Source of the DNA: Bacteroidales bacterium
GTDB taxonomy: Bacteria; Bacteroidota; Bacteroidia; Bacteroidales; F082
Reading direction: 5' to 3'
Assembly (NCBI GenBank): GCA_015493525.1
Contig: WGCY01000005.1
Coordinates: forward strand, 1 to 44,613
DNA length: 44,613 nucleotides
Shown: positions 1 through 44,613 of the stretch, in pieces
Position numbering within the stretch: position 1 is the first letter of the stretch
Layout: every line of letters begins with the position of its first letter
The notes under the pieces: generated by a model
Databases searched by the model: none
The model's input: the letters and a program-made list of their open reading frames with translations, nothing else
Told to the model about the DNA's origin: nothing
Program-made: the position numbers and the translations under genes

Positions 1-149
1 TGGCGATTTAGGGAGCAAATTAAGAAACTTTTAACCTTTCAGCGAAAGGTGCAGGGATTTTTTCTCTGCCCTTTCCTGAAAAATTATTTTTTCCTTTTTC
101 TTCCTCCCTTTTTCGCAACTATAAGTCGCATTTCTTAATTGAACTTACG
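1..149. repeat. Left terminal inverted repeat (149 bp)
   Basis: The first 149 bases are the exact reverse complement of bases 44464-44612. The repeat contains a small perfect hairpin (7-bp arms ACCTTTC/GAAAGGT at 34-40 and 44-50, 3-nt loop) and a pyrimidine-rich stretch. No ORF is convincing in it. It may be a dispersed repeat at which assembly stopped in both directions, or a fold-back artefact. The sequence alone cannot separate these. Confidence 0.9.
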
Positions 150-177
150 AAGTTTAAAGTGTAAAGGCTAAAATAAA
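150..177. repeat. Degenerate heptamer tandem array
   Basis: Four consecutive 7-base units (AAGTTTA, AAGTGTA, AAGGCTA, AAATAAA) start directly where the terminal inverted repeat ends. It lies just 3' of the four-helix-bundle gene that ends at 193. The 7-base period matches the other arrays in the window although the unit differs. Confidence 0.55.
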
Positions 178-192
178 CAGTATTTTATAAAA

Positions 193-546
193 TTATTTTC
201 GTTGTGTTTTGGAACAAATAGATCCTAAAATATTTTTCAGTTCTTGTGATTCTTTTATAAGTCTTTGACATTCCTGTATTAATTCTTTTTGGGTTAAAGT
301 TCCGTTAATTATTTTTAACCAGTAATTTGACTCGCGCATTTCTTTTAATGAAATCCTTACCTTATTTGTAAAATCAGCTTTACTGGATCCTCCCTGAGCT
401 TCTTCGTAATTCGCTCCGGAAGAAGTGGAAGACTTTATCAATTGCCTTTTAATAATCAGAGATTCCTCATTATTTTTAACTTTTCTCAAAAATAATATAG
501 TATCTATGGCAAATTTCAACAACCTGTTTGATAAATCTTTTTCCAT
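193..546 (-). CDS. Four helix bundle protein (S23/23S rRNA IVS-protein family)
   Basis: This 117-residue protein resembles the small four-helix-bundle family first noticed in 23S rRNA intervening sequences (PF05635/TIGR02436). Visible family features are the early helix with RLLKFAID, the central block SSGANYEEAQGGSS and the helix ISLKEMRESNYWLK. Length is normal for the family. Its molecular role is not established; copies are often found in Bacteroidota surface-polysaccharide loci. It is a close paralogue of the gene at 5351-5701, sharing most of the central 60 residues. It is the last gene of the minus-strand series before the contig end. ATG at 544-546 is the only sensible start. Confidence 0.85.
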   Translation of the reverse strand: MEKDLSNRLLKFAIDTILFLRKVKNNEESLIIKRQLIKSSTSSGANYEEAQGGSSKADFTNKVRISLKEMRESNYWLKIINGTLTQKELIQECQRLIKESQELKNILGSICSKTQRK

Positions 547-553
547 TCTTCCT

Positions 554-595
554 ACTTTTCACTTTCAACTTTAGCCTTTATACTTTAGCCTTCCC
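554..595. repeat. Degenerate heptamer tandem array
   Basis: Six 7-base units fill the gap upstream of the four-helix-bundle gene: ACTTTTC, ACTTTCA, ACTTTAG, CCTTTAT, ACTTTAG, CCTTCCC. Read on the minus strand they are of the same AAAGTnA type as the arrays at 5261 and 5706. Confidence 0.55.
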
Positions 596-662
596 AAAGC
601 AAATGCAAAGCTTTTAGTTTTTAAAATATTTTCTTTCGCCATTTTTCGTTTTTAACTTTTCA

Positions 663-1916
663 TTAACCCAACAGCCATTTCCATACCGGCATAATGGTAA
701 TTTCTCCGGGAATCTGATTTTCTTTTATCTCTTTATCATAATAGAGCAACCATCCGGTTGAGAGGCCGTAATTTTTCATGGCTTCAAGAAGCCCGCCGGT
801 TTCCCTTTCAAAATTCTCATTATTTAACAAATAAGTAACCTGGACAGCCTCTGTGATATGGAGCCCCTGTTTGATTACGAAATCGCATTCTCCTTTGCCG
901 GAATAATAATAGATTTCCTTTTTTCTGCGTTTTAACTCGAGGAAAACAATATTTTCGAGTACCCGGCCTTTGTTGGCCGAAAAGTTAAAACCAATTTTAT
1001 GTATAAACCCCTGGTCAACTGTGAAAACTTTTCGCGGATTTAAAGTTTGTTTTTTTAATGAGAAATCGAATTTATTCAGATAATAAAACAGGTAAGCATG
1101 TGCATAGTAACCCAAATAGCTCTTAATACTGCTGAGGCTTTTAACGGAAGATACCGTTTGTAATGTTGAGTAGGAAAACTTTTTAGCGATATTCGACAGA
1201 AAATAGATTCCGATTTGTTTGATCTCGTCCACCTGGCCCAAACGATAACGGGCTATAATATCCCGGTACAAAATATCCTGAAAATAGCCGGTCAATATTT
1301 CAGGGTCGTTTTCTTTTACAGCCAAAGGGAAGCCGCCTTCCGACATAAAGGCATCAAAAGCACCCGTGATTTGCAAACGTTTTTTCATTGAGAGGTGTTC
1401 AACCCCGGCAGGTATGCTTTTAAACCGCAAATATTCGTTGAAAGAAAAAGGCATCAGTTCCAGCACTTTGTTCCTGCCGGTGAGGCTGGTGGCAATTTCG
1501 GAGCTGAGTATGGAGGCATTGGAACCGGTAACAAAAATCTTCCTGCCCTGTTCATATAGGCGGTTTACAAATTTTTCCCATCCGGTAATATCTTGTATTT
1601 CATCGAAAAACAAGGCCGGCTCTTTACCGTATATCTCTTTGTGCAGGTTATCAATACTTTCCAACAGGGAAACATCGTTAACAATCCTTTCGTCATCGAA
1701 GTTGAAATAACAAAAGCCGCTTTCATCAAGCTGCATTTTTTCCTTTATCAGAAAAAGCAGGGAAGATTTTCCGCAGCGGCGAACGCCTGTAATAATAACC
1801 ACCAAAGCGGTTTTTATGGCATCCTCCAGGGGGATGTCCCTGTCTATCAGGCCTGTTTTGGCAGAAAAGACCTCTTTCTGGTCCAACAGTATTTCAGTGA
1901 GGCGTTCTTTGTTCAT
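663..1916 (-). CDS. ATP-binding protein with C-terminal DUF4143 domain
   Basis: This 417-residue P-loop ATPase has a Walker A motif GVRRCGKSS at about residues 44-52, Walker B ALFFDEI at 101-107 and a sensor-like VTGSNAS after it. The C-terminal third fits DUF4143, which has a nuclease-like fold; ENIVFLELKRR, GECDFVI and EAVQV lie where its E-D-EVK-like residues are expected. These AAA-type proteins are common, mobile and of unknown target in bacteria and archaea. It is full length. The gene lies at the downstream end of the polysaccharide locus but probably has its own control, since a perfect palindrome sits 9 bp before its ATG. It is probably an accessory gene, not part of polysaccharide synthesis. 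Confidence 0.85.
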   Translation of the reverse strand: MNKERLTEILLDQKEVFSAKTGLIDRDIPLEDAIKTALVVIITGVRRCGKSSLLFLIKEKMQLDESGFCYFNFDDERIVNDVSLLESIDNLHKEIYGKEPALFFDEIQDITGWEKFVNRLYEQGRKIFVTGSNASILSSEIATSLTGRNKVLELMPFSFNEYLRFKSIPAGVEHLSMKKRLQITGAFDAFMSEGGFPLAVKENDPEILTGYFQDILYRDIIARYRLGQVDEIKQIGIYFLSNIAKKFSYSTLQTVSSVKSLSSIKSYLGYYAHAYLFYYLNKFDFSLKKQTLNPRKVFTVDQGFIHKIGFNFSANKGRVLENIVFLELKRRKKEIYYYSGKGECDFVIKQGLHITEAVQVTYLLNNENFERETGGLLEAMKNYGLSTGWLLYYDKEIKENQIPGEITIMPVWKWLLG

Positions 1917-1924
1917 GACATTAT

Positions 1925-1981
1925 CTTTCGTTATAAACGAAAGGTTTTTATATTTATTGTTCTTTTAGAACGAAAGGTTTT
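1925..1981. promoter_or_regulatory. Palindrome plus direct repeat upstream of the DUF4143 ATPase
   Basis: A perfect 8-bp inverted repeat CTTTCGTT-ATA-AACGAAAG spans 1925-1943, nine bases before the ATPase start codon. The right arm with its flank (AACGAAAGGTTTT) recurs at 1969-1981, 33 bp away, about three helical turns. A second small palindrome GTTCT-TTT-AGAAC overlaps it. The layout fits an operator or a translational control hairpin; no regulator is identified. Confidence 0.5.
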
Positions 1982-2416
1982 AGGGATTGCTTCACGCTGG
2001 CACACATTTCCGGCCCACTGTGCTCGTACCATAGGCACTCCCCTGGAGCAATGACGTGAGGGGAGTAATAAGCTCTGAAGCATCCGTATGCAGCACCAAT
2101 GAAAAGAACACTGGAGGGGCAAGTGCCTTCTTGGGAGATTCTTCACTTGCTCCCCGGAAGTCTTGCGCCGGTCCGTTTTCCAAAGGCCCATAGGGCTCCT
2201 TTGGAGAGTCCTTCGGACAGAATGACAAACACAAGGCTGTCATTTCGATCCGCCGGAGGCGGAGAGAAATCACCTGAGAACCAGAAAGCACTGCCGGGAA
2301 AAGGCCGCTGAAGGAGCAACTTCTTTCGGAGGGGATTTCTCGGTGCTTCGCTTCCCTCGAAATGACAAAACAAGCGAAATGACAGGATAAAATCAAGAAA
2401 CTCCTTCATAAAATGA
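1982..2416. repeat. Gene-free, hairpin-rich dispersed-repeat region
   Basis: About 430 bp without a credible gene. It contains several inverted repeats: ACTCCCCT/AGGGGAGT (2037-2044 and 2059-2066), a CCAAAGG/CCTTTGG pair near 2180-2205, and an outer pair CTGTCATTTCG (2237-2247) with CGAAATGACAG (2375-2385) that encloses GAGAAATC and GATTTCTC segments. A related unit occurs at 14390. The short ORFs that can be drawn through it follow the repeat and look non-coding. Confidence 0.6.
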
Positions 2417-3790
2417 TTACAGCTTAAACACTTTCTCCCCTTTTTCCTTTACCATGTTCCGCAAGTCCACAATCAGCCGGGCGTGTTCTTTAATAAACTC
2501 AACATCAAAATCTTTGTGGTTGGTGGTGAGAACTACGCAGTCGGCATTTTTTAATGTTTCTTCTGTTAATTCCACGGCATCGAAAGTCCTACCGCCGGGG
2601 GTGTGGGTATGCGGAATAAAGGGATCATGATAGGAAACCAGGCCGCCTTTGTGGGCCGTTATATCCATGATTTCCAACGCCGGGGATTCTCTCGAATCAT
2701 CTATATCGGGCTTGTAAGCCACGCCAAGGAAGAGGATTTTGCTACCGTTGACTGCTTTCTTCTGGCTGTTGAGGGCCGTGGCAATCTTGATGTACATATA
2801 ATGCGGCATCCGCATGTTGATGTGGCCGGCGGTATGAATCATGCTCAGATCAAAATCGTACTGTTTGGCAATGTGCTCCAGATAAAAGGGATCCAGCGGA
2901 ATGCAATGGCCACCGATACCGGGACCGGGATAGAAAGCCTGAAAGCCGAAGGGCTTGGTTTTGGCGGCTTCGATGACCTCCCAGATGTTGATATGCATTT
3001 TTCCCGAAAGCAGGGCCAACTCGTTAATCAGGCTAATGTTCACCAGCCGGTAGGTGTTTTCCAGGATTTTCACCATTTCGGCTACACGGGGGGAGCTGAC
3101 CTTGTGGATGTTGTCGATGGCTTTTTTGTACAGTGCTTCGCCGATTTCATAACCCTCTTCCGTCAGGGCACCCATTACCTTGGGAGTGTTGCGGGTGTGA
3201 AAGTTTTTGTTGCCGGGGTCCACCCGCTCGGGGGAATAGGCCAGCCAGAAATCCTTGCCGTGGCTAAAGCCACTGGATGTTTGATGTTTGATGTTTGATG
3301 TTTGATGTTGGGGACTAGCAAGTGGGTTCTGTTTTGAGGACTCCTCAATGAGGGGAAGCATGAAGTTCTCCGTGGTGGTGGGATAGGTGGTGCTTTCGAG
3401 GCTGATGAAAGTTCCTGTACTCATGTTACGGCCAATATCGGTACAGGCACTTTCGATGTAGCTCATATCGGGTTTGCGGAATTTGTCCAGCGGCGTGGGA
3501 ACGCAGATAATCAGGGCATCGCACGCTGCCATTTGGGAAAAATCCGTCGTGGCTTTCAGGTTGACCTTGTTCACCACTTCGCGCAAAACGGCATCGCGAA
3601 TGTCGCCGATGTAGTTTTCGCCTTTGTTGATTTTATCAACTTTTTCTTTGCTTTTGTCAAAGCCGATAACGTGGACGCCTGCTTCGGCAAAATTCACCGC
3701 CAGCGGCAGGCCCACATAACCCAGGCCGATGATACCGACGGTCTCGGAGTTGTTTTTAATTTTTTCTAAAAGAATTTGTGTGTTGTTCAT
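2417..3790 (-). CDS. Nucleotide-sugar dehydrogenase (UDP-GlcNAc/ManNAc 6-dehydrogenase type)
   Basis: It should oxidise the C6 hydroxyl of a UDP-sugar to a carboxylate in two NAD+-dependent steps, giving a uronic acid for surface polysaccharide. The N-terminal Rossmann motif GLGYVG (about residues 22-27), FAYSPERV-type segment (AYSPERVDPGN, 184-194) and the catalytic cysteine in GIGGHCIPLDP (Cys296) are present, as is the C-terminal domain (LGVAYKPDIDDSRESPA). ATG at 3788-3790 is preferred over an upstream TTG. The protein carries about 25 extra residues at 152-178, partly coded by a 7-base tandem repeat and showing a 7-residue period (HQTSNIK). The insertion lies in a loop just before AYSPERV. 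Substrate choice (GlcNAc, ManNAc or Glc) cannot be read from sequence. Confidence 0.9.
   Translation of the reverse strand: MNNTQILLEKIKNNSETVGIIGLGYVGLPLAVNFAEAGVHVIGFDKSKEKVDKINKGENYIGDIRDAVLREVVNKVNLKATTDFSQMAACDALIICVPTPLDKFRKPDMSYIESACTDIGRNMSTGTFISLESTTYPTTTENFMLPLIEESSKQNPLASPQHQTSNIKHQTSSGFSHGKDFWLAYSPERVDPGNKNFHTRNTPKVMGALTEEGYEIGEALYKKAIDNIHKVSSPRVAEMVKILENTYRLVNISLINELALLSGKMHINIWEVIEAAKTKPFGFQAFYPGPGIGGHCIPLDPFYLEHIAKQYDFDLSMIHTAGHINMRMPHYMYIKIATALNSQKKAVNGSKILFLGVAYKPDIDDSRESPALEIMDITAHKGGLVSYHDPFIPHTHTPGGRTFDAVELTEETLKNADCVVLTTNHKDFDVEFIKEHARLIVDLRNMVKEKGEKVFKL
3276..3309. repeat. Perfect heptamer repeat (GATGTTT) inside a coding sequence
   Basis: Four perfect GATGTTT units and six bases of a fifth lie within the nucleotide-sugar dehydrogenase gene. 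Loss or gain of one unit would shift the reading frame; three units make 21 nt and keep it. This is the most perfect of the heptamer arrays, the class most prone to slippage. Confidence 0.9.
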
Positions 3791-3823
3791 TGTATATAAA
3801 GTGTATTGAATGTTTTTCTGCAA

Positions 3824-4123
3824 ATATTTTATTCAGGCTCGCTGCGCCCGAAAAAGGTTTTCCCAACGAATTGCACGAATTTTTGTTTCCTGCTTTTATT
3901 CCAATGACAGAAAACACCTTCGTGCTACCCTTCGTGCCCTTTGGTGATTCCTTTTACCACTAAGTCACACCAAGTACATCACAAAGACCACCAGGGAGGT
4001 TGTTTCGCCTTTCCTTTGCGTCCCTTGGTGGTAAAAGAGTTTTCAGGTTTTTAGAAGTTGTGGCTCAACCTTTCAGGTCGCCATCGCACAGGCCACCATT
4101 GACCGGAAAGGTTTACAGCAGGA
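3824..4123. repeat. Dispersed non-coding repeat between wzz-like and dehydrogenase genes
   Basis: This 300-bp gap has no credible gene. It shares pieces in the same order with 8340-8525: CCAACGAATTGC, a TTCGTG...CCTTTG...GGT segment and CAACCTTTCAGGTCGCC. It ends in a hairpin at 4067-4113 with arms AACCTTTCaGGTC and GACCgGAAAGGTT, 12 paired bases with one mismatch. REP-like behaviour is inference. Confidence 0.6.
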
Positions 4124-5251
4124 TTATTCTTTCGCTTCCCACTCTTTTTTTACTTTTTGGAGATACTCTTTGCCAAAGACCCAGCCAATGCCGATAATGA
4201 GGCCTATGAACGTCCAGATAATAAGAATCTGGACACGTTTGGGCTTAAAACGCTGATTGGGAACGGTTACAGGCTGTATAATGGAAAAAACGGGCGTTTC
4301 CTGTTTTACCTGTATTTTGGCCTGCTCCAGTTGTTGTGCCAAACTGGAATAGACGCCAAAAGCAAGCTGGTATTCATTTTGCAGGCGTTCCTGTTGTGCT
4401 TTTGCAACAGCTGTACTGACATTTCTGTTTTGGTCGATAAAACGTGCCAGCCGGTTTTGAACCTCTTCAAAAGCTTTTTTTCGGTATAGATATCGTCCCC
4501 GGATAAAATCAAGCTGTGCCTTGGTCTTTTTAATTTTATAATCAATGATAAACTGTTGCAGTAACTCCTGGGCACGTTTTCCCAACTGAGCTGCCGCCAG
4601 GGCTTCAGGCATAATGGCCACAAGCGTAACATTACCGGTTTTTACATCTACATTAACGTAAACGGTATTGTCTAAATGTTTGGCCAGTTTTTCCTGCTCC
4701 GGTGTAAGCCATAACAGTTTGGAAGTATCAGCCACCGGTTTGAAGTTCTCTCTTTTTTTTGCAAAAATGGCCTTTTTAATGGTTCCCGGAAGGCCAAGGG
4801 TATATTTCATAATAATCCCCAACACTCCAGGTTTGGAATAGTTCATATAGTAATCATAATAGGTTACCGGATGATCAATTCCCTCAAAGGTAAGTTTTGT
4901 TTTAATAAGTTCTTTTTTAAAGGGAATGCTTTGCACAATCTGGGGATAAACCATGGGGCTGATTTCAGAACCCCCATTTGTGTTTATGTTAATACCTGCC
5001 ATAGCAGCAAGGGAAGACAACCCACCGAGTTTACTTTGTCCTCCGCTAATCTGTGGCACCATTATGGTAGTAACACTATATTCCGTAGGTGTTAAAAAAG
5101 CCACCAACACACCCAATACCATGAACGCTATGGTAATCTTTATCACTTTCTTTCTGCTTTTCCAAAGTACCTTGGCGAGTTGTATCAGGTCTATTTCATC
5201 CTCTTCCACAGGTTGCTGCGGAGGGAGCGGGGTATTTTTAAGTTCTGTCAT
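4124..5251 (-). CDS. Wzz-type chain-length determinant / polysaccharide co-polymerase
   Basis: This 375-residue inner-membrane protein has a first membrane helix at about residues 37-54 (ITIAFMVLGVLVAFL), a large periplasmic part with coiled-coil segments (LDFIRGRYLYRKKAFEEV and the region after it) and a second helix near 343-360 (IIWTFIGLIIGIGWVFG). PVTVPNQRFKPKR before the last helix is the usual proline-rich Wzz motif. No tyrosine-kinase domain follows, so it is a Wzz/PCP-1-like form. It should set polymer length or couple polymerisation to export with the SLBB protein encoded upstream. An early Q-P-rich cytoplasmic tail (PLPPQQPVEEDEIDL) matches the Wzz Pfam entry region. Confidence 0.88.
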   Translation of the reverse strand: MTELKNTPLPPQQPVEEDEIDLIQLAKVLWKSRKKVIKITIAFMVLGVLVAFLTPTEYSVTTIMVPQISGGQSKLGGLSSLAAMAGININTNGGSEISPMVYPQIVQSIPFKKELIKTKLTFEGIDHPVTYYDYYMNYSKPGVLGIIMKYTLGLPGTIKKAIFAKKRENFKPVADTSKLLWLTPEQEKLAKHLDNTVYVNVDVKTGNVTLVAIMPEALAAAQLGKRAQELLQQFIIDYKIKKTKAQLDFIRGRYLYRKKAFEEVQNRLARFIDQNRNVSTAVAKAQQERLQNEYQLAFGVYSSLAQQLEQAKIQVKQETPVFSIIQPVTVPNQRFKPKRVQILIIWTFIGLIIGIGWVFGKEYLQKVKKEWEAKE

Positions 5252-5260
5252 GATTTATTG

Positions 5261-5302
5261 AAAGTTAAAAGGCAAAAGTTGAAAGTTAAAAGGCAAAAGT
5301 TA
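5261..5302. repeat. Degenerate heptamer tandem array
   Basis: Six 7-base units alternate AAAGTTA/AAAGGCA/AAAGTTG directly upstream of the wzz-like start codon, ten bases from the ATG. The array therefore occupies the leader of that gene. Confidence 0.8.
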
Positions 5303-5350
5303 AAGCTTTCCACTCTGTAAAACACGTTAACCTTATTACCTTGAGGTTTT

Positions 5351-5701
5351 TTATTTCATTTTGGAAACTATTGATCCGAGAATATTTTTTAATTCTCCTG
5401 ATTCATTTATCAAACGGATGTTATCCTCTTTGATTCTAACATCATTACTCACACCATCAAGCACCTCCTTTAACCAATAATTAGATTCCCTCATTTCTTT
5501 CAAGGATATAAAGGCTTTGTTTCTAAAGTCTGCCCGGGAAGAACCTCCCTGCGCTTCTTCATAATTAGCACCGGATGAGGAAGAAGATTTAATCAGTTGA
5601 TACTTAATGATTTTATATTCCTGTGCATTTGGAAATTTGCGCAATAATAAAATTACATCAATGGTAAATCTGAGTAAACGATCAGATAACTCAGGAGCCA
5701 T
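5351..5701 (-). CDS. Four helix bundle protein (S23/IVS-protein family), second copy
   Basis: This 116-residue paralogue of the gene at 193-546 shares LIKSSSSSGANYEEAQGG and ISLKEMRESNYWLK almost unchanged. It lies between the SLBB export protein and the wzz-like gene, in the same orientation. The family folds into an antiparallel four-helix bundle that forms pentamers; function is unknown. Its placement inside the export gene run suggests an accessory role, which is inference. ATG at 5699-5701. Repeats occur on both sides: 5261-5302 downstream and 5706-5754 upstream. Confidence 0.85.
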   Translation of the reverse strand: MAPELSDRLLRFTIDVILLLRKFPNAQEYKIIKYQLIKSSSSSGANYEEAQGGSSRADFRNKAFISLKEMRESNYWLKEVLDGVSNDVRIKEDNIRLINESGELKNILGSIVSKMK

Positions 5702-5705
5702 GGGG

Positions 5706-5754
5706 AAAAGTTTAAAGGGAAAAGTTTAAAGGTAAAAGTTTAAAGGTAAAAATT
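5706..5754. repeat. Degenerate heptamer tandem array (14-bp higher-order unit)
   Basis: Seven 7-base units alternate AAAAGTT and TAAAGGT/TAAAGGG, so the array also has a 14-base period. It starts five bases upstream of the four-helix-bundle start codon and must lie in its leader or promoter. Confidence 0.85.
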
Positions 5755-5852
5755 AATAAGATATTTATGCTGAATAATTGACAACAAGTATTATTTGAAC
5801 ACACTCATTTTTTACTTTGAATTTTTAACTTTTACCTTTGAGTTTTTTAACT

Positions 5853-8240
5853 TTACTTCCTGAAAATGGCCACCATCGAAACTGTAATGGAGGCAAGCAC
5901 ACTGGCAAGCGATAAATAGAAAGCTGTATTGTTGCGGTAAGGTTTCTTGGGCTTTTGCGGAACAACAATCTGGCATCCGGGCTGGATTTGACCATGCTTT
6001 ATGGCAGTGGTTCCATTAGCGTAGAGAATATAAACTTTTGATTTCTTTGCACTCTTAGCATAACCTCCTGATTTCTTTATGTAATCTTTCAAGGACTGCC
6101 CCTTAACATAGAGCAAGCTCATGGGGTTTAAAACTCCTCCCACAATCCGGACAGTTTGTTTTAAAGCGGGAATAAAAACGATATCTCCTTCTTTCAGTAC
6201 ATAATCCTGTGGTCCGCCAGGGTTTTTCAATATTGCAGGAAGATTTAATTCTACCAGTGCCTTATTTTGTTTAATTCTTGCCAACTGAACAGAATCAACA
6301 GTCATTGTTGTATCGGTAGCAGCAAGGGCCAGTAATTTTTGTTTTTGGACTTGGTCTCCTCTGCTTGTTCTCTTTAAAGTAGCTCCCAGAGCATAAGCAT
6401 ACTTCGTCAGTCCCCCTGCACGGTTTAAAAGATCGGAGATGTGTTCGTTTTTCGTCGTTATCGTATAAGACCCGGGATAGTTTACTTCGCCCTTGATGGA
6501 AACATTTTTCTGTGGAAAATAGGAAGGTGCCCGGCGGATAAAAACGTAATCGTAAGGTTGAAGGACAAAATTTTCTTTTCCCCCTTCAATTTTCAGCGAC
6601 TTATCAATCTTCAGCGTATAGACGGTAGCCAGTTTATTGTTGGGCTTGGAAGCCTCTTGTTCTGAGTTCCTTCGGGCTATCTCCACATAGGAGCCGGAAG
6701 CACTTACTTTGAAGCCCTGTGCAAGGAAAATCAGGTCTTTTATGGTCATGTTATCATAATATGGATAACGTCCTGCTTTTTGTATCGCACCGGAAATATT
6801 CACATAGCGGGCTTCGTGCATGGAGAAAATGGTATTGATGAAAACCACATCTTCCCGCTTGAGCGTGATATCCGTTTTGTGCTGTAAGACATCATTTACA
6901 TCAAAAGGCACCGCCTCTTTGGTAAGATCAGGTTTTTCACGGATAATCAGTCCACGGTTGGAATAAACATCCTGTTTCACCCCATCTGCTTTGGCAATCA
7001 GGCCGGCCAGGGTCATGCCGGGTGTGAGCTCATAGGTACCCGGACGATAAACAGCCCCATTGATAATAACCCGGTTGGTATAACGGTTCAGGATGGCTCC
7101 GGCCGATGCCACGTCTCCGTTTTTCATGGGAAAGGTCGCATACGCTTTCTCATTTACATCAACCACTTCTTTCTGTTTATCAGTCAACCTGTTAATGGAA
7201 ACCGTTGCTTTGTAAGCGGCATCTGTAAAGCCCCCTGCATAACGGATGAGGTCTTTTAGCGTTTCTCCTTTCTTTAATTCAAAATACATATCCCTTTTGA
7301 AGTTTCCGGATGTCTGCACACGGATTTTATAGGTAGGGATAAAGATTACATCCTGGTCGCGGAGTTGCGCATTGACGGAAGTATTACCGGTAATCAGGAA
7401 ATCATACACATCAATGGTCTTTATTACCTTATTGTTCCTAATCAGTTTAATGTTGCGGAAAGAGCCGTTCCCATTGGGGCCACCGGAAAGATAAAGTGCA
7501 TTAAAAACCGTGGCTGTAGCCGGAAGGTTATAGGTTCCGGGAGCATTGGCCGCACCAATTATGTTTACTTTTATGGCACGCAAATTACTCAGGCTTACCA
7601 TGGACCAGGTGTCGGGTTTATCTTTGGCAAGTCCGCTGTATATCTCTGTCAGCCGTTTTTTTATCTTACGGCTTGCTGCATCGAAGTTCATGCCGGCAAC
7701 ATATATCGGGCCAAGAGAGGGAATATAGATTGCTCCCGATTTATCCACCGTTAGCTGGTAGGTCTGCTGGCTGGCACCCCAGACATTGATAAAAAGTTGG
7801 TCACCGGTACCCAGTACATAGTTTTTTGGTGTCGGCAGGTTCACGGAAGGGTCGAAGGAGAGTTTTTTATTGTTGAAAAGCTGAAAGCCAAAGACTCTTC
7901 TGACAGTGGAACCGGCTTTAACAGGTGCTTTGGAAGAATAAACTACAGGGGTAATACTTCCTGCTGTGGGTGTTGAGGAAACCGTGGTTCCTTCCGGCCC
8001 CGGGTTCATCTGTTGTATTCGGCCCATAAGCTGGTTAATCTGTGTTTGCGTTGCCCCTTTGGCTTTGGCAAGAGAGATGGCCTGGTCCATACTTAAACCA
8101 CTGCTTTGCACTCGTTTTACAATGGATGAAATTTGGCTATCGCTCAGATTCTGGACATTTGTGGTGCTGATGTTCTGAGCTATTCCGGCCGATGTCCCCA
8201 GAAAAAACAAGAGGATGAGAACTGTAATACTTCTTTTCAT
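5853..8240 (-). CDS. SLBB-domain polysaccharide export protein (Wza-like)
   Basis: This 795-residue exported protein begins with a Sec signal peptide (about residues 1-21, cut after AGIAQ); there is no lipobox cysteine, unlike enteric Wza. A polysaccharide biosynthesis/export domain starts near residue 143 (YVLGTGDQLFINVWG). Several SLBB repeats follow, each seen as a V-x-G-x-V-x-x-P-G-x-Y-type element (INGAVYRPGTYEL, ISGAIQKAGRYPY, IKGEVNYPGSYTI). A C-terminal membrane helix (AFYLSLASVLASITVSMVAI) ends the protein. It should form the outer-membrane or periplasmic channel for polymer export together with the Wzz-like protein. The ATG is at 8238-8240. Confidence 0.92.
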   Translation of the reverse strand: MKRSITVLILLFFLGTSAGIAQNISTTNVQNLSDSQISSIVKRVQSSGLSMDQAISLAKAKGATQTQINQLMGRIQQMNPGPEGTTVSSTPTAGSITPVVYSSKAPVKAGSTVRRVFGFQLFNNKKLSFDPSVNLPTPKNYVLGTGDQLFINVWGASQQTYQLTVDKSGAIYIPSLGPIYVAGMNFDAASRKIKKRLTEIYSGLAKDKPDTWSMVSLSNLRAIKVNIIGAANAPGTYNLPATATVFNALYLSGGPNGNGSFRNIKLIRNNKVIKTIDVYDFLITGNTSVNAQLRDQDVIFIPTYKIRVQTSGNFKRDMYFELKKGETLKDLIRYAGGFTDAAYKATVSINRLTDKQKEVVDVNEKAYATFPMKNGDVASAGAILNRYTNRVIINGAVYRPGTYELTPGMTLAGLIAKADGVKQDVYSNRGLIIREKPDLTKEAVPFDVNDVLQHKTDITLKREDVVFINTIFSMHEARYVNISGAIQKAGRYPYYDNMTIKDLIFLAQGFKVSASGSYVEIARRNSEQEASKPNNKLATVYTLKIDKSLKIEGGKENFVLQPYDYVFIRRAPSYFPQKNVSIKGEVNYPGSYTITTKNEHISDLLNRAGGLTKYAYALGATLKRTSRGDQVQKQKLLALAATDTTMTVDSVQLARIKQNKALVELNLPAILKNPGGPQDYVLKEGDIVFIPALKQTVRIVGGVLNPMSLLYVKGQSLKDYIKKSGGYAKSAKKSKVYILYANGTTAIKHGQIQPGCQIVVPQKPKKPYRNNTAFYLSLASVLASITVSMVAIFRK

Positions 8241-8604
8241 AAGAATTAATATTTATTATGGTAATAAGCCGAGAAGTTGCTAAAATAGCAACATTCCGGA
8301 TATGTTTTAAGATGAAATATTTTTGGTTTTGCTACTGGTAATTTTTATTTGATTATGCTTTTTATACCAACGAATTGCGCTAATTTTTTAATCTGATTAC
8401 AGGATGACTCCTTTGCGTTCTTTCGTGTCATCCTTTGTGTCCTTTGTGGTTAGATTTGGCAAGTTGTGTTCCAACCTTTCAGGTCGCCGGCGTACAGGCT
8501 CCGTTCGACCTGAAAGGCTAAGTCCGGGCATGCTTCCGCCTCCTAAGTCCCATCCGCCTTAGGCGAAGGAACTGCTAACCACTATTTTATCTTTTTCCGG
8601 AGTA
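8241..8604. repeat. Gene-free leader region of the export gene with REP-like hairpin
   Basis: A 364-bp gap. Near the export gene it has a perfect palindrome GTTGCTA-AAA-TAGCAAC (8276-8292). Further upstream it carries the second copy of the dispersed repeat seen at 3824-4123, ending in a 12-bp perfect hairpin CCTTTCAGGTCG/CGACCTGAAAGG (8475-8486 and 8506-8517, 19-nt loop). No credible gene. Confidence 0.65.
8276..8292. promoter_or_regulatory. Palindrome in the leader of the SLBB export gene
   Basis: Perfect 7-bp inverted repeat with a 3-nt centre, ending 36 bp before the export-gene ATG. On the minus strand it is not followed by a T-run, so it is not a simple terminator. An operator or leader-RNA hairpin is possible. 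Confidence 0.4.
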
Positions 8605-9141
8605 CTACTCTTTACTCCAGATTAAAAGCACTTCTTTTGCTGGTTTACTCTTCAGGAATTCCTGAAGTTCACCGGTGGATATGATAATGTAACGGATTTT
8701 CCGCTCCAGTACCTGTTCCACCTTCTCCACCAGTTCCAACAGATAATTTTTGTCGATGGCCTCCCCCACAAACCACAGGTCGATGAGCGGCGAATCCTTG
8801 CCCTTGGCCAGCTCGCCCACCAGGTACACCTTTTTTAATTCCCCCAGCTTGTTCACCACCTTATCGATTACCTGGTCAAGGCCCACATATTTCAAAAGCA
8901 AGCTGTTAATTTCGGGGAAAAGCGGATGTTGTGTATTGGCGTGATAAACTTTTTTGTTTCCCTTTTTATCAGCTGTCAGCAATCCGGCATCCTCAAAGCG
9001 GTTCAGCTCCTGCCGGATGGCATTGGTCGACTCAGCAAACTCCGGCTCCAACGAACGCAAATAAGCAGTCGTATCGCTGTTCAGAAAGAATTTGAGCAAC
9101 AGTTTCAGACGGGTTTTCGATGTAATTAATGCTTCGAGCAT
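8605..9141 (-). CDS. Winged-helix transcriptional regulator with nucleotidyltransferase-like domain
   Basis: This 178-residue protein has an N-terminal winged-helix part (about residues 1-75, with NAIRQELNRFEDAGLLTADKKG resembling an ArsR/MarR-like wing) and a C-terminal part resembling a MNT-type nucleotidyltransferase fold (VYLVGELAKGKDSPLIDLWFVG). The usual GSxARG...D-x-D pattern is reduced: only one acidic residue of the pair is clear (LIDLWFVG), so catalysis is doubtful. Proteins of this shape often head Bacteroidota capsule or exopolysaccharide operons. It is transcribed first in the series and lies just downstream of a dual promoter with palindromes, which suggests autoregulation. Confidence 0.75.
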   Translation of the reverse strand: MLEALITSKTRLKLLLKFFLNSDTTAYLRSLEPEFAESTNAIRQELNRFEDAGLLTADKKGNKKVYHANTQHPLFPEINSLLLKYVGLDQVIDKVVNKLGELKKVYLVGELAKGKDSPLIDLWFVGEAIDKNYLLELVEKVEQVLERKIRYIIISTGELQEFLKSKPAKEVLLIWSKE

Positions 9142-9145
9142 AATG

Positions 9146-9194
9146 GTGATTGGTGAATCGTGATTAGTGATTAGTGAATCGTGATTGGTGAATA
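9146..9194. repeat. Degenerate heptamer tandem array
   Basis: Seven 7-base units (GTGATTG, GTGAATC, GTGATTA, GTGATTA, GTGAATC, GTGATTG, GTGAATA) fill nearly the whole gap between the truncated four-helix-bundle gene and the regulator ATG. Confidence 0.9.
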
Positions 9195-9196
9195 GA

Positions 9197-9391
9197 TTAT
9201 ACTTTACCTTTTAAATAATTAATTAAACCATGGGTTAATTTCGAGCATTGCGTAACCAACGCAAGCAGTTTCTCTTGTTTCTCTTCATTAAAATACCCTA
9301 CTTTATTGGATAAAATGATAAGTGTTTCCCCGTAAATTGCTTCTGCCAGAAGCATTGCTATCTTCCACACATCCAAGTCTTTGTGATTCAT
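9197..9391 (-). pseudogene. Internally deleted four helix bundle gene
   Basis: A 64-residue ORF begins like the family (MNHKDLDVWKIAMLLAEAIY) and ends like it (LSNKVGYFNEEKQEKLLA then a LINYLKGKV tail), but the middle helices, including the conserved SSxxxNYEEA/IAEG block, are missing. About 50 residues have been lost in frame, so the reading frame stays open. It is probably a non-functional remnant; a two-helix mini-protein cannot be excluded. It lies between the dual promoter and the regulator, so it would be transcribed first. This copy belongs to the KDLxVWxxA branch, not the branch of the two full copies. Confidence 0.65.
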
Positions 9392-9456
9392 AAAGGAATC
9401 AGTTTCAATAATTGCATCTGAATCATTAAAGTGCGGGTCTTCATGGTTTGGCTGGA

Positions 9457-9505
9457 ACCATTAACCATTAACCATTCACCGTTCACTATTAACCATTCAC
9501 TATTT
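9457..9505. repeat. Degenerate heptamer tandem array
   Basis: Seven 7-base units (ACCATTA, ACCATTA, ACCATTC, ACCGTTC, ACTATTA, ACCATTC, ACTATTT) lie immediately downstream of the predicted promoter at 9506-9541, within the transcribed leader. Confidence 0.85.
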
Positions 9506-9574
9506 GAGTAACAAATGTACTCAATATTTTGGTTTTGTCAATAGCAAATGTAGAAAAATTCTTCTATTGACAAA
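9506..9574 (-). promoter_or_regulatory. Tandem Bacteroidota-type promoters overlapped by palindromes
   Basis: On the minus strand two TACATTTG boxes fit TAnnTTTG. The downstream one (9512-9519) has TTG exactly 19 bp upstream (9539-9541), the known Bacteroidota spacing. The upstream one (9545-9552) has TTTG 18 bp upstream (9571-9574). Palindrome GAGTA-N7-TACTC (9506-9522) is centred on the first box. A 10-bp inverted repeat TTGTCAATAG/CTATTGACAA (9535-9544 and 9564-9573) flanks the second. They point toward the regulator and the polysaccharide genes. Confidence 0.65.
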
Positions 9575-9642
9575 AAAATTTTGGATTTTTTTTTGTAAAT
9601 CTGTGTGAAACGGGGTTGGGGGTTGGTGTTCAGGGTGTTTAA

Positions 9643-9718
9643 GGTACAAGTGGACGCTTGCACCAGGTTGTTTTAGGAAAGGTACAATCGGATGCTTGCA
9701 CCAGGTTTGGTTAGGAAA
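9643..9718. repeat. 38-bp imperfect direct repeat, two copies
   Basis: Two adjacent 38-base units share GGTACAA, GCTTGCACCAGGTT and TTAGGAAA and differ at about seven positions. They end two bases before the dprA stop codon, on its 3' side. Neither unit makes a strong hairpin or T-run. Confidence 0.7.
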
Positions 9719-9720
9719 AA

Positions 9721-10818
9721 TTATTCAACGCGGTACTGTTTTCCGGGAAGGCTTTGAACGAGGGCGTTGAATTCGAGGTTCAGCAGGGCGGCAGCCACGT
9801 GTGACGGGTTCATACCGGATTGTATCACCAGCTTGTCAATGCCGAGGGTACCGGCCTGGCGAAGCAGGTCGTAAATGACCTTTTCTTCATCGGACATCTC
9901 TACAAAAAGGGCTGTTTGCTGGTTTGCAGTAGTGCGATTGTCGTCCCATCCCATAAGGTATCCAATGTCGTCGGCACTTTGCAGCAGTGCAGCTTTGTTG
10001 GATTTTATGAGAAAATTACAACCTGTGGAAAGACGGTCGGTGAGGCGGCCGGGAACAGCAAAGACATCGCGGTTGTACGAATTGGCCAATTCGGCTGTAA
10101 TGAGGGCACCCCCTTTGCGGTCAGATTCAACGATGATGACAGCATCCACCATGCCGGCGACAATGCGGTTACGTTTGGGGAAATTCTCCCGGTCAGGTTT
10201 GGTTTTTGACATAAACTCAGTTACCAGTCCGCCGTTGGCCAGCATCTCTTCGGCCAGTTTTCGATGGGGGGCAGGGTAAAGACGGTCGAGTCCATGTCCC
10301 AGGACGCCCACAGTGGTAATGTTCAGTTCAACGGAACGCCGGTGGGCACATCCATCAATGCCATAAGCCAATCCACTCACCACCAGCACCTCTTTTTCCT
10401 GTAAGCCTTCAATCATTTCGCGACAGCGGGCACGGCCATAATCTGTAGCCCGACGGGTTCCCACAAAGGCAACCATACGCTGGTGGTTTAAATTGGCATT
10501 CCCCCGGTAATAAAGTATCAGTGGGTGGTCGTAGCAGTTGAGCAAACGCTGGGGATAATCTTCATCCTGAAAAAACAAGGCTTTGATATGATGTGTTTCG
10601 ATAAACCGAAGCTCTTCTTCAGCCCGTTTCAGCACTTTTTGGTTGAGAATATTGTTTACAGCTGCCTGGCCAATACCCGGAATAGCACGTAAAGTTTTGA
10701 CAGAAGATTTAAAAACTTCTTCCGCACTTCCACACCACTGAATGAGTTTTTTTCCATTTACATCACCAATACCGGGAATAAGGGTAATACCTATTTCGTA
10801 GAGTAACGGGGCTTCCAT
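9721..10818 (-). CDS. dprA: DNA-processing protein DprA
   Basis: DprA loads RecA on incoming single-stranded DNA during natural transformation; the gene is also kept in species not known to be competent. The 365-residue protein has an N-terminal helix-hairpin-helix-like part (TLRAIPGIGQAAVNNIL), the Rossmann core with VAFVGTRRATDYGR and VSGLAYGIDGCAHRRS, the GGLVTEF and NRIVAGMVDAVIIVES blocks, and a C-terminal winged-helix domain (GIDKLVIQSGMNPSHVAAALLNLEF). It is complete. The M1 peptidase gene lies 29 bp upstream in the same direction, so the two may be co-transcribed. Confidence 0.95.
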   Translation of the reverse strand: MEAPLLYEIGITLIPGIGDVNGKKLIQWCGSAEEVFKSSVKTLRAIPGIGQAAVNNILNQKVLKRAEEELRFIETHHIKALFFQDEDYPQRLLNCYDHPLILYYRGNANLNHQRMVAFVGTRRATDYGRARCREMIEGLQEKEVLVVSGLAYGIDGCAHRRSVELNITTVGVLGHGLDRLYPAPHRKLAEEMLANGGLVTEFMSKTKPDRENFPKRNRIVAGMVDAVIIVESDRKGGALITAELANSYNRDVFAVPGRLTDRLSTGCNFLIKSNKAALLQSADDIGYLMGWDDNRTTANQQTALFVEMSDEEKVIYDLLRQAGTLGIDKLVIQSGMNPSHVAAALLNLEFNALVQSLPGKQYRVE

Positions 10819-10847
10819 GAGAATATCACTTTTTTGGTTTCATGCCA

Positions 10848-12998
10848 TTATTCTAATGTTGTGAGCGGTGCTTCCGGCTTTAGCTTTGCTTTTATCACCG
10901 GACGTTTCCCTTGCACCGGAATGTTGTAATGCAATGGGGAATGCAGCGGCGGAAATGTTCCTTTCAACACGTTGTTGGGCCGACTGCCTTCAAAACCCAG
11001 CCACGAATATTTGCCGTAGTGCGGCAACAGACGTGCCAGGCCGGAAATGGATTCCTTACTGTTGGCACCCACAAAACCGATGGTTTGTCCCTTGTTATCC
11101 GGATTGGGGATGGCATAAACCAATGCCCCTGACTGACGCAAATCATTTATCTTTTTCAATTGCTGCGCGTTGAAATAGCGGGAATAATTTTTTTGCACGC
11201 TGAACAGTCCGGCAAATTTGTTTTTAAACCCGATAACCCAGACGGCACCGTCAGTGGGAAGTTGCTTAAGCTCATTGTCAAAAACAACCGTCAGATTTTT
11301 CTTCTGCACCTCCTGCGTCTGCTTCCAGGTGCTGCCAAGTTGTTTGTATTCCGCAAGATACGGGCTGTTTACAGGTAAAATGAGTGTGCCTTTCACATTC
11401 CCAAAAAGCTGTGTCAGCGAAGGTGGTGCCTCCCCCTTGTCCAGTCGCCGGAATACATCAAACCGCGGGTCAACTTCGAGCCGCAACGGTTGTTGGTGAA
11501 AGACAAACAGGGGATACATATCACGGTTTCTCATGTAAACTTTTCTCAGGACAACGGTATCTTCAAAATAAACAGCCACTGGCACAACCAATGGAAAGAC
11601 ATCTTCTTTTTGAACTTGCGACAGCCGGAAAGAGAGCAGATAGTCATTTTTGGGCTTCCTTACTTTCACTTCACGCAACGTTAGCTGCGGTGCCCCTTTT
11701 CGCGTAAGCCATTCTTTAAAGAACGGTTTAAGATTGCGCCCGGTAACTTTCTCAAAAGTAGCCCGTATATCGTCAAAAGAGGCTATTTTAAAACGGTAGT
11801 CTTTGTAAAACTGCCGGTAAGCCCGAATATAAAGCGAGTCGCCCACCCGTTGCCGCAGCATATGCTGGAACATCAGCGATTTACCGTAGCCAATGGCTTC
11901 TTCGGCAGCATTGTGCCGGTCGCGGAAACCCACCACAGGGAAGTCATTCTGTGGATTCACAAAATCGGTAAATTTCTGCAATGTGTTGCGCCGATAGTCC
12001 GCACCTTGTCCGCGTTGTTCTTTCAGCATATGGTCGGCCATATAGGCTGTCAGCCCCTCGCACCAGTTGCCCTTTTCCATGGCCACATACACAGAGTTTC
12101 CCCACCAGTTGTGTAGCAGTTCATGGGGGTAGGACGAATACAAAATGAACGGAAACCGAATAATCCGCGAACCGAGCAACGTGAACGAGGGCATTCCATA
12201 GCCGGTTTCCCAGAAATTCTCCACCAGGGCAAATTTTGAATAAGGATAAGGCCCCAGCAGATGCACATACATGTTCAGGTAAACACCGGTCATGTTCAGG
12301 TAACGCATAGCCAGTTTTTTATCCGGCGTACGCAAAAAAGCCTGTACCTTTACATCACCGGCTTGGATGTCGTATTCTGTCCACCGGTTAGCCGTCAGAT
12401 AGGCTTGATCCTGTGGGTGTTTGCATACATAACGGATGGTACGGATACCGTTGGCTGTATCATTTTTCGTGCGTACTCCCTGCGAGACTACCAGCCAGCT
12501 GGCCGGCAACTGCGTCGTCAGGTTATAAGTGAAAAGCGGCGTATCGAAAGTGGGCATCCAGTAGGTGGAAGCGGCCAGATAAACGCCTTTTTTGCCAATG
12601 ACACCTTTTGTTTCACTGAAGCCCCGCGCATATTCAGCTGCTCCGGTGGAGAGCGCATCGTTGATTATCCCGGAACATTCCAGCACTACTTTTTCGGTAT
12701 TTTGTCCTGTTTTCAGTAAGACGTAACGCGAAGCATCGGGCTGCTTGTCCTGTTTTACAGTTTTTAACATCCTGAAATCTCCGGATATAAATTTAACCTT
12801 CAGGTGCGGGTTCAGATAAAAAATCAGGCTGTCGTGGCCGGCGACAAAAGCATCCGGAAAATTAACCGTATCGGTAAGATGGAGCGTGCTGCTGTCGATA
12901 TTCAAAACAGCCTTCAAACTATGATGCAGGTTTTGTGAAAAGGCAAGCGACGAAAGCAAAAGTAATGCCGCTGTCAAAATACGCTGTAGTTTCTTCAT
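10848..12998 (-). CDS. Exported M1 family metallopeptidase
   Basis: A zinc aminopeptidase-like protein of 716 residues. The ATG at 12996-12998 is chosen because it starts a clear signal peptide (MKKLQRILTAALLLLSSLAFS); an upstream start would bury it. The zinc site is HELLH (about 292-296) with the third ligand Glu314 in WCEGLTAYMAD. The GxMEN exopeptidase motif of classical M1 enzymes is replaced by GYGMPSFTL, as in a Bacteroidota subfamily with different substrate handling. The C-terminal 250 residues are not a recognised ERAP-like domain. A TATCTTTG box at 13041-13048 probably drives it. Confidence 0.88.
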   Translation of the reverse strand: MKKLQRILTAALLLLSSLAFSQNLHHSLKAVLNIDSSTLHLTDTVNFPDAFVAGHDSLIFYLNPHLKVKFISGDFRMLKTVKQDKQPDASRYVLLKTGQNTEKVVLECSGIINDALSTGAAEYARGFSETKGVIGKKGVYLAASTYWMPTFDTPLFTYNLTTQLPASWLVVSQGVRTKNDTANGIRTIRYVCKHPQDQAYLTANRWTEYDIQAGDVKVQAFLRTPDKKLAMRYLNMTGVYLNMYVHLLGPYPYSKFALVENFWETGYGMPSFTLLGSRIIRFPFILYSSYPHELLHNWWGNSVYVAMEKGNWCEGLTAYMADHMLKEQRGQGADYRRNTLQKFTDFVNPQNDFPVVGFRDRHNAAEEAIGYGKSLMFQHMLRQRVGDSLYIRAYRQFYKDYRFKIASFDDIRATFEKVTGRNLKPFFKEWLTRKGAPQLTLREVKVRKPKNDYLLSFRLSQVQKEDVFPLVVPVAVYFEDTVVLRKVYMRNRDMYPLFVFHQQPLRLEVDPRFDVFRRLDKGEAPPSLTQLFGNVKGTLILPVNSPYLAEYKQLGSTWKQTQEVQKKNLTVVFDNELKQLPTDGAVWVIGFKNKFAGLFSVQKNYSRYFNAQQLKKINDLRQSGALVYAIPNPDNKGQTIGFVGANSKESISGLARLLPHYGKYSWLGFEGSRPNNVLKGTFPPLHSPLHYNIPVQGKRPVIKAKLKPEAPLTTLE

Positions 12999-13040
12999 GG
13001 AAATTGGTTTAACAATGTATTGTGGAATTTTGTTTTGAGA

Positions 13041-13048
13041 CAAAGATA
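13041..13048 (-). promoter_or_regulatory. TAnnTTTG -7 box of the M1 peptidase gene
   Basis: TATCTTTG on the minus strand lies 43 bp before the start codon. The expected -33 position falls at the edge of the octamer array and has no TTG. Confidence 0.4.
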
Positions 13049-13085
13049 GGGAAATATTTTGGGGGATGAGGTGGGAGGGTGAAAA

Positions 13086-13181
13086 GGTGGGAAGGTGGGA
13101 AGGTGAGAGGGTGAGAGGGTGGGAAGGTGGAAGGGTGGAAGGGTGGAAGGGTGGAAGGGTGAGAGGGTGAGAGGGTGGGTT
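13086..13181. repeat. Octamer tandem array with G-quadruplex pattern
   Basis: Twelve 8-base units (GGTGGGAA, GGTGAGAG, GGTGGAAG variants) lie between the M1 gene promoter and the radical SAM gene. The plus strand has GGG tracts every 8 bases with 5-nt loops, which meets the usual G3N1-7 quadruplex rule several times over (for example tracts at 13133, 13141, 13149 and 13157). It is the only 8-base array seen; the others have 7-base units. Confidence 0.9.
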
Positions 13182-13232
13182 GAGCGATATTAATATTCCT
13201 GTGTAATCGGATACTTGGGCCGATGTATATCG

Positions 13233-14267
13233 TCAGACATATCTTTTTACTTTGAAATTCCTTCCTGAAAGAACAGCATGCGGTGTAAATTTCACCTCCC
13301 GGAAATGTTCCAGCAGCCTCTTTTTGTTTTTTCCGCCGTAACCGATGGCATAATTTATCTCCGGCGGGGAAACGAATATTTCAATTTTTTGATGCAAACG
13401 CCCGCTTGTACCGTTGTTTATCCTAAATTCTGTTACCAACAAATCATACCAAATTTCTGTCAGCACCAGCTCGCGAAACGAGGGATGAAACGGACCGGCA
13501 ACCCATTCGCTGCCGTCCAGCAGGCCCCGGGAAGGATGCAGCCCCAACCGGATAACCCGGACACCTGCTTTTTCAAATTTCAGCAACAGCTGTTTCGCCC
13601 AGGCCACCGCCTCTTCCAATAACAAAGGTTTATATTTTCCCTGCCGGTACCATTTGTACAAAACCGTTTCTTTGATGACCAGCGTGGGATAAATGCGGGT
13701 GTTGGAAGCACCGAGGTCAATAATCTTTTGTGCTGTGGCCATCGCTTTTTCCAGCGTGTCGCCGGGCAAGCCTATCATCATCTGCAATCCCAAATCAAAT
13801 CCGGCAGCGCGTATCAGGCGGGCAGCTTCTTCCACCTGCTTTACGGTATGTCCGCGGCGGGCCGCGCGAAGTACGGCATCGTCCAGCGACTGTGCGCCCA
13901 GCTCGATGGTAGAAACACGGTATTTCTTCAGCCGTGCGAGGACTTCTTCGTTGATGTAATCGGGACGGGTGGAAAGCCTAATGCCCTGCACTTCACCACT
14001 GTCGAGAAAAGGCTGGACAGTCTTCAGATAATTCTCCTGGATATCTGTGGGGATACCGGTAAAAGTCCCCCCGAAAAAGCCCACTTCCACATGCCTTTCT
14101 CCCGCTTTAAAAGAGTTGAGATACGTTTGAATGGTATGGGTTACCTCCTGGAAATCCGGGCTTTGTGTGTGTCCCGAAATTTTCTGCTGGTTGCAAAAGA
14201 CACACTGAAACGGACAGGCCATTTCCGGTGTGAATACAGGTATGGTATAATGTTTAAAGCGTTGCAT
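13233..14267 (-). CDS. Radical SAM protein, Elp3-like family
   Basis: This 344-residue protein has the radical SAM cluster motif CPFQCVFC (CxxxCxxC) near residue 19, GFFGGTFTGIP in the SAM-binding region and RPDYINEEVLARLKKY and IELGAQSLDD in the Elp3/B12-binding class. The C-terminal part is a radical-SAM C extension without the GNAT domain of true Elp3. It resembles YhcC-type or 'radical SAM protein' entries in Bacteroidota; substrate is unknown, tRNA modification being a guess from the Elp3 link. ATG at 14265-14267, with a TAATTTTG box only 8 bp upstream. Confidence 0.85.
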   Translation of the reverse strand: MQRFKHYTIPVFTPEMACPFQCVFCNQQKISGHTQSPDFQEVTHTIQTYLNSFKAGERHVEVGFFGGTFTGIPTDIQENYLKTVQPFLDSGEVQGIRLSTRPDYINEEVLARLKKYRVSTIELGAQSLDDAVLRAARRGHTVKQVEEAARLIRAAGFDLGLQMMIGLPGDTLEKAMATAQKIIDLGASNTRIYPTLVIKETVLYKWYRQGKYKPLLLEEAVAWAKQLLLKFEKAGVRVIRLGLHPSRGLLDGSEWVAGPFHPSFRELVLTEIWYDLLVTEFRINNGTSGRLHQKIEIFVSPPEINYAIGYGGKNKKRLLEHFREVKFTPHAVLSGRNFKVKRYV

Positions 14268-14569
14268 GATAGCGGCAAAATTAAGAAAACCTGTCTTCCT
14301 TTTCCTCGTTTAACCCATACCGGTTCAGGCGTCCTGTTTTAGATTGGAAGTGTCAAACGAAAAAGTAGAAATCCATATGAGCTAAAGGTTGTCATTTCGA
14401 ATCTTCAGGGCGGATAGAGCGTTGGCGTGAGAGATCTCCTGAGCCGCTGGCCGAAATCCGGGGAGATTCCCGCCTGAAATTTTTCAGCCGGACAGGCCCC
14501 GGTCGTACCTCCTTAGAAAGGACAAAAGCCCCTCAGAAATAAACGGTGCTCTTACATTAATAATGAAAA
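14268..14569. repeat. Intergenic region with dispersed TGTCATTTCGA repeat
   Basis: A 302-bp gap between the radical SAM and tryptophanase genes with no credible gene. It holds a unit beginning TGTCATTTCGA at 14390-14400, followed by GAGAGATCTCCTGAG and GGGGAGATTCCC-like segments, related in wording to the element at 2237-2385. Confidence 0.5.
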
Positions 14570-15949
14570 TTAGTCTATCCTGTCCAGTTCCACAGTAAAG
14601 TGCCGCATAATGGGTGCTTCTTTTAAAATTTTCAGTCCTTTGGTAATTTCCCTGCGCCGATCGAATACATTGATGACCGCCGCCGCCACGTAGTCCATAT
14701 GGTTGTTGGTGTAAACCCTTCTCGGGATGGCCAGCCGGAGCAATTCCAGTTCGGGATAACGGTTTTTTCGCGTATCCGGATCACGGTCGGCAAGCAGCGT
14801 ACCTATTTCCACACCCCTGACACCCCCTTCGATGTACAACTCCACGCCAAGTGTCTGCGCCACAAATTCCTCTTTGGGCATATTGGGGAGAAAGCGTTTG
14901 GCATCAACAAATATGGCATGGCCACCGAAAGGATATTGCGTGGGAATACCGTAATCGCGCAGCTGTTTTCCAAGATAGGCCACCTGACGGATGCGCGTTT
15001 CGAGATAATCGAATTCAGTGCCTTCGTAGAGGCCTTGAGCCAGGGCATTCATATCGCGTCCCGACATGCCGCCGTAGTTGATAAATCCCTCAAACATAAT
15101 GGTAAACATGGACGCTTTCTCGAAAAGTTCACGGCTGCGGAAGCCAATAAAACCGCCCATATTCACAATGGCATCTTTTTTACTGCTCATGGTCATGCCG
15201 TCAGCCTGGGCAAACATTTCGCGGACAATCTCACGGATAGGCTTATTTTTGTAAGCTTCTTCGCGCATTTTGATGAAATAGGCATTTTCGGCAAAGCGGG
15301 CAGAATCGAAAAATACCGGAATCCCGTATTGGCCGGCCAGCTTTTTCACCGCTTTCATGTTCTCAATGGAAACCGGCTGCCCGCCCGAAGAGTTACAGGT
15401 GATGGTAACCATGATAAGCGGAATACGTTCCCTGGGATATTTTTTTAAAACCGCCTCCAGCTTACTGATATCCACATTCCCTTTAAAAGGATGATCCAGT
15501 TCGGTGTGAAAAGCTTCATCGATGGTACAGTCAATAGCATGAGCTTTCCGGAATTCGATGTGGCCTTTGGTGGTATCAAAATGAGAGTTTCCCGGGACAA
15601 TATCGCCCTCTTTTATCATGGTCGAGAAGAGTACGTTCTCTGCTGCCCGGCCCTGGTGTGTCGGCAGAAAATAGTCAAACCCTGTAATGTCGCGGATGGC
15701 TTCTTTCAACTTGTAATAAGAGGAAGCCCCGGCATAGCTCTCGTCGCCAAGCATCATGGCCGACCATTGCTTGTCGCTCATGGCACCGGTTCCGGAGTCG
15801 GTGAGCAGATCAATAAAAACATGATCGCTGCGCAGGTTAAACAGGTTGTACCGGGCTTCTTTTATCCATTGGATGCGTTCTTCACGCGTACTCCGGCGGA
15901 TATGCTCTACGGTTTTCATCTTATAGGATTCTGCAAAAGGTAATTCCAT
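14570..15949 (-). CDS. tnaA: Tryptophanase (L-tryptophan indole-lyase)
   Basis: It splits L-tryptophan to indole, pyruvate and ammonia with PLP in the cytoplasm. The 459-residue protein has FIDLLTDSGTGAMSD, PTHQGRAAEN and the PLP-lysine motif MSSKKDA (Lys258). Tryptophanase rather than tyrosine phenol-lyase is favoured by DSARFAENAYFIK (TPL has DATRCVENA) and by MRHFT near the end, where TnaA has His463 and TPL has Phe. No tnaC-like leader or permease is adjacent, so it is a stand-alone gene. Indole production and amino-acid fermentation are implied. Confidence 0.95.
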   Translation of the reverse strand: MELPFAESYKMKTVEHIRRSTREERIQWIKEARYNLFNLRSDHVFIDLLTDSGTGAMSDKQWSAMMLGDESYAGASSYYKLKEAIRDITGFDYFLPTHQGRAAENVLFSTMIKEGDIVPGNSHFDTTKGHIEFRKAHAIDCTIDEAFHTELDHPFKGNVDISKLEAVLKKYPRERIPLIMVTITCNSSGGQPVSIENMKAVKKLAGQYGIPVFFDSARFAENAYFIKMREEAYKNKPIREIVREMFAQADGMTMSSKKDAIVNMGGFIGFRSRELFEKASMFTIMFEGFINYGGMSGRDMNALAQGLYEGTEFDYLETRIRQVAYLGKQLRDYGIPTQYPFGGHAIFVDAKRFLPNMPKEEFVAQTLGVELYIEGGVRGVEIGTLLADRDPDTRKNRYPELELLRLAIPRRVYTNNHMDYVAAAVINVFDRRREITKGLKILKEAPIMRHFTVELDRID

Positions 15950-16097
15950 TTTACTAAATTTTAATCATTAAATAAATGTGAAAATTAATCTGAAAAGGGT
16001 ACTCAGATTAGCAGAACCGGTCTCTTTCTTTGATGTTCAGAAAGATGGATTTTGGATGTATGTTTGTCAACGACAACATCGTGTTTTTATTTGACCA

Positions 16098-16105
16098 CAA
16101 AAGTA
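16098..16105 (-). promoter_or_regulatory. tnaA: TAnnTTTG -7 box of tnaA
   Basis: TACTTTTG on the minus strand, 149 bp before the ATG, giving a long leader. A CTG, not TTG, is 19 bp upstream. The palindrome at 16064-16076 would lie in the early transcript. Confidence 0.4.
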
Positions 16106-16133
16106 ATAAAAAATGACACTGGTGCAGAGAGTA

Positions 16134-16168
16134 AGACGGAAGTCCGAAGACAGAAGGCAGAAGTCTGC
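16134..16168. repeat. Degenerate heptamer tandem array
   Basis: Five 7-base units (AGACGGA, AGTCCGA, AGACAGA, AGGCAGA, AGTCTGC), the same unit family as the array at 17891-17932, lying just upstream of the predicted tnaA promoter. Confidence 0.7.
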
Positions 16169-16341
16169 TAATTCCTATATTAATGCGTTAAACGTTTTAC
16201 TAGGCCAATAAAAATTTTGTTACTTATTACATAATAATATTTTGTTGTGCTATGAAGTCCCGTCAAGGACATCCAAATAATAACCAGCTTCTGAAACTCT
16301 GGCGCATTAAAACAGAAATTAGCCCGGAAGCCAGAAGATGT

Positions 16342-17028
16342 TTACAAAAAGAACAGGCTGCCGCCATCAAACAGAGGACCGTCATACAGCGCAAAAATTT
16401 CGTAATTTCGGCTGGCCAGTAATGCACTTAATTTTTCCCCTTCCGGATAACGGGAAAGACTGCCGGTAACGAAAATCCGGTTCCCCACAATGCCAAGGCA
16501 CCCCCCGAGAAAACCGTGTTCAAATCCGGGCAGGAGGATGCCTTCGGGCAAAAAGTAGTGTACGTCCAAATCCCGTTTTTGTAATTGGCTGAAAATTCCT
16601 TTATCCGAAGTGATGAACAAATCGTCATGCAAGGCCAGCAGGTTGCAACGGGTATATCCCTGGTTTACAGAGATAAATTCATTTTTTATACAAACTTCTT
16701 TCAAAAGCTCGTCCGTGTATTTTGTGTTATGAATCAGGAATTTATCTGTAACAACAGCGTTGTAACGGGCAGTTTGGGGATATGATTTTCCAACAGGAAG
16801 CTTCCCTTTTACAAAAGAAATGTTATACTTCCGCAGATGGGCCAAATAATGGTCCGGCACGTTTGGCGCAACGAAAAGCTGTTGCCGGTGCCGGCAGAAA
16901 AACAGATCGGGATGACCGGAGACAGCCCCGTAGGTAATGCCTCGGGTGGTAAAAGGAACAAACGTCCCGAAAGCAGAGAGGTTTTTGATAACTTCTGCCG
17001 GCAGGCGGGCATCGCCGATGATGAGCAT
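16342..17028 (-). CDS. Uncharacterised protein, DUF6873-like
   Basis: This 228-residue soluble protein has no signal peptide. It resembles the DUF6873 family, described as having a guanidino-modifying-enzyme (GME, amidinotransferase-like) fold. Supporting patterns are repeated short strand-turn blocks (YNAVVTDKFLIHN, NLLALHDDLFITSD, IVGNRIFVTGSL), the regular internal repetition expected for such a propeller, and a GFLGGCLGI segment with a cysteine near residue 175. The activity is unknown. It is divergent from the DUF1295 gene with 38 bp between the starts; a TAAATTTG box on the minus strand at 17051-17058 could serve it. Confidence 0.6.
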   Translation of the reverse strand: MLIIGDARLPAEVIKNLSAFGTFVPFTTRGITYGAVSGHPDLFFCRHRQQLFVAPNVPDHYLAHLRKYNISFVKGKLPVGKSYPQTARYNAVVTDKFLIHNTKYTDELLKEVCIKNEFISVNQGYTRCNLLALHDDLFITSDKGIFSQLQKRDLDVHYFLPEGILLPGFEHGFLGGCLGIVGNRIFVTGSLSRYPEGEKLSALLASRNYEIFALYDGPLFDGGSLFFL

Positions 17029-17066
17029 AATTTGATTAATTTAACCGCCCCAAATTTAAGGTAAAT

Positions 17067-17942
17067 ATGAAACGAAAAAAAATCAATAAACCGGTGAGCC
17101 TGTTGGTTGTAGCCCTGATTTATGCACTGGCGTTTATGGCGGCTTTCTGGAGTGTACTGGAATTAAAAATCCCTTCGCCATTATGGCAAATGGCTTATGC
17201 CAACCTGATTGCTACCGTTATCATCTATTTCTTCAGCAAGTTTACGGACAACTCCAGCCTTTATGACCCCTACTGGAGTATAGCACCTATTCTCCTGTCG
17301 TTTTACTGGATGCTGCCCAATATTTTTATGAAAACTGTTTCCATCTACCAGTGGGTGGGCCTGGGACTGGTCTTTGTGTGGGGGTTGCGCCTGACGCTTA
17401 ACTGGATGCTCCGCTGGAAAGGGTTTCAGGATGAAGACTGGCGTTATGTGGCCATCCGCAGGAAAACCAAAAACTGGTATTGGCCGGTGAGCCTGATAGG
17501 AATACATTTGATGCCCACAGTCATGATTTTCCTCGGCATGTTGCCGCTTTATTTTGTTTTTGGAAAATCGCAAGCCGTTCCTGCCACCGGCCCGTGGGTT
17601 TTGTCTGTAGCCATTATCGTTATTGCCATTGTGCTGGAGGCAACAGCCGATTTTCAGTTGCTGAAATTTAAGGGCAACCCAAAGAACAACAACAAATTGC
17701 TGCAGTCCGGTATCTGGAAAAAAATACCCCATCCGAATTATGTGGGGGAAATACTGTTTTGGTGGGGGATTTATTTTTTCGCCGTTTCCTTTTCCCGGGA
17801 ACTGTTGCGGCTGTTCCTCGGCCCCGGCCTGATTACACTGCTGCTGCTTTTTGTCAGCATGCCATGGATGGATAAGAAGTTGAGGGAGAAAGTCAGAAGT
17901 CAGAAGCCAGAAGATAGAAGACGGAAGAAAGATAAAAGTTAA
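17067..17942 (+). CDS. DUF1295 (steroid 5-alpha-reductase-like) membrane protein with altered C-terminus
   Basis: A 291-residue polytopic protein with about seven hydrophobic helices. GIWKKIPHPNYVGEILFWWGIY is the conserved methyltransferase/reductase core of the DUF1295 and ICMT-like families, and SSLYDPYWSIAP is the N-terminal DUF1295 motif. It may reduce or modify a lipid; the substrate is unknown. After PWMDKKLREK, family members normally have about 20 residues with Y-x-x-Y-x-x-R-x-x-x-x-F-I-P. Here that is replaced by a highly basic tail (VRSQKPEDRRRKKDKS) coded by a 7-base repeat, so activity may be impaired. The truncated SDR gene follows after 15 bp. Confidence 0.8.
   Translation: MKRKKINKPVSLLVVALIYALAFMAAFWSVLELKIPSPLWQMAYANLIATVIIYFFSKFTDNSSLYDPYWSIAPILLSFYWMLPNIFMKTVSIYQWVGLGLVFVWGLRLTLNWMLRWKGFQDEDWRYVAIRRKTKNWYWPVSLIGIHLMPTVMIFLGMLPLYFVFGKSQAVPATGPWVLSVAIIVIAIVLEATADFQLLKFKGNPKNNNKLLQSGIWKKIPHPNYVGEILFWWGIYFFAVSFSRELLRLFLGPGLITLLLLFVSMPWMDKKLREKVRSQKPEDRRRKKDKS
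17891..17932. repeat. Heptamer array within the 3' end of the DUF1295 gene
   Basis: Six 7-base units (AGTCAGA, AGTCAGA, AGCCAGA, AGATAGA, AGACGGA, AGAAAGA) encode the last residues of the DUF1295 protein. They run to eight bases before its stop codon. Confidence 0.85.
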
Positions 17943-17957
17943 TGGAAAAGGTAGAAT

Positions 17958-18398
17958 ATGGACAGCGAAAATAAGTGGACTTTAAACGGGAAAACCGCCC
18001 TGATAACAGGGAGTACAAAAGGCATCGGCCGGGCGGTAGCGGAAGAACTGGCATCGTTGGGTGCTGCGGTTTTTATTGTGGCCCGCCATCGGGAGGAGGT
18101 GGATGCACAGGTGAAAAAGATGCAGCATGACGGATTTGAAACTTTTGGCATGACAGCCGATGTAACCCTTCCGGAAGACAGAAAGCAGATACTGGAAACA
18201 GTGATGGATACCGGTCGTGGCCTGGACATTTTGGTCAATAATGTGGGAACCAATATCCGTAAAAAAGCCGTTGACTACAGCGATGAAGAGTATCATTATA
18301 TTCTGAACACCAACATGCATTCCAACTTTGCCTTGTCGCAACTTTTTTATCCGATGCTGAAAGTCTCAGGAGAAGCTGCTTTGGTAAACGGGTTTTAA
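17958..18398 (+). pseudogene. Short-chain dehydrogenase, C-terminally truncated
   Basis: A 146-residue ORF starts as a normal SDR: cofactor motif TGSTKGIG (about residues 16-23) and NNVG (about 94-97), with a tropinone-reductase-like wording. A usual SDR has about 250 residues. This one stops right at the strand that leads to the catalytic serine (ALVNGF where VNxSS is expected), so Ser, Tyr and Lys of the active site are all missing. The remaining 88 bp before the next gene hold none of them in any frame. It is therefore a remnant, or at most a cofactor-binding fragment. Confidence 0.8.
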
Positions 18399-18445
18399 AA
18401 CAACCTTAAATTTTGTTAAAATCCCCGGATTTTCATCGAATTAAT

Positions 18446-18453
18446 TAGCTTTG
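18446..18453 (+). promoter_or_regulatory. TAnnTTTG -7 box of the thioredoxin-like lipoprotein gene
   Basis: TAGCTTTG lies 33 bp before the ATG at 18487. No TTG occurs 19 bp upstream, so only the -7 element is supported. Confidence 0.4.
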
Positions 18454-18486
18454 CAAGCTTAAAACAATTAAAATCAATTTTATATC

Positions 18487-19608
18487 ATGCGGAAATTATT
18501 TCAAACAGCAGGACTTCTCACCATAATTTTAATGGTATTTGCTTCCTGTCAAAACACAAAAACGGGACAGCAATACACCGTTAAAATGAATATTAAAAAC
18601 CTGAAGCAGGACGCAAAAGTCATCATGCAAAAGCGCGAACAGGGAAAATGGATTAAAAAAGATTCTGTCGTCCTGAAAAACGGACAAGGCGAATTAAAAG
18701 GCCATGTGGATGGCCCAGGCCTGTATTATTTTACCATGAAGAAATTTAATGCTTATATGCCCGTTTGGGTCGAAAACAGTAATATTACCATCAATGGTGA
18801 TTTGAAAAACCTGCGGCATTTGGATATCAAAGGCTCAAAATCTCAAAGTGAATTTGATGCTTATGCCGATTCTACCAAAAGGTTTACAGACAAAGAGCGG
18901 TTATTGGGCGTAAAATACAGCCAGGCACGTGCCCGGAAAGACGAAAAAACCATGAAAGACCTGGAAGATTTATACAATCAGATTGAAAAAGACCGTACCG
19001 ACTACATGCTGGGCTATGTGAAACGTCATAACAAAAGTGTTGTTTCCCCATACATTATCCTTAGCAACTCTTACGGACTTTCTCTTGACCAGCTTGAAGC
19101 AGCTGCCAACTCCATTGATCCCAGCCTGGCCAAAAACAAAGATTTAATCTACCTGAAAAAACGGGTGGCTACACTGAAACGCGTTGCCATCGGCCAGCCT
19201 TTTGTAGATTTTACCCTCAACGATGTTAACGGAAAACCACTTTCACTTTCTTCCGTTGTAAAAACACACAAATACACATTGGTTGACTTTTGGGCATCGT
19301 GGTGCATGCCGTGCCGTGCCGAAAACCCAAATGTTGTTAAAGCATACAATGCTTTCAAGGACAAGGGGTTTACCGTCTTTGGCGTTTCCTTTGACAAGGA
19401 TCATGATAAATGGGTTGCAGCCATTAAGAAAGATGGTTTGGTTTGGCCCCAGGTTTCTGACCTGAAATTCTGGAGCTCGGCAGCAGGAAAACTTTACGGC
19501 GTTCAGTCAATTCCACACAATGTGCTGATTGGCCCCGACGGGAAAATCATTGCCGAAGATTTAAGGGGCGATGCTTTATCAAACAAGCTCAAAGAGTTGC
19601 TGAAGTAA
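18487..19608 (+). CDS. Thiol-disulfide oxidoreductase lipoprotein (DUF4369 + TlpA/AhpC-TSA domain)
   Basis: This 373-residue protein has a lipoprotein signal ending at FAS-Cys21, so it is probably anchored in a membrane and faces the periplasm. Residues about 30-130 fit DUF4369 (KVIMQKREQGKWIKKDSV...GPGLYYF). The C-terminal thioredoxin domain starts near 236 with the active site WCMPC (Cys273, Cys276), and has the cis-proline segment VQSIPHNVLIGPDG. Such proteins reduce or rearrange disulfides of exported proteins; the exact partner is unknown. It is separated from the convergent cysS gene by a strong terminator. Confidence 0.92.
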   Translation: MRKLFQTAGLLTIILMVFASCQNTKTGQQYTVKMNIKNLKQDAKVIMQKREQGKWIKKDSVVLKNGQGELKGHVDGPGLYYFTMKKFNAYMPVWVENSNITINGDLKNLRHLDIKGSKSQSEFDAYADSTKRFTDKERLLGVKYSQARARKDEKTMKDLEDLYNQIEKDRTDYMLGYVKRHNKSVVSPYIILSNSYGLSLDQLEAAANSIDPSLAKNKDLIYLKKRVATLKRVAIGQPFVDFTLNDVNGKPLSLSSVVKTHKYTLVDFWASWCMPCRAENPNVVKAYNAFKDKGFTVFGVSFDKDHDKWVAAIKKDGLVWPQVSDLKFWSSAAGKLYGVQSIPHNVLIGPDGKIIAEDLRGDALSNKLKELLK

Positions 19609-19648
19609 ACCCGGATTAAGGGGAGAAAAAACAGTCTCCGGAAGTGTG

Positions 19649-19699
19649 AAAATGCACTTATTTTCAAGTATCAAAACGACTTGGAAATAAGTGCATTTT
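19649..19699. terminator. Bidirectional terminator between the thioredoxin-like gene and cysS
   Basis: The arms at 19649-19669 and 19679-19699 form a 21-bp stem with one wobble pair (U-G) and a 9-nt loop. The arm starts with AAAA and ends with TTTT, so each strand has a U-run at the stem end. It lies between two convergent stops at 19608 and 19703. Confidence 0.92.
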
Positions 19700-19702
19700 T
19701 GG

Positions 19703-21169
19703 TTATTTAAAGTTCCATTTGGCACCCTCTTTGGTGTCTTTGATCTGGATATCCATTTTGGCCAGTTCATCCCGAATTAAATCGGAAGTGGCATAATCTT
19801 TTTTGGTTTTGGCTTCCTGCCTGATATTGAGGATTGTATCCATCAGGTAATCCACCAGCTCACTGTTGTCTTTTCCCTTTTCATCTTTCATGCCAAGCAG
19901 GTCAACAAGAAATGTGGAAAAGAGGGTTTTTGTACTGTCAATATCAGCTTTGGTGAGGTTTTCCTGCCCGTTGCTGACCTGGTTCAGAATATGTGCAAGG
20001 TCAAACAGGTAAGCAATGACCATGGGCGTATTGAAATCGTCGTTCATGGCCTCGTAGCATTTTTCTTCAAAAGCTTTTACATCGACCGATGATTTTTTTG
20101 AGGGTTTCAGCTCGTTCAACAGATAAAAAGCATCAAAAAGCTTGTGCAACCCTTTTTCGGCTGCTTTCAATGCCTCCGTGGAAAAATCAAGTGTGCTGCG
20201 GTAATGTGCCTGTAAAATAAAAAACCGGATGGTCATGGGGCTGTAAGCACGATCGAGTGCCTTATGGTTTCCCGTGAAAAATTCATCAAGGGTGATGAAG
20301 TTATTCAACGACTTGCCCATTTTCTGCCCGTTGATGGTAATCATGTTGTTGTGCATCCAATATTTTACAGGATCGTGGCCTGTAGCGGCATTGGCCTGTG
20401 CAATTTCAGACTCGTGGTGTGGAAACAGTAAATCCATCCCTCCCCCATGGATATCGAATGTCTCTCCCAGGTATTTGGCTCCCATGGCCGAGCATTCCAA
20501 ATGCCATCCGGGATAACCTTCGCTCCAGGGCGATGGCCAGTGCATAATATGTTTCGGGTCCGATTTTTTCCAAAGGGCAAAATCAAAAGCATTGTGTTTC
20601 TCTTCCTGTCCGGCCAGTTCACGGGTGTTTTGCATCAACTCCTCAATACGCCGGCCGGAAAGTTTTCCATAATGAAACGCCTTATTGTACTTCTCCACAT
20701 CAAAATAGAGAGAACCATCCGATTCATAAGCATAACCGTTTTTCAGGATTTTTTTTATCAGCTCAATTTGTTCGATAATATGTCCCGAAGCCGTCGGTTC
20801 GATACTTGGCGGCAGCGTGTTGAGCTGGTGCATGTTTTCGTGGTAACGGTCGGTATAAAATTTCACCACTTCCATGGGTTCCAGCTGTTCCAGCCTGGCT
20901 TTTTTCTGTATCTTATCTTCGCCGGCATCGGCATCGTTCACCAAATGCCCCACATCGGTAATGTTGCGCACATAGCGTACTTTGTAACCGAGATGACGCA
21001 GGTAACGGAAGACAATATCGAAGGTGATTCCCGGACGGGCATGTCCCAAATGGGCATCGCCATATACCGTTGGGCCACAGACATACATCCCCACATGGGG
21101 CGGGTTTATGGGGTGAAACACTTCCTTTTTGCGCGACAGCGTGTTGTATATTTTAAGATTATTTTTCAT
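19703..21169 (-). CDS. cysS: Cysteine--tRNA ligase
   Basis: This 488-residue class I synthetase charges tRNA-Cys. The HIGH-type motif is HLGH (40-43), KMSKS is KMGKS (283-287), and zinc ligands Cys31, Cys226, His251 and the HHESE glutamate are present. The C-terminal anticodon-binding part ([20 protein letters not shown]) is intact. Length is typical. A TAATTTTG box at 21192-21199, 23 bp upstream of the ATG, is a likely promoter. Confidence 0.97.
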
Positions 21170-21191
21170 ATCACCAAAAACTTTAGGGCTG

Positions 21192-21199
21192 CAAAATTA
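21192..21199 (-). promoter_or_regulatory. cysS: TAnnTTTG -7 box of cysS
   Basis: TAATTTTG on the minus strand, 23 bp before the start. A CTGTTTTG lies 14 bp further upstream, the same arrangement as at prs, but the canonical 19-bp spacing is not met. Confidence 0.4.
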
Positions 21200-21232
21200 G
21201 TAAAGCCCGGCCACAAAACAGTAAATAAATCA

Positions 21233-22177
21233 TTATTTTAAAGATGCCAGGACGTTTTTTTCAATACGTTGCAGAATATTTCCGGTATCGGCCCGCTGAA
21301 ATTCCTCACCGGTAATTTGTTCATAGAGTTCGATGTACCGTTCAGAGACATGCCCCACGAATTCATCTGACATGAGGGGGACTGTTTGGCCGGTACGTCC
21401 CTGAAAGCCGTTATCCATAAGCCACTCGCGCACAAACTCCTTGGAGAGCTGCCGTTGGGGCAAACCGTTTTTGAATTTTTCTTCGTATCCATCAGCATAG
21501 AAATAGCGGGAAGAATCGGGCGTATGGATTTCATCGATCAAATAGATTTTTCCATCGGCTTTTCCAAATTCGTATTTCGTATCGACGAGGATAAGTCCTT
21601 TTTCTTTTGCTATTTGTGTGCCCCTCTCAAAAAGCAACCGGGTATATTTTTCCATCGCGGCATAATCTTCTGCAGATACCAGCCCCTGCCGGATAATTTC
21701 TTCTTTTGAAATATCCTCATCATGGCCTTCATCGGCTTTGGTGGTGGGCGTGATAATGGGTTCAGGAAACTGCTGATGTTCTTTCATATTATCCGGAATG
21801 GGGACACCGCAAATGGTCCGCTTGCCTTTCTTGTAACTACGCCACGAACTGCCGGTAAGATAGCTGCGGATAATCATCTCCACCGGAAATGTTTCACAAA
21901 AACGGCCTACCGTAACCATAGGGTCGGGCGTAGCCATTTTCCAATTGGGAACAATGTCAGTGGTAGCATCCAGAAACTTTGCCGCTATCTGGTTCAACAC
22001 CTGCCCTTTGTAAGGAATGCCGCGTGGCAATACCACATCAAAGGCCGATATGCGGTCCGTTGCCACCATCACAAGGTACTGGTCATCAATATTGTACACA
22101 TCGCGTACTTTGCCGTGATAAACACTTTTTTGTTTGGGAAACCGGAATTCGGTACGGGTGATAGCTTCTGGAATCAT
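21233..22177 (-). CDS. purC: Phosphoribosylaminoimidazole-succinocarboxamide synthase
   Basis: SAICAR synthase joins aspartate to CAIR in purine synthesis. This 314-residue protein has [53 protein letters not shown] and [13 protein letters not shown], all typical of the enzyme. Its ATG overlaps the phoH stop codon by one base (TAATG), so it is translationally coupled to phoH. No other pur gene is adjacent. Confidence 0.97.
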
Positions 22178-23130
22178 TATTTTTGATTTTCGTTTTTATT
22201 ATACGCCTGTACAATTTGTGTTACCAGTTTATGGCGGACGATATCCCTTTCGTCAAGATAAATAAAATCAATTCCTTTAATCCCTTCCAGAATACGTTGT
22301 GCCTGAAAAAGCCCGGAATTTTTACTACGCGGCAGGTCGATCTGCGTTATGTCGCCGGTAATGATAAACCGGGCATTTTTCCCCATACGGGTAAGAAACA
22401 TTTTCAGTTGGTTTTCGGAAGCATTCTGTGCTTCGTCGAGGATGGCAAAGACATTTCCAAGTGTCCGTCCGCGCATGTAGGCCAACGGTGCAATCTCGAT
22501 GGTTTCGTCTTCGAGATACGAAAGTAATTTCTGTGTGGGGAGCATGTCGCGCAACGCATCATAGAGTGGTTGAAGATAGGGGTCCAGCTTGTCTTTCATG
22601 TCGCCGGGCAGAAATCCCAGGCTCTCCCCTGCTTCTACTGCGGGGCGTGTCAAAATAATGCGTTTTACCTCTTTGTTTTTCAGGGCGCGCACGGCCAGGG
22701 CAACTGCTGTGTATGTTTTGCCGGTTCCGGCAGGGCCTATGGCAAAAATCATATCGTTGGCAGCCATACTCTCCACCATTCTTTTTTGGTTAGGCGTCCG
22801 GGCTTTAACCAATTTTCCATGCCGTCCGTAAACCAGCACATCATCTTTTTTTTCAGCCCCACGGGTTAGTGTGCCATCGTCCTGCTCCATAATTTGTTCT
22901 ATTGCCTTGTCGTTCATTTTCCCAAAACGATCGAAATAAGCCATCAACAAGCCGAATCGTTTTTCAAAAACGGTCATCTCCGACGGTTCCCCGATAAGTT
23001 TTATCCTATCTCCCCGGACAATAATTTTCAATTTGGGGAAAATGGCTTTCATCCGGTTCAGGTATTTATCGCCCGGGCCAAAAAAATCCACGGGGCTGGT
23101 CAGGTCTATATGAATAATACTTTCACTCAT
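22177..23130 (-). CDS. phoH: PhoH family ATPase
   Basis: A 317-residue protein whose ATG is at 23128-23130; an upstream TTG is less likely. The P-loop is [22 protein letters not shown], followed by [25 protein letters not shown] (Walker B) and [11 protein letters not shown], the signature of PhoH/YbeZ proteins. Members pair with YbeY in ribosome or RNA quality control; ybeY is not nearby. It is co-transcribed with purC. A TAATTTTG box at 23166-23173 on the minus strand may drive both. Confidence 0.93.
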
Positions 23131-23253
23131 AAGCAAATGCTGAAAGAAACATACTGTTAAAAGGTCAAAATTATTAAAAATAGTACGGCGGACTACCTGA
23201 ATTTGATTAATTTTGAAAAATATATTAAGGGAATTTTAATTCACAAAAACAGC

Positions 23254-24045
23254 ATGGCCATCATTACTTTAACCAGCGATTGGGGCGATACCGACTACTA
23301 TCCGGCAGCCGTTAAAGGCCGTATCTTTCAGGAAATGCCCGAAGCGGTTATTGTGGACATCACGCATAAGATTCCCCGGTTCGACACACGGGAAGCCGCC
23401 TATGTACTTCGCCATGCTTACAAGAATTTCCCAAAAGGGACTATCCATATTATCGGGGTGAATACGGAAGAGAGCCTCGAAGAACCTCATTTGGTAGTCC
23501 TTTATGACGGCCATTATTTCATCGGTGCCGATAACGGTATCTTTTCATTGATTTTTGAAAAAGACAAAGCACCGGAAAAAATTTATTCTCTGGATATTTC
23601 GCAAGATAGTGAGAAATATACTTTCTCGGGGCACCATCGTTTTGCCAAAGCTGCCGTGATGCTTGCCCGCGGCGATGAACCGGAGAAACTGGGTGCACCC
23701 TATCCCAAAATCAACCAAAAGCTAAATTACGAACCCTCTTTTAATGCTTCGGACATTCGCGGCATGGTTATCCACCTTGACCCTTACAGCAACGCCATTA
23801 CCAACATCTCGCGCAAGCTGTTCAATCGTATCATCGGGAAAAAGCCTTTCATCGTTTATTTCAAAGGTTACAGTTGTAATCATATTGACGAATGTTACGG
23901 AGATGCCGGCGGGGATGCCAACCTTGTTTGCCTGTTTGGCAGTAATGATTTGCTGGAAATTGCCATGAAAAATTCTACTGCTGCTTCCCTCATGGGGCTT
24001 CAGGTAAATGATCCCGTCATTATTGAGGTGCAGGATGAAAAGTAA
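23254..24045 (+). CDS. SAM hydroxide adenosyltransferase family (DUF62)
   Basis: This 263-residue protein of the chlorinase/fluorinase/SAM-hydrolase superfamily likely hydrolyses S-adenosylmethionine to adenosine and methionine. MAIITLTSDWGDTDYYPAAVKG at the start, GVNTEESLEEPHLVVLYDG and FIGADNGIFSLIF are the family blocks; the first ATG (23254) is preferred to an upstream TTG at 23203 because it abuts the conserved strand. A TAATTTTG box lies at 23208-23215. Its stop abuts that of the convergent PAP2 gene with no gap. Confidence 0.85.
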   Translation: MAIITLTSDWGDTDYYPAAVKGRIFQEMPEAVIVDITHKIPRFDTREAAYVLRHAYKNFPKGTIHIIGVNTEESLEEPHLVVLYDGHYFIGADNGIFSLIFEKDKAPEKIYSLDISQDSEKYTFSGHHRFAKAAVMLARGDEPEKLGAPYPKINQKLNYEPSFNASDIRGMVIHLDPYSNAITNISRKLFNRIIGKKPFIVYFKGYSCNHIDECYGDAGGDANLVCLFGSNDLLEIAMKNSTAASLMGLQVNDPVIIEVQDEK

Positions 24046-24639
24046 TCAACCGTTTTCCTGCGGTTTGGTTATCAGGTTTTGAAGAATCTTTTTGCTTTTA
24101 GAATAAAGCCAGATAAAAATACTTCCCAGAAAAAATCCCAGCAAAGCACCGCCCAGTACATCTCCGGGATAATGAACGCCCAGATATACCCTGCTGTAGA
24201 TGATCAGCAATGCCCATATCCACATAATCCATTTTACGTAGGGCTGCTTACGCCCGAGGAGGCCATTGATAAATGCCAGTACGCCAAAACTGTTGGCAGC
24301 ATGGGAAGAGACAAACCCATACTGTCCGCCGCAATTTTTTATCATGTGCAACAACCCCTGCAACGAAGGGTTATGGCAGGGCCGCAGGCGCAAAAAAACA
24401 TTTTTAAAGGCGTGTACCGAAAGCTGGTCGGAAGCTGTGATAGTGAGCGTTATGAAAACCAGCACCAAAAAACCATACCACTTTTCTTTCCTGAAAATCC
24501 AGTAAATCAACAAGGCATACAACGGCACCCAAAAAAACTTGGCACTGAAACCGAGCATGAGCGTGTCAAACATCGGCGAATGATGACCGTTGACAAACAG
24601 CAGGATAGTCGTATCTAAATGAAACAGGAAATCGAGCAT
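24046..24639 (-). CDS. PAP2-family phosphatase
   Basis: A 197-residue integral membrane phosphatase, probably acting on lipid phosphates such as undecaprenyl pyrophosphate or phosphatidate. The three PAP2 motifs are visible: K-x6-RP as KNVFLRLRP, a PSGH-like motif as SSHAANSFG and SR-x5-H-x3-D as SRVYLGVHYPGD. Five to six membrane helices surround them. The upstream gene ends 10 bp before this start and is probably co-transcribed. Confidence 0.92.
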   Translation of the reverse strand: MLDFLFHLDTTILLFVNGHHSPMFDTLMLGFSAKFFWVPLYALLIYWIFRKEKWYGFLVLVFITLTITASDQLSVHAFKNVFLRLRPCHNPSLQGLLHMIKNCGGQYGFVSSHAANSFGVLAFINGLLGRKQPYVKWIMWIWALLIIYSRVYLGVHYPGDVLGGALLGFFLGSIFIWLYSKSKKILQNLITKPQENG

Positions 24640-24649
24640 AAAAAACAGG

Positions 24650-25300
24650 TTATTTTTTCTTCTTTTTCTTTACCTTACCCATAGATTCCATGGCCTGTTT
24701 CATCATATCATAATATTCATTGTTGAAAGGGTTCCGCTGGATAAGTTTTTCAATATAAGGCTTGGCACGTTTCCCCTTCTTTTTGGCCAGTGCTTCTTTG
24801 GCCTTTTCCAGATAATAATTATCACCATTACAGACATATCCGGGATTTTTCCCCACGAGGGAAATAACCGCATCGATGGAGTCGGTTTTGGTACCGGTCA
24901 TGGTAAACTGAATAGGAATTGAAAACCGGGTGTACTTGTTGTTGTGGCATATATTCCATTGCCCCTGGGTAGCTTCCATAAACTTGGTAATCTGCTCATC
25001 TAACCCGTTATGCAGCGGATTTTTAATCCTGACATTTCGCAAAGTGCCATCGCAATCCACCTGAAAAGAAACTACGGTAATCCCAATGACACAGTTTACC
25101 CGGGCCTGATCGGTATATTTTACCGTATTCAGAAAAACGCGTTCAAAAGAATAGAAACCGCCCCTGAAGCGATAATCAAGCAAATCATGGACTTGTTTGT
25201 TCCGGCTTGCCGCTATTTCAACAGACTCCTGTGCGTATCCACAGCTGCCAAGAAATACAAAAAACAGCAGCAGAAAAAGCAACTTTTTTGGCATAATCAT
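24650..25300 (-). CDS. Exported protein with TonB-C-like domain
   Basis: A 216-residue protein with a signal peptide (LLFLLLFFVFLGSCGYAQ) that also has a possible lipobox cysteine (LGSC). The middle resembles a TonB C-terminal domain: VVSFQVDCDGTLRNVRIKNPLHNGLDEQITKF. The C-terminal part is helical and could be a small TPR-like unit (KAKEALAKKKGKRAKPYIEKLIQRNPFN), ending in a lysine run. Function is unknown; a cell-envelope role is a guess. Two ATGs six bases apart (25300, 25294) are both possible. Confidence 0.7.
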   Translation of the reverse strand: MIMPKKLLFLLLFFVFLGSCGYAQESVEIAASRNKQVHDLLDYRFRGGFYSFERVFLNTVKYTDQARVNCVIGITVVSFQVDCDGTLRNVRIKNPLHNGLDEQITKFMEATQGQWNICHNNKYTRFSIPIQFTMTGTKTDSIDAVISLVGKNPGYVCNGDNYYLEKAKEALAKKKGKRAKPYIEKLIQRNPFNNEYYDMMKQAMESMGKVKKKKKK

Positions 25301-25537
25301 AATCTTTTAAAATGAGGCGTTAAAAATACACTTTTTATTAACCTGTGATAAAGTAGAATTAGCCACAAAACGGAAGTATTGGGACTTACTGAAATTAACC
25401 CAAAACCGAAAATTTTGGCCAACGTGTCATTTAAAATACTAATTTTACTCTCAATACGGGCGTCCATGAATTAAACGTCGCGGTTGTAAAAAATTTTCTG
25501 ACATGATAAGAAAAGTTTAAAATAGTCCTGTACCCAG
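25301..25537. other. Intergenic region before the HAD gene
   Basis: 237 bp between divergent genes with no gene, hairpin or clear TAnnTTTG box that I can support. Confidence 0.4.
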
Positions 25538-26182
25538 ATGAAAATTGAAAACATCATTTTTGATTTCGGCGGGGTTATTATTGATATTGACCCTATGCTG
25601 ACTATCCGCGAGCTGGAGAAATCGGGGTTCCACGATGTGGAGAAATTGAAAACCAAAGAATTTTACCGGCAGGTAATTTATAAATTTGAAAAAGGGATTG
25701 ACACCCCCGCTGTTTTTCATAATAAGTTGCGTAAGTATCTTGAAATGGACCTGTCGGACCAACAACTGGACAATGCCTGGAATGCCCTGCTTTTTGACAT
25801 TCCCCAAGAGCGTATCCGCATCATCGAACAGGTAAAAAAGCACTATGCCATTTATCTCCTGAGCAATTCCAACGAAATTCATTACGATTTGTATGTAAGA
25901 GACCTGCAATTACGGTTTGGGTATCGAGAATTTGATGCGTTGTTTGATAAAGCTTATTTCTCTTTTGACCTTCATTTGACAAAACCCCATCCCGAAATTT
26001 TTGAATTTGTTATCAACCAGCACAACCTTGTTCCCGAGAAAACACTTTTTATTGATGACCGGGCGGAAAATATTGAAGGTGCCCGTCAGGTGGGGTTAAG
26101 GGCTTTTCAGTTGAAAGCACCTTTGCGTATCCGCGATATTTTTAAAAATGGGAAACTCATATCCGGATTGGGGATTGTTTAA
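25538..26182 (+). CDS. HAD-superfamily hydrolase (HAD-IA)
   Basis: A 214-residue phosphatase-like protein. Motif I is FDFGGVIIDID (nucleophile Asp in DFGG, with glycine where many have a second Asp, typical of this subgroup), motif II LLSNSNE, motif III lysine in TKPHPEIFEF and motif IV LFIDDRAENIEGA. It probably acts on a small phosphorylated metabolite. polA follows 73 bp downstream. Confidence 0.88.
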   Translation: MKIENIIFDFGGVIIDIDPMLTIRELEKSGFHDVEKLKTKEFYRQVIYKFEKGIDTPAVFHNKLRKYLEMDLSDQQLDNAWNALLFDIPQERIRIIEQVKKHYAIYLLSNSNEIHYDLYVRDLQLRFGYREFDALFDKAYFSFDLHLTKPHPEIFEFVINQHNLVPEKTLFIDDRAENIEGARQVGLRAFQLKAPLRIRDIFKNGKLISGLGIV

Positions 26183-26229
26183 CGGATTTGTCGAATGAAG
26201 GTTCAACGGCCCCGGCTTTTAAAATTCCA

Positions 26230-26237
26230 TACCTTTG
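26230..26237 (+). promoter_or_regulatory. polA: TAnnTTTG -7 box of polA
   Basis: TACCTTTG lies 18 bp before the polA ATG at 26256, which implies a very short leader. No TTG is present at 19-bp spacing. Confidence 0.4.
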
Positions 26238-26255
26238 CTTTTTAATCAGAAACTT

Positions 26256-29015
26256 ATGAGCCAACCGAAAAAGCTTTTTCTCCTCGATGCCATGGCACTG
26301 ATTTACCGGGCCTATTTTGCCATGAGCCGGAACCCGCAAATCAATTCCAAAGGGCTGAACACCTCTGCCGTGTTGGGGTTTGCCAATACACTGCTGGAGA
26401 TATTAAAAAATGAAAAGCCTACACATATCGGGGTGGCCTTTGACACTATGGCCCCTACACAACGGCACGAAGACTTTGCCGCTTACAAAGCCAACCGCGA
26501 GAAAATGCCCGAAGACCTTGCCGCTTCCATCCCTTACGTGAAAGAGCTGCTCGATGCGCTGAATATCCCGGTCCTGTATGTGGATGGTTACGAAGCGGAT
26601 GATGTGATAGGGACCCTTGCCAAAAAAGCGGAAAAGCATGGTTTTGAAACTTATATGATGACCCCTGACAAAGATTTCGGGCAACTGGTCTCGGAGAATA
26701 TTTTTATGTATAAACCGGCCCGTGGTGGAAAAAATGCAGAAAAATGGGGGCCGAAAGAGGTGTGTGCACGCTATGGCATTGAACGGCCCGAACAGTTTAT
26801 CGATATTCTCGGCCTCTGGGGCGATGCCGTGGACAACATCCCGGGTGTCCCCGGCATAGGCGAAAAAACGGCTGCAAAACTCATTGCACAATTTGGCTCC
26901 ATCGAAAACCTGCTGAAGAACACCCATCAGCTGAAAGGAAAACTTCGCGAGAACCTGGAGAAATTTTCAGAGCAAGCCATTATTTCCAAACAACTGGCAA
27001 CCATTCTGCTCGATGTGCCCATCGCCTTTGAAGAGGAGAAGTTGTTGCTGGGCAACCCCCATCGCGATGCTCTAAAAAAACTTTTTGACGAACTGGAATT
27101 CCGCACTTTTGCCAAACGGTTTTTTACCTGGCTCTCCTTACGCCAGCCGGAAGGAAATTACGAGCAGGGCGCGCTTTTTACAGAACCTGAAACGGAGGAG
27201 ATAAAGACAATTTATAACACCGCTCATCAATACCACCTCGCAGATACTCCCGAAAAAGCAAAAACACTGGCCAAAGAACTCAAAAAGCTGAAATCGTTTT
27301 GTTTCGATACGGAAACAACCGGTGTGGACCCCAACAATGCCGAACTGGTGGGCATCTCTTTTGCCTGGAAGGCACATGAGGCCTGGTATATGCCTTTTGA
27401 TGAGAATTACCATCATGCTACGCAGCAATTGTCTGTTTTTAAAGATGTTCTGGAAGATGAAAAGATTGAGAAAACAGGCCAAAACATAAAATTTGATATT
27501 TCCATATTGCGATGGTACGATATTGTGGTGAAAGGAAAAATCTTTGATACCATGATTGCACATTACCTGTTGGAGCCTGACAAGCGGCATAATATGGATG
27601 CACTGGCCGAGACTTATCTGCATTACAAACCTGTTCCCATCGAAAACCTCATCGGGAAAAAAGGGAAAAACCAGCGAAGCATGCGGACTGTAGCAATAGA
27701 TGAACTGAAAGAATATGCTGCCGAAGATGCAGATGTTACCTTGCAACTCAGGGAAGTTTTTGAGCCGAAGCTAAAAGAAACCGGTACCGAGAAACTTTTT
27801 TATGAAACCGAAATGCCACTGGTGCCTGTCTTGGCGGCCATGGAAGCCGAAGGTGTAAAACTGGACACGGAAACACTCGCTGTTTTCGGTAAAGAACTAA
27901 CATCGGAAATTGCAGAACGGGAAAATGAGATTTATGAAATGGCCGGCATAAAGTTTAATATTGCCTCGCCCAAGCAGCTTGGGGAAGTTTTGTTTGAACG
28001 GCTCCGGCTTTCCGAAAAACCCAAAAAGACCAAAACCGGCCAATATTCCACCGGCGAAGAGGTATTGACAAAACTGGCTTACCGGCATCCGATTGTGGAA
28101 AAAATCCTGGAATACCGCTCACTGACCAAGCTCAAATCGACCTATGTGGACAGTCTGCCCAAGCTGGTTAAAGAACGCGATGGCCGCATACACACATCGT
28201 ATAACCAGGCTGTTGCCGCCACCGGACGACTTAGCTCCAACAATCCCAACCTGCAAAATATTCCCATTCGTACGCCGCGCGGACGAGAAATCAGAAAAGC
28301 TTTTGTCCCGCGAAACAAAGAGTATGTCCTGCTTGCCGCCGATTATTCTCAAATAGAGTTGCGCATCATCGCCCACCTGAGCAGGGACGAAGCCATGATG
28401 GAAGCTTTCCGCAAAGGACTGGATGTTCATACGGCAACGGCATCGCGGGTTTATGGCGTTCCCCTGAATGAGGTGTCCAAAGAGATGCGCCGCCATGCCA
28501 AAACGGTAAACTTTGGCATCATCTATGGCATCTCTGCTTTCGGCCTTTCAGAGAGGTTAAAAATACCCCGGCGCGAAGCAGCTGAAATCATACAAAATTA
28601 TTTTGAGAAATATCCGGGAATTCGCCGCTACATGGACAAGACCATCGAATTTGCCCGCGAACACGGATATGTGGAAACCATTCTCGGCCGGCGGCGTTAC
28701 CTGAACGACATCCGGTCGGCCAACGGCGTGGTGCGTGCCTATGCCGAGCGAAATGCCATCAATGCACCCATTCAGGGTTCTTCAGCCGATATGATTAAAA
28801 TAGCCATGATCCGCATATTCAAAGAGATGCAACAACGTAACATGAAATCGAAGATGATTTTGCAGGTGCACGATGAACTGGTTTTCGACACACACAAAGA
28901 GGAAGTGGATGCACTGAAACTGCTGGTCGATGATAAAATGAAAAACGCCTTGCCGCTGGATGTCCCCGTATTGGTAGACATCAATACCGGAAACAACTGG
29001 CTGGAAGCGCATTAA
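26256..29015 (+). CDS. polA: DNA polymerase I
   Basis: A 919-residue protein with three activities. The 5' nuclease domain (1-290) has LFLLDAMALIYRAYF, DGYEADDVIGTLAK and TPDKDFGQL. The proofreading domain starts near 347 with FDTETTGVDP (Asp351, Glu353), so the exonuclease appears active. The polymerase domain has ATGRLSSNNPNLQNIP, DYSQIELRIIAHLSRD (motif A) and QVHDELVFD (motif C). ATG at 26256 is chosen over a TTG 21 bases upstream. The AMP-ligase/GNAT gene follows after 26 bp, probably in one operon. Confidence 0.97.
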   Translation: MSQPKKLFLLDAMALIYRAYFAMSRNPQINSKGLNTSAVLGFANTLLEILKNEKPTHIGVAFDTMAPTQRHEDFAAYKANREKMPEDLAASIPYVKELLDALNIPVLYVDGYEADDVIGTLAKKAEKHGFETYMMTPDKDFGQLVSENIFMYKPARGGKNAEKWGPKEVCARYGIERPEQFIDILGLWGDAVDNIPGVPGIGEKTAAKLIAQFGSIENLLKNTHQLKGKLRENLEKFSEQAIISKQLATILLDVPIAFEEEKLLLGNPHRDALKKLFDELEFRTFAKRFFTWLSLRQPEGNYEQGALFTEPETEEIKTIYNTAHQYHLADTPEKAKTLAKELKKLKSFCFDTETTGVDPNNAELVGISFAWKAHEAWYMPFDENYHHATQQLSVFKDVLEDEKIEKTGQNIKFDISILRWYDIVVKGKIFDTMIAHYLLEPDKRHNMDALAETYLHYKPVPIENLIGKKGKNQRSMRTVAIDELKEYAAEDADVTLQLREVFEPKLKETGTEKLFYETEMPLVPVLAAMEAEGVKLDTETLAVFGKELTSEIAERENEIYEMAGIKFNIASPKQLGEVLFERLRLSEKPKKTKTGQYSTGEEVLTKLAYRHPIVEKILEYRSLTKLKSTYVDSLPKLVKERDGRIHTSYNQAVAATGRLSSNNPNLQNIPIRTPRGREIRKAFVPRNKEYVLLAADYSQIELRIIAHLSRDEAMMEAFRKGLDVHTATASRVYGVPLNEVSKEMRRHAKTVNFGIIYGISAFGLSERLKIPRREAAEIIQNYFEKYPGIRRYMDKTIEFAREHGYVETILGRRRYLNDIRSANGVVRAYAERNAINAPIQGSSADMIKIAMIRIFKEMQQRNMKSKMILQVHDELVFDTHKEEVDALKLLVDDKMKNALPLDVPVLVDINTGNNWLEAH

Positions 29016-29041
29016 AAATACAGGGAAGAAATGTCCTAACC

Positions 29042-32000
29042 ATGAAAAACCTACTGTTGCAAATAGAGAACCTGGTCCATAAAAAAGACAGCCATTTTCT
29101 GGCCGATTTTGTGTTGGAAGAATTCGATAAGATTGAGCAATCCCAGGTTATTACAAACAAGGAATACTTTCGTTTTTTAGACCTGACTGCCCACAAAACC
29201 TTTCTGTCCAAATTGTCGTCGGACGAAAAAAGGACATGCTGGGCCGAAACAGTCTTTGGCATCTTACAGAAAACCGGTTATGGCCTGAAAGAGATGATGG
29301 GGCAAAGGGTTGATGAGCATCCGGACAAAACGCTTTTTGTCAACCTTACGGAAGGGCGCAAAGAGCGTTTCAGCTACCTGCAGATTTTTCATTACGCCCG
29401 TGAGGTGGCCGCCACATTCTATGCCATGGAAAAAGTCCCCCGCGTGGCTGTCTTTTCGGCTAATTCGGTGGACAGTGCCACAGTCGACCTGGCCTGCCTC
29501 ATGTACGGCATCTTCGATACGCCGCTCAACATCCATTTCTCTGAGAAAATCCTGGCCGATATTTTTAAAAAACTCGGCATCAACATCGTGGTAACGGATA
29601 CGCTGGACAGAATCCTGCACCTGAAACGGGTTAAAGAGGAATACGGACTGAAATTTTCCCTGCTGGTCAGCCAGAATATCGAAGAGGCAAAAACAGAAAT
29701 CCTTCAGAAAAAAGCCAAAGAGCTGAATTACAAGGAGGTGGATACTATCCTAAAAAAATGTCCCCGGCGCAGGCCCGACGAAGTGGCTACCACCATGTTT
29801 ACCTCGGGCAGCACAGGCATTCCCAAAGGCGTTTCTTTTTCCTATTACAACCTTATTGCCAAACGTTTTGCACGCCATGCGGCACTTCCCGAAACCGGCA
29901 ACGAAACCATGCTCTGCTTTCTGCCGCTTTTTCATACTTTCGGCCGCTATCTCGAATTGATGGGTTCCGTCTATTGGCACGGAACCTACGTTTTTGTGGG
30001 GAATACCTCTTCCGATACGCTGCTCAAACTGTTTCCCGAACTAAATCCCACCGGTTTTATCAGCGTGCCCATTCGCTGGATGCAGCTTTTTGAAAAAGCC
30101 ATGAAACGGTTGGACAATATTACCAACGAAGGGCTACGGAAAGAAATCTTTCGTAAGAAAGTGGTTGGCAACAGATTACACTGGGGACTGTCGGCTGCCG
30201 GATACCTGAGCCCGAAAATTTTCCGATTTTTCCATGAACAGGGCGTTGAATTGTGCAGCGGCTTTGGCATGACAGAGGCCACGGGCGGTATCACCATGAC
30301 CCCTCCGGGCGAATACGTGGACAACTCTACCGGAAAAGCCTTGCCCGGCGTCTATACAAGACTGGGGGAAAACGGAGAACTGGAAATAAGCGGGCATTAT
30401 ATCGCCCGATACCTCGAAGATGCACCGCCCGAAAGCACCATTCCTTTTCCTTCCAAAAACCCGGACGAAAACTACTGGTTGCCCACCGGTGATATTTTCA
30501 CCATTTCTCCGGATGGCCATCACGAAATTGTGGACCGTGTAAAAGACATTTATAAAAACAACAAAGGACAGACCATTGCCCCGCGGACCATCGAACAAAA
30601 ATTCAATGGCGTACCGGGCGTAAAACATGCTTTTTTGGTGGGAGATGCCCGCCCGTACAATGTTTTGCTGATAGTTCCCGATACGGACGACATGGTAGTA
30701 AAATCGCAAAACAACCCGGAAAGCCTGCACAAATATTTCCATCAAATCGTGCAAACTGCCAACCACGGCGTAGCACCTTACGAACGGGTAGTGAATTTCT
30801 CGGTCTTAAACCGGACCTTCTCCGAAAAGAGAAAAGAGCTGACACCCAAAGGCTCGTTTAACCGAAAAAATATTGAAAAGAACTTTGCCGATACCATCAA
30901 ATTACTTTACCGTTCGGATAAAATTAATTTCAAAGTGGGGGAACTTGAAGTACAAATTCCCCGTTGGTTTTACCGGGATCTGGAATTGTTGGAAGATGAT
31001 ATTTACTACAAAGACAATTATTTCATCAGCAAGTCCAATGGGAAGAGGCTTTTTTTCAAGCCGGTAGCGGATGACCGGTGCGTTATTGGTGATTTCTCCT
31101 ACCGGATAAAAAGCCATCAGCTTAACCTCGGACGGCTGGCGTTGCAACCACTTTTGTGGATGGGAAATGCACAGTTTATCAGTTTCAGTCCGGTAAAAGA
31201 GGGGTGGGATTTGCCCATGAAAGAATTTTCGGCACAAATCTGCTATCCATCGTGTGTAAAAACAGATGTTAAAAAACAAACCATTGTTTCCATACCCACT
31301 ATCGGCAACAGCATGCTTGTTTTTATCAATGGACTGATTACAGACGCGCTTTTCTCAAAAGGTGAGAAACAGGTACAATCCATTAAAACACTGGGGGAAC
31401 AGCTGGCCGGGTCGCAGCGAAGGATAGCCCTGGCCATACGCCGCCGGCTGGAAGCACTGGCCTGTCATCGCGAACATCGCATCAGGGCACTGGCTTACCA
31501 AAGCCTGTTGATTTACGATCCAAACACTGATTATCAGGAGGTCCTGCCTGTTTTTGTCCGGTCGGGGAAAACTTTTCTCGACAGCAAAACCATTGAAGCT
31601 ATTGCTGAAAGCAGTCTGGGAAAACAACAGTTGGCAGCCTTTCGGAACCGGCTGTTTGCTTATCGCAAAAATATGGAATGGCCGGCCAACGGAACCACCC
31701 GCAAGCAGTTTGAGGATATGCTGGAACTGCTTTTCAATTTTGGGAAACAACATCCACATTATTATAAATCCATCCGTGCCGAGTTTGCCGCCTGGGCTTT
31801 GCACAAAAAAGACAACTACCTGTCGGGGCTGGCAAAGAAATATTTCCATGAACTCTATCTTGTTTTTGATAAAGAGATGTGGACTCTGCGCGGACATTTA
31901 CCTGAAAAATTTTGGGAGAACATCATCGTTTTTGAGTATGGAATCCCCGCCAACCAAAAGCGCAGGTTACAACGGATTATTACCGACACTGTTTTTCTCG

Positions 32001-33616
32001 AAGAATCAATCCATTTGATTTTCGGGCAAACCACTTTCACGGTGGACAAAATCATTCAGGAAGGCCTTTGGATTACCAAATTACAATCGTTTTCCGATTT
32101 CCGGCATTACCGGCTCACGGTCAACACGGTCAACAACAAACATTACGATCTGCATCTGGTGGTTACGAGAAATGAAAATTCAAAAGACAGTGTTTCCGAT
32201 CTGTACTGGAATGCTTATCTTTCGGATTATCCGTTCGATTTGCCGGTACTCTCTTCGCTGGGCATCAGCAACAGGGAGCATGGCGTTCGTTCCAGCCAAT
32301 ATCTTGGCGGGTTGCGTGTTTGGGAAAAGATCAGACAGATGTCAGAGATTCACCAGTGGGCGGGAAACTCACAACCGTATGCCTGGCACCAGCTTTTTAT
32401 TAAGTCCTTTGCCGTGGTCTTTCGGACATGGAAAATCAGCCGCCGTAAAATTATCCCTGGGGCCATCTCACCGCGAAATATCATGGTTCCCGAATTGGAT
32501 TTTAAAGAGAGTGCGTCCATTATTTCTTTGACGGGCTATACGCTGTACGATAATATCCAAAGCCTTTTGATGCCCATGATAAAGAATTTCTACCAGAAAA
32601 CCGTGGCACTTTATCCCTGGGGCGGCTCCCACCTGAAATTCAACTGGATATACAAAGCCATGGTGGAAGCCCTTGGGAAAAAAGAGACTTTTGAACTATT
32701 GGAAGAGTGGCGTGAATTTCTGCACAAAACAAACGACCATTATCTGAAATCGCTGCCACTGGAGGCTTCTATCGATGAATTTATTGCTGAACAAAAAGAC
32801 AAACATTACTATCCGCTGAAGATACACAGTGCCATCTCCAACTACGAACAATGGCTGAAACTGAATCCCGATGCCACCCGCGAAGCACGGGAACAAACTG
32901 TGTATGAAATTTACGATCTGTTTAAAATTTTTAAGCTTGACGAAATAAACCGTTTTTATTTTTACCTGCATACCTATTATAGCCATGCCGAAAGGCGGGT
33001 ACGGGAAGCTTTTGGGGAACTGTTGACAAAACTGGAGGAAAAACCGGAGACAGAAACAATTCAGCTCATTGAACTGTCCGACCTGCAAGCCACGCTGGAA
33101 CATCCTGTGGACCGCCGAATCTTTAGCAAAATGGTTTTCCCCAAGATGAAACATTATCAGGAAATGGACTTTGTGAAAGTAACGAACAAAAACAAGGAAC
33201 AGGTTATAGTACAAACACTTATCAAAGACAAAAGCGGGCTGACGTATACCATGCGTGAACCGCGCGATGCCACAGAAGTAGGTAAACTGTATCAGCTTTT
33301 TTACGAGGAAAATTATCCCAAAACCGTTTCACAGCAGGACAAATATTTTGTGGTAACCGATAAATATGAACGCGTAATTGGCGGTATCAGCTACCGGACG
33401 CTGGAAAACAATATTGTGCGCCTCGATGGTACAGCCGTTACCAGTCCGTTGCAGGGAAAAGGGATAGGTTCTGCCATGATCAACGACTTTTTTACACGTA
33501 TGGCTGCCAAAGATGTGGCCATTATCAAAGCCCATTACCTGCTGGGAAACTATTTCCTGAAACACAACTTTAAAGTGGATAAAAAATGGGGTGCCCTGGT
33601 AAAACACCTCGACTGA
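29042..33616 (+). CDS. Giant AMP-ligase / unassigned middle / GNAT acetyltransferase fusion
   Basis: This 1,524-residue protein is the longest here. Residues about 80-615 are an ANL-type adenylating domain: P-loop FTSGSTGIPKG (253-263), A5 GFGMTEATGG (407-416), A7 TGD (482-484) and A8 DRVKDIYKNNKGQ (498-510); the wording is closest to long-chain acyl-CoA synthetases. The A10 region is ELTPKGSFNRKNI (599-611), without a lysine at the expected place. Residues about 640-1390 are unassigned; 780-870 look helical and HEAT-like, and GAISPRNIMV (1140-1149) recalls an APH-type kinase loop lacking its aspartate. Residues about 1402-1524 are a GNAT domain with acetyl-CoA loop QGKGIGSAM (1471-1479). Function is unknown; acylation or protein/lipid acetylation are guesses. 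It lies 26 bp behind polA and has no stop or frameshift. Confidence 0.75.
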   Translation: MKNLLLQIENLVHKKDSHFLADFVLEEFDKIEQSQVITNKEYFRFLDLTAHKTFLSKLSSDEKRTCWAETVFGILQKTGYGLKEMMGQRVDEHPDKTLFVNLTEGRKERFSYLQIFHYAREVAATFYAMEKVPRVAVFSANSVDSATVDLACLMYGIFDTPLNIHFSEKILADIFKKLGINIVVTDTLDRILHLKRVKEEYGLKFSLLVSQNIEEAKTEILQKKAKELNYKEVDTILKKCPRRRPDEVATTMFTSGSTGIPKGVSFSYYNLIAKRFARHAALPETGNETMLCFLPLFHTFGRYLELMGSVYWHGTYVFVGNTSSDTLLKLFPELNPTGFISVPIRWMQLFEKAMKRLDNITNEGLRKEIFRKKVVGNRLHWGLSAAGYLSPKIFRFFHEQGVELCSGFGMTEATGGITMTPPGEYVDNSTGKALPGVYTRLGENGELEISGHYIARYLEDAPPESTIPFPSKNPDENYWLPTGDIFTISPDGHHEIVDRVKDIYKNNKGQTIAPRTIEQKFNGVPGVKHAFLVGDARPYNVLLIVPDTDDMVVKSQNNPESLHKYFHQIVQTANHGVAPYERVVNFSVLNRTFSEKRKELTPKGSFNRKNIEKNFADTIKLLYRSDKINFKVGELEVQIPRWFYRDLELLEDDIYYKDNYFISKSNGKRLFFKPVADDRCVIGDFSYRIKSHQLNLGRLALQPLLWMGNAQFISFSPVKEGWDLPMKEFSAQICYPSCVKTDVKKQTIVSIPTIGNSMLVFINGLITDALFSKGEKQVQSIKTLGEQLAGSQRRIALAIRRRLEALACHREHRIRALAYQSLLIYDPNTDYQEVLPVFVRSGKTFLDSKTIEAIAESSLGKQQLAAFRNRLFAYRKNMEWPANGTTRKQFEDMLELLFNFGKQHPHYYKSIRAEFAAWALHKKDNYLSGLAKKYFHELYLVFDKEMWTLRGHLPEKFWENIIVFEYGIPANQKRRLQRIITDTVFLEESIHLIFGQTTFTVDKIIQEGLWITKLQSFSDFRHYRLTVNTVNNKHYDLHLVVTRNENSKDSVSDLYWNAYLSDYPFDLPVLSSLGISNREHGVRSSQYLGGLRVWEKIRQMSEIHQWAGNSQPYAWHQLFIKSFAVVFRTWKISRRKIIPGAISPRNIMVPELDFKESASIISLTGYTLYDNIQSLLMPMIKNFYQKTVALYPWGGSHLKFNWIYKAMVEALGKKETFELLEEWREFLHKTNDHYLKSLPLEASIDEFIAEQKDKHYYPLKIHSAISNYEQWLKLNPDATREAREQTVYEIYDLFKIFKLDEINRFYFYLHTYYSHAERRVREAFGELLTKLEEKPETETIQLIELSDLQATLEHPVDRRIFSKMVFPKMKHYQEMDFVKVTNKNKEQVIVQTLIKDKSGLTYTMREPRDATEVGKLYQLFYEENYPKTVSQQDKYFVVTDKYERVIGGISYRTLENNIVRLDGTAVTSPLQGKGIGSAMINDFFTRMAAKDVAIIKAHYLLGNYFLKHNFKVDKKWGALVKHLD

Positions 33617-33631
33617 GGAAAAGAATATTGT

Positions 33632-33701
33632 AGCCTCACCAGGACTCGAACCTGGATCTAGAGTTTAGGAAACTCCTATTCTATCCCTTGAACTATGAGG
33701 C
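33632..33701 (-). tRNA. tRNA-Arg (anticodon CCU)
   Basis: The minus strand folds to a cloverleaf: acceptor GCCTCAT with GTGAGGC (one G-T), anticodon arm GGAGT-TTCCTAA-ACTCT with anticodon CCT, T arm CCAGG-TTCGAGT-CCTGG. No CCA is encoded. It reads AGG codons. It lies between the ligase/GNAT gene and pgk. Confidence 0.92.
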
Positions 33702-33752
33702 CGTAAAATAACGGGCTGCAAATTTACAACTTTTTTGAAATCGAAATTTGTC

Positions 33753-33773
33753 GCCTCACCAGGACTCGAACCT
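33753..33773 (-). pseudogene. 3' remnant of a tRNA-Arg copy (21 nt)
   Basis: Exactly 21 bases are identical to the tRNA 3' part (33633-33653), 120 bp away in the same orientation: the whole 3' acceptor strand and most of the T arm. The 5' half that should continue the tRNA is absent and the T stem is broken. It is upstream of the intact tRNA in transcription. Confidence 0.75.
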
Positions 33774-33804
33774 ACATACGCCAACAAAGAAAACAGGGCT
33801 CCAC

Positions 33805-33835
33805 TTGACATGCAAATGAAAAAATATTATATTTG
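33805..33835 (+). promoter_or_regulatory. Orphan Bacteroidota-type promoter, antisense to pgk
   Basis: TTG (33805-33807), 20 bp, then TATATTTG (33828-33835), on the plus strand. No plus-strand gene follows; transcription would run into the 3' end of pgk in antisense. It could be chance in an AT-rich gap. Confidence 0.35.
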
Positions 33836-33908
33836 AAGAAATTTATAATCAGGTACTTGTGTAAAATTTGATTAACTTTTTTATGTACCCTTGTTTTTAT
33901 AAAATACT

Positions 33909-35099
33909 TTACTCCTCAATAGCAGCCACGCCCGGCAAAGTTTTCCCTTCGATATATTCGAGCATGGCCCCGCCACCGGTAGAGACATAGCTCACTTTAT
34001 CCTCCAAATGGTATTTGTTGACAGCAGCCACCGAATCGCCACCGCCCACCAGCGAGAAAGCACCTTTTTCCGTTGCCCGTGCAATAGCCTGGGCCACATC
34101 CAGCGTGCCTTCGGCAAAGTTGTCCATCTCGAAAACACCCATGGGGCCGTTCCACAAGATGGTTGAGGAGCTTTCGATAACTTTTCTGAATGTCTCACTG
34201 GCTTCCACACCTATGTCCAATCCCATCCACCCATCGGGGATATTGTCGGATGGACAACATTTTTGGTTGGCATCGTTGGCAAATTTGTCAGCAATAATGG
34301 CATCCCGGGGAATGTAAAGGTTTACACCAAGGTCTTCTGCTTTGGCCATGGCTTTACGTGCTGTTTCCATCAGGTCGTCCTCTACCAGCGAGTTGCCAGT
34401 TTTTCCCCCTTTGGCTTTGATAAAAGTAAACATCATGCCCCCGCCAATAATCAGGTTGTCCACTTTGTCGAGCAGGTTATTGATAATTTCAATTTTTCCG
34501 GAGACTTTGGCACCACCGAGGATGGCCGTAAACGGTTTATCGCCCTCTTTTAATACTTTGTTGATATTTTTCAGCTCGTTGCCCATCACATAGCCGAACA
34601 TTTTGGCATTGGGAAAAAACTGTGCAATAATGGCCGTAGAAGCATGTGCCCGGTGGGCCGTTCCGAAGGCATCATTTACATACACATCTGCCAGTTTTGA
34701 AAGCTTTTTGGCAAATTCCACATCGCCGGCTGTTTCCTCTTTGTAAAAACGCAGGTTTTCGAGCAGCAGCACTTCCCCGGGTTTTAAGGCAGCCGCTTTT
34801 TCGATGGCTTGTGCACCAATACAATCATCGGCAAACAGGACATCTGTCCCCAACTTTTCAGAAAGGTTAGCGATAACATGTTTCAGCGAAAATTTCTCTT
34901 CCGGACCGTTTTTAGGCCTTCCGAGATGAGACATTAATATGACAGCAGCCCCTTCCCGGCGCAGTTTCGTGATGGTGGGAATGGTTGCCCGGATACGGGT
35001 ATCATCGGTGATTTCAAAGTTTTCGTTTAACGGTACGTTGAAGTCAACACGAACCAACACTTTTTTACCTTTAAAATCGTAATTATCAATTGTTTTCAT
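33909..35099 (-). CDS. pgk: Phosphoglycerate kinase
   Basis: This 396-residue glycolytic enzyme transfers phosphate between 1,3-bisphosphoglycerate and [58 protein letters not shown] and [11 protein letters not shown] (nucleotide loop) are all in place. The gene is single; gap is not adjacent. A TAGTTTTG box lies at 35129-35136 on the minus strand. Confidence 0.98.
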
Positions 35100-35128
35100 G
35101 TTTAAATAATTTTAATATTTAATCTGTA

Positions 35129-35136
35129 CAAAACTA
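35129..35136 (-). promoter_or_regulatory. pgk: TAnnTTTG -7 box of pgk
   Basis: TAGTTTTG on the minus strand, 29 bp before the ATG. The -33 element is not recognisable. Confidence 0.4.
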
Positions 35137-35186
35137 AGAAGATCCGGGACAACTCCGGCCTCACATGCTTGTAAAAACTATATTTT

Positions 35187-35888
35187 TCAATGTTCGTTAT
35201 TTTCTTCCAGCTTTACCCCAAAGATAATTTCAAATTCTTCCCTGAAATAACGCTTTACTTCCTCTATGTCAACCTTTCGGTTAAGTTCTTTCTGTAAGGA
35301 TGTTGTCCCTTTGTCTTTAAACCCACAGGGATGGATATGTCTAAAATAATCGAGGTTAGTGTTCACATTAAGTGCAAAGCCGTGCATACTCACTTTGTTG
35401 TGGACACGCATGCCGATAGCGGCAATTTTTCGTTCTTTCCCTTTTACCCCGGCATCGAGCCAAACGCCGGTAGCGTGTTCCAATCTTGCCCCATGCAGCC
35501 CGAAATGTTTTATGGTGCGGATGAGGACGGCTTCCAGATCGAAAATAAACTCTTTAACGGAAATATTAAAGTTGTCCACATCAAAAATCGGGTAGCCCAC
35601 CAGTTGTCCCGGCCCGTGATATGTTATGTCGCCGCCGCGGTCGGTTTGGTAAAAAGCAACCCCGTTTTCTTTCAGCCATTGGTCATCGACCAGCAGGTTT
35701 TGCCTGTTACCGCTATTGCCAAGCGTGAAAACATGCGGATGCTCACAGAAAATCAGATAATTGGATGTTGTAAGCCCTTTCTGTTTGGCCTCAAGTATTT
35801 TGTCAAAAACTTTTTTCTGATATGCCAGGGCCTCGGCATAATCAGTCAATCCCAAGTCGAGGAAGTTAACAAGTAAATTTTTTCCCAT
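35187..35888 (-). CDS. lipB: Octanoyltransferase LipB
   Basis: A 233-residue cytoplasmic enzyme that moves octanoyl from ACP to lipoyl domains of 2-oxoacid dehydrogenases or GcvH. HPHVFTLGNSG, RGGDITYHGPGQLVGYPIFD (the conserved loop) and the catalytic pair Lys (RKIAAIG) and Cys (HPCGF) are present. It starts 2 bp after lipA ends, so the two form an operon, lipA first. Confidence 0.95.
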   Translation of the reverse strand: MGKNLLVNFLDLGLTDYAEALAYQKKVFDKILEAKQKGLTTSNYLIFCEHPHVFTLGNSGNRQNLLVDDQWLKENGVAFYQTDRGGDITYHGPGQLVGYPIFDVDNFNISVKEFIFDLEAVLIRTIKHFGLHGARLEHATGVWLDAGVKGKERKIAAIGMRVHNKVSMHGFALNVNTNLDYFRHIHPCGFKDKGTTSLQKELNRKVDIEEVKRYFREEFEIIFGVKLEENNEH

Positions 35889-35890
35889 TT

Positions 35891-36763
35891 TTAATGTGGC
35901 TTTGGCGTTAGCACATGTTTTTCGGCGTGATAGGACGATCTCACCAGCGGACTGCTTTCCACAAACCGGAAGCCTTTTTCTAATCCTACGCGCTCATATT
36001 CTTTAAATTGTTCGGGGGTTACATATTCTTTTACGGGAAGATGCTTTCGGGTCGGTTGCAGGTATTGTCCAATGGTAAGTACCGTAACGCCTGCAGAACG
36101 TAAATCGTCCATAAGCTCAAAAACCTCTTCCCGTGTTTCGCCCAGGCCGGCAATAATCCCTGATTTGGCTATAGTTCCCGCATCGGCAATGTATTTGAGT
36201 ACTTTCAGGCTGCGGTCGTATTTGGCGCGGCTTCGTGTGTAAGGCGTCATGCGGCGAACAGTCTCCAGGTTGTGCGAAATCACTTCCGGGGCAGCATCAA
36301 TCACCTGCTGGATAAGTTCCTCGCGGCCATCAAAATCGGGGATAAGCGTTTCGATGGTCGTCTGCGGACAAAGTGCTTTAATTTCCCGAATGACAGATGC
36401 CCACACAGACGCACCGCCATCTTTCAGGTCATCGCGGTCAACCGAGGTGAGCACAGCATGTTTCAACCCCATAAGTTTTATCGACTCCGCCACCCGTTTT
36501 GGCTCTTCGGGGTCAACGGGCAACGGCTTACCCGTGATGACGTTGCAGAATTTGCAGGAACGCGTGCAAATATCGCCGAGGATCATAAATGTGGCTGTTC
36601 CCCGGCCCCAGCATTCGTGCATGTTGGGACAATGTCCGCTGGTACAAATGGTATGCAGCTTGTGTTCGGCAATAATGTCCTTTACCGCAATAAATTCTTT
36701 GCCGGAGGGGACTTTTATCTTTAACCAGTCCGGTTTTCTGAGTATGGTATCCGTATTTTTCAT
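35891..36763 (-). CDS. lipA: Lipoyl synthase
   Basis: This 290-residue radical SAM enzyme inserts two sulfurs into octanoyl groups. ATG at 36761-36763 is preferred over an upstream TTG. The auxiliary cluster motif C-x4-C-x5-C is CTSGHCPNMHEC, the SAM cluster is CTRSCKFC, and the C-terminal RSSY motif (VRSSYHAEKH) is present. It is divergent from the pbp2-rodA operon; a TAGTTTTG box at 36782-36789 probably drives lipA-lipB. Confidence 0.97.
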   Translation of the reverse strand: MKNTDTILRKPDWLKIKVPSGKEFIAVKDIIAEHKLHTICTSGHCPNMHECWGRGTATFMILGDICTRSCKFCNVITGKPLPVDPEEPKRVAESIKLMGLKHAVLTSVDRDDLKDGGASVWASVIREIKALCPQTTIETLIPDFDGREELIQQVIDAAPEVISHNLETVRRMTPYTRSRAKYDRSLKVLKYIADAGTIAKSGIIAGLGETREEVFELMDDLRSAGVTVLTIGQYLQPTRKHLPVKEYVTPEQFKEYERVGLEKGFRFVESSPLVRSSYHAEKHVLTPKPH

Positions 36764-36781
36764 TACAATGTTTTCAGCGTG

Positions 36782-36789
36782 CAAAACTA
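36782..36789 (-). promoter_or_regulatory. lipA: TAnnTTTG -7 box of lipA-lipB
   Basis: TAGTTTTG on the minus strand, 19 bp before the lipA ATG, implying a short leader. Confidence 0.4.
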
Positions 36790-36870
36790 AACAAATTGGA
36801 GGTATGGTATTCTCTGTTTTCAGGCTGAATTTCTTTTTTTGATAAGGGGGTTTCCTGCTTTATATTTTTC

Positions 36871-36878
36871 TACTTTTG
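36871..36878 (+). promoter_or_regulatory. mrdA: TAnnTTTG -7 box of pbp2-rodA
   Basis: TACTTTTG lies 36 bp before the ATG at 36914. A TTT is near the -33 position but no TTG. Confidence 0.4.
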
Positions 36879-36913
36879 TGGTGGGATCTCACAATAATTT
36901 CTCATATTATTTC

Positions 36914-38749
36914 ATGTACAGAAAGGACTATTCAGCAAGGAAATATATAATCATGGCCGGCTTTGTTCTTGTGGCCGTCATTTTTCTTGTGCGTCTTTTT
37001 TATCTTCAGGTTTTTACCGACCAGTACCGGCTTTCTGCGCATGACATTGCTTTGCGCCGGGTGGTTGAATATCCGGCCCGCGGACGTATTTACGACCGGA
37101 ACCACAAACTGCTGGTATATAACGATGCCGTGTACGATTTAATGGTCATCCCCCGGCAGGTAAAGCAACTGGATACTGCTAAATTTTGCGCTTTGCTGGA
37201 GATTGACAAAGCATTCTTTAAAAAAAGAATGAAAAAAGCCAGGCAATATTCCTACTATAAACCCTCTGTATTTTTAAAACAGCTTTCAAAACCAGAAAAA
37301 GGGCCTATTGAAGAAGTTATGTACGAGTTCCCCGGCTTTTATTTCCAAACAAGGACATTGCGCCATTATCCGCAACCCATTGCAGCCCATGTGCTGGGAA
37401 GTGTGGGAGAAGTCAGCCCGGGCAATCTCAAACGGGATGCTTATTACCGGCAGGGCGATTATATCGGGAAATCGGGCATGGAATGGTTTTACGAAAAAGA
37501 GTTGAGGGGGCGGAAAGGCTCGCGGCTGGTGGAGGTGGATGTCCATAACAATGTGAAAGGGAGCTTCCAAAATGGGAAATTCGACACCCTTGCCGTTTCC
37601 GGTGCCGACCTCACACTGAGCCTTGACGAAAAGCTACAGGCCTATGCACAGCTCCTAATGAACAATAAAAAAGGAAGTATTGTGGCCATTCAGCCCCGGA
37701 CAGGCCAGATACTGGCATTTATCAGCAGCCCTACTTATGATCCCAACCTGCTTGTCGGGCGTAAGCGTTCGGCAAATTACAACATGCTTTTTCACGACTC
37801 ACTTAGGCCGTTGATGGACAGGGCTTCTGCAGGGACTTACCCTCCCGGTTCCACTTTTAAACTGGTGCAGGCCCTCATAGCTTTGCAAGACCACGTGGTT
37901 TCAACGCATACTGTTTTTACCTGTCAGGGGACTGCTTCAAAACCGATAGCCTGCGCCGAGGATCATGTGTCCCCGCTGGATATGAAAATGGCAATCGAAC
38001 TTTCCTGTAATACCTATTTCTGGAAAACCTTTCGTGCCATTATCAACAACCCGAAATATGCCAACACCCACGATGCTTATGAAGCCTGGTACAAAGAAGT
38101 GCTGCTTTTTGGTTTCGGCCATCGGTTCAACACAGACATTCCATCCGAAAGGCCGGGCAATATTCCTTCGCGTGCCTATTTTAACAAACTCTATCGCGGA
38201 AGCTGGAACGCATTGACTATACGCTCTTTAAGTATCGGACAGGGAGAAGTTCTGGTTACCCCCGTTCAACTGGCCAACCTGGCGGCCATCATCGCCAACG
38301 GTGGTTATTACGTGAAGCCACATTTTTTGACGGGCATGTCGGGCGATGATACCCTTTCGGGAAGATATACCAAGAAATTTTATATCCATAATATTGATCC
38401 TGCCTACTTCAGGTTTGCCAAGCAGGCCATGAACGCAGTTTTTGACGGGCCAAAAGGTACCGCACGGGCATATCGGATGGACAGTATTTCGCAAGCCGGA
38501 AAAACAGGAACGGCACAAAATCCGCACGGGAAAGACCACTCAATATTTATGGCTTTTGCACCGGTGAAAGACCCGAAAATTGCCATTGCCGTAGTGATTG
38601 AAAATGCCGGATACGGAGCTGCCTGGGCAGCACCCGTGGCCAGCCTGATGATAGAGAAATACCTGCGCGGATATACCAAACGGCCACGGCTGGAAAAACG
38701 GATTATCCATGCTGACCTGATTCATAATTCAAAACACAAAAGGCGATGA
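36914..38749 (+). CDS. mrdA: Penicillin-binding protein 2 (elongasome transpeptidase)
   Basis: A 611-residue inner-membrane protein with one N-terminal helix (YIIMAGFVLVAVIFLVRLFYL). It crosslinks peptidoglycan during lateral growth. The dimerisation domain has RGRIYDRN; the transpeptidase has S-T-F-K (Ser313, Lys316), SCNTYFW (SxN) and KTG in AGKTGTAQNP. The ATG at 36914 is chosen over a TTG 75 bases upstream because it gives the expected short cytoplasmic tail. It overlaps rodA by four bases (ATGA), so translation is coupled. mreBCD, usually just upstream, is not present. Confidence 0.95.
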   Translation: MYRKDYSARKYIIMAGFVLVAVIFLVRLFYLQVFTDQYRLSAHDIALRRVVEYPARGRIYDRNHKLLVYNDAVYDLMVIPRQVKQLDTAKFCALLEIDKAFFKKRMKKARQYSYYKPSVFLKQLSKPEKGPIEEVMYEFPGFYFQTRTLRHYPQPIAAHVLGSVGEVSPGNLKRDAYYRQGDYIGKSGMEWFYEKELRGRKGSRLVEVDVHNNVKGSFQNGKFDTLAVSGADLTLSLDEKLQAYAQLLMNNKKGSIVAIQPRTGQILAFISSPTYDPNLLVGRKRSANYNMLFHDSLRPLMDRASAGTYPPGSTFKLVQALIALQDHVVSTHTVFTCQGTASKPIACAEDHVSPLDMKMAIELSCNTYFWKTFRAIINNPKYANTHDAYEAWYKEVLLFGFGHRFNTDIPSERPGNIPSRAYFNKLYRGSWNALTIRSLSIGQGEVLVTPVQLANLAAIIANGGYYVKPHFLTGMSGDDTLSGRYTKKFYIHNIDPAYFRFAKQAMNAVFDGPKGTARAYRMDSISQAGKTGTAQNPHGKDHSIFMAFAPVKDPKIAIAVVIENAGYGAAWAAPVASLMIEKYLRGYTKRPRLEKRIIHADLIHNSKHKRR

Positions 38750-40008
38750 GCAAACGGGAGAATTTCTGGAAGAATGTGGATTGGATTACGATTGGCTTGT
38801 ACCTGGTACTGGTTTTATATGGCTGGCTGAGTATTTATTCCGCTTCCGGGAGCAGCGAAAACAGTCCCCTCTTTGATTTTTCGCAACGTTATGGGAAACA
38901 GCTTCTTTGGATTGGAATGGCCTTGTTTCTTGCTTTTATCATTTTACTGCTTGATGCCAAGTTTTTCTCTTCGTTTGCCTATGTTTTTTATTTCCTGATT
39001 ATGTTCGGCCTGATAGCTGTTTTGCTTTTTGGGAAGACGGTTGCCGGATCGCGCTCCTGGTTTCAGCTCGGCGGATTTGCCCTGCAACCGGCTGAGTTTG
39101 CCAAGTTTGCCACGGCACTGGCACTGGCAAAATACCTGAGCAAATTACAAACCGATATGCGGGCTTTTAAAACCAGGATGACAGCTGTTGCCATTATTGT
39201 TCTTCCGGCGATGCTGATATTGCTTCAAAATGATACCGGCTCGGCACTGGTTTATGTGGCTTTTATTCTGGTCCTATACCGGGAAGGCCTTCCCGGATGG
39301 ATACTTGTCATAGGCCTTTTGCTGGGGCTGCTGTTTACCATTACCATCAAATTCGGAGAGCTGTATGTGGCCATCGGGCTGGTGGCAATAGCGGTATTGT
39401 TTTTTGCATTGTCTCGCGGATTACGCCGGCAGTGGAAGCTCTGGCTTACAGGATTTTTGTTCTCATTGCTTTTTGTTTCAATGGTAGATTATGCCTTCCA
39501 GCATGTTTTGGAACAGCACCAACGTATCCGGATTCAGGTGATGCTTGGCATAAAAGAAGACCCGCACGGGGCAGGTTATAATGTAAATCAGGCTAAAATT
39601 GCCATTGGATCGGGAGGGCTTACCGGCAAAGGCTATCGCAAGGGAATGCTCACCCACAACCATTTTGTCCCCGAGCAGAGTACCGACTTTATCTTTTGTA
39701 CGGTGGGCGAAGAACGCGGCTTCCTTGGCTCCGCTGCCCTTATTTTATTTTTTCTCGCCTTGCTGCTGCGTATTATTTTTCTCGCCGAACGACAACGATC
39801 GCCATTCAGCCGGATTTACGGTTACGGAGTGGCTTCCATTTTGTTTTTCCATTTCACGGTAAACCTGGCCATGACCATCGGCCTTTTTCCGGTGGTGGGG
39901 ATTCCATTGCCTTTTTTCAGTTATGGCGGCTCCTCCTTGTGGGCTTTTACCATCCTATTGTTCATTTTTGTCAAACAAGATGCCAACCGCATGAACGTGT
40001 TGTATTAA
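38746..40008 (+). CDS. rodA: Rod-shape determining protein RodA (SEDS glycosyltransferase)
   Basis: A 420-residue membrane protein with about ten helices, the partner glycan polymerase of PBP2. Typical blocks are WFQLGGFALQPAEFAK, GAGYNVNQAKIAIGSGGLTG, HNHFVPEQSTDFIF and GIPLPFFSYGGSS near the end. The overlap with the PBP2 gene fits a two-gene elongasome operon. It ends 37 bp before the convergent pth stop; no clear terminator is seen there. Confidence 0.96.
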   Translation: MSKRENFWKNVDWITIGLYLVLVLYGWLSIYSASGSSENSPLFDFSQRYGKQLLWIGMALFLAFIILLLDAKFFSSFAYVFYFLIMFGLIAVLLFGKTVAGSRSWFQLGGFALQPAEFAKFATALALAKYLSKLQTDMRAFKTRMTAVAIIVLPAMLILLQNDTGSALVYVAFILVLYREGLPGWILVIGLLLGLLFTITIKFGELYVAIGLVAIAVLFFALSRGLRRQWKLWLTGFLFSLLFVSMVDYAFQHVLEQHQRIRIQVMLGIKEDPHGAGYNVNQAKIAIGSGGLTGKGYRKGMLTHNHFVPEQSTDFIFCTVGEERGFLGSAALILFFLALLLRIIFLAERQRSPFSRIYGYGVASILFFHFTVNLAMTIGLFPVVGIPLPFFSYGGSSLWAFTILLFIFVKQDANRMNVLY

Positions 40009-40044
40009 CCCGGCTTTGACATAGGGCACATTGCACCCCGGATA

Positions 40045-40614
40045 TTACGAAGTTTGGTTATTATACCGGTTCATTGTCCGGTCAACGCCCAGTGCAACAA
40101 AATCTTTAATGATTTCTACCGCCTTTTCTACCCGTGGAATAAGTATATCCGTTTCGCTGCGCGACCATTCCCCGAGCACATAATCTACCTGATAGCCCCT
40201 GGGAAAATCATTTCCAATGCCCACGCGGAGACGGGAAAAAACGTTGGTCCCAAGTTTTTCAATGATGTCTGTCAGCCCGTTGTGCCCGGCATCGCCTCCC
40301 TGTTTTTTCAGGCGCAATGTTCCCAATGGCAAGGCAATATCATCCAAAACGACAAGTATTTTGTTTGTTGGGACCTTTTCTTTTGTCATCCAGTATTTAA
40401 CTGCTTTCCCGCTGAGGTTCATATAAGTAGTAGGTTTGATAACCACCAGTGTACGCCCTTTAAATTTAAGCCGGGCAACAGCTGCAAGCCGTTGGGTTTC
40501 AAACTTCCCCTTGAGGGACAAGGCAAGGGCATCGGCAACAACAAAACCAATGTTGTGGCGGGTATTGGCATATTCTGCACCAATATTACCGAGACATACT
40601 ATTAAATATTTCAT
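40045..40614 (-). CDS. pth: Peptidyl-tRNA hydrolase
   Basis: This 189-residue enzyme frees tRNA from dropped-off peptidyl-tRNA. ATG at 40612-40614 (MKYLIVCLGNIG) is preferred to an upstream TTG. YANTRHNIGFVVAD holds the catalytic His, KPTTYMNLSGKAV and GDAGHNGLTDI are conserved. It follows the rplY terminator in the same direction, so readthrough or an own promoter is needed. Confidence 0.96.
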   Translation of the reverse strand: MKYLIVCLGNIGAEYANTRHNIGFVVADALALSLKGKFETQRLAAVARLKFKGRTLVVIKPTTYMNLSGKAVKYWMTKEKVPTNKILVVLDDIALPLGTLRLKKQGGDAGHNGLTDIIEKLGTNVFSRLRVGIGNDFPRGYQVDYVLGEWSRSETDILIPRVEKAVEIIKDFVALGVDRTMNRYNNQTS

Positions 40615-40643
40615 TAACAAGTGGTTTACTTGGCCCTGCAAAA

Positions 40644-40677
40644 ATAAAGGGATAAAGCTTACACCCTATCCCTTTAT
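40644..40677 (-). terminator. Terminator of the prs-rplY operon
   Basis: 11-bp perfect inverted repeat ATAAAGGGATA/TATCCCTTTAT (40644-40654 and 40667-40677) with a 12-nt loop, 20 bp after the rplY stop. On the minus strand it is followed by a T-rich run (TTTTTGC). Confidence 0.85.
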
Positions 40678-40697
40678 CAAAAAAATATAGTATTCTT

Positions 40698-41333
40698 TTA
40701 CTCTTTGGAAGCCGTTTCGGTTTCGCCTTCGCCTTCGGCATTTTCTTCTTCACCTTCTTCAGCCTCTAACGCGAGTTCTTCTTCAGAAAGGCCACGGGCA
40801 GCTTTTACACTAATCACCACGGCACTGGCAGGATCAAGAAACTGGAGTTTTTCACCGGGGACATCTTTTACCTTTATGGAATTTCCAATGTCCAGTTTGG
40901 AAATATCCAGTACAATGTGGTCGGGCATATCTTCAATCAGCCCTTTAACACGCATTTTGCGTATTTTCAACTGTAACCGGCCACCTTTGATAACTCCCGG
41001 GGAGGTTCCTTCCATTTGAACCGGAATGGCAAGTGTAACCGGTTTTCCCGATGTAAGTTCCAGAAAATCGGCATGTAAAACGATGTCGGTAACCGGATGG
41101 TATTGAATGTCCTGTAAAATAGTATGGAAACTTTCGTCTCCCAACTCAATATTAATCGAAAAAACATCCGGTGTAAAGACAACCTTTTTGAAGTCTTTTT
41201 GGTCAAGGAAAAAGTGTTTTTGCTCTTTACCGCCATAGATTACACAGGGAACTTTTCCCTCGTTTCTCAGCTTTTTAGCATCTTTTTTCCCTACGTGCGC
41301 TCTTAGCGTACCGCTCAATGATACTGTTTTCAT
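40698..41333 (-). CDS. rplY: 50S ribosomal protein L25 (general stress protein Ctc form)
   Basis: This 211-residue protein binds 5S rRNA. The N-terminal L25 domain has VSLSGTLRAHVGKKDAKKLR and VPCVIYGG; the C-terminal TL5/Ctc domain follows from about residue 95. It ends in a glutamate-rich tail of about 25 residues, usual in Bacteroidota. It follows prs by 18 bp, the common prs-ctc pair. Confidence 0.97.
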   Translation of the reverse strand: MKTVSLSGTLRAHVGKKDAKKLRNEGKVPCVIYGGKEQKHFFLDQKDFKKVVFTPDVFSINIELGDESFHTILQDIQYHPVTDIVLHADFLELTSGKPVTLAIPVQMEGTSPGVIKGGRLQLKIRKMRVKGLIEDMPDHIVLDISKLDIGNSIKVKDVPGEKLQFLDPASAVVISVKAARGLSEEELALEAEEGEEENAEGEGETETASKE

Positions 41334-41351
41334 TTTATAAAATTTAAATAG

Positions 41352-42305
41352 TTATTTAATACTACTCCCCAAATTAAACAGGGAGCTAATGGATTCGTAA
41401 TTTTCAACACGTTTAATCACCTCGGCAAAAAGTGTGGCTGTAGAAAGCACGTTAACTTTTTCAAGGCCTTCTGTTTTTATGGGGATAGTATCTGTAACAA
41501 TAATTTCTGAAAAAGGCGAGTTTTTTAGTACTTCCTGTGCATTTCCGGAGAAAATGGCATGTGTAGCCATGGCCCGCACGCTGTTGGCACCCATTTCCAT
41601 TACCAGGTTACCAGCTTTTGTAATTGTTCCGGCCGTATCAATAATATCATCCACCAGCACAACATCTTTTCCTTTCACATCGCCAATCAGTTGCATCTTC
41701 TCCACCACATTGGGACGGGAACGCTGTTTATAACAAATGGCAAAACCCGTGTTGAGGGCTTTGGCATAAGAAGCAGCCCGTCGTGTTCCCCCTGTATCAG
41801 GCGAAGCCATCATCAGGTTGGGGAGATTTAATTTTTTTAAATAGGGATAAAAAATGACCGATGCATACAAATGGTCCACAGGCACATCCAGAAATCCCTG
41901 AATCTGGTCAGCATGTAAATCAATGGTTATCAGCCTGTCAATACCCGCAGTGGTCAGTAAGTTAGTAATCATTTTTGAACCTATGGAAACACGCGGCTTG
42001 TCTTTTCTGTCCTGTCGGGCATAACCAAAATAGGGGATGACAGCCACAATTTTGCGTGCAGATGCCCTCTTGGCAGCATCAATCATCATCAAAAGTTCCA
42101 AAATGTTCTCTGCAGGCGGAAAAGTTGACTGGATAATAAACACATCCCGGCCGCGAATGTTTTCTTCATAAGAAGTTTGAAACTCTCCATCAGAGAAATT
42201 GATGACCTCTGATTTTCCAAGTTGTGTTTGGTAAGCGTCAGCAATTTTTTCAGCGAGATAACGACTTTGCCGTCCTGAAAAGATCTTAACTAATGGCTCC
42301 TGCAT
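41352..42305 (-). CDS. prs: Ribose-phosphate pyrophosphokinase
   Basis: This 317-residue enzyme makes PRPP from ribose-5-phosphate and ATP for nucleotide, histidine and tryptophan synthesis. FSDGEFQTSYEENIRGRDVF, IPYFGYARQDRKD, LITIDLHADQIQGF and the PRPP loop VVLVDDIIDTAGT are all present. It heads the operon with rplY and has a TACTTTTG box at 42334-42341. Confidence 0.98.
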   Translation of the reverse strand: MQEPLVKIFSGRQSRYLAEKIADAYQTQLGKSEVINFSDGEFQTSYEENIRGRDVFIIQSTFPPAENILELLMMIDAAKRASARKIVAVIPYFGYARQDRKDKPRVSIGSKMITNLLTTAGIDRLITIDLHADQIQGFLDVPVDHLYASVIFYPYLKKLNLPNLMMASPDTGGTRRAASYAKALNTGFAICYKQRSRPNVVEKMQLIGDVKGKDVVLVDDIIDTAGTITKAGNLVMEMGANSVRAMATHAIFSGNAQEVLKNSPFSEIIVTDTIPIKTEGLEKVNVLSTATLFAEVIKRVENYESISSLFNLGSSIK

Positions 42306-42333
42306 GATGGTTCGACTAATTGAAAATGCGGTG

Positions 42334-42341
42334 CAAAAGTA
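42334..42341 (-). promoter_or_regulatory. prs: TAnnTTTG -7 box of prs
   Basis: TACTTTTG on the minus strand, 28 bp before the ATG. A CTG lies at 19-bp spacing and CTGTTTTG surrounds it, as at cysS. Confidence 0.45.
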
Positions 42342-42453
42342 ATAAAAATCTGTTGCAAAACAGATGCGCTTTTGTTTTTTAAACTATTTTTAGTGTATTA
42401 TTTTACAGGTTGTTGCAAACCAACATCATCAAATATGTTCCCACCTTACAACA

Positions 42454-43515
42454 CTATTGCTTCAACACAACTTTCATATAAACCGGATTGTGGTCGCTGT
42501 TGGCAAAATTCAAATCAATCGTCTTCACCCTGAGCAATTTGATGTTGGGCGACAGGATAAAATAATCGATGGTGGTCGTGCCGTTTTCGCCCCGGACAAA
42601 TGATTTATAATTCTGACGGTTTGAAGGGGCCGACGGGTCATAAGCCCATTTCCAGGTTGCCGGAAACGTTTTACTGCTCATTTGTACTTTGGTGGGGACA
42701 AAACGGTCGCCATCATAATTTCCTTTGGGCCTGAAATGCGGCGGATTGGCATTCCAGTCGCCTCCGGCAATCACATAGTTACCCTTTTTGTACTCTTTCA
42801 ACATCTTGTTTTTCAGGATATCCAGCTCTTCCACCCGCAAAAGGCTGTCATAAATATAAGCGGAATTATGCGTATTCATAATCACAAGGTCCTTGCCATT
42901 GGCCAGGGGGAAACGGGTAAGAATAAAACAACGGTCCAAAAGAAAAAGCTTGTTAGGCCATGGTGCTATCAACGGATAAGCATACCGCGTGGCCTCGTCA
43001 TACGGATAGTTTGTAAATGTCATCAGCCCTCCTTTTACCGCACCCAGCGGATCATACCAGGGAACCGGAACAAAAGGGCATTTATAATTAAAAGCAAAGA
43101 TGGCGTGGCTTCCTTTTTTGGCCGCAGTAATGGCTTTTACCTCGTCAAAATTATAGGAACGGTGCGAATGCATGTCCACTTCCTGAATAAACCAAAAATT
43201 GATGGAATCGTGCGAAGTAACAAAATGCTCAATGCCATTCAGGTATTTTTCCACCATTTTTTTGGGGGGCCGCACTTTTTTGCCCCCATCATAAAAGAAA
43301 TCCATTTCGGCACCAAGACCGGCATAACCAATGTTCCATGTCATTAGGTTAAAGGTGTCTTTATCAAGGGGCTCAATGGTTACATTGCTTTCTTTCATGA
43401 GATTTTCCACCTTGGGTGGACGATAATCGGTAACGGAAATATAAGCGAGAAACCCCACGAATAAAATGACAATGGCTAAAACAACGTAAAGTAGAACTTT
43501 TAAAAACTTTTTCAT
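42454..43515 (-). CDS. Membrane-anchored endonuclease/exonuclease/phosphatase family protein
   Basis: A 353-residue protein of the EEP (DNase I-like) fold. ATG at 43513-43515 starts an N-terminal membrane anchor (FLKVLLYVVLAIVILFVGFLAYISV), so the domain faces the periplasm. EEP motifs are LMTWNIGYAG, FIQEVDMHS, IMNTHNSAY, GGDWNANP and the terminal SDHNPVYMKV with the catalytic His. The substrate could be a nucleic acid, phospholipid or phosphorylated small molecule. It lies 35 bp after the PHP phosphatase gene in the same direction. Confidence 0.88.
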   Translation of the reverse strand: MKKFLKVLLYVVLAIVILFVGFLAYISVTDYRPPKVENLMKESNVTIEPLDKDTFNLMTWNIGYAGLGAEMDFFYDGGKKVRPPKKMVEKYLNGIEHFVTSHDSINFWFIQEVDMHSHRSYNFDEVKAITAAKKGSHAIFAFNYKCPFVPVPWYDPLGAVKGGLMTFTNYPYDEATRYAYPLIAPWPNKLFLLDRCFILTRFPLANGKDLVIMNTHNSAYIYDSLLRVEELDILKNKMLKEYKKGNYVIAGGDWNANPPHFRPKGNYDGDRFVPTKVQMSSKTFPATWKWAYDPSAPSNRQNYKSFVRGENGTTTIDYFILSPNIKLLRVKTIDLNFANSDHNPVYMKVVLKQ

Positions 43516-43550
43516 ATTGATAAAATTTTGTCCAAAGTACAAAAAATTAA

Positions 43551-44399
43551 TTACCCAAGGGCCACATCTTCCCATTTTCCATTGCCACAGAAAAAAGCAA
43601 CAGACTTTATCCCTGTTTCAATCAACCGGTTTTGGGCATAATCCATATAACTGTTCAACTCGTCAGGCTGGTGGGCATCTGTGGAAATTAAAACCGGGAT
43701 TTTCATTTTACAGATTTGCTTCAATGTCCCATCATCGGGAAACAAGCGGTCGGAACGGTTTTTATACAAGCCGCGGGTATTTACTTCCACCACCAGCCCT
43801 TTTGCCTTGACAAGCTCCAGGGTTTCGCTTACCAGCCGGCGATACCACTTTTCGTCTTCCTTAAAGTAACGCCCGGCATTGTGCATTTTAATTTTATCCA
43901 AATGGCCCACAATCTCAAACTGCTGAGATTCTATCATTTTGTTTATTTGTAAATAGTACGTTTTGACTGCTTTTTTTATGTCATTCCCAAAATACTTTCG
44001 CAGGCCGTCATCGTACTTTTCTCTTTTCGGGCCATCGATAAACCAAAGGCCATCCCTGTTTTCCGGACGCACCAAATGCACCGAACCAATGGCATAATCC
44101 AGGTGCAATTTATCACGCCAAAAGCTAAAATCATCAGATATTCCGGGGATAAAGTCGAACTCAAGTGCACGATACAACACTATCTGGCTATGATACAACT
44201 CTTTCAAGCGGGCAGTTTCGCGAACATACGCTTCGGCGTTTTCCTGCTTTAATGAAAAAGAGGTGGGAAAAGGCAGCGGGGAATGCTCTGCAAAACCCAT
44301 TGCCCGGAAGCCAAGCTCCAAAGCCTTTTTTACATAAGCTTCCGGTTCGGACTTTCCATCAGAGAAAGTGCTGTGTTGGTGCAGGTTATAATTGGGCAT
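43551..44399 (-). CDS. PHP-domain histidinol-phosphatase-like protein
   Basis: A 282-residue PHP metallohydrolase. The ATG at 44397-44399 gives MPNYNLHQHSTFSDGK, whose HxHxxxSDG metal motif is expected at the very N-terminus; the longer TTG frame would run into the terminal repeat. GFAEHSP, FDFIPG, GSVHLV, HLDKIK and ISTDAH are the other metal-binding blocks. It probably dephosphorylates L-histidinol phosphate, but no his genes are adjacent, so another substrate is possible. Its promoter would lie between 44400 and the right repeat; only a weak TACCTTCG is seen at 44441-44448. Confidence 0.85.
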   Translation of the reverse strand: MPNYNLHQHSTFSDGKSEPEAYVKKALELGFRAMGFAEHSPLPFPTSFSLKQENAEAYVRETARLKELYHSQIVLYRALEFDFIPGISDDFSFWRDKLHLDYAIGSVHLVRPENRDGLWFIDGPKREKYDDGLRKYFGNDIKKAVKTYYLQINKMIESQQFEIVGHLDKIKMHNAGRYFKEDEKWYRRLVSETLELVKAKGLVVEVNTRGLYKNRSDRLFPDDGTLKQICKMKIPVLISTDAHQPDELNSYMDYAQNRLIETGIKSVAFFCGNGKWEDVALG

Positions 44400-44463
44400 T
44401 TGTTTATGTGCCTGGGAATTTATGCATCTTTCTTTTTTTGCGAAGGTACTGAATTTTGAAAGC

Positions 44464-44612
44464 CGTAAGTTCAATTAAGAAATGCGACTTATAGTTGCGA
44501 AAAAGGGAGGAAGAAAAAGGAAAAAATAATTTTTCAGGAAAGGGCAGAGAAAAAATCCCTGCACCTTTCGCTGAAAGGTTAAAAGTTTCTTAATTTGCTC
44601 CCTAAATCGCCA
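44464..44612. repeat. Right terminal inverted repeat (149 bp)
   Basis: Exact reverse complement of bases 1-149. It begins 64 bp upstream of the PHP gene start and runs to one base before the window end. Confidence 0.9.
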
Positions 44613-44613
44613 A

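Follow-up and report, generated by a model that had tools for sequence, protein, structure and literature searches.

A bacterial protein joining an acid-activating ligase, a kinase fold and a GNAT domain, with a possible role at the entry to the citric acid cycle

Introduction

What does a single protein do with an acid-activating enzyme at one end and an acyltransferase at the other? The question is raised by a gene in the window (here, the whole 44,613-nucleotide stretch of Bacteroidales DNA that was analysed). The gene occupies positions 29042–33616 (+): a single unbroken frame of 1524 amino acids (aa), running from the ATG at 29042 to the stop codon at 33616. The original prediction, made from the sequence letters, described an AMP ligase joined to a GNAT acetyltransferase by about 750 unassigned residues, beside polA. 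Two questions follow: whether the two ends truly belong together, and what they would act upon.

Results

The ligase part

The chain is organised as ligase, beta domain, helical solenoid, pseudokinase, helical region and GNAT domain, an architecture that is well supported. The long frame does read as a real protein, with 1524 aa and no stop, and the predicted AMP ligase is borne out at its N-terminus. An AMP-binding (adenylating) domain spans aa 89–448 (29306–30385, +; Pfam E 6.6e-50), with the P-loop TSG and an F408-G409-M-T-E motif; its PF00501 score of 170.4 bits, against a curated cut-off of 29.9, places it among the class I adenylate-forming acyl-CoA synthetase domains. The ligase C-terminal domain, AMP-binding_C_3, follows at aa 508–625 (30563–30916, +; Pfam E 1.4e-13). 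The best 25 NCBIfam models listed are all ligase or related adenylation models, every one below its own cut-off; the nearest, long-chain CoA ligase PRK06187 and FadD11, are far below theirs. Across the family, the ligase motifs are invariant: in an alignment of 108 rows, including four duplicate pairs, TSG is found in 106/106 rows with a letter, TGD in 107/107, and the DR of DR..K in 107/107.

Two further positions bear on ligase function. Firstly, Gly409 (102/102 rows) stands at the place of acetyl-CoA synthetase Trp414. According to the portion of PMC6122825 drawn on here, Trp414 at the acyl pocket marks acetyl-CoA synthetases, while its replacement marks enzymes for longer acids; because Gly409 replaces Trp414, the alignment points to longer acyl groups as the ligase substrate. 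Acetate is made unlikely by the same residue, the tryptophan of the short-chain acetyl-CoA synthetases being absent. Secondly, the A10 catalytic lysine, reported in that portion of PMC6122825 as fully conserved in the superfamily, is displaced. The gap-free A10 lysine column (aa 605) holds S or T in 103/103 rows, and an invariant lysine, K603 (30848–30850, +; 103/103 de-duplicated rows with a letter), lies two residues earlier. Own-genome paralogues L004 and L007 have K at the A10 column (seven own-genome paralogue loci were entered in this alignment, with usable ligase frames only from L004, L006 and L007). Judged from the alignment, the displaced lysine could mean weak adenylation.

The GNAT domain

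The C-terminal GNAT of the original prediction was likewise recovered. The domain covers aa 1402–1524 (33245–33613, +), with a Pfam Acetyltransf_1 match at aa 1425–1492 (E 2.1e-5; 25.2 bits against a cut-off of 20.7). It has both the GNAT fold, matching GCN5 in structure, and the acyl-CoA loop (L-Q-G-K-G-I-G), whose glycine, G1474, is kept in 98/102 rows. GCN5-type lysine acetyltransferases carry their catalytic glutamate on strand 4. In a hand alignment, D/E1462 (conserved in 98/102 rows) falls two residues beyond that glutamate, and is only a candidate for the catalytic base. Because ArgA (5yge) is among the GNAT structure matches at tied Z, a small-molecule acceptor is also possible for the modelled domain.

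A kinase fold between the two enzymes

No Pfam family exceeds its curated cut-off at aa 626–1424 of the window protein, and on that ground the middle was rejected as a named repeat or domain. Structural modelling divides it, by AlphaFold2 for the first two parts, into (i) a beta-rich domain at aa 625–740 (30914–31261, +), (ii) a helical solenoid-like region at aa 757–983 (31310–31990, +), (iii) a protein-kinase fold at aa 1004–1235 (32051–32746, +), and (iv) a C-terminal helical region at aa 1240–1365 (32759–33136, +). We are confident of the predicted kinase fold. The original caveat that the middle might prove to be a well-known domain has come half true: part of it takes a kinase fold, which structure alone reveals.

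The fold is there, but the residues of an active protein kinase are not, making it a pseudokinase. With columns placed by eye, the window protein carries A1141 at the catalytic-loop Asp position (in PGAISPRN, aa 1139–1146; 32456–32479, +) and S1162 at the DFG Asp position, while the catalytic-loop Asn (N1146) is kept in 100/103 rows. Across the family, in columns placed the same way, the catalytic-loop Asp occurs in 6/104 rows and the DFG-Asp column is S or T in 102/103. The six Asp-bearing proteins (L049, L051, L054, L058, L060 and L063) are distant members that lack the DFG Asp and all sit in the branch other than the window's; by these columns, the label 'dead kinase' is less sure for them than for the rest.

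A Foldseek search with a 900-residue model gave weak matches to the VPS34-type 2x6f_B (E 1.9e-4) and to Tra1 (7yfn_T; E 4.1e-3), over 606 columns. Judged from that number of columns, the VPS34-type matches appear to come from the solenoid together with the kinase part. A PI3K/PIKK origin, taken from this first list, was demoted once the kinase part was folded alone: no PI3K/PIKK is among the 50 VIA matches listed for it. Pfam gives scattered weak matches in the kinase part, in other members only. A profile search of aa 625–1524 against the PDB returned GNATs; it also gave weak hits, one of them a Fic protein, that we take as chance.

Conservation and distribution of the family

Contig ends and one broken frame apart, the ligase and GNAT parts were never seen split; homologues in the form of two separate genes, which the original prediction named as evidence against itself, did not turn up. 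When family frames were scanned with six segment HMMs (built from the family members themselves), every segment was found in 117/119, and the two frames with missing segments (L142 and L174) run off contig ends. The broken frame, L081, was left out before the 119 were counted; in that contig the family gene is split over two open frames of 421 and 1142 aa. The window's own genome contains the full chain once, and 16 other matched stretches fall on the ligase part only.

A 738-aa query taken from the middle matched 7/39 relatives besides the own genome: 5/11 other genomes of the genus, 0/12 from other genera of the family, and 2/16 others in the order. A phylum sample (395 genomes, own included) yielded 20 further genomes, down to about 20% identity. 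Every middle match in these two sets sits within a frame of 1515–1638 aa. Beyond the phylum, and with seed genomes counted, 14/199 genomes matched in the phylum of a record titled Acidobacteria (L127) and 4/188 in that of a Deltaproteobacteria record (L137). An accidental joining of two adjoining genes, in the genome or in assembly, might get some colour from the patchy presence (absence from 6/11 other genus genomes and from 12/12 genomes of other family genera), but counts as already refuted by the completeness of the frames; the identical part order in members with about 15–25% identity in the middle also speaks against it.

Named genomes, scanned with an alignment as query, gave 381 candidate relatives. 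The best 80 of the 381 were kept; the other 301, among which there could be ordinary ligases, are not claimed as family. Of the best 80, 76 match over 1147 or more of the 1153 C-terminal aa, and L102, L118, L141 and L142 are cut by contig ends. The titles of the relatives' records name Bacteroidales, Ignavibacteria/Chlorobiota, Kapabacteria, Acidobacteria, Zixibacteria, Calditrichaeota, Deltaproteobacteria and others; they are mostly MAG titles and some are apparently wrong, L140 ('Gemmatimonas') and L143 ('Fibrobacter') being near-identical sisters. The locus L099, titled Alphaproteobacteria, is nearly identical to Bacteroidales L095, and its title is probably wrong. The family tree (FastTree, with long-branch warnings) has two deep branches, both represented among the complete frames, and one genome, G443, holds two copies, one from each (L137 and L176).

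polA and the surroundings of the window gene

In the window, polA (26235–29015, +) ends 26 bp before the gene, and the original prediction held that a conserved position by polA would be informative. The adjacency is particular to the window: among 120 de-duplicated loci (65 with 3.5 kb on both sides), only the window copy adjoins polA, which we accordingly rejected as a functional partner. In 20/20 distant genomes, more than 1 Mb or a contig break separates the gene from the best polA match; for G105 and G155, where the family gene is located at the end of its contig, the two could nevertheless be adjacent.

Downstream, a tRNA-Arg(CCT) gene (33630–33702, −) starts 13 bp past the stop codon. 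Near its 3' end, 21 bases (33633–33653) recur exactly 120 bp on (33753–33773), a repeat that looks like the scar of a past integration or rearrangement. Genes read by eye as lipB, lipA and penicillin-binding protein 2 lie near the gene in both the window (35187–38749) and the genus relative L018, where their order is rearranged and polA is not near the gene.

Citric-acid-cycle genes beside the family in relatives

The recurrent neighbours in relatives, identified by NCBIfam on representatives, are citrate synthase, mitochondrial-type aconitase and NADP-isocitrate dehydrogenase (IDH). Aconitase lies directly upstream in 22/120 loci and IDH directly downstream, on the same strand, in 22/120; in each case, all of the loci belong to one branch of Bacteroidales-type loci.

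An even sample of the phylum has 18 informative genomes, of which 12 have citrate synthase within 3.5 kb of the gene. All 18 have one citrate synthase match each, giving a chance expectation of about 0.3% per genome; as a control, polA of the same genomes is near citrate synthase in 0/18. Two further positives, L051 and L053, have a flank too short for this count. Over all loci, citrate synthase is within 3.5 kb in 34/74 informative ones, a count that favours positives since positive loci with a short flank were kept; with 3.5 kb on both sides the figure is 25/65, and 40/65 have no citrate synthase within that distance.

Gene arrangement matters here because related genomes are not independent. 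Of the 34 linked loci, 14 have citrate synthase in tandem upstream and four have it convergent; in 15 it is divergent and separated from the gene by aconitase (14 of these also have IDH downstream), and one pair is divergent and tight. The tandem upstream arrangement occurs in 12 genomes of the f34/f52 families, and in L072 and L102, whose citrate synthase is of another type than that of the 15 divergent loci, which are Bacteroidales-type (PRK09569 in L072 versus PRK14032 in L078, tested on those two). Convergent genes are seen in L083/L096, plus L168 and L172 in the phylum of L127; the evidence of linkage in L172 is a 53-residue terminal piece of citrate synthase where the contig breaks off. 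The divergent, tight pair is that of G443, where only the L176 copy adjoins the genome's single citrate synthase match.

Citrate synthase linkage is thus found in both deep branches, with 11 label changes by parsimony on the FastTree tree and its long-branch warnings. Within the window's large branch, it is confined to some Bacteroidales loci. In the window's own genome the two genes are not linked, the single citrate synthase match being on another contig, and we only infer the link for the window member itself. Taken together, the neighbourhood in relatives suggests that the family helps to regulate the flow of carbon into the citric acid cycle.

Other neighbours were also noted. In the genus relative L067, a PEP carboxylase gene (559–3135) lies about 0.3 kb upstream on the same strand, again at the oxaloacetate/citrate node. 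Pfam was run on ten further neighbour proteins (from L104, L112, L120, L122, L126, L127, L133, L138, L018 and L067), which, that PEP carboxylase apart, seem mutually unrelated. In several distant relatives, squalene synthesis genes lie upstream of citrate synthase: in L048 (HpnD and HpnE by NCBIfam) and in similar loci among L049–L063 (clustered by similarity). Co-occurrence with sirtuins, considered as support for reversible acylation, was uninformative: 32/32 genomes were positive, including 12 without the gene.

Discussion

The protein is real, ancient, bacterial and without a name, and carries an acid-activating enzyme, a kinase-shaped domain and an acyl-transferring domain on one chain. 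Searches of the open-access literature, outside of which most subscription papers fall, found no description of a ligase–kinase fold–GNAT architecture, in keeping with the original impression that it belongs to no named system. The accompanying idea that one chain activates and transfers, or else senses, acyl groups stands in so far as both ends are present with their binding motifs kept, and it remains the leading idea.

Our preferred reading, offered tentatively, is that of a single-chain acyl-CoA synthetase and protein acyltransferase acting where acetyl-CoA enters the citric acid cycle as citrate. Substrate, acyl donor, target and every step of the mechanism are what we infer: (i) the N-terminal AMP ligase would use ATP and CoA to activate a carboxylic acid of medium or long chain; (ii) the C-terminal GNAT would acylate protein lysines, using acyl-CoA that is either the chain's own product or cellular acetyl-CoA; and (iii) the solenoid and pseudokinase, without catalysing anything themselves, would dock the target and couple ligase to GNAT, as a scaffold or as a sensor of nucleotides. 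The first candidate targets would be citrate synthase, the gene neighbour in many relatives, and the ligase's own K603, as product feedback. Covalent metabolic control is the best reading because the ligase and GNAT are unseparated, a kinase fold lies between them, and citrate synthase is adjacent in many relatives. There are precedents in the cited parts of two sources: AcuA, a GNAT, forms a complex with the AMP-forming CoA ligase AcsA and acetylates it (PMC11255334), and Pat is a GNAT that acetylates AMP-forming CoA ligases (PMC4053389). By analogy, the window protein may do the same on one chain, and extend it to citrate synthase.

The alternative that survives best, although we hold it to be unlikely, is a biosynthetic enzyme for an N-acylated small molecule. 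Here, the ligase would make a fatty acyl-CoA, the GNAT would acylate an amino acid or amine that the citric acid cycle supplies, such as glutamate by way of isocitrate dehydrogenase, and the middle would be structural. A ligase pocket predicted for longer acids (Gly409, on the excerpted rule of PMC6122825) would suit such an enzyme, as would the tie of ArgA with GCN5 among the GNAT matches and the IDH genes directly downstream, all in one branch. However, it is citrate synthase that recurs as the partner in both branches, and, as a matter of general knowledge, a large solenoid and pseudokinase are unusual for a simple N-acyl enzyme.

We give less credence still to a self-regulating fatty acyl-CoA synthetase, in which the GNAT would only acylate the ligase's K603, in cis or in trans, when acyl-CoA is high, like a fused AcuA–AcsA or Pat–Acs, and citrate synthase linkage would reflect shared regulation. 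The invariance of K603 is consistent with this, as is its position, in the motif that in AMP-forming CoA ligases carries the lysine acetylated by GNATs (PMC4053389 and PMC11255334, in the parts cited). Against it, the canonical lysine column is S/T, acylation of K603 is putative, and the conserved solenoid, kinase fold and citrate synthase linkage would be left without explanation.

Distinctly improbable, in our view, is a sensor in which ligase and GNAT bind acyl groups as weak or dead enzymes, and the solenoid and pseudokinase relay the bound state via binding partners. The displaced A10 lysine and a kinase fold without its usual aspartates fit that picture, but the other counted ligase motifs are invariant across very distant members, which argues for catalysis.

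The reading of covalent control can be carried further, to a metabolic switch that we consider rather improbable. In it, the chain would make fatty acyl-CoA, which the GNAT would read, writing a lysine acyl mark on citrate synthase, with the kinase fold docking the target or sensing a nucleotide; the supply of acid would then determine the entry of carbon into the citric acid cycle across several bacterial phyla. If true, a switch in which fatty acyl-CoA marks citrate synthase would be a new class. As it stands, a multi-module protein that crosses phyla, with a recurrent citrate synthase link, is a testable candidate for covalent control of citric-acid-cycle entry, and provides a bacterial case of a kinase fold without the usual catalytic residues fused to an acyltransferase and an acid-activating enzyme.

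Comparison with known systems

The N-terminal 625 aa, with their core motifs, resemble long-chain acyl-CoA synthetases and the adenylation domains of carboxylic acid reductases (PF00501 with PF23562). The best PDB sequence match of the ligase part is 6oz1, an entry labelled 'Oxidoreductase'; carboxylic acid reductases, 5mso among them, rank lower. Unlike in AMP-forming long-chain acyl-CoA synthetases, the A10 lysine is displaced by two residues and 900 more residues are fused behind.

VPS34 and the PIKKs, including Tra1, combine helical and kinase domains, and resemble the window protein in Foldseek matches spanning about 600 columns. Identity is 10%, however, with an rmsd of about 18 over the whole, and the kinase part alone lists PRPK first; judged from these models, the common domain order may be convergent. 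With PRPK/Bud32 and other kinase-fold proteins, no sequence relation to the window protein was detected; unlike in PRPK/Bud32, the DFG Asp is absent, as is the catalytic Asp in all but six members.

Pairs of an acyl-CoA ligase and a lysine acyltransferase are already known; it is the single-chain architecture with a kinase fold that was not found described in the open-access literature. In Pat/PatZ, the large domain is NDP-forming acyl-CoA synthetase-like. The AcuA–AcsA complex consists of two separate proteins, AcsA being an acetyl-CoA synthetase, and to our knowledge includes neither a solenoid nor a pseudokinase. Pat-type protein acetyltransferases share with the window protein a large domain followed by a C-terminal GNAT, and the pairing of GNAT with CoA ligase (PMC4053389, in the part cited). 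Unlike Pat, the ligase here is AMP-forming and within the same chain; no NDP-forming ligase-like family was found by Pfam in the window protein (E up to 1) or in six members (E up to 0.01), and membership of the Pat group, whose large domain was not found here, is not claimed. The Bacillus subtilis AcuA–AcsA complex is alike in that a GNAT is held on an AMP-forming CoA ligase (PMC11255334, as excerpted); unlike that complex, the window protein is a single chain, with a solenoid and a pseudokinase between its two enzymes.
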